From positions 3,413,443 through 3,477,442 of the forward strand of contig NW_006763291.1 in NCBI RefSeq assembly GCF_000218685.1: 64,000 nt of DNA, in the 5' to 3' direction. The notes beneath the pieces were generated by a model, which worked only from the letters and a program-made list of their open reading frames with translations, was not told the origin of the DNA and did no database searches. The position numbers were made by a program, and so were the translations under genes. This DNA is from Serpula lacrymans var. lacrymans S7.9. Taxonomy: Eukaryota > Basidiomycota > Agaricomycetes > Boletales > Serpulaceae. This document shows, piece after piece, positions 1-64,000 of this stretch (position 1 is the first letter of the stretch; each line of letters starts with the position of its first letter).

Positions 1-1
1 C

Positions 2-148
2 GGAGAGAATGACCTGGTTTCGTACTGTAAGCAAGAGGGCATTAGGCACATCCTCTTCAGCGACTTCTCCAAGGCTTTGACTGTTGTGCAGTCGGTCGTT
101 GAGGGGAAGAAGACGGCCGACGAGGTGTTAACCGTTGGCCAAGCTTGA
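2..148 (+). CDS. 3' end of an unrecognised gene (partial)
   Basis: An open frame enters from the left edge and ends at TGA 146-148, giving 48 residues. The visible tail reads GENDLVSYCKQEG followed by a hydrophobic-charged helix and EGKKTADEVL. I do not recognise the family. Codon usage looks natural and the frame ends cleanly, with a run to the next promoter about 260 bp away, so it is probably the last exon of a real gene. No domain, catalytic motif or targeting signal can be assigned from this fragment; the upstream sequence is needed. Confidence 0.55.
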   Translation, partial: GENDLVSYCKQEGIRHILFSDFSKALTVVQSVVEGKKTADEVLTVGQA

Positions 149-524
149 GCCAAGCTGTATTCTTATTGAACGTGGTGCGAACACCTTTTGTATCCAGTAG
201 AGTGTATAGATGAAGTATAGACGTCGGCCACGATTGTGTGCTTGTACTTCTGGGAACATTTGTTGCCTCGGCTATTTTACGCGCTTGTGAATCAGCGAAG
301 CCAACTTTGGTTTCCCCGCATCACGTGCTGAGTGATTTTACGACACGCTCGCTATTCGGAGGCGCGCTTTGGCTTCCCGCACATGGCTAGCTCCGCCCGG
401 GATACCCTCTTATAAACGGGCATTTGGTTTGTCAGAGCCCAAACGTCCTCAAAGGCGTTGTGTTCTACGTATTCCTTTTATGTTACACCTCTTGCGTGTA
501 TAACATCTCCAGGTATTTGGAGGA
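149..524. other. Intergenic region with promoter of the DHTKD1-like gene
   Basis: No open frame of note. It holds the 3' flank of the left-edge gene and the promoter region of the next gene: a CCGCCC GC-box-like stretch near 393-398 and a TATA-like element at 411-417. Confidence 0.5.
411..417 (+). promoter_or_regulatory. TATA-like element of the DHTKD1-like gene
   Basis: TATAAAC lies about 110 bp upstream of the chosen start codon at 525, just after a GC-rich stretch (CTCCGCCCGGG). Position and sequence fit a core promoter; the transcription start is not known. Confidence 0.4.
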
Positions 525-3500
525 ATGCAAAGATTAGATATATCTTCAAGAGCCTTCGTTCGCAAATGCAGGAGCTTAGGTCGCGTGCGTAGATATCATG
601 ACGAGTCATTTGGGTTTCGTCAGGCTCGCGAGTTTTCTCTCCCAGACTGTAAGTGCCTTTGCTGTTTCAGCTTGCAGCCCTCAGTTCATTGCTTTCACAA
701 TAGATTCACCTGCGCAGCTGCAGAATCGTACGGAGAATGCACCCCTGCTACGCTACGTAGACTCCTTGCGAACACATGGGCACCGTGCTGCCAGTATCGA
801 TCCACTGGACTTTCTCCAGCGAGAGCGGGTTGCTGCACTTGATCCGACACGCTACGGTCTCGTAGATGAAGAGAAGAAGTATAATGTAGACGGCATACTG
901 TGGACTCAAGCCGTCGGTTCGGAAGCCGGACTGCCTGAAGAAGATACCTGGTGGACTCTCGGGGAAATCACAAGCCATCTTAACTCGGTGTACACTGGTC
1001 GCATTGCATATGAATATATGCATTCCCCGTCAAAGACGGAGCGCCTTTGGTTTTCCCATCTTCTTGAATCACGTCGTTCCCCTAGCGGAAATGAGGCTTT
1101 CCCGGATGTGAAGGCAAAGCAGAAGCGTATTCACAGCTTGTTGGCTCGAAGCGAAACTTTGGATAACTTTTTACAGCTTAAATTTCCGAACTTGAAACGT
1201 TATGGTCTCGAAGGTGGAGAGTCAATGTTGCCTGCTCTAGATGCACTGTTCTCCGCGTCGTCGAAAGGTATATGTTCTTAATGTATCTGTATGTTTTCCC
1301 ATTGCTAATCAATGGACCTTACTGGTTTTGTGCCTTGCAGTCGGTATTCAACATATAATCCTTGCTATGCCACATCGCGGCCGACTAAATCTATTGACGG
1401 AGCTACTTGAATACTCACCGACTGCACTGTTCCACAAGATCAAGGGGGGCGCTGAAATCCCTGAAGAGCTAGGAGCTGAGGGTGATGTTATCAGCCATTT
1501 GGGTACGTGTTTAGTGTATGCGTCGTTGCGCTGGCTAGCTCAGTGCCGTAAATATCGAGAGCATGATATCGTATATTGACCTTTTGTTTGTACTAGTCGC
1601 GTTCCCTACGTTAAACTATGATGGTGCACAAAACCCTATCAAGGTCTCACTGCAGCCTAATCCCTCACACTTGGGTATGATTCAGATATTGTATTCCGAG
1701 TGTAACTTTTGACCTTTCAATGACCTCAGAGGCTGTCAACCCGGTGGCGCTTGGCAAGGCACGCGCAAAGCAATACACCCTCTTGAAAACCTCTCCAAAA
1801 GATTGCAAGCTCGGCGACAAAGTGATGTGTGTGCAATTACACGGCGATGCAAGCTTTACAGGTCAAGGCGTGATTATGGAGACGCTAGGTTTGAGTAATC
1901 TACCACATTTCACGAGTGGTGGAAGCGTGCACATTGTTGTCAAGTGAGTCAATTTGTTCCTGAAGATTACCATTTGCTAACTATTATTATATCGCCTTTC
2001 TAGCAACAAGTAAGTGTTTTCAAGTACTTGTTTTCAAATAATAGCCACTTATTGTGCTGTTAGCATTGGGTATACGACACCGGCTTCCAGTGCTCGTTCT
2101 TCGATGTACTGTTCGGATATTGCAAAGATGATCAATGCTCCTGTTCTTCATGTCAATGGAGATCATCCTGAAGGTAGAGTTACAGTGCTGGTATGGAATA
2201 CCCTGGAGTCTTGATATCAATCTAGATGTTATCCGTGCCGTGGAAACTGCTTTCAAGTATCGGAATTACTTCCGCAAGGTAACAGCTCACGTTCCTCTCG
2301 CAAGCACACTTTTATGACAAATGTATTGCAGGATATTGTTGTTGACCTTATTGTATACCGTCGATGGTTTGTATTATTATTTGTATTTCGTGTTTTCGCG
2401 GCTCATTCTGCTATCAGGGGACATAACGAACTCGATGAGCCAGCGTTCACACAACCATTGATGTATCAAAAGATTCGTTCAAGGCGGTCTATTCCACAAC
2501 TATATGAAGATAAATTAATTGTATGTTTTTTCTTCTTCTTTTGTCTGGTTAATGCAGTGATATGAACAGGCATTCTCTTCTTTGATAGAAAGAGGGCGTG
2601 GTTGCACAAGAAGAAGCATATAGCATACGGGCTAATTATAAATCTCATCTTGAAGAGCAACTCGGCCAAATTTCTTCATACAAACCATCTGCATCGATGC
2701 TTAGTAACCAATGGAAGGGAATGGTGTGGCCTGCGAGCAATGAGGCTATCCGGGACCCAGATACAGGTTTGGAGAAGGACATATTGATCAAGGTCGGAAA
2801 AGCTAGTGTCGCGACCCCTAATGGGTTTGTAAGTACCATGCTTTGATGCAGAAGCTGGGGGCTCAATCGCAGCTCATCAACAGGAAATACATCCGCGCTT
2901 GCAAAGACATGTGAAGCACCGCTTTCAAAGCATAGAATCTGGCAAAGGCCTGGATTGGGCAACTGCCGAGGTATATTTCTCATTTTGCCGTTTTTTATAA
3001 AGTGTAGCGAGAGCTAAATAGATCTCAGGCCATGGCGTTCGGATCGCTGATGCTCGAAGGCTGTGACGTTCGGATATCTGGACAGGATGTGGGGAGAGGA
3101 ACTTTCAGCCATAGGTAGGCTCGCATTATGTGGATTTCTGAGATTGGCTCAATGGATAATCTAGACATGCTATGTTAGTTGATCAGAAAACTGAGGGAGT
3201 CATTGTGCCTTTGAATTCGGAGCTCGAGTCAGATGGAAAGCTCGAGCTAGCAAACAGTGCGTTTCCCTAACCTTTTTCTCACTTTCCCGAAAACACAATT
3301 TGATGCGGTCACCCAGGTTCTTTGAGCGAAATGGCTGTTCTCGGTGTAAGATATTTCCAGCTTTGTTATTTCCAAACAAAATCTGACTGACGCCTAGTTT
3401 GAGTACGGTGCAAGCTGGGAAAGGCCCAACGTGTTAGCTATTTGGGAAGCACAGGTAGGGCTGACATGTAGTGAATCTATTTTGGACTGACGTTTGCAAT

Positions 3501-4516
3501 ATAGTTTGGAGACTTTTTCAATGGTGCTCAGGTAGGTTACGACTAACACCATTATCACTTGAGAGAAAGTTGACCGTTGATGTAAAGGTTATCATTGATA
3601 CATTCATTGCTTCTGCCGAGAGTACGTTCTTCTTTTCGACTTACCTTACAATGACCAACATCTTTACATAGCCAAGTGGCTGAAACAAAGCGGCATCGTG
3701 TTGCTACTTCCTCACGGACTAGATGGTGCAGGGCCCGAACACTCTTCATCTCGTATAGAGCGCATGCTCCAGGTTGGTCATTACTTATTTCGTATTTATG
3801 GGAGGACGCACGTTGAAAACTTGATGCAGCTGTCAAACGATCGATATACGCATAACAAAGATGAACCTGCTAACGTCAACATGCATGTGGCATTCCCAAC
3901 TACACCTGCTCAGTATTTCCATTTGTTGAGACGCCAGATCAAACGAAACTTCAGGAAACCATTGATAGTAGCAGCTCCTAAGACCTTGCTTCGTCTTCCG
4001 GTAAGTGTATACACAAGTCGCTGCTGCAAAATTGCTCAACTTGTACAGGCTGCGGCGTCTCCGTTGAGTGATTTGGAATCTGGTTCCCGTTTCTGTCCTG
4101 TTCTTGCCGATCCTCTTGCAGACGAGAAACAAGTAAAGAGAGTTGTCTTGTTATCAGGAAAGATATACTATGACCTTGTTAAAGAACGCGAAGTTCAGGA
4201 ACATGTTGACGATGTTGCATTCGTCCGCATCGAAGAATTGTCTCCCTTCCCATTCGCTGAACTTGGACATGTGCTAGGGCGCTATACCAACGCGAGGGAG
4301 GTCATGTGGTTACAAGAAGAGCCTCGCAATCAAGGACCATACACGCACGTATTTGGCAGGATTCAGGAGGTGTTGAGAGAGTTAGGACACGAGGAGAGTG
4401 CCAGTGCCTTGGTATATAAAGGGCGAAAGGAAGGTCCAATGCCTGCTCCGGGGATAGCGAAGATATATACTACACAGCAGAAGGACGTGATAAACGCAGC
4501 ATTCCAAGGATTGTAA
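525..4516 (+). CDS. DHTKD1: 2-oxoadipate dehydrogenase E1 (DHTKD1-like), mitochondrial
   Basis: Thiamine-diphosphate E1 that decarboxylates 2-oxoadipate (lysine/tryptophan catabolism) and passes the acyl group to a lipoyl E2 in the mitochondrion. Exons: 525-648, 704-1267, 1341-1502, 1597-1674, 1730-1943, 2004-2009, 2064-2173, 2226-2278, 2332-2366, 2418-2520, 2589-2828, 2884-2970, 3029-3114, 3165-3256, 3317-3345, 3398-3454, 3505-3531, 3588-3621, 3672-3772, 3830-4000, 4049-4516. The sum is 2841 nt (946 aa), close to human DHTKD1 (919). The 525 start gives an Arg-rich, presequence-like N terminus followed by [11 protein letters not shown], which fits the family. Visible motifs: [82 protein letters not shown] and the C-terminal EEPRNQGPY. 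The length and the DHTKD1-type [10 protein letters not shown] block favour DHTKD1 over the longer 2-oxoglutarate dehydrogenase E1. The TPP-site triplet reads NNN instead of the usual NNQ. Confidence 0.9.
2004..2009 (+). other. 6-nt microexon in the DHTKD1-like gene
   Basis: CAACAA is preceded by CTTTCTAG and followed by GTAAGTG. It splits the 1944-2063 gap into introns of 60 and 54 bp. Including it gives V-V-N-N-N-I-G-Y-T-T-P, restoring the conserved E1 motif. Skipping it keeps the frame but deletes two of the Asn residues. Confidence 0.75.
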
Positions 4517-4870
4517 ATTTTGTAAGTAGTAACGAGAGGGACTAATTAGAGAGATGTAGACATTTTATTGAAGTCGGAATAAATAGGTCTGATGTCTCCA
4601 AAATCTGTATACAGATCATAACAAGACACGCGACGGGAAGTTTCTCTGGTAAATGGCCCTTAAACATATCATACAATCTCTAGATGGTTGTTTGTTTCAG
4701 AGGCTGTTGCCAAACAAACACCTGTGTGAAACGCGTGATCGTCACGAAGCGCGTTAGTCACAATTAGGTCACACTTTCGCGACATTCCCCTCCACGACTT
4801 GGTCCAAGTAGTAGGAATCAGTCTTTCTTCCAGTTGTAGCTTCTGGACATACAAAGGAAGAGCTTTCAAG

Positions 4871-7800
4871 ATGCCTCTTATTCGTATCGAGCTCTGTGAT
4901 TTTAAATCATATCGGTATGTAAAACCCTTCACACAGTGTAACTTGTACTCAATATGATGGCAGAGGCCATCAGGTCATTGGGCCTTTCATGAATTTCACC
5001 TCTGTGATAGGTCCAAATGGTGCTGGGAAGTCGAATCTTATGGATGCCATCTCTTTGTCTTGGGTGTGAAAAGTGCACAACTTCGGAGTAGTCAACTGAA
5101 GGATCTTGTCTATCGGGGTAGACGTCTCGCCAGGAATGGCGTGGAAGGTGCGTCTGATGCTACGCAGGACGATGACGAAGAAGAGGGGGAAGGCGAAGGG
5201 TCAGCCAGGAAGGCATGGGTATTGGCTGTGTATGAGGACGAAAAGAAAAAGGAGTGGTTGTTTCAACGAACGTATGTCATCGGTCGTTCCTACCGGGTTA
5301 CAATCACGGTCTTATTTTTCACTTAGGATATCCACAACAGGTGCATCCGAGTACAAGCTCAACAACAGGGTTGTCACGTATTCCGCATACAACGCAGCAC
5401 TCATATCACACAATATCCTCGTAAAAGCTAAGAACTTTCTCGTCTTCCAGGGAGACGTAGAAGCGGTCGCATCTCAATCTCCTCGTGAATTGTCTCGCCT
5501 CATCGAACAGATTAGTGGCTCTTTGGAGCTTGCTGCAGAATACGAGCAAGCTAGAGAAGCACAGGAGAGAGCTACAGAAAATGCCACATTCAACTTCACG
5601 AAAAGACGGGGTATTGCTGGGGAAATAAAGCAGTACAAGGAACAAAAGGGAGAAGCTGAGAGATTTGAAGCGTTATGTCAAGAAAAGGTTGGCAAATGCC
5701 CCTTGTTGTTGATCTTTTTTACCTTGTGGCTCTTGCTAAGCTCGAGTTGTGACTCACTACTTTGTTTCAGGACGACCTGATCCTTCGCCGCATTCTTCAC
5801 AAACTTTTTCACATCGAAAAAGACATTGAGAATAACGTTCGTGAAATCAGGGATCAAAACAGAGCTTTAGTTGGATTACGTGAAGACCAACGTGTTCATG
5901 ATAAGGCATTGGAGGACGCTCGCGCTGAACAGGCCAGGGCTCGTACTAACGTCATCCAAAAGGAAAAGAGAATAAAGAAAGCTGAAAAGTCACTCGAAGG
6001 CAAGGTATAACATAGATCCACTTCTACTGTCTTCAATATATTGACTATATTGCTTCAAGCAACCTGATCTAGCGGCTACTGAGGCTCAGATGAAGCATTC
6101 TACAAGAAAAATTCAAAACGCACAAAATACCGACGAACAACTAACGAAAGACGCTGAGCGCCAGAGGGAAAAGCTGACTGGACTACAAAAGGACTTACAG
6201 GACGTGAGAAAGGCGGCTGATGCGGCTCAAGGTCAGACCCAATCGACTTAAGAGCGACTTCAGACGACTTTGATCTCATTTTCTCTTTAGAGGCTCAGAG
6301 AAGGCAATCGCAACACAATACGTCGCTGAGTGAAGAAAGTCTTCAGGAGTATCGTTCACTGTGTGTATATTCCCAGGTATATTGCTAGAGTATCAGTGTT
6401 GACATAACTCTTTTCAACAGTAAAGCGTCAGCGAGTATCCTGGCTGTCGACGAACGGCAGTCTCTAGAAACCCTATCACGAGATGAGAAAACTGCAAGTC
6501 GCAATTTGACTCAGATTAAAGATAGGCACGAGCAAATGGATCAAAAGAAAGTCAAGTTAATCGAAGAAATTAGGGCGCAAGGAGAGAGGAAGGAAGAGGT
6601 TAGTAATCTTCATTGTAGTTGTACTACGTTATCTAGCCAGTAGATAGACGTCAACTAACGCCTCCGGCCATAGTTAGAGCAGAAGACAGTAACGCTACAA
6701 GCGGATATGGATAGAGCGAAACAAGAGTACGATAACCAACTATCAGAGCGTACTAGAATAGCGTAGGTTTTTTCAGGTTCTTCAGATTTCACTATGTGTT
6801 TAATTTGTATCTTTGAAATAGGCGACTCGAAACGGAAACGAACGAAAAGCTAGCCGAAGTATATCAGAAGCTCTTACAGGCAGGAGTTGATAAGACAGAG
6901 TCTGAAAAGGAAGTAAAGTTAAAGGAAACACTTGCCAGTTTGCAACGTATATTCCCAGGTGAGAATACCAGCCAACTTCAAACGACAAGCCTAATTGAGA
7001 CTTGCTAGGTGTTCGTGGAAGAGTTGTCGACTTGTGCAAACCTACACAGAGGAAGTACGAGACTGCTGTCTCTGTCATCCTTGGACGTAACATCGATGCT
7101 GTGGTGGTGGACGAGGAAAAAACTGCCATCGACTGTATCGAGGTATTCAAAATCAGACTTGAGACTAGCTGAACTCTGTACGCTCACACTACACCGACAG
7201 TATATGCGCAACCAACGGGCTGGACAGGCGACTTTTATTCCGCTGGACACCATTCAAGTAAAGCCAATAAACGACAAATTCCGCTCTTTTGCGAAAGGTG
7301 CACGCTTGGCTGTTGATGTCATTCAATACGAGCCAGTGGTTGAACGGGCGATGCATCATGCCTGTGGAGATGCACTTGTATGTGATTCTATGGAGGTAGC
7401 AAGATATGTATGTTATGATAAGGGCCAGGAAGTGAAAGGTACGTATATCTTTTGTGTGTTGCAGATGTCCTCTGAAGTCCATGGTTATGGATGGCTAGCT
7501 GTCACCCTCGAAGGGACGATAATTCATAAAAGTGGGTTGATAACTGGTGGTCGGAGTACTCACGGCGGAGGGAAAAAGTGGGATGAAAAGGATGTCAAAG
7601 GTGAATTATATCGAGGACAATTTAGTCTTCAGTCCTGAAACTGATAAGCTGCGTAGGGCTATATCGCGTACGCGATGCTTTGACTGCACAATTGCAAGAA
7701 CTCAGTAGGTCGAAACCACGTGGAAAGGCCGATGAAAACCTGATCGCTGAAGTCACACGCTTGGAGTCTGTCATTGCTGTGGTTAAAGACGATCTGGTAC

Positions 7801-9938
7801 TATATTTATGGACAGCTAAGACATCTATTACGGTACTGATCTTCCTCGTAGAGCGCGTGCAAACTTCGCCTGAATGGAGCCAAAGATGAACTCAAACATC
7901 TGGAAAGGGAGTTGAGGAAGCTTGCCCCTGAACTCAGGAGGGTCTGCCTCTTTTGTCGTTTTTGGCATGTATCATTCGCTGATTATCCTGCATCCTCCAG
8001 GCGCAAACAACACATAATTCTCTCAAAGAGAAAGTCGACAGCCTGGCGGCCGTAATCAACGAAGCCGAAGATGGCGTCTTCGCCTCTTTCTGCAACAATA
8101 TCGGGGTATCTAATATCCGAGAGTACGAAGAGCAACAGCTTAAAGTTGCTGAAGAAGAAAGCCTAGCTAGGGTTCGGTATGATCAACAGATCATGCGGTT
8201 GACCCATCAGTGAGTCATGCTGGGTTGTGTTCCTTTCCATTCAAACTAATCTTATCAACAACGAAGGTCTCAATTCGAGGAAGAGCAGTACAAGAACATA
8301 CGGGAACGTCTGTCTACTCTCCAAAATATGGTCCAAGCTGAACAAGCGAAAATGACCGAGCTTGAAAATAAGAAGCGCGACATTGAACGAGAAATCGCAG
8401 AAGCGCAGGAAACCCTTTCTGAGCTACGCGATGAGTTAAATGGCCTCAACGAGACTCTTGAACAAAAGAATAAAAGCGTTGAACATGTGAAACGTGCTCA
8501 TGCGAAAGCGTCGAAAGTTCTTGACCAAGCATTGAAAGAAATAGGGACGAAGGTACGGTCCATGTCGTCTACTGATGTGGGAGTGCATAAATTTATCTTA
8601 CGGCTTTTTCAGAATGACGAGATCGAAAAGCTGGCTCTAGAACGCTCATCGACGTACAGGAAATGTCGTCTTGAAGATATCAAAGTTCCTCTTCGGGATG
8701 GTAATCTTAGAAACGTGCCTATGGAAGAGGTAGGTGGATTTTCCAAGGCGCAATGATTCATGCTAAATCGCATTCATAGAATCTGCGAGAAGAAGTTGCA
8801 ATGGATGTTGACGAAGACGAAGACGGCACTCAACGTCCTAGGCAGGTCCAGAACTATGGTATAGAGGTCGACTTCGACATACTGGATGACGACGAACGCT
8901 CAGTAAGTGTTATGATCTCTCTAAAAAGTCTACGACACTACAGTTATTGCACTACTGCTACAGAATAACTCTCCCGAAACCATTGCCGAGTTCGACTCTT
9001 CGATAGCCAAGCTCAATGCAGACATAGAACGGATGGCGCCCAATTTGAAAGCCATGGAGCGGTGAGTGTACTTCAAGCTTGGAGAACTCATTAGTGGTGT
9101 TTATCGGTGACAGGTTGGATGATGTCGAGGCGAAGTTAGTGCAAACAGAGAGGGAAGCCGACAAGGCTAGAAAAGATTCAAAAACTGCTCGTGACCAATT
9201 CAGCGAAGTTAAACGACGACGGTGAGATCAAGCAAGTATATATATATATAAATATCCTCTCTGACAACAATTCAAGGTGTGAACTCTTTAACAAAGCTTA
9301 CAATCATATTTCAGACCGTATCGATCAAGTTTATAAGGATTTAACTAAAGGAAAGGCATCTCCGATGGGCGGCGTTGCTTATCTCAGTTTAGAGGACAGT
9401 GAGGTTAGTGTTGTAAGGTCTCTCGAGAATACAGGAGTGTTTACACAGACTGTAGGAACCATATAACGCCGGTATCAAGTACCATGCCATGCCTCCTATG
9501 AAACGGTTCCGAGATATGGAGCAGCTTTCTGGAGGAGAAAAAACAGTAGCTGCTCTAGCTCTTCTATTTGCCATACACAGGCAAGTTTGACATGTTGTCA
9601 TAGTAGATACTATCTCACTTATCGATTCATTCAAGCTACCAACCTGCCCCCTTTTTCGTCCTGGACGAGGTAGACGCTGCTTTGGACAACACTAACGTGG
9701 CCAAGGTAGCAAATTATATCCGCACGCAAGCCTCCACTTCTTTCCAGTTCGTTGTTATCAGTCTGAAGGGCTCCTTATACGAGCGTGGTCACGCCTTAGT
9801 GGGTATTTACCGCGACCAGGATGTCAACAGCTCACGGACATTAACCCTTGACGTAAGTGGATCCTTGATTTTTTTACAAGCCACTACCTGATTGCGAATG
9901 ACCTCTGGTAATATCAGCTCACACAATATGCTGGATAA
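4871..9938 (+). CDS. SMC1: Cohesin subunit SMC1, with one single-base frameshift
   Basis: Structural maintenance of chromosomes protein 1: an ABC-type ATPase with long coiled coils and a hinge that pairs with SMC3 to hold sister chromatids. 24 exons: 4871-4914, 4964-5271, 5327-5687, 5771-6004, 6060-6231, 6291-6360, 6421-6598, 6674-6762, 6822-6958, 7009-7142, 7201-7438, 7499-7600, 7657-7796, 7852-7941, 8001-8209, 8267-8552, 8613-8729, 8780-8902, 8964-9061, 9114-9221, 9277-9403, 9456-9580, 9636-9852, 9918-9938. Motifs: Walker [33 protein letters not shown], hinge region with [18 protein letters not shown] and [16 protein letters not shown], signature [14 protein letters not shown], Walker [16 protein letters not shown]. 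Total exon length is 3728 nt, one short of 1243 codons. The lost base is in the T run at 5054-5057, where Phe-Val-Leu-Gly-Val is expected. The intron 9581-9635 uses a GC donor. Confidence 0.93.
9581..9635 (+). other. GC-AG intron in SMC1
   Basis: The donor reads CACAG|GCAAGT and the acceptor TCAAG|CTAC. Splicing here gives [18 protein letters not shown], the expected SMC1 sequence before Walker B. No GT donor in the vicinity restores this frame, so this is a rare but well-known GC-AG intron. Confidence 0.85.
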
Positions 9939-10088
9939 ACGACTCTTGTCGTGATGCTTTCGTGTTTGTCGCTGCTTGTCGCCCCTATGTTTCTTTAGCA
10001 CTAGTGTAATCTTATATTGGTCTGTATAATCTTGCTGTAGCTACCCGAACCCTTACCTTTCAGTACAATGTATGTTATGATACCACGA

Positions 10089-10109
10089 CCGTGACATATA
10101 TAGTCACGG
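10089..10109. repeat. Perfect 7-bp-arm palindrome
   Basis: CCGTGAC, a 7-nt ATATATA spacer, then GTCACGG. It lies in the SMC1 3' flank just outside the large inverted duplication. It could form a hairpin near the end of the SMC1 transcript or be a symmetric protein-binding site; nothing else distinguishes these. Confidence 0.4.
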
Positions 10110-10759
10110 TAGGTTGGCATGAAGCATTCAACCTGAACTCTAACGTTCTACTACATAGCAGCATATTTACACCAACTGTCTATGGCTCCTCCTACGCTGG
10201 TCTAACTTGCTAGGAAGAGCAAGTTAGTTGGATTTTTCCATTCGGATACATTGTTTCAACCTCATCTGCATCGACATTTCGTACATTTTGAAGCATTGAT
10301 CTGCTCACGGGATACTTTCTCAACTTGTGAAGGTGAGCTATTTCCAGTTCATGCAAGGCATGTAGATGGTCGGGAAGCCTGAGTGGAATGTGGGTGAGAG
10401 CTATCATATTTTGAGAACACTGCATCAAGCATCAAGGAAGTGTTCTGCGCAGTTACAGTGGCGTGCGTGATCAGAGAAATGTATTGACTGTGCTATCTCA
10501 GTGCGGCTCGGTATATCGGCCACCGACAGGACCGTCTCAGTCAGACTACCAGAAATATTATAATCACATTCATGGATCACAGGGCATCTGATCGTAAGTA
10601 ACAACACTTGTAGGACAACACAAATGGAGAACATGTATTGGCAAAGAGCGGGTCATGATGCAGTAAGTCACATCTGTCGTACTATCCCAAATACTGGATC
10701 TGGTTGATTGATGAACCGCATTTCGTTCCGTTTTGCTCGCATCATGGTCCTACTAGTAG

Positions 10760-10767
10760 TATAAAAG
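10760..10767 (+). promoter_or_regulatory. TATA box of methyltransferase copy A
   Basis: TATAAAAG sits 62 bp upstream of the ATG at 10829. The same element is kept in mirror image at 13561-13568 in front of copy B, so the duplication carried the promoter along. Confidence 0.6.
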
Positions 10768-10828
10768 CCAGCATTCTCAGGTTATCAATTGACCTGTTTC
10801 CTACCCCAGATAAGTTTCAGCTTCAGGA

Positions 10829-11968
10829 ATGTCTGAACTAGACACACAGCCAGCAAAAAATCCTCCGGCCCCTCTGCCTCTTGACGAACGTCTATACGTT
10901 CTCAAGCCCGAGACTTCAGCCTTCTTTAAATCACACACTGGGATTCACGATGACGATGCTCTGAAGAGTCATATCCTAGCCGTCCAAGCAAAGGCATACA
11001 AAGTTGGTTGTCTGATTTGTCTGCCTATATGTAAAATGTTGATTCCGTTGATCATTCAGATATTTCCCTATCCATGCATTCGTTTTCTAGGGTTCACCGA
11101 GTACGTTCATATTCTCTATCTATCACACGTTTCCTTTTCAACGGGATCTTTAGGACGACTATATATAATCTGCCTGCTTATCAGCATGTCTTGAAACTAG
11201 GCCAAGAACGCAAGGGCGCGATCTTGCTCGATATTGGGTGCTGCTGTAAGTATTTTCGTATCTTCTATCATTCTTATACTATGGCACTGACAACATCATA
11301 AGTCGGTGGTGACGTAAGAAAAGCCGTTGCAGATGGCTTCCCGGTTCAGAATGTGATAGCTTCTGATCTTCACGCGGGTAAGAAGTCAAGATGATTTTGT
11401 AATCTTAATCTTGTCACTTGAAGAATTCTGGGACCTGGGCCATGAGCTATTCAAGTCGACCCCAGAGACGTTCCCAGCGTCATTCATATCTGGTGATGCC
11501 TTTGATGTGTCTTACCTCGAAGCTGTGCCTCCGATCTACGATGCTGTAGAAACTACAGTTCCCAAGTTGAACACTGTGACCACATTGAACGCTCTTCGAG
11601 GGCACATATCCGCCCTGCACGCTGCTGCGTTCTTCCATCTGTTCAGTGAAGAGCAGCAGCTCACATTGGCAAGATCCCTCGCGTCCCTTCTCTCCCCTCT
11701 GCCAGGCTCCGTCGTATTTGGCCAACACGTTGGCAAGAAGGAAAAGGGACTGGTAAAGGGGTTTGGCCATACTATATTCTGTCACTGCCCCGAGACATGG
11801 GCTGCTATGTGGGACGGTGTGGTATTTGAGAAGGGCACGGTTCGCGTTGATGTCAAGCTGCAAGAAATACAGTCTTTCATAGAATTGAGTCCGAAGGTAG
11901 TGGAACGGATATCTGCTGAACAGGATACAGGTGCGATATTGCTCATATGGTCGGTGACTCGTCTTTGA
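10829..11968 (+). CDS. AusD-like SAM-dependent methyltransferase, copy A
   Basis: Class I S-adenosylmethionine methyltransferase of the family that includes AusD of the austinoid (meroterpenoid) cluster. Exons 10829-11002, 11060-11100, 11154-11245, 11303-11377 and 11424-11968 total 927 nt (308 aa), the usual length. Features in order: N-terminal LDERLYVLKPETSAFFKSHTG, FPYPCIRFLGF, the SAM-binding glycine motif LLDIGCCFGGDVRKAVADG, acidic loop VIASDLHAEFWDLG, and a C-terminal beta-rich region ending WSVTRL. It is the left member of a tail-to-tail pair with copy B, each on one arm of the inverted duplication. Family members often O-methylate fungal secondary metabolites, but no polyketide synthase, terpene cyclase or P450 lies in the window, so the substrate cannot be inferred. 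Confidence 0.85.
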
Positions 11969-12031
11969 AGTCGGCCTTGGTACTCGTTGTAATAATACTA
12001 TGTCGAATCTCTATATCGAAGTGTTGCCTAG

Positions 12032-12296
12032 TGAACAACAAATTACAATCTCATGCATTTTCGCGGAGTTGCAAGTTTTTCATTCATTCCATTGTTATCT
12101 CTGTTGGCACCGAATCCACGGTCAGTGGTTATAATGGCTCACATCGATCTATTGGGGGTATTCGAAGCCCTGCATTGGATAGCGTAGTTAATATGTGCGC
12201 AACTTGGGGGGTCACTATTTCTGCCTTTTGGCGATCATTGACACAGTTAGCTAGCAAGACGTGGTTTCAGTTTTATCGACGTAAAACATAAATACT
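12032..12296. other. Spacer between the arms of the inverted duplication
   Basis: 265 bp of single-copy sequence separates the 3' ends of methyltransferase copies A and B. I see no gene, no terminal repeat and no transposon motif in it. Confidence 0.6.
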
Positions 12297-12359
12297 CTAG
12301 GCAAGACTTCAAAATAGAGATTTGAGATAGTATTATTACAACGAGTACCAAGGCCAACT

Positions 12360-13499
12360 TCAAAGGCGAGTCACCGACCATACAAGCCACATCATAGCTT
12401 TAGCCTCTTCAGCAGGTATATTTCCCGTTACCTTCGGACTCAATTCCATGGAAGGCCGCTTTTCCTGTAGCTTGACATCCACGCGCACTGTCCCCTTCGC
12501 AAATACTACACCGTCCCACATAGCAGCCCACGTCTCGGGACAGTGACAGAATAGAGTATGGCCAAACATCTCTATCAGTCCCTTTTCCTTCTTGCCGATG
12601 TGATAGCCAAATATGACTGAGCCTGGAAGAGGGGAGAGAAGGGGGGCGAGGGATCTTCCCACTGCGAGCTGCTGCTCTTCACTGAACAAATGGAAGAACG
12701 CAGCAGCATGCAGGGCGGATATGTGCCCTCGAAGAGCGTTCAATGTGGTCACAGTGTTCAACTTGGGAACTGTAGTTTCTACAGCATCGTAGATCGGAGG
12801 CACAGCTTCGAGGTAAGACACATCAAAGGCATCACCAGATATGAATGACGCTGGGAACGTCTCTGGGGTCGACTTGAATAGCTCATGGCCCAGGTCCCAG
12901 AATTCTTCAAGTGACAAGATTAAGATTACAAAATCATCTTGACTTCTTACCCGCGTGAAGATCAGAAGCTATCACATTCTGAACCGGGAAGCCATCTGCA
13001 ACGGCTTTTCTTACGTCACCACCGACTTATGATGTTGTCAGTGCCATAGTATAAGAATGATAGAAGATACGAAAATACTTACAGCAGCACCCAATATCGA
13101 GCAAGATCGCGCCCTTGCGTTCTTGGCCTAGTTTCAAGACATGCTGATAAGCAGGCAGATTATATATAGTCGTCCTAAAGATCCCGTTGAAAAGGAAACG
13201 TGTGATAGATAGAGAATATGAACGTACTCGGTGAACCCTAGAAAACGAATGCATGGATAGGGAAATATCTGAATGATCAACGGAATCAACATTTTACATA
13301 TAGGCAGACAAATCAGACAACCAACTTTGTACGCCTTTGCTTGGACGTCCAGGATGTGACTCTTCAGAGCATCGTCATCGTGAATCCCAGTGTGTGATTT
13401 AAAGAAGGCTGAAGCCTCGGGCTTGAGAACGTATAGACGTTCGTCAAGAGGCAGAGGGGTTGGAGGATTTTTTGCTGGCTGTGTGTCTAGTTCAGACAT
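12360..13499 (-). CDS. AusD-like SAM-dependent methyltransferase, copy B
   Basis: Near-identical inverted copy of the gene at 10829-11968, with the same five-exon structure (13499-13326, 13268-13228, 13174-13083, 13025-12951, 12904-12360) and intact frame. Exon 1 and the SAM-binding half are almost unchanged; differences are small substitutions such as Pro/Ala in the N-terminal tail and several in the last exon (for example the block after LFSEEQQL and the C-terminal 40 residues). The LLDIGCC Gly motif and the DLHAEFWDLG loop are kept, so both copies look functional. The concentration of changes in the last exon could mean gene conversion of the 5' part or relaxed constraint on the 3' part. 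Confidence 0.85.
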
Positions 13500-13560
13500 T
13501 CCTGAAGCTGAAATTCATCTGGGGTAGGAAACAGGTCAATTGATAACCTGAGAATGTTGG

Positions 13561-13568
13561 CTTTTATA
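13561..13568 (-). promoter_or_regulatory. TATA box of methyltransferase copy B
   Basis: CTTTTATA on the plus strand (TATAAAAG on the coding strand), 62 bp upstream of the ATG at 13499 and the mirror of the copy A element. Confidence 0.6.
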
Positions 13569-14304
13569 CTACTAGTAGGACCATGATGCGAGCAAAACGG
13601 AACGAAACGCGGTTCATCAATCAACCAGATCCAGTATTTGGGATAGTACGACAGATGTGACTTACTGCATCATGACCCGCTCTTTGCCAATACATATTCT
13701 CCATTTGTATTGTCCTACAAGTGTTTTCAATTACGATCAGATGCCCTGTGATCCATGAATGTGATTATAATATTTCTGGTTAGTCTGACTAGGATGGTCC
13801 TGTCAGTGGCCGATATACTAACGAGCCACGCAGACTAGCACTGAGATAAGGACGACACATTCAATCGATACCTTTCTCTAATCGCGCGCGCCAACTTGTA
13901 ACTGCGCAGAACGCTTTTTTGGTGCGATGCTTTTAAAATATGGTAGCTCTCATCCACATTCCACTCAGGCTTCTTGACCATCCACCTATCTCACATAAAC
14001 TGCAAGTTGAAAAGTATCCCGCGAGCAGATCAACGCTTCAAAACGTATCTGGAAAGTTTGATTTGGATGAACTTGAAACAATGAATCGAAACGGAAACGT
14101 ACAGATAACAAGCTCTTACTAGGAGGACGTTAAAGTTAGATCAGCGTAGGAAGAGCCATATACCCAGTGACTATGAATATGCTATGTACTGGAACGCTCA
14201 AGTTTAAGCGACGGGCAAGAGAGTAACTGGCAGGGCCGAAAGGCAGCCACGACGGACCTGGTGTTACCAAATCTGGCCATGCTTGGGCACCGACCGAAAC
14301 GCCT

Positions 14305-14385
14305 CCACACAGAAAGTCAACTTTTGTCACACGTTGATGAAAAAGTCCGAAGGTAGTTAAGATGTTTAATTGTAGGTGTTCTGCC
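14305..14385 (+). repeat. Diverged half of a foldback MITE
   Basis: The segment with CAACTTTTGTCACAC, GATGAAAAAGTC and TTAAGATGTTTAATTG resembles one arm of the palindromic MITE at 22130-22407. It lies just outside the left end of the DUF6589/RecQ element. No matching second arm is seen, so this is a decayed copy or a chance-shortened relative. Confidence 0.45.
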
Positions 14386-14448
14386 ACTTTTCCCAAAATT
14401 TGTCCGGATGGTTCATCAAGGTTCCATAGGAATTATCAGGGGTCCTCG

Positions 14449-14665
14449 CAGACTCCAACCACTCGGCGGGGTGTTCTCCTACATCCTAGTGTAGCCACAT
14501 TCGATTACATAATAAATAGTTTTCCGAAGTTTTATCGAAATTTTAGTGTTGAGGATAACACCCCAAGCCGACTGGCAAACTTTGCTGTGGCTGAATATTT
14601 AAGTCTATTTGTTCACCCTGTAAGAAACGGTGCTCCTGCCAAAAGAAGACCGGCCATACGGAGCA
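14449..14665 (+). repeat. Left terminal inverted repeat of the DUF6589/RecQ element
   Basis: 217 bp, starting CAGACTCC and ending GGCCATACGGAGCA. It matches the reverse complement of the right end at about 97% by eye. The flanking 9-bp duplication is at 14440-14448. Confidence 0.85.
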
Positions 14666-14779
14666 ACATAAAAGTAACCGACACCAAAATTGGTAAGTAA
14701 GTTTGAACATGCAGAGTCAACGTGTAGGGGGAAGAGACAGTTAGAATGGCACACTTTTCAAATCCTTTAGACAGCTCAA

Positions 14780-17355
14780 ATGGTCTCCTCGGAGGGTATC
14801 AACAACATCTTGTACATTTTAAAACAAAATAATGCTACTTTGTCATCACTTCTCTATGAAATCCTTAACAGTCAACCTCTTACTCATTGCGGCACCCAAG
14901 AAATAATTGTCCAAGAGGCTGAAGACATCTGTAGAGTCTTGTATAGCCATCCATCAACTAGGCAGAACATCTTTGCATGGGCAATGGATACTGTCAAGTC
15001 TTGCTTATGTAAAGAGGTTAAAGAACTCACTCACCAGTCACAACCTACACTTTTGTGCAACAGCAGCCACGTCGGAGCAACTAGAGGGGGGATTCATGCA
15101 GTTAATTTCGCTTAAAATGAAGACTATCACCCCAAACCTTTGGGGTTTGATGATGGCCCTCTTATGAAACAACTCGGAAGCCTCAGATATCCTAGTGGAT
15201 GAGGCAGAGATGGATCTCGGTGAAATTGGAGGTGATGATGAGGAGGAAATGAATGAAGAACATACCAGAGATCCCAACTTGATAGCCAGCAAGAGTGGTG
15301 AAAAAAATAGCCGCCAAGCAAAGTGAGCAGAGGATTGGAAAAAGGCACTTTTTCTTGTGGTGAGAATGTCCAAAAATGGCCTTGAATAAAAATTAATGGG
15401 GATTCACTCAGAAAGCTGTTGTTTGCATCAGTATCTTCCTACAGAGTGTAAACAAGAGATGCAATTACCTGCAAGGTCTCCTCAGTATCTTCCTGCACTC
15501 AACTGGGGCCCCCGAGAAAGTTGTTGAGGTCCTTGCACACACTGGCTTGTCTGTCAGTGTCATATCAATCCATCAGGCAGTGAACTCTATGTCACATGGG
15601 ATCTCAAGTCAAATCAAACAAGCTGTGCAGTCTATGCGGTCAGCTTTTGCTTACGACAATTTTGATATCAATTTCCAAACTGCGCAACCTACCTCGGAGC
15701 ACCAAACCACCTTTGTCAGCATCACATCTGCTACTATTGTGCCAATATATGGCATCATGGACCCAATAACACTGAAATGTTCAGCCACATTATGGGAGCG
15801 TGATCCATTGAATCCCAATCCAACAGAACCAATCAGTGATACTGTTGACATTGCATAACTGCACAAGGACGATACTTACAATAAGAGGCTATCCGGCCAA
15901 AAATTCAGCCCACGCCTTCAAGTATTTGCATGGCACATTTGCAATATTCTGGTTTCTCACAGCGGACATTTCGGACATTTTGCAAATCAGCTTGCTGAGC
16001 CAGACCCTGTAACCCAGATCCCGCTGCATAAAACAGATCAGATAACTTGTCGTGCTATGAAAATAAAACAGTCTACATCAGATGGCAATATTGAAGCCTT
16101 GGAGAATCTACTAAGGCAAGGTGATGAGGATTTTGATCTTGATCATGACAAGGACATGTCAGAATATGTTCTCTTTGTCCATGGGGACTTACTCACAAAA
16201 GAGCGGATTGATGCTGTTCGCCATTCTTGCCGCATTGAAAGAACACCAAAGGATTGGTTTCAATACATTGTGTTTCTGCCAGGGCTCTTCCATTATAAAA
16301 TGGCATGTGCTGATGCAATCTGGCGGACATACCTGCAGCCTGCAGACTCTCAAAGCGACCCAAATAGCTTATATGAGCACATTGGGATGCTGCGTCCTAA
16401 AGAGACAGGAAAGCTCATCAGCAAGCCTGGATTCAGGCGTATGCACAACATTGTGCACCATGACTTGACAGGATCAATGCTTAACTGCTGGCAACATAAG
16501 ATTACCAAAAGAAATCCACAGTGCTCATCAATTGAGCTGTTTGCAACTACAAAACCCACATGGGAGGACATAGTTGACATGTCCGACGCAATTGTGGCCA
16601 AGTATATTGGGACCAGTCCTGATTTGCATAAAGAACGCAGCAAACCTTTCCACGAGCGTGACAAAGTGTATGGAAACCAACTCCTCCACAATTGTGATGA
16701 GCTCATGTATGTTGATTTATGCCATGCCATGAATTCTGGAGATGTGGGTCATGTTGAGGCCTCGTTCTTGCCATGGATACATATCTTTGTCACTGTTGGG
16801 AAGCATAAGTATGCAGCACAAATAAGCAAAATTTTATGTGACCTTTGCTATCAATACCCTCCAGATTTGAGGTGAGCTTGCTTTGGTGAAAGACATCCAT
16901 GAACTAAATTGTTCCCAGTCAATTGATACACCTTAACCTGCTGTGCAATCCAAAGGGTGTGACTGGGGCATGGTGTGCCATTGATTGGCTAGTGGAGCGG
17001 AACAACCTGTACACAAAGGTCAGTAGGGAACTATAGGAATATAGCATTACTTGATATCCCTGTATCTGAGGTAATTGTTTCAGGATTGGGTTCAAATTGC
17101 ACAATAGACCACATCATCGAACATTCACCTCTCATTGAAGTCTTCCGTCACTGCCATATTATTGTCAAAAACCCATTCCACCTCCTCCACCATACAATCC
17201 GCCACCAACCACCAGATATGACCAAGACAATTGAAAAACTTACAAAGCGGCTTTTAGAGACTAAACCACACAAGTTTACTGCCGGTCGTAAATTGCGCTT
17301 TTCTGTTGATGATAAGGTAGCAAGCGGCTTTGGGATTATACAAAAAAAGGGGTAG
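14780..17355 (+). pseudogene. DUF6589-domain gene, degenerate
   Basis: DUF6589 proteins are abundant in agaricomycetes and have no known function. Recognisable blocks: N-terminal 14780-15050 (helical, ending AWAMDTVKSCLCKEV), an acidic linker in another frame near 15180-15320, LLSIFLHSTGAPEKVVEVLAH near 15478-15540, AFAYDNFDINF (15640s), VHGDLLTKERIDAVRHSC (16180s), FLPGLFHYKMACADAIWR (16270-16325), LRPKETGKL (16390s), WLVERNNLYTK before 17018 and CTIDHIIEHSPLIEVFRHCH (17101-17160). Breaks: an early stop at 15113-15115 with frame change, an in-frame TAA at 15856-15858 inside a block that continues open on both sides, and a frame conflict at the 17019-17083 intron acceptor. Introns at 16872-16918 and 17019-17083 are consistent with consensus. 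The number of breaks argues for a dead copy. Confidence 0.75.
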
Positions 17356-17599
17356 GAGTATCTACATCTGGGGAGGGCGATAGTGAGAGTGTTGAAATAA
17401 CTGGTGCCGACCTTGTAGACTGACCTATTTTACACTGTGGTATGCTCACCATTTTGTGTGGGCTTAATATTCTCGTCATTGGGATGATTCTGTGTCTTCC
17501 GGGGCTTTGATGGGATGGAGCCATACTTCGGGCAGAGGCGATTTGATGCTAAGAATACATCTGTTAATTTGCCATAGTGAGCAAGATCAACAATGCAGT

Positions 17600-20198
17600 C
17601 GAGGATTTTGTTGGCGATGACAAGTTGGGCCCCAAAAAAGTCGACATCTCCATAACCAGCATCAACCATCTGCTTCTCTTGTGTTTAGCACACGTTAACT
17701 GAGGCAGCGATAATGGGACAAACAGGATGCACAAGTCCTGGTTGCAAATATCGCAACAAAGCCGCGACAAACAACAGCTGCATCTCTCACACTCACACCT
17801 GTCGCCACCATTCTCACTGTGTTCTTCACTGCAGGTAAGCTATTGTTCTTTGTTATAAAGCAACTGACACAATATACCATCAGGATTTGCGAAGTATTCG
17901 TCGACAACGCAGCATTAGCACAGGCAAGAATTAATAAAGATATCCATCGCCACCATCTCGAGCTCTGCAACTGGACAATTGGCCGGTAGGATTTTGGTCC
18001 TAGACTCGGAGCTGGATGCCAACTCAAGGTGAGAGAATCCATTTGAATGAATATGGCATGATTGCCCTATTGTCTCACTCTCTACAGGTGCCATCACTAC
18101 ATCCCCATCACCACCACTATTGCCACTGCCCTCCTCAGGCTCGGCCTCAACAAATGGCTCTTTGTTCGACGGACCTTCATCATCTTCATGGTGAGTTTTG
18201 TGCCGCTTTTGTGCTGGCTTTTGCTGATCCTCCGTATTTTTTCTCTTGGATGATTGTTTATGGCTATCAAAGTGCCGTGGTTCAACAAAATAAATTGCAG
18301 TCGCTTCAATGTTCACATTGCATGCAGCACGCCCAAACTGTTGTAAGAGCGAACACAGAGATTTTGTATACCCCCATTGTATCACAAGCTTAATGCTGCG
18401 TAAGTCTAGACCCTACTTGTCTTTGAATACAAATACAAAAATATTTGATAGCTGACGCACCTGTGAGGCAACGATAAACTATAACAAAAACGAAACCTGT
18501 CTCCTTCTGCACTTGCAGGGAGTAAAGGGTTCAATGAGCTTGAGGTCGACAGACGCTAGTAAATATAGCGAGTAGAGGACTTTGAGAGGTAAGCTTCAAA
18601 GGTTTTCGTTGAGGAGTAAAGTGGGTAAATTCAGTAATAGAAAACTAAGGAGCCATACATGAATAGGTAAGGCTTTATATAGTGAACTGTTCGTTCCTCA
18701 GACCGAAAGGAGAATATACAAAAAGTGGTCTGAGGAATCAATCGACCAATAAGAAAAAGAGGGAACAACTATCATACGACTTTTAACTTGATTAATCAGC
18801 AGGTGAGAGACTTGTACTAATAATAGAAGATTGTTACGCGTGGTCAGGAACCGTATCCTCATGATGAGGTACGATTCTAGATAAGGCGTTTATTAGTATT
18901 ACCAGGCTTTACTGGGGCTTGGAGCTGGTTGGCGAGATGCCTACTACCAGTCCCTACCCAGTGTGCTGGCTAGCTGGGAGCGATGCCCAGTCTCTGATCT
19001 GTGATATAAAGTGGTAGCGATGGTTAAGAAAGCCTGTGAGGGCTATGAGAAGTAAGATGGCAAAGGATACCTCTAGCCCTAGAGCCAGAGGTGTAACGGG
19101 AAAAGCGTTTGAGAACCAAGACATAACAAAGATAAGAAAATAGTAAAACGGTCCTTACAGCACCATACCTGCAGCATCTGTACAGCAGATGCCCCACAAT
19201 TCCCTCGTGCGTAGCTGTTTTATCGTGTCTCTATGAAACTGAGCGCTCATCCCTGAATGAAACCAGACAACTTTGTCTCGGTGTTCAGATGGCAAGACTG
19301 ATTGTATGACCTCACATGAGTGCTCTGTCTGGTTCCGAGTGTTGTCAAAAATCATAAATGATGGGGGTTGAGTTCCATGGTCAATCCCCAGTGCACAAAT
19401 TAGATCATATTTAGTTTTAATTGGATACACCATTTTTGTGACCATAATGTGGATATTTGGTCTGCCATTGCGGCGATGAATGGTTACAATGTTGTTGGAT
19501 TCCATATGAAGCTTTTTCTTGATGTCGCGGATGATATGTGGTGGCAGAGTAGCAGATGTAGCATGAAATGAGATATGGCGAGGAAGGATCCATTGCAAAC
19601 AATCAAGGTCTCCATATTCAGGGCAAAATCCATCTCCCCACTCACTAATACAATGAGCTTCATCAATTGTCACACTGAATAGCTTGTTTGTGAACTGTCA
19701 GTTTGCCCACAGAATATCAAAGCGCTTGTCTGATAAAACACGCTCGGGGCTTACAATAATAACTCTATATTTTGCAGCTGCAATATCCTATAAGAGTTTC
19801 AACTGCTTGAAAATGGTCAAACGATGTGAACTTACTTTGAACGCTTTGTCAGTGGCTGATTTGGCTTTCAGACAAATAGCAGGGATATTGATGTCTTTTA
19901 GCTCATCCACATTTTTGTCCCCAAGGATGTTGAGTGGTGTAATAAGGATCATGACTCTGTTGTGGAAGAGCAGAGGGATCCAGAAGCACAATGTTTTTCC
20001 TGAGCCTGTAGGAGAAATAGTAATGACATCTTTTGCCTCTAGCTGAGCCCGTGCAGAACGGATCTGCCAAGGGCAAGGCTGAAACCTAAATGTTGAATAT
20101 ACAGTTGCTGATATCTCGTCGATGCTAGGAATGACATTCTGTCGAGAAGACATCAATGATGCTGGCTCAAGAAGGTAACTGTGATGGAAAGAAGTCAA
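17600..20198 (-). pseudogene. RecQ-family DNA helicase, degenerate and interrupted
   Basis: ATP-dependent 3'-5' DNA helicase of the SF2/RecQ type. From the N terminus on the minus strand: Gln/entry motif FQPCPWQIRSARAQLEAKDV, Walker A ISPTGSGKTLCFWIPLL (about 19990-20030), an intron beginning GTAAGTTC and ending CTTATAG, VSPERVLSDKRF, DEAH box TIDEAHCISEWGDGF (about 19640-19673), SFHATSATLPPHI (motif III), and CCTDAAGM (motif V, near 19160). After a ~760-bp insertion come IKLVIQWGYTKSLCSLLQQFGRAA (motif VI; GRA where QRxGRA is usual), an acidic linker and a Cys-rich tail near 17700-17780. Lesions: TGA at 19698-19700, TAA at 17915-17917 and the insertion between 18396 and 19157. It converges on the DUF6589 gene inside the same TIR element. 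Confidence 0.78.
18396..19157 (+). mobile_element. Retroelement fragment inserted in the RecQ gene
   Basis: This segment separates RecQ motif V from motif VI. Its right half (about 18900-19157) is homologous to 34745-34985, the 3' internal region of the gypsy element described below, in opposite orientation: both encode TTSPYP.CWLAG and WLRKP.(R/K)AMRSKMAKDTSSP. The homology stops at GGTCCTTACA, exactly where RecQ sequence resumes. The left half (18396-18890) has no recognisable protein. I did not find a clear target duplication. Confidence 0.6.
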
Positions 20199-20225
20199 AG
20201 TTTACGCAATGTGATACATGGTCTC

Positions 20226-20262
20226 TGCTCCGTATGGTCGGTCTTCTTTTGGCAGGAGCACC
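20226..20262 (-). repeat. Innermost piece of the right TIR
   Basis: TGCTCCGTATGGTCGGTCTT and onward to GGAGCACC is the reverse complement of 14629-14665. The TIR continues at 22071 after the 1.8-kb repeat. Confidence 0.75.
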
Positions 20263-22070
20263 ATCATCGATGATGAGAACTGTTGTTAGAAAAAACCACA
20301 CACAAAAACAAACTAACACACAATCCTCCCAGATTCCACGGAACTTGTTTATGGGGTTTGCCTCCTAGAACAGTGGAGTGGTCTGGTTGTTTGTGGGGTG
20401 GTATGTATGAGGATCCTTCAAAGTAAAACCCAGAGATGTATGGGTGTGGGTTTTGAGGAGGAGGGATAGTTGGAATATAGAAAGATAGGGGCTTTGTGGC
20501 GAGTATAGACGAGCACTACCTTGCTAATCATAGCACAAGGTAGGTTTGAGAACGACAATATGACGAGGTTCCCAGTGATAGCAGGCTCCTGACGCACAAA
20601 CTGTAGTGCTCAGAAGGACTCTAATTGAAAGGGATGACAATGACTTCAAAAGTGGGAAGTGACAATGACAGCAGTTGACAGTGGTAGCAGTGGGAAGTGT
20701 TGTGACCACACTGGATCACAAGCAGCAGAGTAGTGAACTTGAATTTAGAGAAGAAGTCTGGAATGGAGTTCTTGTTGTTTTTACAAGGTAAAATACAGGG
20801 GTTTATATAGTAAAAGAAAAGTAGGCTATGCACAATATAGCTGTGCAAAAAGAATGAGAAAGAACATGAAGGAAGGAATGTATGCTGATGAATCCTGCGT
20901 AGGTAGTACAGGATAAGATTGTCAAAAAAGGAAAAGAAAGAGATAGAACAATGAATGCTGTGAGTAATATCACAGGTTTGTACAGCCATAAAGTAAAGTC
21001 CAATAGCAAAAAGAGAGCAGGAAAATCATGATGTCATGGGAAGATGCAGTAAAAAAAGGGCAAGGCAAAACACTATCAGTATCAACACAGTTCCTTTATT
21101 GTCAGTCAGGCATTCTAAAAAATATGTGTCCATAAAAATGATTCAAAAATCAAAAATAATCACACTGTAAATGAATGTTCTGCTGAAAAAAAGAAACTGG
21201 AGCCACCGGTCCACCACCTAGTCCAAATCCGACAGTTCCATGGCCTTACCAATGGACTGGTTGTGTTGGACCACCTGATCAAAAGAGGGAGGGAGAGGAG
21301 TAGTTCCAATTTGGAACAAGTGGGTCCCAGGCAGCGTGTGGTAGGTGTAGCTGTAGCGAAGACGATGGACAAAAGATAAGTGTACCCAAGTGAATGGGAC
21401 AGCGATGAACATGGGTGATGCAAGGGGATAAACCTTCTCCAGCTCAAAAACTACCCACCCACGCTCCAACCAGGCAAGATGAGCGACCGATGTTTTGATA
21501 GTATATGATGGCAGATCAACGTCATGAAGATGGACCTGTTGCCCTATTTGGACCGGCCGCCGGGGCTTTGCTGATATCAGCAGTGGCACATGGTAGTCAA
21601 CGAATCAGCGATGGAAGCAGATAGGAAGTGGTGACATCAGAAATGGTGGGGGTGCAAATAAGATGAGGAGGAGGAGGGTGGAGGTGACAAAAAAGTGGAT
21701 TAGAATGGGGATCCAGAAATGACTGTCAGGTGAGAATAAAAAGGAGAGGAAGGGGCCCATGGTGGGGCTAGGCAAAGGAAGGGGAGTAAGGGAAACGACA
21801 AAAGTGAGGGCGCAATGCAATGTGTAGCCAGTGGCGACGCGAAAATTTGCCGAAATGCCGAAATGCGGAAAGTACCGGATGGAAAAGCAAAGGTGAGCGT
21901 GACTGGATTGCCTAATAGAGGTGGTGCTGATCAGCCACAAGTTCAAAAAAGGCAATATTAATTACTATTCCACGTGACACTGTGCCTGTGTGGCGCAAAG
22001 GCGAGTCTTTTTGAATATTCGCTTCATTATTAACACCTGTCCATGCTACCAATCAACTTTGGTGCATGAC
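20263..22070 (-). mobile_element. 1.8-kb repeat R, copy R1 (solo-LTR-like)
   Basis: Member of a dispersed ~1.81-kb family seen three times (also 34989-36799 and 37134-38947) plus a stub near 34249-34280. Read on the minus strand it starts GTCATGCACC, has a TATAAACCCCTG promoter-like box near 20800-20815 and ends near CATCATCGATGAT. Comparing it with the intact left TIR shows that it interrupts GGAGCACC/GTTTC, with ACC present on both sides. R1 is clearly older than R2 and R3: it differs at many sites, and its version of the 245-codon frame found in R3 has an in-frame stop near 21600-21605. Confidence 0.7.
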
Positions 22071-22534
22071 ACCGTTTCTTACAGGGTGAACAAATAGACT
22101 TAAATATTCAGCCACAGCAAAGTTTGCCACACAGCAAGCATAACCAACTTTTGTCATACTCATAATTGATGGAAAAGTCTGAAAGTAGCTGAAATATTTG
22201 ATTGCATTTTGGACCTACAAAATGATGTCTTTTTGTTGACATATTCCCATAAATACTATATTTTTGTGTAAATATGTAGAAATATGTTAACAAAAATACA
22301 TTATTCTGATAAAGTTTTGTAGGTCCAAAATGCAATTAAACATTTTAACTACTTTCAGACTTTTTCATTGATTTTGGGTGTGACAAAAGTTGGTTATGCT
22401 TGCTGTGCCAGTCGGCTTGGGGTGTTATCCTCAACACTAAAGTTTCGATAAAACTTCGGAAAACTATTTATTATGTAATCGAATGTGGCTACACTAGGAT
22501 GTAGGAGAACACCCCGCCGAGTGGTTGGAGTCTG
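22071..22534 (-). repeat. Right terminal inverted repeat of the element (split by a MITE)
   Basis: Outer part of the right TIR: 22071-22129 and 22408-22534, interrupted by the 22130-22407 MITE. The end GGAGTCTG is followed by the 9-bp target copy GGGTCCTCG at 22535-22543. Confidence 0.85.
22130..22407. mobile_element. 278-bp foldback MITE with 3-bp target duplication
   Basis: The first 27 bp (CACAGCAAGCATAACC... through TTTTGTCA) are perfectly repeated in inverse orientation at the end. The arms stay similar for about 120 bp each (CTGAAAGTAG, ATTGCATTTTGGACCTAC), making the element almost a complete palindrome with an AT-rich centre. The flank CCA occurs at 22127-22129 and 22408-22410, and the intact left TIR shows a single CCA at this point. 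CAC-type termini with a 3-bp duplication fit a CACTA/CMC-like non-autonomous element; this assignment is an inference from the ends only. Confidence 0.8.
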
Positions 22535-22774
22535 GGGTCCTCGAACGATTCCTTCCCAAAATATCTGGTTTGAGACTAATCATGATGCGTCATAACGGCT
22601 CCGCGGGCAATGGCCCCGACCCTTTTCGCGAGATATGCGTGACTAAATATCCCCTTTGGCCATGTACCGTGGTATCTTGATCATGACTTGCATATATATT
22701 GTACTGCAGTACTGAGGGTTGAACACAAATCACCCTCGCAAATACTGCACCATAGTACTAGAGAAAGATACAGC

Positions 22775-23913
22775 ATGGCTGACGTAGGCGCACAGGAGAA
22801 AAAACCTGTACCTTTGGATGAAAAATATTACAGCAATATCACACCGGAAGATATTGCCTTTCTCAAGTCAGAAACTGGAATTGACGACGACGAGACCTTG
22901 AAACGTCATATCTTAGCTGTGCAAGCTGAAGCATACAAGGTCCGATTTGGTAGTTCTTTCTGCATTAGCTGTCACCTAATACTCTTCGTTTCGCTATAGG
23001 TTCACCCTTATACTTGCATACGGATACTGAGCTTTACCCAGTACGTTAAACCTTTGAAGCGTGTAGTTAGGTTCGGTTTCTGCAGCTGGTTTTCTCGATA
23101 GGACGCTGATATCGAAGATACCTCCCTACGATCACCTTCTTAAGCTTGGCCGCGAGCGGAAGGATGCCATCTTCATCGATGTCGGATGCTGCTGTGAGTA
23201 AGACGCGCCTCCTCGTACTGCGCTTGCATCTAAACTTTAAACAGTTGGCGCTGACCTTAGGAGAGCTGTGGCTGATGGCTACCCTGTCGAAAATGTATTA
23301 GGCACTGACCTGCATCCAGGTAAGCACGAGGTCCATACTGTATCATGGGTCGTCTGTGTGACGTCGCGCAGAATTTTGGAAATTAGGTTATGAACTATTC
23401 AATTCTCCCCACGAATCTTTCCCTGTGCCGTTCGTAGCTGGTGACGTTTTAAATCCGTCTCATCTACAGGTAGTCCCGCCGTTTTATGATGCTGTGAAGA
23501 CCCCAGTGCCCGACCTAAAGAGCCTGACTTCTTTAAACCCACTCCACGGGCACGTATCAGCCATCCACACCTCGTCTTTCTTCCATCTCTTCACAGAGGA
23601 GCAGCAACTTGCTATCGCACGTGGACTTGCATCGCTTCTCTCCCCTCAGCCCGGATCCATGATATTTGGTTTTCACGTTGGCAAACCGGAGAAAGGCATT
23701 TTGGACAGGGCAAGGCTAAGCTATGATATGTTTTGTCATTGCCCAGAGAGTTGGACTGCAATGTGGGACGAGATATTCGAGAAAGGCACAGTTCGCGTTG
23801 ATGCAAAGCTCCAGGAGATCACTTTGGATAACATAGCGTTTGAGCTCGGGCTTTCACCAGGACACTCTGCCCCCAAGTTCTGGGTGCTGAGATGGTCTGT
23901 AACGAGGCTCTAA
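22775..23913 (+). CDS. AusD-like SAM-dependent methyltransferase, copy C
   Basis: Diverged paralogue of the copies at 10829 and 12360, with the same five-exon layout: 22775-22939, 23000-23040, 23102-23193, 23245-23319, 23372-23913 (915 nt, 304 aa). Exons 2, 3 and 4 have exactly the same lengths as in copy A (41, 92 and 75 nt). Key segments: FLKSETGIDDDETLKRHILA, VHPYTCIRILSF, FIDVGCCFGADLRRAVADG, VLGTDLHPEFWKLGYELF, HCPESWTAMWDEIFEKGTV and C-terminal RWSVTRL. It starts 231 bp right of the DUF6589/RecQ element, so the element has landed within an older cluster of three methyltransferase genes. Substrate unknown; family members act in fungal secondary metabolism. Confidence 0.85.
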
Positions 23914-24354
23914 TGCCGTCTTTCCGTCGGTTGTGTAACATTGCACTATATCTTGACTGTTGTATGTTGATCGGTGTACTAAGCTTATCTCCAAGGTCGT
24001 AGGCGTTTACGAATGTATTGTTAAGATCGAATGTCGTGTCAGACGTGGTCGAGGTCAGCGACCGTGAGCGTGGGCTTTCGAGTTGTGTCCCGCCTCACTG
24101 CCTGTCGGATCTGTTATTGTGTTGACGATCTTAATGCATATCAGTGCCCAAAGTTCATTATGCACACTTGCATGTGTCGACGGATTCCGAATCGGCGATA
24201 GTCTCCTCTATCAAGTGCATACGTGGCCCAATATGACTATATCGCTGGCGCGATCCCATTAAGTCGCATTCGAAGTTCCCTCGACTTCAACAGACGGACC
24301 CGAAACAGTGCTATAACTCTAATACTACTGCCTATAGTTTGTATGTCAACTCAC
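23914..24354. other. Intergenic, nothing recognised
   Basis: Only short frames. The minus strand downstream of the PLAC8 relic shows no further PLAC8 exon. Confidence 0.5.
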
Positions 24355-24708
24355 TGGTACGAGGAACCAGCAAGATATTCTTCAATACATACCTGTAAAA
24401 TCCAACTGAGCCCGCATAGCGCCTTCAGGCCAAAGTGAAGGCAACAATGTCCACCACATCCCGAACCACCGTGTTCAGGGTCAGCGCAACCTGTATAATT
24501 CTCCCTCGAGTACGATCCAAGAGGTAAAGGGGAAAGACAAACACGTCCCACAGTGGTTGAAACAGCTGAATAATGCATGCTTCCAGTCATTCTTGCCTTC
24601 AGGGTAATGATAATTGTTTGCCCCTTGAGCAGGAGGACTCATCGGGTCCATGCCGCAAGTGGGCTGAGGCTGATCGTGTCGAATTTCTGGACTAGAAATG
24701 GATGACAT
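24355..24708 (-). pseudogene. PLAC8-domain (Cys-rich) protein relic
   Basis: The minus-strand start MSSISSPEIRHDQPQP leads into YPEGKNDWKHALFSCFNHCGTC, the opening of a fungal PLAC8 (cadmium-resistance/FWL type) domain. The middle of the domain, YTGCADPEHGGSGCGGHCC followed by LHFGLKALCGLSWILQ, lies in another frame after a segment near 24535-24570 that matches no PLAC8 block. A donor-like GTATGT follows, but the expected C-terminal RGxIRxRYxIxG and DCC blocks are not found downstream. With a frame change and no C terminus it reads as a decayed gene; a missed short intron could explain the first break but not the missing end. Confidence 0.5.
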
Positions 24709-25482
24709 GATGTTTTGTACTGAGGAACTCGAGAGGGAGGGGGCTTGCTAGATTCACTATATAAGGATTAATATATGCGTTCGCGGAATAGCGGTGAAGA
24801 TAGATAGTATCAACTTTCTGATATGATATAGTTGCATACTGCCCTAATAGACCGACACTATAACAGTCAATTAGACCTGTGCTCCTATGCAATCAGATCA
24901 TCTGTCGCTGTTATAGAAATTCCGCGCAGCAAAAGCCATTTTTGTAAATACATTGACGTTCCATCTTCTCCGAGTCAGTCACAGGTGTTCGTTTTTTGTC
25001 CTTCCAGTTCGATGGTCTGTTTTTAGGGATCTAGGGCATTGATCAATCCGCTGGGGTGATGCAGGTAAACCATGAAGGGGCCGTCTGGCGGAGGACTTGC
25101 ACCTGCCAGAGCAATAAGACCGTGTCAGCTGTGACGAATAAGGGACGGACTATAAACTGTCCTGAAGAAAAGCACTTCGGATTTCTCCGCCCATCCCTTG
25201 GACCCCTGGGACCCCGCTATAGCTTCCAGTGCCAGTATGTCGGTTTCATTAGACTGCAACTTGAATTAGAAAGACATGAGGTTAACGTGAGTTACTCAGA
25301 CCATTTCCTTTCATTTATTATGGTTCTCTTAGAGTAACTTCCAGCTTCTCCTGATCCAAAGTATACAATCGTAAGCCCTAACTAAACTAAAGGACGCCAT
25401 CACCTAGTAGATACCTTTGTTTTTGTTGTCTCAGTGTCTCAGGACGGAAGACGCAATTTGTCTTACCCTCGGTACTATTGCT
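24709..25482. other. Intergenic, nothing recognised
   Basis: The divergent region between the PLAC8 relic and the F-box gene. A 93-codon frame at 25056-25337 has no family resemblance and is not called. Confidence 0.5.
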
Positions 25483-26883
25483 ATGTGGCCGTCAGCGCGA
25501 GGCAAACACAAAGCGTTCATCGACCCTATCGCTACACTCCCAAACGAACTCTTGGTCGCCATCTTTGCAGAGACTATCCGCCACGCATACGACGCGCCAG
25601 TTCGGATCTCGCATGTATGTTCTCATTGGAGGAGGCTTGCCCTTTGTACCCCAGCCCTGTGGACTATCGTACCGCTTGTCTTGTCCAAACCTGTCCAGGC
25701 CGTTCAAGAGCGCATCAGACGCTCTGGCCAGCGCCTCCTGGAAATACACGGCGCATTTGGGCAAGATGACGATTCTATCAAAATACCAATACCTACAATA
25801 GAGGAACTGCTCGATGTTGTGATAACCCACTCACATCGTTGGCGCCTTCTGCACATTACTGTAATGGAGGAAGAAGATGCAAACATTGTATTAGACAAGC
25901 TGAAGCCAATCGGAGTGCCTCGTCTCGTCTCGTTCATACTGAAAATGGACGAGACGATGTGTTTTCAATTGGGACACGACCAGGATGAGCCCATTGAACT
26001 TTTCTCTGGCGGTGCTCCCAAACTGACAAGCCTCCATTTGGCAAACGTTAGGCCTGGCCTCTTCTGTATCCCATCCGCTACCCTTACATCATATACGCTT
26101 TTCACCTGTGCCAATGGTGTAGAATTTGACGTAGTAAACTTGGCAGATGTCTTGGGTAATATGCCTGCGCTCTCTCGGGTAGTCTTTCAAGGCGATATGT
26201 GCCTCATCAGTAGCGACCCAGAGCTAGACCAAGACCAAGACGACAATACTCCTTCACCTCCGCTCAAGCTCCAAGCCCTTCGCTTCCTCGAAATCGAAGG
26301 CAATATAGGATGCACAGCTGGGGACATGTGCAAGCTTCTGGCTGCTGTATGCGCCGTTGCACCTGGCATTCAAGATTTGGTCTTTACAACTTCTCGCCCT
26401 TTGGATTCTTTCCAAAGTGACCGGCACTCTGCGTGGCAGAACCTGTTCGAGAAACATTTACCCCGAGCTCCATTTCCAGCAGTCCGCTCCCTTGTTCTCC
26501 ATTATCCTATCACAACGTCATCAGCTAGCGCTATCTTCAACGGATCCCCTCATCTTGAGTATCTCAGCCTCTCTTGCCTCAACGATCAGACTGTGATAAG
26601 GTCTCTCATCGAAGCCACTCGAATGATCTCGTCAGATTCTCAGTCATCCAAAATGCCATCGGCGTCTCTCAAAACACTCGTACTAGACGACTGGAGCTCT
26701 GATTATAGCCTTTTGTTCGAGCTCTTGCGCGTGCGGAAACAAGAGGGCGTTCCTCTTGATAAAGTGATTATATGTAGCCCAGACAGCGAATTTTTCGATA
26801 CATTCCCGGTGGGGCTCCGAAACAATCTCGAAAAGCTAGTAACTCTTGAACTGGGGACATCTCGGCCTCCTGTGTATGGGTGA
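25483..26883 (+). CDS. F-box protein with LRR-like C-terminal region
   Basis: Single-exon gene of 466 residues from the ATG at 25483 (MWPSARGKHKAF). Residues about 14-60 form the F-box: IATLPNELLVAIFAETIRHA, then RISHVCSHWRRLALCTPALW, the layout common in agaricomycete F-box proteins. The F-box should bind Skp1 in an SCF ubiquitin ligase. The rest is leucine-rich with irregular LRR-like segments (PKLTSLHLANV, LKLQALRFLEIEG, PHLEYLSLSCL, SLKTLVLDDWSS) that probably bind the substrate. The frame extends upstream of 25483 with no ATG, so this Met is the natural start. It is convergent with the S9 peptidase gene. Target unknown; these families are hugely expanded in mushrooms. Confidence 0.85.
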   Translation: MWPSARGKHKAFIDPIATLPNELLVAIFAETIRHAYDAPVRISHVCSHWRRLALCTPALWTIVPLVLSKPVQAVQERIRRSGQRLLEIHGAFGQDDDSIKIPIPTIEELLDVVITHSHRWRLLHITVMEEEDANIVLDKLKPIGVPRLVSFILKMDETMCFQLGHDQDEPIELFSGGAPKLTSLHLANVRPGLFCIPSATLTSYTLFTCANGVEFDVVNLADVLGNMPALSRVVFQGDMCLISSDPELDQDQDDNTPSPPLKLQALRFLEIEGNIGCTAGDMCKLLAAVCAVAPGIQDLVFTTSRPLDSFQSDRHSAWQNLFEKHLPRAPFPAVRSLVLHYPITTSSASAIFNGSPHLEYLSLSCLNDQTVIRSLIEATRMISSDSQSSKMPSASLKTLVLDDWSSDYSLLFELLRVRKQEGVPLDKVIICSPDSEFFDTFPVGLRNNLEKLVTLELGTSRPPVYG

Positions 26884-27270
26884 CATTGATTGCGAGTTGT
26901 GGTTCTTTTTTTCATCACAAGTTTACAACAGAGAAGCTGATCTTATAACGGTTTGCGGGTCGTCTTTCCTTTGTGAGTGCTATAATGTAATAGGGGGTTG
27001 CATATACCCTGTGAACTGATTCCAACCAACTAGACGCTTATTGGAAAGTATAATGTGAATTCAAAAGGTTTGATTCCATCGAAAATATGATGTATGCGAA
27101 CGCTTTATGTGCAAGTCCAAACATTCCACAGCCAGATAACCAACAGATTTCTTCCACTTCGAGGCTACATCCCCCTAGTTTTCCTCAGTCAAACCCCAGA
27201 GAGAAAACGATGGTTCGTACTCACCTCAACTTCTGTTGACCGACAACAGATTTAATTTATAGCCGGTCAT
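26884..27270. other. Convergent 3' intergenic region
   Basis: 387 bp between the stop codons of the F-box gene (+) and the S9 peptidase gene (-). No gene or repeat seen. Confidence 0.5.
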
Positions 27271-29604
27271 TCATGCGCCTTCAATTGGCAGTACTTTACT
27301 CTCATACCAACCCCTTTCAGCTTTCATCGATGTTATCCTGTTCACCGCTTTATCAAAGTGATGTCCCTCATCCGCGAACGTCACATAATCCACATATTCA
27401 GCATAATCATTTGGATGATTTTCTGTGATTGCATTCACGATCAATTCAGCTTGCTCCGGAGATACCACCACGTCTTGCAAGCCCTGCAGGACCTATAACA
27501 AAACCACGTGCTCGTAACAATAATGAAAAAAGACTTTCACGAAAACTCACAAGTAAAGGTTGCTTAATCCTCTTCGCGTGATGCACTGGTGACCTCGCTA
27601 TATACTTCGCTTCTTCTTCCTCGTATGTACCTCCGAGCAACTTATTATCATATTCCGACTCATACTTGTGCGTTGTCTTCGCATCCGCGATCAAATCGGA
27701 TATCCCGGCGTATGAGGAACCTGCCGCGAAAACTTGTAGGTCCTCGTCCTTGACGATAGACATCGCAGCCAAGGTGGCGTAGCCTCCCGACGAACGTCCA
27801 CGGATAATGGCTCGGTTTCCATCTATGGGGAATTGCGTGCTCTTGGACAAAGCGCGAATGGCATCGATGCAGTCCTGTACATCAAGAACCCCCCAACCAC
27901 CGTCTAACCGAGATCTATAATATATTGGTCAACATTCACTGAAATACGATCTAAGCGGAAACACACATATATTCACGGCCAAAACAGGATGAACCCCCGT
28001 AATTCACGTCCAGCCTTCGCAAAACAGGCTGTAGCTGGTCGACGTTGTAGGACATATGTGAACACTCACCATACATACCCTCTACTCGTGTAATATTGCT
28101 TTTCCCAAGACAAAGCCTGTGGTTCCATCGCGGTAGGGCCTCCATGGACATTGAGTATACAAGGAGGCTTCTCCCCTGGCTTGCTGGATCCCGAATAGTC
28201 AGGATTGTGTGGGGCATAGTAGACCACCTGCACCACTTGTCCGCCGGAATTATTGAACGTGGTCGACTGGGGAGGAGATATATATCCCTTCTTCACAATC
28301 TCATGCCCATCAGGAGTGGTGTCCTCGACCAGAGTCTCATACACAGGGCTTTCTGTAGTACCTGGCGAGCTCAGGGTGCATAAAGTCACACCACCTACGT
28401 CAACGCTCTTTTCTCCTATAAAAACCACCTGAGGCGAATCTCGTGATGCTCGTCGCATACTTGTGATGTCAGCATATGGACACTCTACAAGCTCGCTGAT
28501 CGTCTTATCCTTGATATTAACATTATACAAAACGCTACGTCCCGATTGCGCACTCTTAATGTTTCGATATGCCATGAAAAGTGCGTTGTTACCCTCTTTA
28601 TCCAGGAAAGCGTAAGGAGACCATCCCAGCTCCCATGCAGGAAACCCGAAGTCCTCCTCCAGTGCCTTATCAATGGCCAGTTCGGCAATTCCGCCAATAG
28701 TATACTTCCATGGGTTTTGGAAACCAGAATCTTTGTCGCTGGTGAACACCAGCGTGGTGTTGTTCGCCCAAGAAGGATAAGTAACGGAAACTGTACCTGC
28801 TTCCCCAGCCACCTTCACCGAATTGCTAACGACGTACGTCTGGAGATTGGGAACAAAGTCTGCGACGTAGAGTTTGGATCCATCCCACGGCATATCGGGG
28901 AAATTCCATTGCTGCCAAGCAATTTTCTTCCCATCGGGGGAAAAGCAGGGAGATGCGTAAAAATCTGCTCCTGGGATGTCCAGTGCGAGGCGAGTAACAC
29001 TCTGTGAGGTCGTATCGATGATGCAAAGAGTAGTAATGACATTTTTGGGAGCGTCATCGGTATGATCCTCCAGGACTGCGACTAGAATCCTAGGGTCGAG
29101 GGGATAAACGACAAAGTTGGCAAAGTAGTGAACGGGGTTTTCTGAATCACATATATAAGACTTCGGGGTGTTAGATTAATTATTTGAAACGTGGACAATT
29201 ACCGGGAGTGACAGCCTCGACGTCAGAGTTGGCGTTGACGCGATATACTCTTCCATCGTCGCCATTCGAGAAGTAGACAATACCGTCGTATGCTATGGCA
29301 GGTGCACCTCCATAACCCTGTACATTCGATGTAGCATCCCAACTGGGACCAATCACATCATTCTTAGCGATGGTGTCGACAATAACATTGGTACCATCGG
29401 CCCTTTGCGCAATATGATAGATGGTCGATCTAACTGGATCTACAAGGACATCGAGCAGCGTGATAGACTTCAAGTGATGGAGGGTGTCTCAGTTACGCAA
29501 ACTACTATTTGAGATACTTGCATGCGTACCTCGTTAACCACTGTCTCTTCCTTGATCTCTGAATCCCATCTCCCATACGGCGCCACCTTCTTTTGGTCAC
29601 TCAT
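27271..29604 (-). CDS. Prolyl-oligopeptidase family (S9) serine peptidase
   Basis: Six exons on the minus strand: 29604-29530, 29467-29203, 29141-28070, 28014-27967, 27914-27551, 27492-27271, totalling 2046 nt (681 aa). The N-terminal two thirds form a beta-propeller-like region (DDGRVYRVN, CFSPDGKKIAW, SYPSWANNTTLVFTSD-type repeats). The C terminus is an alpha/beta hydrolase: LNVHGGPTAMEP, VNYGGSSCFGREY, GGWGVLDVQDCIDA, nucleophile motif GRSSGGYATL (second Ser), a catalytic Asp candidate in VLQGLQDVVVSP and His in ADEGHHF. This is the layout of acylaminoacyl/dipeptidyl peptidases of family S9. No signal peptide or membrane segment is visible, so it is probably cytosolic. The VSYGGSS-type junction requires the short 48-nt exon 4. 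Exact substrate preference cannot be read from sequence. Confidence 0.88.
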
Positions 29605-30945
29605 ATCGTAGCAAGTAAGTTGTCAGATGGGCGATGGATAGTGGAGACGAAAAAGCTGGTTATATACTCCAGCTGATGTGGTACTAGGTTATATTCGCTC
29701 GTCCGACTGTAATTAGATAGTCTGGTACTTCGGGTCCACACTTGTGCAGAGTAACGAACACCGGGTCTGCATGTGGTCACACAAATAGGTGACAGCTTCC
29801 TTACCATATCGATGCATAGGGGCCCCAAGGATAGTCTAGGACAGCGTTAAATGGTGCGCACGAGTTTTGGAGCATGCGTAAGTCCGTCATCCCTGACATG
29901 CCTCGTGCTCTTTGAAAAGCCGGGTATTAAAAAGTTATAGTCATCTGCAAAGCATGAATCCTTCTGGAAGAAAAGCCCTTGGAAACGTCTGATGGTTATC
30001 GATGTGCGCTGATGCGTTTTTAAATAGACACTGAGGCTGACAGGCGGTTTGCAATTGAATAGAATAATCTCCATGAAATGATCGTAAACACGCAGACATG
30101 TATAGCACGTAAAGTGCCTATACACTTCGAATAGCCGTGTTGCACTTTGACTAACGGCTAGCGATCCATGTGCAAGTGACCTCCAGCCAATGACAGAAGT
30201 AGCGGAAGGCTAACATGTGGTTTGGTGAGCACTGTGGGCAAAGTAAAGACAATATGTCCGAACACACGTCGACCTGGCACTGGCACTTGATGAATCTCTC
30301 TTCTTCATACTCGCCATCTGCCTCACCGTCGTCGTTCTTTCAATAGTACGCACACTCTTTAAGTGACAGGGTGCAGATCCTACTGCCGTCCTGGAGCAAT
30401 GAGGTTAGGTCTTTGCATAAACCTCTAAAACGCTTACTTTCCGGCTTCTGATCTGTTCAGGTCGTGGCATCCATCAGGCTATCGCAGAATGAGCATGTGT
30501 TATAGGCTTATAACCCACGATCAGCAGTAGCAGAGCTATAACAATCCCACTGTAGCCGTACAGCAGCTGGTCGCGAAGCTAGGTTAATAAAACGCAAGTA
30601 CTCGATCACAGATTTCACGGTTGGCGCCTCTTTTCTTTTGGTGAAATATCCTGGTAGTGAGGAAGGCAATGACAGCTCGTATACGAAAGAAATAACATTC
30701 CAAAGTGACGGAATCCGGTTGAGGAGAAAAAAGCAGCACTGGTATTATCATACAAATTCCACCTTGTTGGGGTACAGCGCATAGATCACGTGAAGTAGAA
30801 ATCAACCATTGTATCAAGCTGTATGCGTACCAGGATAAGACAGTCAAAATGGACTTGAAGACATCATTGGTGTGGGATATACAGTCTGGCAATCATTTGC
30901 CATCCACCATATATGCCCGACGGACATCTCCATAACTCATTGTAT
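29605..30945. other. Intergenic region, nothing recognised
   Basis: 1.34 kb without a convincing gene. The last ~190 bp (30750-30945) belong to a duplicated segment shared with 43880-44089 and represent the 3' flank of the SDR gene. Confidence 0.5.
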
Positions 30946-31910
30946 TCACCGAGGAATTTCGTTCCCCCGATAGCCAAAGAATCTTCCAGCACAATCAGGT
31001 GTAGCGCCAGATACATGCTTCAAAATCTTAGACACCGACTCATGAGGCTCTAGCACCGCACCGGGACCCCCCAAATCGGTCTTGACCCGTCCAGGATCAA
31101 CAACGAAAGCGATCAGATCTGGTTTTTCTCGCGCTTGCTTATAAGTCTGTTCGTAGATGTGATGTCAGCCACGATATGCCAGCCCTACTGGGACTAAGTA
31201 AAGACCTTACCAGCATATTGAGAGCATATTTACTGATGCTGTAGCTCGTGGCCTTGGGTCCATGGTCATTCTGGATGCTAGCCAATCCGCTCGTTATATT
31301 TACAACGACCTTTCGAGTGCTCTTCTCAATAGCAGGATATAAAGCACGCGAGATAAGTGCAGGGCCAATGACATTTGACGTCATACATTTCAGCAGGTCT
31401 TCAGGTGAAAAATTGAATGCGAAATCTGCCCCGAATGCCTATTTGTACAGCCATCTTCTTTATTGAGCGAAATGAATGAAACGAGAGAACATACGATTCC
31501 AGCATTGTTGATCACATAGTCGAGGCCCTTGCCATTCAATAACTTTAATACTTCCTTGCGCCGCTTTCTATAGATGCTGCGTCTGCAACGTCCAGTTGGA
31601 CTATATGCAGTGTTCCCTTTATTCCCGCAGACAATTTTAGTGTATGCAGACCAGTAGCAGTAGCTGGGGAGCGACATGTCGCAAAAACGGTGGCAGTGGG
31701 AGAGGTTAAGAGTTGTTTCGTCATTTCCAAGCCAATGCCACGGGAAGCACTATCGTCGGACACAGCGAATCAATCTCTAGAATATACAACAGATAACGAA
31801 ACGACGTAAAGCTCACCCTGTGATAAACCAAGTTCCTGTGAAGTCAGACATACTGTTGCTAGAGATTGCGTTTAAATGAAGGGTATTCGTACAAGGATTC
31901 TCGCGCTTCC
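30750..31910 (-). repeat. Segmental duplication, copy 1 (with SDR gene)
   Basis: About 1.15 kb matching 43880-45045 in the same orientation: 3' flank (CAACCATTGTATCAAGCTGT), the whole SDR gene with introns, and a short 5' flank. The copies are about 13.1 kb apart and differ by scattered substitutions and small indels. Confidence 0.75.
30946..31851 (-). pseudogene. Short-chain dehydrogenase/reductase, copy 1 (1-bp frameshift)
   Basis: NAD(P)-dependent SDR of the short 'C-factor/sniffer-like' type. Exons 31851-31817, 31749-31495, 31438-31211, 31146-30946. Splicing exon 1 to 2 creates the cofactor motif ITGASRGIG; later come NNAG, SNVIGPALISRALYPAI, the catalytic YSISK (Tyr-x3-Lys) and VDPGRVKTDLGGPGA. 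Exon 2 is 255 nt against 256 in the intact copy at 44090-44986: one base is missing near 31557 (TTCCTTGCG here, TTCCTTCGCG there). The frame then stops three codons later, removing the NNAG and catalytic regions. Everything else is intact, so inactivation is recent or the base is a sequencing error. Confidence 0.75.
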
Positions 31911-33189
31911 ATGGATTTTGACCGTATATATAACAAAAAGTCTGGCTGGAGACTATGGGACCAGTAGTGTAAGACTGACAAGCTGCGGATTGAGTACACC
32001 ATCACAGCTAGTTTCATATCGATAAACCTGGTTTAATTCTGTTCCACTCACCGCCTTTGTGGAAACTTGCAAATATCAACAAAGCTTACCTTGCCCAAGT
32101 TGGTCAGACTTAACTTAATGTAAACAATGTGTTGCACCTGCATACTCACTGTTTGCTCGATACCGCAGCTTCAGTACATGTACAGTCTATAATGCTGATC
32201 AAAACTTCACACAATATACCGACAGCAAGGTACCACCAAACCATGCTAAAGTTATCGTTTACCAGCCTCAGCCTCAGGGATCTGTCGAGGGTTTCCTTGG
32301 GGGGGGGGGTGGTGGCTGACAGCCTGAGAGGGAAATGATTGAACATTCCCTATTACAGCGCTTTCCGAAAACGTTGCGGGGCAGGCGACACATGACAGGC
32401 CGTCAAACTCTCACGGTATCCCACTATAAGCCACATACTTTTGATCTGATCACAGCTGGCTGGATTTAATTAGTCTCCCTTGCTTACCTAATTCAATATA
32501 TGATAAGTCGATATCTTGTAAATAAGGTCTGCACCAAAGTAAGACCATTTGGTGTGAACCCCCCCTTCGGTGCCAATAACATGAATATTGAGCTCTTTTG
32601 CACCTCAATTTTAAACTCAACCGCTCTGATTGAATATGGCTTAGCATCACAATAAAGGCTAGCTATTGCTTCATCCAGCGTAACTCACCGCTTAGCCTTT
32701 GTGTGAATCGGTAGAGTTGATAGTGAAGCTCTCAGATGACAAACAACGCTAGTTTCAAATTTTTCTTCCATCCCAAACAGATGCTGAGCCATTGAGATAG
32801 TGAAACTGTCAGCCACTCCAATTAAAACGCCGCTACGAATTGCAGACACACCTGAACCAAAACACGGGCAAAAAAAAAAGGGATATTCAGAGTCATATAG
32901 GTTCAAGGTGCTACATAATTGTCGTAGTTATGATACAATAGTAGGGTTCATATACATAACATTTGTTCTCTACAGTAGCTGTTTCAGCTGAAACCTTTAT
33001 GTGCTTTTTCCTGGTGTGACTAGCCACAAAATGCTGAGTTCAAGCCAAATGTGCCGCTCATGGTGCCTTCTCTATTACTACCAAAGTGGGGGTTCCTGCC
33101 AAAGGTCCTTACTTCGGACCAGACTAGGATTTAATGATGGCAGTTCTTCGACACCATATATGTGTGGATGTAGTAATGTATTATTATCT
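31911..33189. other. Intergenic, nothing recognised
   Basis: No gene. It includes a run of ten G at about 32297-32306. Frames here are short and show no family resemblance. Confidence 0.45.
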
Positions 33190-33660
33190 AACGCCTACAT
33201 ATGGTTGCCACACCCTATCAAAACATAAGCCATATATCATGTTGTGATACCATATGCACCAACATTTTGAAAATTGAGCTTTTACCATGGTGCAATCATA
33301 AAAACCATGGTGTGATATGGATGGTGCATATTTACTATATGATGATTAATGGTCTGTGTCCACCATATCATCAACCCCGATAACTATACAGCAGCGACCA
33401 TACACCACAAGGATGGTTTTGTAATCCCATATGGTACTGGTCATGGTCAGGATGATGGACAGCAACCATACAACAATACATGGACTATATGCACCACTGA
33501 GTTATTTGTTGTATACACCATCATGATGGTTTAGTACTTCCATATTGTCCTTGTCTGGATGGTGGGCACCAATCATACAATAATGTATGGTGCAGCAGTT
33601 CCATACAGTCCTTGTCGGGATGGTGAGCACGAAGCATAGAATCATGTATGCCCTGTTTCC
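33190..33660. repeat. Degenerate tandem repeat rich in ATGGT/ACCAT
   Basis: The sequence keeps returning to CCATA...ATGGT modules. The clearest unit is about 61-62 bp: TTCCATATTGTCCTTGTCTG near 33538 recurs as TTCCATACAGTCCTTGTCGG near 33600, each followed by GGATGGTG.GCACnAA.CATA.AAT.ATGTATG. Earlier units (33230-33530) are more diverged. Because ATGGT and ACCAT are reverse complements, the array can fold on itself. No coding potential. Confidence 0.6.
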
Positions 33661-33756
33661 GAAGACGGTGGTTCAAATCCAGGGTGTTCATCCTTGTTTT
33701 ATTATTTTTGTTTTTGTGATCACATGATAGGTGGTCATATTTCTAATAGCAAATAG

Positions 33757-34246
33757 TTAGTTTAATTCCATATGATAGTAAATAGACACATTATTTATTA
33801 TATGAGCACACTTCAATTTCCTTAGCTCAGCTTGACTCTCCATTGTTGGATCCCAAGCCCCAGATGTTGTTGCGATCATTTTGAGACACCTGGCTTGTGC
33901 TTCGGTTCTCGAATTTTCTTCTGCTCCTTCCCATCCAAATATCTCCTTCTCTTTGCCATCCCTTTTGTTCATGTTGTGTAGCTTCTCCACTCCTGTAATA
34001 ATAAAGTGCCAAAGGATGTTTTTCTCGACATTTCTGCCAAACACATGAGTATACAAGTGATCAATGCCCAAACCAAAGTTGTACAAGGTCTCGTAAAGAA
34101 AGCAGTGCACGCAAGGGGCAATGAATTGAGATTGCATGTTTTCCATGTTATTTCTGTCCGTGTCAGTGGTCCGCATATACTTCCAAATGTAGAAGTCAGA
34201 TAGGGAGTGGTCCTCGGGACATCCACAGTGAAGGTACCCTTCGAGA
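33757..34246 (-). pseudogene. Fragment of an unrecognised protein, cut by a repeat stub
   Basis: One minus-strand frame is open from the repeat junction at about 34248 down to the stop at 33757, some 160 residues. It reads like a real protein, with segments such as CPEDHSLSDFYIWKYMRTTD, FIAPCVHCFLYETLYNFGLG, HVFGRNVEKNILWHFIITGV and a charged EKLHNMNKRDGKEKEIF. The 5' end is lost where a stub of repeat R begins (TGTCATGC near 34249). I do not recognise the family. A His/Cys start (LHCGCPEDH) might be part of a zinc motif, but only this fragment is present. Confidence 0.4.
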
Positions 34247-34248
34247 CA

Positions 34249-34280
34249 TTGTCATGCACCAAAGTTGATTGGTAGCATGG
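34249..34280 (+). repeat. 32-bp stub of repeat R
   Basis: TGTCATGCACCAAAGTTGAT and onward to GCATGG equals the first 32 bp of copy R3. It ends exactly where the gypsy LTR begins at 34281, so the LTR element inserted into, or recombined with, an R copy. Confidence 0.65.
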
Positions 34281-34695
34281 TGTAACAACCAAGAATTTGT
34301 TACTCTGGCGCACAACTAGAACTAACTATAAAGAGGATGATGAGGGAGTGGTTACCCTTTAGGCTTCAACAAGTTAGTTGTGAGGATACAACAGGAGGAC
34401 TCGCTGAGGAGTCTCCTTGATCTATTGGGGTATATATACTATCACAGGTTTGTTTGTACGTATGTACTATACAGTTGATGGAGACAGTGGCTGATGATGT
34501 CATGGGCACAGCTCGTGTGACCAGCTCCACTGTGTGAGATACTTGTAGCTAAAATAAGAAGGAAGGCAGTGCAGCGCGAGAAGGTGGAGTTTGAACAAAA
34601 GGGAAAGTGCCGCATGGCACAGTGTGTGAAAACTACAGAAAAAAGGTTAAAGAGGAAAATGAAAATTAAAGGTCCCAAAATTGTGTATTGTAACA
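34281..34695 (-). repeat. 3' LTR of the gypsy element
   Basis: 415 bp, TGTAACAACCAAGA ... GTAACA on the plus strand (TG...CA). It matches 41132-41544 in the same orientation and 41893-42282 inverted. It contains a TATATA stretch near 34430-34438. Confidence 0.8.
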
Positions 34696-34744
34696 ATGAG
34701 GTTGTGGAGGCCATACATATATCCCCTTCTGTGCTCAGGTGGAT

Positions 34745-34985
34745 TTTGTAAGGACCATTCACTTTTCCCTACCTTTTCATTCCATGTCTTGGTTTTCAGA
34801 CGCTTTCCCCATTGCACCTCTGACTTTAGGACTAGAGGTGTCCTTTGCCATTTTACTTCTCATAGCCTTAATAGGTTTTCTCAACCATTGATACCATTTC
34901 ATATTGCAGATCTGGGTAGCATTCCCAGCCAGCCAGCACAATGGGTAAGGACTGGTAGTAAACATCTCGCTAACCAGCTCCAAGC
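34745..34985 (-). pseudogene. 3' internal coding-like segment of the gypsy element
   Basis: The minus strand reads LVSEMFTTSPYPLCWLAG then WYQWLRKPIKAMRSKMAKDT. The same segment, 80-90% similar by eye, is found at 18900-19157 inside the RecQ gene. Shared reading potential between the two copies suggests it was once coding, but no domain is recognised. Confidence 0.5.
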
Positions 34986-34988
34986 CGC

Positions 34989-36799
34989 TGTCGATGATGG
35001 GAACTGTTGTTAGAAAACCACACACAAAACAAACTAACACACAATCCTCCCAGATTCCACGGAACTTGTGTATGGGCTTTGCCTCCTAGAACAGTGGGTG
35101 CTCTGGTTGTTCATGGGGCGGTATGTATGACGATCCTTCAAAGTTAAACCCAGAGATATATGGGTGTGGGTTTTCAGGAGGAGGGATAGTTGAATTTATA
35201 GAAGATAGGGGCTTAGTGACGAGTATAGATGAGCACTACCTTGCTAATCGTAGCACAAGGTAGGTTTGAGAATGACGAGATAACGAGTTTCCCAGTGATA
35301 GCAGGCTCCTGATGCACGAACTGTAGTGCTCAGAAGGACTCTAATCGAAAGGGATGACAATGACTTTCAAAAGTGATGAGTGACGATGACAGCAGTTAAC
35401 AGTGGTAGCAGTGGGAAGTGTTGTGACCACACTGGATCACAAGTAGCAGTAAGGAGTGGACTTGAGATTAGAGAAAAAGTCTGGATTGGAGTTCTTGTTG
35501 TTTTTTTACAAGGTAAAATACAGGGGTTTTTATAGTACAAAAAAGGTAGGCTATGCACAGTATAGCTGTGCAAAAAGAATGAGAAAGAACATGAAGGAAG
35601 GAATGTATGCTGACAAATCCTGCGTAGGTAGTACAGGATAAGATTGTCAAAATAAGGGAAGAAAAGAGATAAAACAATGAATGCTGTGTAAGTAATGTCA
35701 CAGGTTTGTACAGCCATAAAATAAAGTCCAATAACAGAAAGAGGGCAAGAAAATTGTGATGTCATGAGAAGATGCAGTAAAAAAATGATAAAGCAAAACA
35801 ATATCAGTATCAACACAGTTCCTTTATTGTCAGTCAGGCATTCTAAAAAAATATGTGTCCATAAAAATGATTCAAAAATCAAAAATAATCGCACTGTAAA
35901 TGAATGTTCTGCTGAAAAAAAGAAACTGGAGCCACCGGTCCACCACCTAGTCCAAATCCGACAGTTCCATGGCCTTACCAACGGACTGGTTGTGTTGGAC
36001 CACCTGGTCAAACAAGGGAGGGAGAGGAGTAGTTCCAATTTGGAACAAGTGAGTCCCAGGCAGCGTGTGGTAGGTGTAGCTGTAGCGAAGACGATGGACA
36101 AAAGATAAGTGTACCCAAGTGAATGGGACAGCGATGAACATGGGTGACGCAAGGGGATGAACCTTCTCCAGCTCAAAAACTACCCACCCACGCTCCAACC
36201 AGGCAAGACGAGCAACCAATGTTTTGATAGTATATGATGGCACATCGACGTCATGAAGATAGACCTGTTGCCCTATTTGGACTGGCCGCCGGGGCTTGCT
36301 GATATCAGCAGTGGCACGTGGTAGTCAACGGATTGGCGACGGAAGCGGATAGGAAGTGGTGACATCAGAAATGGTGGGGGTGCAAATAAGATGAGGAGGA
36401 GGAGGGTGGAGGTGACGAAAAAGTGGATTAGAATGGGGATCCAGAAATGACCATCAGGTGAGAATAAAAAGGAGAGGAAGGGGCCCATGGTGGGGCTAGG
36501 CAAAGGAAGGGGAGTAAGGGAAACGACAAAAGCGAGGGCGCAATGCAATGTGTAGCCAGTGGCGACGCAAAAATTTGCCAAAATGCCAAAATGCCAAAAG
36601 TACTGAATGGAAAAGCAAAGGTGAGCGTGACTGGATTGCCTAATAGAGGTGGTGTTGATCAGCCACAAGTTCGAAAAAGGCAATATTAATTACTATTCCA
36701 CGTGGCACTGTGCCTGTGTGGCGCAAAGGCGAGTCTTTTTGAATATTCGCTTCGTTATTGACACCTGTCCATGCTACCAATCAACTTTGGTGCATGACA
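34989..36799 (-). mobile_element. 1.8-kb repeat R, copy R2
   Basis: Inverted relative to R3 and nearly identical to it: a 269-codon frame at 35367-36176 has the same translation as the one in R3 at 37758-38567. A one-base deletion near 36296 (GGGGCTTGCTG here, GGGGCTTTGCTG in R3) breaks the 245-codon frame intact in R3. The right edge (GCATGACA) abuts gypsy integrase at 36800; the left edge (TGTCGATGATG) abuts the gypsy 3' internal segment. The flanks CCGC and ACGA do not match. Confidence 0.75.
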
Positions 36800-37133
36800 A
36801 CGATCTAGTAACCTCGAATGGTGCCTTTCCTGTAGCCGACGACTGTTTGATATTATAAGAGAACTGGGCTATCTTTAGCCACTTGGCCCAATCCGTCTGG
36901 CTATCATTAATAAATATCCGGAGATATTGTTTCAACTCCTGGTTGAGTCTCTCCGTTTGTCCATCAGTCTGCGGATGGAACACTGTTGATAATTTAGGTT
37001 TGATGCCCAGCATCCGGCATAATTCTTTCGTAAATCCGCTAGCGAATTGAGGTCCTCTATCAGAAATAACCGTTTCTGGTAATCCATGAATGGACCATAC
37101 AGTCTTTAAATAAATTTGCCGTACCAGCGGCGG
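36800..37133 (-). pseudogene. Gypsy integrase core fragment
   Basis: The minus strand encodes the second half of an rve integrase core: VISDRGPQFASGFTKELCRM, then STVFHPQTDGQTERLNQELK, and an SYN block (AQFSYNIKQSSATGKAPFEV). The catalytic Asp in SDRGPQF and Glu in QTERLNQ are present. It continues the 38948-39130 segment once R3 is removed, in frame, and is cut at VTRS by R2. Confidence 0.85.
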
Positions 37134-38947
37134 TGTCATGCACCAAAGTTGATTGGTAGCATGGACAGGTGTTAATAATGAAGCGAATATTCAAAAAGAC
37201 TCGCCTTTGCGCCACACAGGCACAGTGCCACGTGGAATAGTAATTAATATTGCCTTTTTCGAACTTGTGGCTGATCAACACCACCTCTATTAGGCAATCC
37301 AGTCACGCTCACCTTTGCTTTTCCATTCAGTACTTTTGGCATTTTGGCATTTTGGCAAATTTTTGCGTCGCCACTGGCTACACATTGCATTGCGCCCTCG
37401 CTTTTGTCGTTTCCCTTACTCCCCTTCCTTTGCCTAGCCCCACCATGGGCCCCTTCCTCTCCTTTTTATTCTCACCTGATGGTCATTTCTGGATCCCCAT
37501 TCTAATCCACTTTTTCGTCACCTCCACCCTCCTCCTCCTCATCTTATTTGCACCCCCACCATTTCTGATGTCACCACTTCCTATCCGCTTCCGTCGCCAA
37601 TCCGTTGACTACCACGTGCCACTGCTGATATCAGCAAAGCCCCGGCGGCCAGTCCAAATAGGGCAACAGGTCTATCTTCATGACGTCGATCTGCCATCAT
37701 ATACTATCAAAACATTGGTTGCTCGTCTTGCCTGGTTGGAGCGTGGGTGGGTAGTTTTTGAGCTGGAGAAGGTTCATCCCCTTGCGTCACCCATGTTCAT
37801 CGCTGTCCCATTCACTTGGGTACACTTATCTTTTGTCCATCGTCTTCGCTACAGCTACACCTACCACACGCTGCCTGGGACTCACTTGTTCCAAATTGGA
37901 ACTACTCCTCTCCCTCCCTTGTTTGACCAGGTGGTCCAACACAACCAGTCCGTTGGTAAGGCCATGGAACTGTCGGATTTGGACTAGGTGGTGGACCGGT
38001 GGCTCCAGTTTCTTTTTTTCAGCAGAACATTCATTTACAGTGCGATTATTTTTGATTTTTGAATCATTTTTATGGACACATATTTTTTTAGAATGCCTGA
38101 CTGACAATAAAGGAACTGTGTTGATACTGATATTGTTTTGCTTTATCATTTTTTTACTGCATCTTCTCATGACATCACAATTTTCTTGCCCTCTTTCTGT
38201 TATTGGACTTTATTTTATGGCTGTACAAACCTGTGACATTACTTACACAGCATTCATTGTTTTATCTCTTTTCTTCCCTTATTTTGACAATCTTATCCTG
38301 TACTACCTACGCAGGATTTGTCAGCATACATTCCTTCCTTCATGTTCTTTCTCATTCTTTTTGCACAGCTATACTGTGCATAGCCTACCTTTTTTGTACT
38401 ATAAAAACCCCTGTATTTTACCTTGTAAAAAAACAACAAGAACTCCAATCCAGACTTTTTCTCTAATCTCAAGTCCACTCCTTACTGCTACTTGTGATCC
38501 AGTGTGGTCACAACACTTCCCACTGCTACCACTGTTAACTGCTGTCATCGTCACTCATCACTTTTGAAAGTCATTGTCATCCCTTTCGATTAGAGTCCTT
38601 CTGAGCACTACAGTTCGTGCATCAGGAGCCTGCTATCACTGGGAAACTCGTTATCTCGTCATTCTCAAACCTACCTTGTGCTACGATTAGCAAGGTAGTG
38701 CTCATCTATACTCGTCACTAAGCCCCTATCTTCTATAAATTCAACTATCCCTCCTCCTGAAAACCCACACTCATACATCTTTGGGTTTTACTTTGAAGGA
38801 TCTTTATACGTACCACCCCACGAACAACCAGACCACTCCACTTTTCTAGGAGGCAAAGCCCATACACAAGTTCCGTGGAATCTGGGAGGATTGTGTGTTA
38901 GTTTGTTTTTGTGTGTGGTTTTCTAACAGCAGTTCTCATCATCAACA
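37134..38947 (+). mobile_element. 1.8-kb repeat R, copy R3
   Basis: TG...CA ended repeat of 1814 bp inserted in the gypsy integrase. GCGG flanks both ends (37130-37133 and 38948-38951); removing the repeat and one flank gives Thr-Ile-Thr-Ala-Ala-Gly-Thr-Ala in frame, as expected for the integrase. A TATAAAAACCCC box lies at about 38400-38412. TG/CA ends, a 4-5 bp duplication and an internal promoter fit a long solo LTR; the size is unusual. It carries an intact 245-codon frame (see next entry). Confidence 0.75.
37250..37987 (+). CDS. 245-codon open frame inside repeat R3, unknown
   Basis: Starts MPFSNLWLINTTSIRQSSHA. It has a hydrophobic N-terminal half with membrane-like stretches (FLSFLFSPDGHFWIPILIHF, VTSTLLLLILFAPPPFL) and a more soluble second half (PRRPVQIGQQVYLHDVDLPS, RLAWLERGWVVFELEKVHPL), ending MELSDLD. 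The frame is intact in R3 only: R2 has a one-base deletion and R1 an in-frame stop. No family is recognised. An overlapping 269-codon frame (37758-38567) is equally long, so length alone proves nothing. It may be an accessory LTR-encoded protein or chance. Confidence 0.3.
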   Translation: MPFSNLWLINTTSIRQSSHAHLCFSIQYFWHFGILANFCVATGYTLHCALAFVVSLTPLPLPSPTMGPFLSFLFSPDGHFWIPILIHFFVTSTLLLLILFAPPPFLMSPLPIRFRRQSVDYHVPLLISAKPRRPVQIGQQVYLHDVDLPSYTIKTLVARLAWLERGWVVFELEKVHPLASPMFIAVPFTWVHLSFVHRLRYSYTYHTLPGTHLFQIGTTPLPPLFDQVVQHNQSVGKAMELSDLD

Positions 38948-38949
38948 GC

Positions 38950-39755
38950 GGTAATGGTTTTATTGGTGGGTATGAATACCACTTCTTTGGAGAAGCGATC
39001 TACTACCACCATTACTGAATTATACCCATTTGACTCAGGCAGATCCGTCGTGAAATCAACCGATATATCCTGCCAGGGACCAGCTGGTATCGGATTTGGC
39101 ATAAGTTTATCGGCCGGCGGTTGGTGAGAATTGTGAGAATTCTTAGTTTCTGGAGATCAACTCCATTGTTCGTTGCCACCCTGGGTGCCCAGCCACTGGA
39201 GTGTCATGATGTCTATCTATTGCCTTGATCCTTGCGGACTCAGACACATAGATTTTGTCTTTAAAATGGAAGAGCCCGTCTTCCCATAAATAGTTTTCAT
39301 TGCCATCAAGGTGTGCCTTCTTTTCTGAGGAGATGTCTTTCTTGAAGATTTCCAGAAGATTGGAATCCTGCCTGATTCTAACATTGGCAACCCTTGATTG
39401 GTCTATCAGGGTAACACCTTTGTTGACATCTTCAATGCCGTTGGCATGATCCTCTCTTCTGGACAAAGTGTTCGCTTTCCCCATAGAGCTTCCAGGCTTA
39501 TGAATTAATTTATAATTAAACCTTGACAAGTACACCGCATAGCGGGCCTGTCTTCGGTTCAAGTCTCAGGCCGTCATAAAATACTCCAGATTTTTATGAT
39601 CGGTCCAAATTTCAAATTGGTGTCTAACACCTTCTAAGTAGTGCCGCCAGTGCTCTAAGGCTCTAATAATGGCCAGCATCTCTTTGTCGTAAATTTGATA
39701 GTTGCGCTCTGTAGGCGACAAACTATGTGATAAATAGGCACAAGGCCTGTTAGTT
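38950..39755 (-). pseudogene. Gypsy RNase H and integrase zinc-binding region
   Basis: From 39755 downward on the minus strand: [40 protein letters not shown] and [11 protein letters not shown] (RNase H end), a TGA stop at about 39566-39568, then LNRRQARYAVYLSRFNYKLI, then the H2C2-type segment with HHDTPVAGHPGWQRT, then the integrase core start GPWQDISVDFTTDLPESNGY and VVFIPTNKT, cut by R3. The stop codon and a frame change near 39143 mark it as dead. Confidence 0.8.
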
Positions 39756-39759
39756 TTGG

Positions 39760-40010
39760 TGATTCTGCACCTTTGTGCTAACTATATATTTTCATTCCTT
39801 TCTCTATCTATTCTTCTATCATTCACTATTGATTGTGTTCTCTATTATTTCGCCTTTGTGGCTGCTTTGTTTACCTTTGTTTACAAAACTTCGGACAGTA
39901 CTGCAGAGTCCAGTGCTTCCTATTCTCTAGTTACTCACATTGGACTCTAGGTACCGTATACCTGTTATACTCTCTAATAATAGAGTTACTCACATTGGAC
40001 TCTAGTTCCA
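39760..40010. other. Unrelated sequence replacing protease/RT in the gypsy element
   Basis: About 250 bp of pyrimidine-rich sequence between gag and RNase H. It contains a short direct repeat, AGTTACTCACATTGGACTCTA at about 39929 and 39982. No retroelement protein is seen, so the deletion of protease and reverse transcriptase was filled or joined by foreign sequence. Confidence 0.5.
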
Positions 40011-40035
40011 GTCCCTGATTGCTCTCAGCAAGTGG

Positions 40036-40614
40036 CTAGACACTTCCTTCAAGCTTTGTTCTTAATACATTGCGTTCCAGCAGCTCCACTGCATGTTCAT
40101 TACCAAGACCCCCTTGGATGGAGAGGGCCAGGAACCGGGTTACGAAATCATCCATCCTCATGTTGCCTTGTTTGAAGGAACGGATTTGCTGACGCGCCCA
40201 GTCATGCTCAGCTTGCGGCTTGAAATATTTTTCGATCTCTACTTTGAGATTGTCCCAGGTGGGCCACACTCCTGCGGTGTAGCACTCCTGAAGTCTTACT
40301 TGGGTGTATCAACCCGCCACAGGTCCTTTTAGTTGAGATAGCACCGCAGTGGCTACCTCAAAGTCATCGGCAAATGCGTCCCAGTTTGCCTTAACCCAAA
40401 TCTGGAGTTTGATCCACCATTCGGCAAATTGCGCTCTGTCTCCCTCGAAGGTGCCAGGGTCAGTGACGACTTTGACTTTCTTATTGAACTTTTTCTCTAC
40501 CAAGGGGGTTGCTGCAGGGGGGTTTGCCTGTAGCTCAGCGAGTTGCATAGTTAATGCCTGAATCTGCGCACGCATGTTGTGCAGCAGACTGTTGATATCC
40601 GGTTGCGACAACAT
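40036..40614 (-). pseudogene. Gypsy gag fragment
   Basis: The minus strand begins MLSQPDINSLLHNMRAQIQA and has a coiled N terminus, VVTDPGTFEGDRAQFAEWWI, then in another frame WPTWDNLKVEIEKYFKPQAE and RSFKQGNMRMDDFVTRFLAL: the retrotransposon gag (capsid) layout. A frame change near 40310 and a stop after LEGSV show decay. No zinc knuckle is seen. Confidence 0.75.
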
Positions 40615-41131
40615 GTCAACTTATTCTCTTTGGTAATGTAAAAAAAAAGGTAACTGGGGGTCCCCACTTGCTATCTGCGGATCAACCTCTTCCCAGCTGA
40701 GTATCGGATCTCAATCTCCGACTACCCACACTATAGTATTTGAAATTGTATATATAAAGTATTTGTATGAAACCCTGGTCCGAACGGTTGTCAGGGGGTG
40801 GTCCGCTTGTTAAGCTGTCAACCCTTCTCCAGACTGGCGGAGGCAAGTGCCCGGCCTGGTCAGAGGAAAGAGAAAGTGGAGTTTTGTATGTAAATTCTAA
40901 TCAACAGTGGTTCCACACCGACTGCTGAGCTAAATACTCCCCTTAACGCTGGGGGCCGCATATTGAAGGTATTGGTTCTTCTCCCAAAGCACTACAAGGC
41001 CGTCGCTAGGAGCGCACCTATCTGCTATGCAGGATATTGCCAACCAATAACCAAATCTCCTTCACCCTGGAGTCCGGGTGCCCAGTGGGACTTTTGCACA
41101 ATGTGCGAGAGAGTAGAGGAGCGAGTCCTAA

Positions 41132-41544
41132 TGTAACAACCAAGAGTTAGTTACTCTGGCGCACACAGGAACACACTATAAAGGTAGTGGATGGGGAGTG
41201 ATTACCCCTTAGGCTGCAGAGAGTTTGTTGGTTAACAACAGGAGGACTCGCTAAGGAGTCTCCTGGATCTATTGGGGTATATATACTAATACAGAGTGTT
41301 TGTACTTATGTACTGTACAGTTGATAAAGTCAGTGGCTGATGATGTCATGGGGTCTAGCCCGCATGACCAGCTCCACTGTGTGAGAGAGTTGTATCTAAA
41401 ATAAGAAGAAGGCAATGCGGCGCGAGAAAGAGGAGTTTGAACAAAAGGGGAAGTGCCGCGCACCATGTGTGAAAGCTAAAGTATACAAGGTTAAAGCGGA
41501 GAATGAAAATGAAGGAAAGGTCCGAAAATTGTGTTATCGTAACA
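41132..41544 (-). repeat. 5' LTR of the gypsy element
   Basis: 413 bp, same family and orientation as 34281-34695. In element sense it begins TGTTACGATAACAC and ends GGTTGTTACA. Confidence 0.8.
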
Positions 41545-41892
41545 AGTACTGCAAAAAAACTCGAAAATAATGCCTGAAAATGTAACACCAGGAATCTCTT
41601 CAATCCACCATGGAAGCTGCTAGTTTCTAGATGTATAGTCAGTAAACAAAATGTAGATAGTAAATCAATATGTGTACCTTTTATTCTGACCTCTCTGTAT
41701 AAACCTGGAATAAAATCAGAACAATTTTAGGCTAGAGAGAGAACAAACAAACCTGTTTTCCGTACACTGCCAATTTGTTCCAATACTGCATGAATTGTCA
41801 CTGGTGCCATTAAGCTGGATTGTTTGCACACTATTTGATAGCACAGAAATTCCTGTAAAAATTGATCAGAAATAATTGCTTGGGGGATCAAA
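41545..41892. other. Unique sequence between two oppositely oriented LTRs
   Basis: 348 bp with no recognised gene; it separates the 41132-41544 LTR from the inverted solo LTR. Confidence 0.5.
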
Positions 41893-42282
41893 TGTTACGA
41901 TAACACAATTTCCGGACATCTCCTTTCCTTTTATTCTCCGTTTTAACTTTATACTTTAAATTGCCACGCGGCATTTCCCTTTCTCGCGCCGCGTTGCCTT
42001 TCTTTTACTTTTAGACTTAAACTCTCTCACGCAGTGGAGCTGGCCATACGGGCTAGGCCCTATGACATCATCAGCCACTGCCTTCATCAACTGTATAGTA
42101 CACATGTACAAACAAACTGTAGTAGTATATAAACCACAATAGATCCAGGAGACTCCTCAGCGAGTCCTCCTGTTGTATACCAACTAACTCACTGCAGCCC
42201 AAGGGGTACCCACTCCCCATCTTCCACTACCTTTATAGTGTGTTCCTGTGTGCGCCAGAGTAACTAACTCTTGGTTGTTACA
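41893..42282 (+). mobile_element. Solo gypsy LTR with 5-bp target duplication
   Basis: 390 bp from TGTTACGATAACAC to GGTTGTTACA, the same LTR family in the opposite orientation to the gypsy element next door. A perfect TCAAA lies on each side (41888-41892 and 42283-42287). Intact duplication plus the absence of internal sequence shows an LTR-LTR recombination remnant. Confidence 0.88.
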
Positions 42283-42287
42283 TCAAA

Positions 42288-43879
42288 AGTTGACATTGGT
42301 GTGAAAGCCTTTGTTGGCACTATTCATTTGCTAGGTGGTTTCAGTAGTGGGGGAATAATTGGTACCAGTGGTGTATGTGAGGACACCTCACCACAGCTGC
42401 TTGTGGTTTGGCATTTGGGAACCATCAAAGCTGGGATGAGGGAGTCAATGTGAAGATTTGAGGTGATGGTAAGGAACAGGGTGACGGTAGAACCATTGGT
42501 GGTATATATAACAGTATACTGGTATGATGACGCATATAGCTAATGACTGATACTCTAAATATCTGTTTGAGTCTATAAAAATATGCAAGAAAGCAAGAAA
42601 GCGACAATCAATATATTATGTGCAACACCAATCTTGATTATGGATCTTATGCAGCATTCCTTACATGCCAATGAGTCACTTGATCACTAATTTCCATGAT
42701 ATGTTGTCGTTTGTCTATATATTTACATGTTTACATTATTTCAAGCTTTTTCCATATTTCTAGATAGCTTTTCACTGGGCATCATGATGATGGTGTAATG
42801 ACAACAAACATTTAGATAAGATTTGGAATAACTCAGCTGGCAGGATAAGGGTTGAATATAAGGAAGATACGAGTTTGATATGTTTCATAACAAATGCTTA
42901 GGATCAATGATAATGCAACTTAGAGTGGATCCTTGGATAATTTTATAAATATTATCTACCGGTTATTCTATTTATGTTGCCTGCCTTGAGCATGATCATT
43001 TTGTAAATATTTTCTATATAACATATGAGACAGTAGTACAATGATTTTACTGAAAATTCCAGACTCAAAGCTGTGAGGACAGGCAAATGATATTAGAGAT
43101 TATATTTTAAAATTTTGCTTCATATTTTCCTTAGATATAATTGGTATATTTTTACAAATAAATCACTGTAAGATCACACTGCAAGTCTAGCTATTATAAG
43201 TCGATCCCCACAGTGTTTGTCGTTGAGCAGTTTTTTTCTTGGAATACATGTTGAACTTTGCATGCCCCTCCCCACACTCCATTCTTTGATTGAAACTTGA
43301 TCTCTCAATATCACACATTATTGATTACGGGTCTTGAGCTGTCATGTATCTCTATATGTCCTGAAAGTGTGTATATGACAATATATTTTTGTTTGGCTCT
43401 CAATCCTGTCAAGATGCTCGTGATCAATTCACAATCTTAATTAAGCTGTCGGTGATCATTAATCATTATTTGCATATCTACAAAATAATCCTTTACAGTT
43501 TATCGGCCTTCGAACAAAAATTGACTGAGTTTAATATCGGTGTCCAAAATCGAACCGTAACCAAATGACCACTGTACATTAGCAACATTGATACCTTATC
43601 TTTCAATTGAGAGGTTGCATTGTCCAGAAAGCATCTGACTGGGACTTCTGGGATTGCAGTGCCCAGACCACTCATGACAAGTATCACGCCGCTGTTCCAG
43701 CTTACCCATGTGGTAAGCACCACTGGCACTCGATGTTTGTTTGGGAATTGTTGAGTACAATGTTGAGTGAGAACACCTCAACCTCACGTGCAATGTGGCT
43801 AACCAGCACGCGCTCAGATATGTCCGCACTGCCTTGAGGTTGAGGTGAGCTTGGGGAAGTATTTAATAAATGTATTATC
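42288..43879. other. AT-rich intergenic region, nothing recognised
   Basis: 1.6 kb, strongly AT-rich between about 42500 and 43500. No protein family is seen. A perfect 13-bp inverted repeat (CACCTCAACCTCA, 43774-43786; TGAGGTTGAGGTG, 43835-43847) could form a hairpin with a 48-nt loop. Confidence 0.45.
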
Positions 43880-45045
43880 ATACAAACTCCCCCTCGTCAG
43901 GGTACACTACATAGATCATATGAAGTAGAAAATCAACCATTGTATCAAGCTGTATGCGTACGAGGGCAGGACAGTGTCAAGGAGCTATCATGATGTGGAC
44001 TTGATGATATGATTGGTCTGGGATATGACGGAGGACAGTATTGCCAGGCTGTGTATATGCCCAACGTACATCTCCGTAACTCATTGTATTCACCAAGGAA
44101 TCTCGTTCCCCCGATAGCCAAAGAACTTTCCAGCACAATCAGGCGTAGCACCCGATACATGCTTCAATATCCCAGATACAGATTCATGAGGCTCCAGCAT
44201 CGCACCAGGACCTCCCATCTCAGTCTTGACCCATCCAGGATCAACAACGAAAGGGATCAGATCTGGTTTTTCTCGCGCTTGCTTATAAGTCTGTCCGTAG
44301 ATGTCAGCCTACTGGAACTAAGTAAAGAGAAAGCGGGTACGTACCAGCATATTGAGAGCACATTTACTGATGCTGTAGCTCGTGGCCTTGGGCCCATGGT
44401 TACTCTGGATGCTAGCCAATCCGCTCGTCATATTTACAACGACTTTCCGAGTGCTCTTCTCAATAGCAGGATATAAAGCACGCGAGATAAGTGCAGGGCC
44501 AATGACATTTGACGTTATACTTTTCAGCAGGTCTTCAGGTGAAAAATTGAATGCGAAATCTGCTCCGAGATTCTATTTATACGACCATCTACTTCATTGA
44601 GCGAAATGAATGAAACAAGAGAACATACGATTCCGGCATTGTTGAACACATAGTCGAGGCCCTTGCCATTCAATAACTTCAATACTTCCTTCGCGCCGCT
44701 TTCTATGGATGCCGCGTCTGCAACGTCAAGTTGGACTATATGCAGTGTTCCCTTTACCCCAGCAGACGATTTCAGTGCATGCAGACCAGTAGCAGTAGCT
44801 GGGGAGCGACATGTCGCAAAAACGGTGGTAGTAGGAGAGGTTAAGAGTTGTTTCGTCATTTCCAAGCCAATGCCACGGGAAGCACTATCGTCGGACACAG
44901 CGAATCAATCTCTAGAATATACAACAGATAACGAAACGACGTAAAGCTCACCCTGTGATAAACCAAGTTCCTGTGAAGTCAGACATACTGCTGCTAGAGA
45001 TTGCGTTCAAATGAAAGGGGTCGATGAGATAGAGGTTCGTACGAA
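43880..45045 (-). repeat. Segmental duplication, copy 2 (with SDR gene)
   Basis: Matches 30750-31910 in the same orientation, including 3' flank, gene and short 5' flank. The intervening 12 kb is the retroelement-rich tract. Confidence 0.75.
44090..44986 (-). CDS. Short-chain dehydrogenase/reductase, copy 2 (intact)
   Basis: NAD(P)-dependent oxidoreductase of the classical SDR fold. Exons 44986-44952, 44884-44629, 44572-44345, 44290-44090 total 720 nt (239 aa), the usual length for the small C-factor-like group. Motifs: cofactor-binding ITGASRGIGLEM (made by joining exons 1 and 2), LDVADAASIESGAKEVL, NNAG, SNVIGPALISRALYPAI, catalytic YSISK, and PGWVKTEMGGPGAMLEPHES. It is the functional sister of the frameshifted copy at 30946-31851. 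A Tyr-to-Cys change follows the catalytic Lys (YSISKC). No signal peptide; probably cytosolic. Substrate unknown. Confidence 0.82.
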
Positions 45046-47577
45046 GATTCTTGCACTTCCGTTACATTTGTAGATATATATATGGTTTCTCTCTATCTCA
45101 TTGTCGGAAGCCCGATACGAACGATGGGTGCGAAAGGCCAAAAAATAAGAGATCAAGCAGGTTTATCGGGGCTTTGTCGGAGATATCCCGCAACAGTACC
45201 GTGACCACTTCAGAGGGGTTTTACCACGTGGTTCAAACGACTTGAAAGCCTTCATAGAGATAGAGACAACTTCATCAGAGGCAACTAGAAATGCTTGAAA
45301 TGCGATTTGTAACGACGTTCGGCTGTTGGCTGATGCGCCCTGAGGGACCTGACATCGGAGTCTGCTGTACAGGGACACAAGCTCGGATGAAACCACATGC
45401 CCTAGTTAAGCACTGGCTATGGAACAACATCGTTAGCCTGTCGAACTTCAAGCTTCAGTATACTACATGGATTGAAACTAGCGACTTGAGAACACCAAGC
45501 GTTTTGGACTAAAGGTAGCTGGAGAAGACGCTCACCAAGTGACCTCGCTCCACCATCTTTTTCCGACTTTGCCACGGTTACACTCACAAAGGCAGAATAG
45601 CTCATCAGCAAACTTCCAAACTAATAATTTTCGTTCAACTTGGCCTGAACAGGGAATGATTAATGAGTAATGATTGGGATCTGTGTAAAACTGGCGGACT
45701 GCGGATTCATCAAGATGGACGCGTGTTTGGATATCAAACAAAGAAAAACATACAAAGGCATCAGCCTCGCTGTGCGCGAAAGCATCTTGAAACAGTTTAC
45801 TTTGTGTTCCTAAAAAAGCTGAACCTCCATATAGCTCACTCGCACACGATGGGAATCAACACCCTTGATATAAGTAACTCTTAGATACCCTAGCCAGGAT
45901 CTAATGATCCCATGGGCACGGTTACTAAGCAATACTGCCCTATGCAAGGTGTCTGTCTCCCTGACAGATCCAGGCTCGGAGCGCCAGGCTTGGTGTCACT
46001 GTCAAGTTCATGCCAAAAGGTGTGGATTCAGGACCTGTAGCTTTCTGATGGATCATTCCAGTGGTTCAGCTACATTAGTCACCCCCCAGAACGCGACGTT
46101 GACTTGAATTCCTGAAATATGTTACAGGACATACGAGCTGCTAAGGGTTCAATGTATATTTTAATCGAAATGGTACGTGCCTCGTTAACTCCCTGCTTAA
46201 ACGTGTTCAATTCTAATGGCAAAATTAAAACAAAACCAAGGGACCGCACAAAGCTCACCTGTCCGAGGTCCGTAGATTAGATCATCTACCCCAAACATAC
46301 CCGTGGACGAGACATCCGTGTCCGACAAGGAAGACCTTCCGTTCTTCCAGTTTCCCGCCAATCACATTTCGCTATTTCTCAGACATCTGTGAGTCATGGG
46401 CGTGGTACAGTGACCTAGGCCTCCTGCAAAAGTCGTTTTCTTTTCATCCTTGGGTTCCTGTTCCGCAGCTCACCGTCACCCCATTATTGCAGTAGACCAC
46501 GATTCGTCATTTTCGTCATGTGTGCGCTCTACGACCACTCATGAAAGCCGTCTACTTCGCTAAATCATTTGGATGGTAAGATGCCGCATGCATACTCACG
46601 ACGAAACATCATATTGGACGTCCTCCGTGGTCGAAATAGTCTTAAATCTTAAAGTGATGTGCTGTGGCGATCTCATCACGAATACTTCATTTCATATTAC
46701 CAGTCTGCCTGATTTTCCTGCGGCTCCTCCTAAACTGGTACCGCAAATTTACATGGTTAAGCTTATGAATTACGCTTCCGAATCCTCGAAACCTTACACC
46801 AGTACTCGGGACACTCAGTCATGGCTCTTGCCCACGGTGTCTATCGACTCTTATCACATATCATGGTAACTGTATACCTATTCAGTGGACGTTTTGCTGT
46901 GCTTCGACATTCTACGATGACACCTGAAGCTGAACGTCGACTCTTCTATTTTTGTTTGCAGAATCAAGGAGGCTCAGAAACTCTATCAGCACCTGGGAAC
47001 TACTGGAATCCGCGGTATCAAGATATCCCCCTTCTCCCCAGTACATATTTCTGCCACTAAGCAACACTCATGACGCCAATTGGTAAATGCTGGCGCAATG
47101 CAATGGATGGCGTCAGCATGTAGCTGATGAAAATCCCGTCGCAGTAGTTGGAATTCTTTGGAAGTCTGTACCACCAGATCGATTATACACGCCAGTATAC
47201 ACGGTCACCTTAGAAATGCGCAGTCATCAATGTACAAAGGCTTTGCCCATACCTCGTCGACATCCTATGTGGCTAATGCTGTGTTGCTGGCATCTGAAAC
47301 CCGCGGGCACCCTAAACGTGTTTGTATGGGCCACGTTGAGAATAATGGGCGAAGAACAGCCGCTGGGTCGGCCTGCAAACTGACCTTTGATCACGGACGA
47401 GTTTGGCCGGGTATGTAAGCTGACTAAGCTCGGCAGGCACCCTGGAAATAGTTGCCTCACGGTGTCCAACCTTTTTAATCGCTGATTGTTGTCGAGTCGC
47501 CACAATCCTCTTCTTTCTCTTCCTTTCCGTCTTCATCGAGTCCCCCCCCCTTCCTCTTTCCGGCTTCTTTTCTCTTT
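45046..47577. other. Intergenic region, nothing recognised
   Basis: 2.5 kb in which frames reach at most about 98 codons and show no family resemblance or plausible exon chains. It may hold relics or a non-coding transcript, but I see no positive sign of one. Confidence 0.4.
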
Positions 47578-47585
47578 TATATAAA
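47578..47585 (+). promoter_or_regulatory. TATA box of the DPBB-protein gene
   Basis: TATATAAA, 90 bp upstream of the ATG at 47675 and preceded by a long pyrimidine (CT-rich) stretch at 47500-47577, the usual layout of strongly expressed basidiomycete promoters. Confidence 0.6.
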
Positions 47586-47674
47586 GCCTCTGTCAGTCTT
47601 TATTCAAGAGTTCAACGAGAAAGCGCCCTCCCTCTTTAAAGCCTCTCACTTGTCAATACATCCCTCGCTTAACA

Positions 47675-48705
47675 ATGTCGTCTTTCAAGAAGTGCCTTGT
47701 CTTGTTCTACCTCGCGCTTTCCGCGACCGCTCTTACCACCCCTCATTTCTCCCGCAACGCGTTCAACCACCACCGTGCTGTCGCAGCTCACGCTCAGAGC
47801 CCCGCACCAGTTGTTGACCAGGCGATCGCCATCCCGGCCCAGGCCTCTTCGTCGGGCAGACGCAAACGTTCGCTGAACAAGCGCTGCGTAGCTCGTTCAA
47901 GCTCAAGCTCAAGCTCGAGTTCTACCAGTGCTTCCCCTGCTCCTTCGTCCAGCGTTGCACCCATTAACGTTGCACCTTCACCGAGCATCGCCTCTTCATC
48001 ATCATCCGTTGCTGCTCCTACCACATCGTCGCCAGTTGCTCAGCCCACTTCGTCGCCAGCTCCTGCTCCCCAGACGACGAGCACGCCCGCACCTCCTCCC
48101 CCTACGACGACCTCAACTCCTCCTCCTCCTGCAACCACCGCCACTCCTACCAGCAGCGCTGCTCCCGTTCAGACCTCTGCGGGTGAGCCTAGCTTCCTGA
48201 TTGGTACCCAGACTGGTGAAGGTACATCATTTTATTTGATCCTTATTGTTCGGTATCTCACTATATCTGCGTTGGGTAGGTACATACTACGCGACGGGTC
48301 TTGGTGCTTGTGGAATCACCAACACTGATACCGATTATATTGCCGCTGTATCACATCTGCTCTTTGATGTTTTCCCGTGAGTACATCAATGGTTGATGTA
48401 TGAGCGTTTTTCTCAACTTTGGACATTTTCCAGCGGCTATAACGGTGTCAATCCCAACGACAACCCCGTTTGCAACCAGAAGGTGACGGCGAATTGTACG
48501 TTCAATGCTTCACTCTCTGCTTTTGAAAAAATTTCTAAAGTCGTTTTAAATAGACCAAGGCAAAAGTGTCACGGTCACCATCACTGACCGCTGCACTGGC
48601 TGCGCCATCACTGATCTGGACTTCTCACCATCTGCTTTCAGCCAGTTGGCTGACCAGTCAATCGGTCGTATCGATGGCATGACTTGGGTCTGGGACTCTA
48701 TTTAA
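47675..48705 (+). CDS. Secreted double-psi beta-barrel (expansin/barwin-like) protein
   Basis: Exons 47675-48221, 48280-48376, 48434-48495, 48554-48705 total 858 nt (285 aa). The N terminus MSSFKKCLVLFYLALSATAL is a signal peptide. A short pro-region ends in a Kex2-like site (GRRKRSLNKRC). Residues about 75-180 are a Ser/Thr/Pro/Ala-rich linker, likely O-glycosylated. The C-terminal ~100 residues form a double-psi beta-barrel: TYYATGLGACGITNTDTDYI, CNQKVTA, VTVTITDRCTGCAITDLDFS, AFSQLADQSIGRIDGMTWVW. The Thr-Asp-Arg-Cys and final D..W match the RlpA-like/expansin-like fold. Such proteins act at the cell wall or bind polysaccharide; enzymatic activity is not implied. Alternative: a cerato-platanin relative, less likely given the linker. 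Confidence 0.85.
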
Positions 48706-50534
48706 GTAGAGTACCCTCTCCCAAACCAACATCGGTCACTTTGCCCCGTTGGTGACCGTCGCCATGGATGCCCCTAGGCTCTGATCATGGGAGCTCTTTA
48801 TTGCTTATTTCACTTACACTTTATCATTATTCCCAGCACATAGGATATATTCTCACATCTTCTACCCCCTCCGTTCTGACGCCTGGGCGTTCTCTCGAAT
48901 CCCAATGCTTGCATCTGGATTAGGGAGCTAGGGAACGGCATCTACTTTTCACTGTCACACCCCTATGGTTTTAAAAATCTTGATATACTCGCTGAGCTAG
49001 CTCGGTGCTGGTTGGTTGATGGGGACGGCCAGTTGCATTGGTAGTTTTGGTCGCTTTGCTTGCAGGGCTTTAGTCGCGCTGCAGTTGTTATGTTGTACTT
49101 TCGCATGGAATTAAATGGAAATACGTTTAATATCATGATTTGCCTTGCTGAGTGGTCGCTTTCACAATAGCACTGTCATTGCCTCGAGCTGTAGGCAATG
49201 CATCTTGTGCCCAGTCGCCAAGGGAGGCCCTGATATCTTGATATGCTGACCTGCCTGATGGGAGCCAGTGCTGTAGTAGTAAGTTATGACAGGAGGGGCC
49301 TAGTCAGGCACCGATATGTGCGATTGCGCAGATGATAGACTTTGATCAAGAGGATCAAAAATGATTACAAAGATATAGACTATTGGTAGTAACATTTACA
49401 TGTGGGTTCCGAATGGTAGAGATTGAGAATCTTCCACTTCCGAATGCGGGAAGACGAGGACAGCAATCGGCTCGAGATAAAGACAGGCATTAACCACAAG
49501 TTCCAGTTCGCCGAGATGCGCGAGGCTAGACTGGTTGCATCCTCAAATGGCTGTTCTATGCTGAGGCTGACCTTTACCGAAATGTCAAGAGAGAACTCCG
49601 AAGCAGGGCAAGTCGCTCATCTGTAGTATAGAAAGATCCCCAATGCATGGTAAGGCCGAGGGATTGGGGAATGAGTACCTTGTCCGTGGGGGTCATGGGG
49701 GGCAATGCTAGTCAGCCAAAAGAACACGACTTACAGGCAGAAACCAAATAAACATAAAACTTGTGCGGTGAGTAATGACACCGCCATGGAGTTAAGCTTA
49801 GTTCAAGTTGTGGGGTTAATTTCATCCCGTCGAAACGGTTCTCCGTGTGTGAATGTGGAAACTGCGGATTCTCTCACCAAAGACACGGAGCGCACGGGGT
49901 GTGAATGAACCTACAGCCCGCATATAAAGCGTTGGAAGCCTTTATAAGGTGTGCTCTTTGCAAATAGCCCAAGGTGATGCTGCAATGATGCTTTGATGAC
50001 GGCGAGCTTACCTGCTGACTTCACGCCTGGTTACTGCGGTACCTGGTAGAGGCATCTGGACATGATCATTGTTCAGCGTGGAGGCTGCTGGGAGAGTGGA
50101 TAGGTGGCTGAGAAGCCGGAGTCCGGGTGTGCCCGATTGGCCGAAACAGAAATTTAGTATGACGTGAAGGTAGTCAAACGGTTGGGGTTGGACTCTTCGT
50201 CAAACTTCCACCAAACACCGCATGGTTATATGCGCGATAAGACGCGTCTCTGGCTGACACGAAGAGCGTAATGATGTGTGCTGGGGAGAACACGGGCCAG
50301 ATGCTAGGTGTACGATAAGCTGGAGCGGACAGCCTTGTGTATGCTGTGGACTGGGATACGGAAAGGGAGCAGATGGAAATGATGCGCCATCAGATATTTG
50401 GACATGTTTGTGAGATACGGCGATAGAGTGCCGAGAATGCCGAAACCCCAAGACTATGTAAGTGACGATGTTTGGTGGTAGACTCTCCCCTGCATCTCAA
50501 GTACCCCAGAGGATTGTTGGGCGCATCGACCGAC
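48706..50534. other. Intergenic region, nothing recognised
   Basis: 1.8 kb between two plus-strand genes; only short frames with no recognisable content. Confidence 0.45.
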
Positions 50535-50542
50535 TATATAAA
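50535..50542 (+). promoter_or_regulatory. TATA box of the small gene at 50778
   Basis: TATATAAA followed by a CT-rich leader up to the ATG at 50778. It supports transcription of this otherwise unknown small gene. Confidence 0.5.
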
Positions 50543-50777
50543 CTAATCTACAAACGACTGTCCGTCTGCGACTGGGCATCCTCACTGTCTTTCTTACCTT
50601 TCTCTTCCTTTCTCAGTTCATATCCTTCGCGCCCTTGCCTCTTCATAAACTTTGTTCCGTGCCCTTTTCCTTGTGTACAAAGTTTAATGGGTGAGCACAC
50701 GTTCTAGGCGTCTCTTTCCTCTATATCTTCAGCATCCTCCATCCTCGCTCACACTACTTTCCACAGCTACTATCACA

Positions 50778-51062
50778 ATGTCTGCAGTCTCCGCGCCATT
50801 CCAGACCTTCCGTCCTGGTTCATACGTGTCTTCACCACTTGCTCCCTCTGCCCGCAACCCTATCAATGCGCAGTCGAGGGTTATGCCAACTCGTACACAC
50901 AAATTCCCCAGCTCACAGCCTCTCCGTCCTTTCGCTTCTATCTCACAGCCTTTGAAATCCAGTGTCTCGGCCAAGCCAGTAAAACTCATTGAGCCACCGA
51001 AGAATTTCAAGACAACCTTCGTCTTGAACTTGACACAGGAGGAATTCAGTAGGCACGATTGA
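50778..51062 (+). CDS. Small unrecognised protein (94 aa)
   Basis: ATG in good context (TCACAATGTCTGC). The protein begins MSAVSAPFQTFRPGSYVSSP, is rich in Ser, Pro, Arg and low in acidic residues, and ends KNFKTTFVLNLTQEEFSRHD. Low-complexity N-terminal 70 residues followed by a short amphipathic end suggest an intrinsically disordered protein with a C-terminal binding segment. A TATA box and CT-rich leader precede it. I do not recognise the family. The frame also extends upstream to an ATG at 50691, but the TATA spacing and Kozak context favour 50778. Confidence 0.5.
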   Translation: MSAVSAPFQTFRPGSYVSSPLAPSARNPINAQSRVMPTRTHKFPSSQPLRPFASISQPLKSSVSAKPVKLIEPPKNFKTTFVLNLTQEEFSRHD

Positions 51063-52319
51063 GTGGTCGCAAACGTCGTTGAGGGGAGAACTACGGAATG
51101 GAGAAGTCTTATAAGAAACACATCGCAGCATTTCGTCATTTATCGCCGAACAGGTCAAAGCCTCATCCCCAAATTTCATCCAACCTCTGTACATCATCAT
51201 GTCCGTGCTATCGTTTTTCTAAAATTCGTGTTCATTTCTTGGTCGCTCAAACCTTTCCATTGTTTCATTAGACATACCATATCATTGTCTCTCTAGGCCT
51301 TTTAGCTGCTCCAGTAACTTTATAACACGCGTATTTATTATTCCCTTTCTCTTCGCAAAGCTTCTTTTGATATTTTTATATCGTCTTCACCATTCTACGA
51401 GGTGGCTTTGCATACACACTTAAATGGAAAGTGGTTTGGTTTGTCTCAGAAACAGCTTGCGTCTTGCGTCTTGTCTTGGGCTTCAAATAGTACTGGCGAT
51501 CAATCAAATATTGGTCTGGGTTTATCGAGGTTGGCAGGTAGTAATGAGACATCAGATATTCACAGGATGTTTGAAGGCGTCACGAGAATGAATATTTCTC
51601 ATATGGATTATATCATCTCGGAGCAGTTCCAGATCAATGACTCACGAATATTGACTCTGTCCATAGATGCTCCTCACCATACTACCATTTCCATTTTGGA
51701 CTGACCATTTTGAACCCCAAGGCCCTTCAATACATCTTCCAGACCTCGGGATATCATTTCCCGAAATATGGTGAATGGGCCACTGGTCTTGTTTGGGCAG
51801 AAGGTAAGACGCGTCGGTCGCTCCCTCGATTTTTGACATTGACCTGACATTGTCTCGGGTTCGGTTTTCATTGGTAGGAGGATCACAAGAGACAAGAAAG
51901 TCACCTCACCCTCAATTTTGGTTGTCTAGAGTCGAAGGTATTTGTGTCCATATTTCAGAAGCGATGCCGAGCATTGTTCGTTACGAAGAACACTCTCGAT
52001 TATCTCCCGGAGAATGTATTCACGAAAATTGGAACGAAACCTTTGTGCTTTGCTTGTTGAGCAGTCGTCCGTCAAGTGGGGTGGACGAAAAGGATTGCTA
52101 TGAAAGGCGCTGAAGACCAGCCTATGTGGTGCCTGGCATATTTTCCTCGCTCTCTTGTGTTACTTTGGATGCCATAGGAAATAGTGAGTTCCCTGTCTTT
52201 CCTTTAGTACTTTTATTGTGGCTTGCAAATAATACTTATTAGCTGCGTTTGGCTACTACTTGGGCTCTGTTTATAACGTTCTCGGTAACTCGTACAACTA
52301 CCTCATGTCGCGATTGCCC
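51063..52319. other. Intergenic region, nothing recognised
   Basis: 1.26 kb including the 3' flank of the small gene. A 100-codon frame at 51402-51704 has no recognisable content. Confidence 0.4.
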
Positions 52320-53596
52320 TCAGTCTTCTCCAATGAGGTCCTTTAGCAAAAGACTGTGTGATGGTGCCATCCTTCTCAGTGAGTCAACCTGACTACGAAC
52401 GATCGCGATGAACTCGAAGTAATTTTCTTTAGACAGGCGGAAGAAGTCATTCAGAACCTTGACTCCGACGTCCTCGAAGATAATCGAACTAAAGTTTGGA
52501 CGTTCGAACGCGTAATTCTTCCTAACACTGCGAATGGGGTCAAGTTCGACGTCCGTGAGCGTCAGTGAGTGGAGCGAATCAACCTGCGCCACGACGTTGA
52601 CTATGTTGTACATGGAGAAGCTAAGGTCCCCATTCCATGATGACGGTCGATAATGTGAAATGACAAGATATCGAAGGCACTTCGACACACCCAACCATGA
52701 AGACCTCGCTACACATAAATCACGAAAGCTTGGTCCACTGATCTTGAGCTCATAGAGATCAGGAGCTATGAAGGGCCAAGACTTGCGCTCTGCGACCTCA
52801 GCTTTCGTCGGTTTTATAGCGTCACCTCCGTTGTCAACTCTACAGTCGAGATGAAGGTTCGAGAGCTTCGACGCGACACCAAATAAATGCTTGACAAGGT
52901 ATGGAAGAGAAGAGCTTTTATCAACGGAATACCTGATTGTTTTGCACCTCTTAATATGGAGAACAAGACACTTGGATCCTGCAGCTACACCAGCTTTCTC
53001 GAGTCCTGATGTGTCATCAGGTTCTCCTCCAGAGGTAACCCCCTCGCGCTGGTATCAATGATAGTGACGTCCAAAATGAGATCGCGTGACCACTCAAAAT
53101 ACGAGTGCGCATGGGTTGGCGACTGAAATGTTTCCGAGCCTACATGAGGAACGGCGATAATAACGACACGCGTCCAGAACTCTGGAACTGTCGACATGAT
53201 TTCTCGCCATCTTGTGCATACTGCAGCAATTGCGTACGGAAAGAGAGTAGGTGTCATTAATTCGTCAATCCTAGTATCCTTCCATTGAGTTTCGTATACC
53301 TCTGGTCGAGGTTCGCTCGCAGGCATATGAAATCGCAACGTGCGAGAGGATTGGAACGCATGTTCGAATATCATTAGTAGAACATAGGTAGGCTGACAAT
53401 GCAAATGCATGCAAATGCGCCCTCCAAGTGAACTGGCTTCGTGTCTGTTACGGTAGAAACATTGTAGGGAGAGAAAGGTGGGTGATAATATAGTAAGTAG
53501 TCGACCATACATACACACACCATTCGAGCAACTATCACTCCTGTTGTTATACAATGCGCACAGTTCATGCGCTCCAGGCTCAGCGTTGTTCGTCAC
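52320..53596 (-). pseudogene. F-box protein gene with a frame break
   Basis: The minus strand opens with a weak F-box, PTYVLLMIFEHAFQSSRTLR, and AAVCTRWREIMSTVPEFWTR, typical for agaricomycete F-box proteins, preceded by a probable intron ending at the CAG near 53397. The C-terminal part (52320-53010) has LRR-like content: CLVLHIKRCKTIRYSVDKSS, VASKLSNLHLDCRV, LRYLVISHYRPSSWNG and a final LLLKDLIGED. Between them the frame changes near 53010-53030 (from LPLEENLMTHQ to GEPDDTSGLEKAGVAAG) with no consensus splice sites to explain it. It is probably an inactivated family member or carries a one- or two-base error. Confidence 0.6.
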
Positions 53597-53913
53597 GGTT
53601 TGCTAGATTTGAAGGGAAGTTCTGGACGCGTCGAAGTAACTTTGGAATGGAGCTGGTCACAGCGGAGTGACATAAATGTTACACATGTAATGCCGTGACA
53701 GTTTCACTCATCTCATCTAATCAGATAACAACCTCACGTGGTTCGGGACCGGCAGAAATGTTATCGCTGACTAAATCGCTCAAATAAATTTCTGGTAGAA
53801 CTCATCTCAGACCAAAAGGCCTCAAGTTGGACCATCAAGAGGGCTATCGTCTCTCGGATCCTTATCTTTATTCTGCAACTTACACGATCTGTATTTGTGA
53901 ATAGTTGGAAGCC
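53597..53913. other. Divergent intergenic region
   Basis: 317 bp between the F-box pseudogene (-) and NMD3 (+), acting as the NMD3 promoter region. No clear TATA box seen. Confidence 0.5.
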
Positions 53914-55888
53914 ATGGAATTTGTACCAGCACCCGCCGTGCATCGTGTATTATGCGCAGATTGCGGTAAGATCTGAATGATTCTACATATCGTCAACTTT
54001 ACTGATCCGAGTTTGCTTAAAGGAACGCCTATCGTGCCCAATTCTGCTAATCTTTGTGTAGCATGCCTTAGGAACACGTAGGTACTTCATCTGTTAATCG
54101 CTGAGCCTAGTTTAAATTTTATACGAAACATATAGCGTCGATATAACGGAGGGAATCCCTAAACAATGTGCGTACGCTGAATCATGGTGATCCAAGTTTT
54201 ATTGACGGTGATCGCGTCGAGATAGCATCTGTATCATTTTGCCGAAATTGCGAGCGCTTCCTATCTCCCCCACAATCATGGTCTCTCGCTCGACCAGAAT
54301 CGCAAGAACTTCTTGCCATCTGTCTCAAAAAACTCAAAGGGTTGAACAAAGTTCGACTGACAGAGGCCCATTTTATCTGGACAGAGCCACATTCAAAGCG
54401 ATTACGTGTATCTTTAACCGTACAAAAGGAGGTACGTGACCATAATATTCTTTGTTTGCAAGATGGCATCTCATCCAGATGGCGCGGTGTCATTTATCAG
54501 GTTTTAACCTCAACGATATTGGAGCAGGTATTTGAAATTGAATATCTCGTTCAACATGGTCAATGTCCAGATTGTGCCAAGCTTGCCGCAAAAAATACGT
54601 GGAAGGCACTCGTGCAGGTGCGACAAAAGGTTCCACACAAACGAACTTTTCTATTCCTGGAGCAACTGATCATCAAACACGGTGCCCAAAAAGACACTAT
54701 CTCAGTAAAAGAGGTGAAGGATGGATTGGATTTCTTCTACAGTCAAAGAAACCACGCAATCAAGATGGTGGAGTTCTTGGCTGGAGTTGTGCCCGTACGG
54801 TACGTTTGTCTTCTCTTTTGTCGTTCTATGTACTAACTATCGTGTCTCGTTAAAGGTCAAAGGGATCAGAGCAACTTCTTTCGACCGATACTCATTCTGG
54901 CACTGCAAGCTACAAATTTACATATTCTGTGGAAATCGTTCCGGTTTGCAAGGACGATCTTGTGTGCATACCTTTAAAACAGGCACGTCAGCTGAGCAAC
55001 ATTAGTCCATTAACGATATGCACTCGTGTTGGCAGCTCATTCCAACTGCTCGACGTTTCTACCTTGCAAACATGCGAGATCTCAGCCCAGGTGTATTGGC
55101 GTGTTCCATTCGACTCTCTCGCCCAGGTGACAGATCTAGTCGAATTCACCATCCTGGATATCGAACCTTCAGGGTCTGTCAGAGGCAAGTGGGTCCTGGC
55201 TGACGCACAAGTAGCCATGTCCGGCGCGTTCCGTTCGAGTGGGACACACGCTGACGACGATGGCATGGACTACGAAAATTCCGCAATATCAAATCAGATA
55301 TACCATACTCGCACACATCTTGGTGCCATTCTCCAGCCTGGTGATACTGCTTTGGGATATCACCTCAGCAACGCGAATTTCAATTCAGATGACTTCTCTT
55401 CACTGCCTTCATCTCGCATTCCTGATATTATCCTCGTGAAGAAGGCATACCCCAATCGTCGTAAGAAGAGCAAGGCGCGTAACTGGAAGCTCAGGAGTAT
55501 CGCAAAGGAGGCTGGCGAAGAAGGTGAGACAGGTGGCGGTAGAGGTGTCGTTGGTCGGATGGGCGGACGGGACAACAAGAAAGTTGACGAGGATTATGAA
55601 TTGTTCTTGAGGGATCTAGAGGAGGATCCAGAGATGCGTGGGGCGGTGAATCTTTACAAGGCAAAGGACGTGAAGATGCGAGAAGTAGGCAGTGGAGATA
55701 AGACGACGAGAAAGGGACAATATGGAATGGATGTGGATGAGGGTATGGATGCCCCATCGATGGGTGGGGATGACGAGGATAAGGAAGCTGGCGAAGAAGA
55801 GCCTGATTTCCCTGAAGTTAAGCTGGACGAGCTTTTGGAAGACTTTGATGATATGACTTTAGGAGACTCGGAAGATAAAGAAAATTAG
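53914..55888 (+). CDS. NMD3: 60S ribosomal export protein NMD3
   Basis: Adaptor that carries the pre-60S subunit out of the nucleus by binding the exportin CRM1. Exons 53914-53965, 54023-54077, 54136-54167, 54226-54431, 54501-54799, 54856-55888 total 1677 nt (558 aa; human 503, yeast 518). Order: N-terminal zinc site with CADC...CVAC and FCRNCERFLSPPQSW plus CPDC (four CxxC pairs), the conserved KVRLTEAHFIWTEPHSKRLR, VQVRQKVPHKRTFLFLEQLI, VKDGLDFFYSQRNHAIKMVE, the EIVPVCKDDLVC domain, RTHLGAILQPGDTALGYHLS, and an acidic C terminus with a leucine-rich VKLDELLEDFDDMTLGD, the expected nuclear export signal. A basic KKAYPNRRKKSKARNWKLR block is the likely nuclear import signal. Exon 3 is only 32 nt. 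Confidence 0.93.
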
Positions 55889-56103
55889 ACTGATTCGCAA
55901 TAACCAGCTGGGACTTTTGCCCAGTACTATGTATTGGTAGTGGATGCCCCGCAGTCATAATACAAATATTCATCAGTCCGTTTTCCAAATTTAGCTGCCT
56001 CCCAAGTATACCTATCATGAGCGCTTATCGATCCAGAGATATGCTTATTTAGCTGATGGTGAAATGTTAATGTTGCTTTACATCGCGCATGAGATCGCTG
56101 CAA

Positions 56104-57494
56104 ATGCACAAGTGCCTACTCATCCCTGACATCCTTTTGAGGATTTTTTACCATGCTCTCCATACTGAGCATCAGGGGACGAGCTTTAAAAAGTACATCA
56201 ATGCTACTACGCCTGCTACACTCGTCAGACTTGCCAGGACTTGTCAATTCTTCAGCGACCTGGCGCTGGACGTCCTCTGGGCTGATCTAAATGACAAAAC
56301 CGGATAAACCTGGTCTCTGCCAAAGCAGCCATTGTTCTCCTAGGAGCACAATTCTACTCCTAGGAGTCATTATACTGTAGCGAGTAGCACCTCTGACTAT
56401 AAGTAGTGGGGGGTTTAGTATAGGAATACCTCAGTCGTTTCTATAGCCTCTCGGGCAGCGGCTGAGGTATGTTACATTACATTTATTAGAGATCACCTTG
56501 AACTAACATCTATTGTAGTTTCACTTAGGTAAATAATAAAGTCGTTTCTATAGCCTCTCGGGCAGCGGCTGAGTTTCACTTAGTTTTATTACTAAACAGC
56601 GTGGTACCACTAATCAAGTGTCTTCTGGAGGACCTTTGGAAACAAGATGGTGTATCTCTAGTAAGCCTATCTAGCCAAGTGTACACTGATTTAAAAAAAA
56701 ATCAAGATTTTATTGTCGTGCTGCAGCACCTTCAAAGGCCCATGCTTCCGGAAGACTGGTCGATATTTCAACGATATACACGCCGTGTCCGGACATTCGA
56801 GTTCGATATCGGCGACTCGCGCGCACCAGACGTCTATCGGGCATTGAGCTTCCTTCCAACCTCTTCTCCCTTGTTTCCCCACCTGCAACGGGTTATCGTT
56901 CGTGGTAGTGATAACAGTAAAATCTCGGATGAAGTGCTTCACTTTGTTTGCTTGCTGTTTGGACAAAAACTCGTTCATATCGACCTAGGGATGGAACGTG
57001 CTGAACCACCACAACTGTCTCTTTTTATGAACTTAGGAAACACGTGCCCCTTTATTAAAACTGCATCCTTTGGGCTCATCGCTGACTCGCCAAGTGCGGT
57101 GGATGCCCTTTCAGGGGCAGTATGCTGCTGGGACCATTTGGAAGAACTGAATTGCAACTTCTTAAACGAGAAAGCCATATGTCACCTTGCGGGTTTAAAC
57201 TCCTTGAGGTCTCTCACTTTTCGTGTCCCTTCTTCCCAAATGGCTACATACCAGGGCTTCGATTATCCAGACGATAAGCCGATGCTTTCAAATCTCCAAG
57301 TGCTTGACCTACGGTTCGGAAATTCATTGCCTGTTTGTGCCACTTTCATCTCCATCATCCGCTCAGTGCCCCAACGAATTCACCTATCGTTCAACATCCT
57401 GAACCCCCCTCATCTATGCAAGATATTTTCTGTCCGACTCAAACCTTCTGCAAATGTACCCCTAGTCGAAATGTTTGCATTAGATATAGGATGA
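56104..57494 (+). pseudogene. F-box protein gene interrupted by a 300-bp insertion
   Basis: The start MHKCLLIPDILLRIFYHALH followed by ATLVRLARTCQFFSDLALDV and LWADLN is the F-box opening of a common agaricomycete family. The body resumes as SVVPLIKCLLEDLWKQDG and continues with LRR-like segments (LPTSSPLFPHLQRVIVRG, LEELNCNFLNEKAICHLAG, LSNLQVLDLRFGNSLP) to LVEMFALDIG. Between them lies a 300-bp insertion flanked by CTAAA. Deleting 56292-56596 (insert plus one CTAAA) leaves 1086 nt, 362 codons, and restores Asp-Leu-Asn-Ser-Val-Val. As it stands, a TAA four codons into the insert truncates the protein after the F-box. A frame-matched ATG at 56089 is also possible. The gene is convergent with the DUF2235-HEAT gene. 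Confidence 0.8.
56292..56591. mobile_element. 300-bp insertion with 5-bp target duplication (solo-LTR-like)
   Basis: Starts TGACAAAACCGG and ends TTTTATTA, flanked by CTAAA at 56287-56291 and 56592-56596. It contains palindromic CTCCTAGGAG twice near 56338 and 56355, and a 34-bp direct repeat, AGTCGTTTCTATAGCCTCTC and onward, at about 56432 and 56541. The 5-bp duplication points to an LTR or other DDE integrase-type element; no other copy is present in the window. Confidence 0.75.
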
Positions 57495-57599
57495 CTATAT
57501 AGGATGATGGGAACAAAATGTTGGGGACTAAGGCCGGCGATGTCGATCTACTGGAACTATAGGTGAATCATATACCATTGTGGCAGGAGACACTAAACA

Positions 57600-60500
57600 T
57601 CAGGAACTTTTCTTCTGCGAAAAAGCTTCGAGTGCCCTTTGAGCTACTTTCCTTACATCTGAATAGTCATCAAATAACATGCTTTGAAGATCGACCATGT
57701 ATCCAAAGTCCATCATTTTTCTTCGGCATTCATCTGTTGAAGTATTAGCTATGCAAACTAGTGTGAGAGGTTCAAAAGACCAACTAGTACCATTGGATAC
57801 CAAAGCTTCGATTGCCTCCACAGCAGCCTCTCTTACTTCCTCATCTTCATCGTCAAACATGTTCTGAAAATCAATCAAATATCCAGATTCTAGCACCTTG
57901 CTCAGGTATTTCTCTGTTGATGCGTTAGCTCTGCAGAAGACTATAAGCAAGGGAATTGTTTACTGCATTGTATAACTTTGATAACAGCTATTACAGATGT
58001 TTTACGTATGATCCAAAAACGATCACGGAACATCTTCTGCAGATCAGCTAAGTACCCAGATCCTATTAATTTGTTCAGGCATTGCTCTGTTACGTAGTTA
58101 ACCACCACAAATTCCGCGAGCATAACGATGGCGTACCATGTCCCGCAAAGGATAACATAGCATTCGCAAATTGACGTCGTAGATCATCGTCGTCGTCGAT
58201 AAGCATTTTCTGCAGATCGGGAAGATATCCAGCTTCCAAGATGTTCCATGCACAGTCCGCTGTCAAGTTGTCAGCTTAACCGGAAGACAAAAATGATAGC
58301 TGCCTTACGCTGCTCCACTAATCTCGTAAAAATTCTAACACACTCCTTTTTTGATCTAATCGTTACCGAGAATTATGCGCAAAGAAGCGAACGGTTTAAT
58401 GCTTGTTTTGATCGTATTTTCTTTTATAGAATGAACTTCATCGTGTAGTACCGCACAAGTTGAGACCTACCATTTTTTACAAAGATTATGATTGCATCTA
58501 TAGATGCCTGTTGTACATCTGAGTCATCATCCCCAGCCATTGTTAGGTGGATATTCAGAAATCCAGCATCCAACAGCTTGTCTCGGGACCCCTCTATCCC
58601 ATATATCAGTTATTCCGAATAGGCAGTTTTATAGAATGCCTTACTAATGTCCCGTGCTAAATTTGTGATAGTTTTTGCACATCCTTCTCTCAGCTGCCAT
58701 AAGTCATGACCAGATAACATTCGAAGCGAATTCAGGACTTTGGCTTCAGATGTCTTGCTTCGGAATATCTTTTTTTCTGCTTGTTTGTCAGCGTATTTAA
58801 GCGATACATACTGATGATACCCTACCACTTTTCCCCAATGCTACAATTCCATCCATGGATGCTTGTCGCACATCCAGATCATGATCCTCTACCATTATCA
58901 GAAGCTTGTCCAAAAATCCAGAGTCCAGTAGCCTGTCTCGGAATTCCTCTACTCACCCCTCAGTTATACAGAATGGCCAAACGTAATAATTATCTCACTA
59001 TATTGTGCTAGGTCGGCGATCGTCTTTGCGCACCCCACTCTAATTTGAAATGAGTCGTGATTTTATGAGTCTCGGAGTGAATCCAGTATTTTGGTTTCAA
59101 GTGTCTTGTTTTGGAATTGGTCTGCCAACTAGTCAACTGTGAGGAATCACACAAGCTGATGGGGGCGCACCAGTTTTCGCGAGAGCTACAACGGCATCTA
59201 TGGATGCTTTTTGAACATCTACAACATCATCCCTTATTACCATTTCCAGGAGTTTGTCCAGAAATCCATATAGCCCATCTTGGAACTCCTCTGCCCATCA
59301 CTTAGTTATACTGAAAGGCGCATTGTAATATTTGCCTTACTATACTGTGCAATATCAGCGACCACTTTAGCGCATCCTTCCCTTGTCTCCCACGCGTTAT
59401 CGCTGGACAGTCCTCGGAGGAATCAAAGACGCTTTGAATCATCTGTTTTCTGCATTTATCTGTTGGATGCGTTAGCACTGGTAAATGCTGCGAGTAATGA
59501 CACTACCGTGTTTTGCAAACGCTCCGAAGGCCTGAAGTGAAGCTACTCGTACGAACGGAACATTATCTTGGAGCATTTTATGAAAATCGGCCAAATATCC
59601 ATCATTCAGCAACTGGATACAACATTTCTCTATCCACTCATCAGCTGCGTCACAATCCATAAGCTAAATGATATAATACCGTCACTTGCGACTTCGAGAA
59701 TCGTTTTTATGGTTGCTTCTCGCACACTCCAACTGCTATCGCAGAGCAGATTCTGGAGGACAGCCAAATACCCATGTTCTAATAATTTGTTCTGACATCT
59801 AGCTGTTCACTATTAGTATATACTCACAGTATTGAGCCTAGAAGATAGCATACTGTGCTTTGCCAAGACTGCGATAGCCTTTACACTTTCCCGCCGCACA
59901 TCATAGTCATTGTCGCCAAGCATTTTCCGAAGATCAGGAAGAAATCCAACTATCAAGTTGCTTTGTTCATTGTTTCCTGTCATTTTATTAGCCATAATAA
60001 AAGGCAAGCTCTCTGATGCCTTACCACGTTGCGCCAGATGTGCAAAAGCTTTAATAGATGCAGTGTTTAACTCCCAATTATCACTATCAAACAATGTGCG
60101 TAAGGCATTCAGAGGTCCTTTGGCCGTGAGGTTGCTCGAGCTGTGGTCTGCAGAATACTTAGTCGATTGGATAACATCAGCCGTCTAAGGCTTACCGTGC
60201 TGTAAAAACTTTGTGATGGCATCCACAGATTCAGCCACATCATCGCCATCATCATTAAGCATCTTCCGTATTCCACCCCAATATCCAGCTTCTTTCAATA
60301 GCTCACGTTCGTTTTCCTCTGTGTGTTCGTCAAGTACTGAGGACTATAAGACAAAAAGTGAGTTACCATTGGTATATTGCCCTAAAGTCACGATAACGTT
60401 AGCAGTTTCGTCCTGCAGAATGGCAGACGGCGTGGATAAACTGACCGTGTTTCACAAAGGCTGTGTTAGCGGCCAGAGATGCTTTCCGTACATCGTCATC

Positions 60501-61640
60501 ATCGTCATCAAACATTCTCTGGATATCAGTCAGATATCCAGCTTTCAGCATCTCCTGTTGAAGATATCCTGTCCTCCCATCAGTACTGAGGAACGGAAAA
60601 CAGAAGATGCTTTACCATTCTGTACTAGAATTTCAACAACCTCAACAGCTACTATTCTTCGACGCCATTCCTCGTCATTGAATAATTTTTGAACTGAAGT
60701 AAGGAATCTATCTAGAGCTATCTTGTTTGAGATATCTTCTGTTGGCTTGTCAGTGCGTACCGAATGGCACGACATGAGTATGACCTACCATGTTGCACAA
60801 AGGCCTTGATAGCTTTGAGAGGTGCTTCTCTCACACCCTGCTGTTTAGGGTCTTCCGCCATTTCTAGTAGACCTTCCAGAATTTTATTGTCCAGCATCTT
60901 GTGCCTGCACGCGTCTGGCCGTTTCATCAACACCACTGAACGTCACAATATAATGAAGCTGTACCATGCTGTGCTAAAGCTGTGATAGCATTCACTGATG
61001 CTTGTTGTACATCTGATTCATGATCTTTAAGCATCTCCTGGAGAACGCCGAGAAATCCGACATCCAGCACGCGGTTCTGGCAAACCCCTGTTAGTTCTAT
61101 CAGTGGAACCGAACGACACGACGTAAGAAATGTCATGCCATCTTGCGCTAAATATGTAGTTATTTTAGCAGCTAATACTTTCGTCTCCCAATTTTGGATG
61201 CTCGATATTTTGAGAGCCTCCAAGAATTCAATTTCAGCCATACTGCTTCGATATTTACCTGTTGAACATGTTACTCGTATTAAATATATAATATGTCAGA
61301 TGACTTACTATGCTCTGCCAAGGCTGCGATTGCCTTTAGGATCAGTGTCAGTGACACAACTTGATTATCACTGCTGTGAGTCGTAAGCATTTCCTGAAGA
61401 GTAGCAAGTACATTGCATTCTATCATTTTCTCCCCACAGGTACCTGTGGATCATCAGTCATGCCAAATTTGAGCTGTGTTTAGTATTATCATACCATCCT
61501 GTGCGAAGGCAAGTACCGCGTTCAAAAATGATCTCTGTACATCTGTATTTCTATCCCCAAACATCTTGTTGAATTCGGTCCAACACTGCTGCTGCAATGA
61601 GAAATGGTTTCGGCATTCCTCTGCGAGGTGTGTGAGCATT
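57600..61640 (-). repeat. Array of single-exon HEAT/ARM repeat units
   Basis: About 20 similar exons on the minus strand. Clear examples by approximate span: 61640-61495 (QQCWTEFNKMFGDRNTDVQR), 61093-60967 (VGFLGVLQEMLKDHESDVQQ), 60570-60445 (AGYLTDIQRMFDDDDDDVRK), 60330-60197 (AGYWGGIRKMLNDDGDDVAE), 59990-59855 (GFLPDLRKMLGDNDYDVRRE), 59660-59510 (DGYLADFHKMLQDNVPFVRV), 57920-57780 (SGYLIDFQNMFDDEDEEVRE). Introns are 50-75 bp. Units are alike in length and phase, so they can be gained or lost without shifting the frame. Confidence 0.75.
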
Positions 61641-64000
61641 GCAGTAATCTAGAGAAGGATGTCATGCATACTGTACTTCATCAATCTAGGAAAAACTCCC
61701 AGTACAGCTTTTTGAAGCTCTGCATCTTTACTTGAACGGATGCCCAGTAGCAAATGTAAGATACCGCCGTCAATTTTGGTGCTAAAATTTTCTGCCTGGT
61801 GGTTAGTTTCGAGCATCTCAAATAAGTATTGCAGGATACCTATACCAGCCAAAGCCGGCATTGCAGCGATGACTGCGAGTTGTAATCCTTTGTTTATCTC
61901 TTGATGTTCCAGAATCTCCCGCAGATCGGAGTGCCATTTGTCACCAAATAGCTTAGGATCATCTAGAACTGTAGTCGATTAACATCCAGAGACATATTTC
62001 CAGAACATGAAATAAACTAACAGTCACTGGCAAAGACCATCGCAAACCTTCCAGCAACTCGAACAACGGTGCCTTCACCTTTGGCCCCCTTGCTTAATTC
62101 AGACAACGCGGTACGGGTTGCAGGAGACATAAGTCTGATTATTAGCATCGTTATGAACGGTCAGAAACAAGCATATCAATACTTCTTTTTCCACAGCCAA
62201 GTTTCACGTAGCTGAGCGTATAAGTTGAGCAGTTTCAGATTAAATTGTTCGTTTCCTTCTTTAAGGCACTTTATCAAAAGAGAAGGTAAATCTTTTATTC
62301 CGCAGAGTCTGTCGCGGCCATCTTCTAGATAAAGCGTAAATCCCAAGCATAGCTTCAAAATTGGAACCTTAAGGATGGACTTACTAGAGGATATTATCAT
62401 CTTCAGACGGTGATACCAAAGATCTTGATGGTTAGTGCTTCCTTGCAGATTCATGACCACATCCTCAGCCTTAGAATAATCAAAAATGTCCATCTCCAAT
62501 ATATCCTCCCATTCTAACATCCAAGAAAGATCTTCCTCTTTGCCGGTTTTCTTATGCTGGGCTATTCCAGCTAAATCTCGAATTGTTGGCCTGGACTTTG
62601 ATTTAGCTTTTGGCTTATATCCTTGGCAAAAAGCAACCGAAGCGTGTATTTTTTGACCAGGCTGAATCTGACGGCCAACCCCTCTATGCCAACTTTGATA
62701 TAATTCTGCTTCAGTAGACGATTTGGAAAGAAAGACATAAGCTTACCGCCAAGTGGGTGTTTCCTCGTCTTTATAAGCTAACCTCTTGAGTGGGAGCCAT
62801 TTTAAAATGTGCCACACGCCCTTTAGTGACTCACGCACTTCACCCAGCTTATCCCAGTTCCATTCCACAATTGTATCGTCCATGTCTAGCTGTAGACCAG
62901 CTGATATTGCTTCGTAAGACATCCATATTGAAGAAGGGCTTCGACTTTTCATGTTGGAGTTCTCGATATTACCTCCGCCACTAAGCAGGTCGATAATAGT
63001 ACGACTATACCGGCAAGAAATGCTCACATGTCTGAGTGTGTCCCACTAAACCAGACTTCCTTGACTTTTGGGGCGAGTTTCACATCGTTTTCCTTGCGAT
63101 CTCCTTGTGTAGGCTATGATTTTGACTATTGAGCAAGCCTGTAAACCTGAAAAAAGTATCCTTCGGGCTCACAGTACGCGGCTCCTTCGAATTACTTGGC
63201 ACCATGACACCTCCTCGTGCATATTCCGGTAAAAATTTCACTCGGCGTTCATCCAAAGCCAGGGCGTGGCGGAAATAGCAAATGTGGTCTAGTGTAATCG
63301 TAAATGGCAGATTTTTCTCTCTGACAATACCAATAGATGAGACGGTGTCCCTAAAAAAAGATTATGTAAGGCATACTGTGAAGTTTATGATTGGATGACG
63401 AACCACACGCCAACAAAATGAACCTTCACATTTTTTCTCGAGAATGTTCTCCTGAAGCGACCTGCCAAAGTAGAGGGATCATTTCCTTCCTGCTCGGTTT
63501 GCTGTTCTAACTCCGGCTTCGCTGAATCCCGAGGACCTTCTGTTAGCGCGGCACTTAATGGCGAGCGGTTGTTCTTTGGGAGCGCCTCTTTCTTTGTACT
63601 GCTTACATGCCCTCTGACATGCTCGTCTCCCTGCCCAGGATCCCCTTCCTTGATCGGTAACTCAGAAGTGCCATCCCCCTGTGGTTCGCTTTTGCTAGCT
63701 TGACCGCTATTGGTATGTGGGTCTTTTTCTTGCTTTGTACCGTCCCCTGCTTCTTTCTCTAGCTCGCCAACTTGCCCCGACTTCTTCTTCATAAACTGGC
63801 AAAAGCGATGTAGAAGCTCTGCAAAAACCCCTTCTTCCCGATCACCCTGGGGCTGGGGATCGGGAAGGCCACTTTTAGGATTTGCATATAGCTCATAAGC
63901 ACTATGAAATAGAGAGTATGTAGAGAGTGTGAATAACTCGCACGAAAAGGTATTGATTTTTCCACGTACAATGGAATTTGTTCTTCATTTCCCTTATGGA
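57600..64000 (-). CDS. DUF2235 (Tle1-like hydrolase) protein with C-terminal HEAT/ARM repeats (5' partial)
   Basis: The gene enters from the right edge. Visible DUF2235 parts: SLFHSAYELYANPKSGLPDP (63900s), a Lys/Glu-rich insert (63440-63790), NVKVHFVGVWDTVSSIG (catalytic Asp region, near 63340-63430), DHICYFRHALALDERRVKF, and after an intron KEVWFSGTHSDIGGGN (catalytic His region, near 63000-63060), then MSYEAISAGLQLDMDD. The Ser nucleophile motif should lie beyond the window. After 62176 come about 20 alpha-helical repeats to the stop at 57600-57602, roughly one per 120-145-nt exon, many ending in phase 1 at ...QHG|: consensus GYLxDLQxMLxDxxxDVRxAS followed by xAIxALAQHG. DUF2235 proteins relate to bacterial type VI phospholipase effectors; in fungi they are linked to repeat domains in putative immune-like receptors. 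The enzyme role here is inferred from family only. Confidence 0.8.

Follow-up and report, generated by a model that had tools for sequence, protein, structure and literature searches.

A degenerate AcademH-like element in Serpula lacrymans pairs DUF6589, a likely transposase, with a RecQ-family helicase

In a 64,000-nucleotide stretch of the Serpula lacrymans S7.9 genome (the window), we find an element bounded by long terminal inverted repeats (TIRs) and a perfect 9-bp target-site duplication (TSD), within which lie pseudogenes for DUF6589 and for a RecQ-family helicase. With a probability of roughly 0.85, we read it as a dead, autonomous-type cut-and-paste transposon of the AcademH kind, in which DUF6589 would be the DDE/D transposase and the element's own RecQ would assist it. 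Two or more unrelated TIR types carry the same gene pair. If this reading is true, DUF6589, a large mushroom family of 'unknown function', is a transposase, and many Agaricomycete gene models are consequently genes of transposons or their relics. Many stray RecQ-like genes may likewise be of transposon origin. Such elements would also provide a handle on the role of RecQ helicases in DNA transposition.

Anatomy of the window element

The element occupies positions 14449-22534 of the window (Table 1). The initial annotation had described 217-bp inverted repeats, a perfect 9-bp duplication, a convergent DUF6589 (+) and RecQ (-) pair and a dead copy, and each of these descriptions was borne out. 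The left TIR is intact. The right TIR is complete yet non-contiguous, its three pieces being parted by two stretches, and we attribute this split to two later insertions. The attribution is supported by a second copy of the same family (L009), which carries both genes and has unbroken TIRs (207 nt at 100%) from which the stretches inserted in the window are missing at those positions. The larger of the two stretches recurs in L011, L012, L014, L017 and, at another position, in L009, and pieces of the insertion within RecQ match L011 and L014. After its own insertion, the window copy acquired stops and three secondary insertions.

Table 1. Features of the DUF6589-RecQ element, in window positions
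Feature	Position	Strand	Remark
Left TSD GGGTCCTCG	14440..14448	.	9-bp duplication
Left TIR, 217 bp, starts CAGACTCC	14449..14665	+	
DUF6589 (putative DDE transposase) pseudogene	14771..17420	+	outer limits approximate, no gene model
Catalytic-position codons of DUF6589	D 15655-15657, D 16186-16188, E 16995-16997	+	
In-frame stop in DUF6589 pseudogene	15856-15858	+	
RecQ-family helicase pseudogene, split by insertion	17564..20201	-	outer limits approximate; 17564-17839 without Pfam match
RecQ motif I PTGSGKT; DEAHC block	19992-20012; 19635-19664	-	
Secondary insertion within RecQ, repeated in genome	18462..19159 (about)	.	missing in L009 between 18461 and 19160
Right TIR, innermost 37 bp	20226..20262	-	97%
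Secondary insertion of ~1.8 kb, multi-copy, splitting right TIR	20263..22069	.	
Right TIR, middle 60 bp	22070..22129	-	100%
Secondary MITE-like insertion splitting right TIR	22130..22405	.	93-nt arms, 89% complementary; missing from L009 TIRs
Right TIR, outer 129 bp, terminates GGAGTCTG	22406..22534	-	99%
Right TSD GGGTCCTCG	22535..22543	.	9-bp duplication

Both genes are recognised by profiles. DUF6589 matches PF20231 on the plus strand (E 2.9e-74), and the helicase matches TIGR00614 on the minus strand at 130.8 bits, over a stretch that, read straight through any introns, spans one TGA and one TAG. Two open pieces of the helicase match RecQ models (E 3.7e-18 and 2.2e-14), and the DEAD match in one window piece exceeds the Pfam cut-off (40.6 versus 26). 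The TIGR00614 cut-off of 219.8 bits is reached by none of the 35 genome matches listed, as is to be expected of scores for exon pieces and relics. In the PDB, the helicase piece of another copy, L050, has two RecQ-family matches: 7a8r (E 3.3e-14) and the ATP-dependent DNA helicase Q1, 2v1x (E 6.9e-14).

We also inspected the flanks. On the left, window positions 14371-14446 are part of a short repeat whose copies on C8, C19 and C16 end inside the duplication. The left flank has 45 further matches, five of which extend into the 80 bases next to the insertion; of these five, three end inside the duplication, one ends before it, and only L066 (on C3) weakly passes the join. No other copy of the right flank was found, and the joined flanks gave no match when scanned against a set of extracted loci. 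Directly right of the TSD, window positions 22551-22578 resemble a terminus of the TAGTCTC family described below, a kind of match that occasionally arises by chance. The element may have inserted in or next to an older, related element.

Copies and gene pairing across the genome

We searched the genome (42.6 Mb, 29 contigs) for further copies. Two of these, L049 and L050, are complete, with both genes between TIRs, perfect 9-bp TSDs and the same CAGACTCC head as the window element. Two others, L058 and L060, carry both genes between unrelated TAGTCTC termini, with TIRs of ~105 bp at 80-81%; L060 has the perfect TSD CCAGAAAGC and L058 has no duplication. Outside the TAGTCTC family, TIRs are 217, 250 and 257 bp long. 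The transposase pieces of the window element and L058 are 24% identical, so the association of DUF6589 with RecQ is old.

The initial annotation had suggested looking for the gene pair inside TIRs with 9-bp duplications elsewhere, and within this genome a perfect 9-bp TSD is present in four of the six two-gene elements with both ends located. Over all 11 TIR-bounded copies scored, which include all six facing pairs among 24 matches, the TSD agrees at 9/9 positions in five, 8/9 in two and 7/9 in one, and is absent from three. One-ended loci (including L011-L016 and L018, and L059, L061 and L062 of the TAGTCTC family) were left out of this scoring, and flanks were judged by eye from the sequence except for L058 and L060. 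The scored copies include short derivatives, with 8/9 for L010 (1.1 kb), 9/9 for C7:2150586-2151362, 8/9 for C1:528977-529955 and 7/9 for C2:1861233-1862241. None of the TSD sequences GGGTCCTCG, CCTGATATG, CACCATAAT, CAATTGCGT and CCAGAAAGC is TTAA.

In L009 the right tip is short of four bases and a target duplication was not seen. Two DUF6589 matches of equal score and profile range lie on opposite strands ~11 kb apart (G000:C18:331570-332136 and 343024-343590), which suggests an inverted duplication; this may explain the missing target duplication of L009. At G000:C10:546858-549029, a RecQ match lies between TAGTCTC-family TIR matches and a DUF6589 match was not found nearby; this is likely an internal-deletion derivative. 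Adjoining one DUF6589 copy is a 474-aa open frame resembling a Ty1/copia integrase (L042:221-1642). A protein search with DUF6589 from locus L019 gave a DUF6589 protein of S. lacrymans var. lacrymans S7.9, identical at 100% over 75% of the query.

The pairing was then counted by profile searches of the whole genome, in which the best 102 of 156 candidates were scored for PF20231 and the best 33 of 124 for TIGR00614, so that the counts are lower bounds. PF20231 gave at least 108 matches in at least 72 clusters, and TIGR00614 at least 35 matches in at least 30 clusters. Of the 30 TIGR00614 clusters among the matches listed, 18 have a DUF6589 cluster within 8 kb, in every case convergent. Since the 8-kb zones around DUF6589 clusters cover 2.6% of the genome, the pairing is above chance. 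A binomial figure for it is overstated, because copies within one family are not independent; the recurrence of RecQ with DUF6589 across TIR families whose ends are unrelated does not rest on that figure. With two helicase protein queries added, at least 66 helicase clusters were found; 32 lie near DUF6589, of which 30 are convergent and 2 divergent.

The initial annotation had counted DUF6589 genes lacking RecQ neighbours as evidence against its proposal. On this point the outcome is mixed: among the matches listed, 33 of the 72 DUF6589 clusters have a RecQ-like helicase match within 8 kb, with 30 pairs convergent, 2 divergent and 1 in tandem, and 39 have none. Of the 31 clusters whose best match reaches at least 150 bits, 15 are unpaired, and in three of those 15 a helicase match lies 8.5 to 10 kb away. 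Either RecQ has often been lost or displaced, or some lineages are without it. Fusion of the two genes is not supported, as all four proteins returned by a search limited to ~907-2887 aa have DUF6589 alone among their precomputed Pfam domains. A search for DUF6589 relatives in viral and prokaryote contigs gave 88 and 67 pattern matches, none of which was confirmed by tblastn.

These counts bear on whether the gene pair could instead be a coincidence of nesting, that is, a DUF6589 repeat and an unrelated RecQ repeat caught in one TIR element. The window element does hold three secondary insertions, which would favour nesting. However, the convergent arrangement is found in at least 30 of the 72 DUF6589 clusters, and in L010, an internal-deletion copy, the end on the DUF6589 side and the 5' end of RecQ are retained within one TIR pair. 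With the anatomy replicated across copies in this way, we reject coincidental nesting as highly implausible. RecQ had earlier been suggested to be either cargo or a transposition helicase. It is a recurrent partner, convergent in at least 30 of 72 clusters, and chance cargo is not supported. A single capture is likewise rejected, since its orientation is the same across TIR families whose ends are unrelated, and RecQ is very probably a resident gene of the element.

DUF6589 as a candidate transposase

That DUF6589 is a transposase, as had been proposed from the structure of the window copy, is very probable, given its place between TIRs with 9-bp TSDs in several families and a structural model that resembles DDE transposases. 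A structure prediction in search of an RNase H-like DDE/D fold had been advised, and its outcome is favourable. The best matches of the predicted fold are the Hermes transposase, which ranks first, and the P-element transposase, with ISCth4 also among the matches; Foldseek alone was marginal. The predicted structure shows an RNase H-like core in which a large all-helical insertion precedes the helix bearing the catalytic E, and D310, D481 and E725 (P0022 numbering) are conserved in DUF6589. Predicted fold and conserved D/D/E together fit a DDD/E transposase. The Pfam DUF6589 match begins at residue 365 of P0022, past the first catalytic residue D310, which may help to explain why the DDE signature went unrecognised. 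No transposase Pfam family was found in five DUF6589 proteins at E≤1, nor in nine more at E≤10; the same scans of the 14 proteins yielded nothing beyond weak, scattered hits in unrelated families.

The predicted mode of action is binding of the long TIRs by the transposase, cleavage at the ends and joining of these ends to target DNA with a 9-bp spacing, from which the 9-bp duplication would result. We infer that the convergent helicase would assist; it might, for instance, open the ends or process strand-transfer or gap intermediates.

The fold matches raise the question of kinship with hAT elements and the P element, with which DUF6589 shares the predicted RNase H-like core and the helical insertion before the E helix. 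hAT elements make TSDs of 8 bp. Here the TSDs are 9 bp, a RecQ partner is present and the 14 DUF6589 proteins have no transposase Pfam match, hAT included; we therefore reject assignment to hAT, though Hermes is the best fold match. Mutator-like elements (MULEs) have long TIRs and 9-bp duplications. A MULE that captured RecQ as cargo would account for the TIR and TSD lengths, and the presence of ISCth4 among the fold matches of the predicted model is in keeping with it. We nevertheless set such an element aside as very improbable: the five plus nine DUF6589 proteins scanned gave no transposase Pfam match at E≤1 and E≤10, respectively, and RecQ, unlike captured cargo, keeps one orientation across TIR families whose ends are unrelated.

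Affiliation with published transposon groups

The initial annotation had put forward an undescribed class of transposon, and this proposal is not upheld. A RecQ helicase in Academ is already reported in PMC3627910 and PMC6416283, and PMC10045372, which cites Kojima 2020 (Mob DNA 11:15) for the AcademH lineage, gives AcademH 9- or 10-bp TSDs and a helicase, and AcademX TSDs of 3 or 4 bp and a nuclease. PMC6416283 assigns PF00270 and recQ_fam domains to fungal Academs and states that Academ helicases frequently carry host-gene annotations. Two further papers report low-copy AcademH in Basidiomycota, Ascomycota and Mucoromycota (PMC10799480) and, in Marasmius oreades, an agaricomycete, Academ insertions that are putatively non-autonomous, together with a profile search for autonomous ones (PMC8290104).

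The window element is therefore best filed as AcademH-like, its transposase being set beside that of AcademH by published description rather than by sequence. The predicted DDD/E fold, the RecQ-type helicase (RecQ being named for Academ), the 9-bp TSDs and the basidiomycete host all fit, as do the TIRs, which are general for such DNA transposons; on these points the published descriptions show no difference. If this filing is right, AcademX belongs to the same superfamily, but it has a nuclease and a 3- or 4-bp TSD. Assignment to AcademX itself is rejected: the TSDs here are 9 bp, and no nuclease family was found among eight window pieces scanned at E≤1. What would remain new is the identification of Pfam's DUF6589 with an AcademH-like transposase; the open-access library searched yielded no paper that makes it.

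Alternatively, DUF6589-RecQ elements could form a distinct, undescribed superfamily of eukaryotic DDE transposons, widespread in Agaricomycetes, whose transposase does not come from Academ and which gained RecQ and the 9-bp stagger independently, converging on an Academ-like state. In line with this, no paper naming DUF6589 was found in the same library (the one match was an unrelated optics paper), the top matches of the predicted fold are hAT and P element, and RecQ partners have arisen more than once, since KolobokH has one too. We nevertheless consider a separate superfamily unlikely, because the recQ_fam helicase, the 9-bp TSD and the basidiomycete host fit the published statements on Academ and AcademH.

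KolobokH, a fungal Kolobok lineage, resembles the window element in combining a DDD/E transposase with a RecQ helicase, and is reported only from fungi. There, however, RecQ lies downstream of the transposase domain and the Kolobok TSD is TTAA, whereas here the helicase gene is convergent and the 9-bp TSDs differ from TTAA. These observed duplications contradict a Kolobok origin, which we reject as having almost no chance of being correct.
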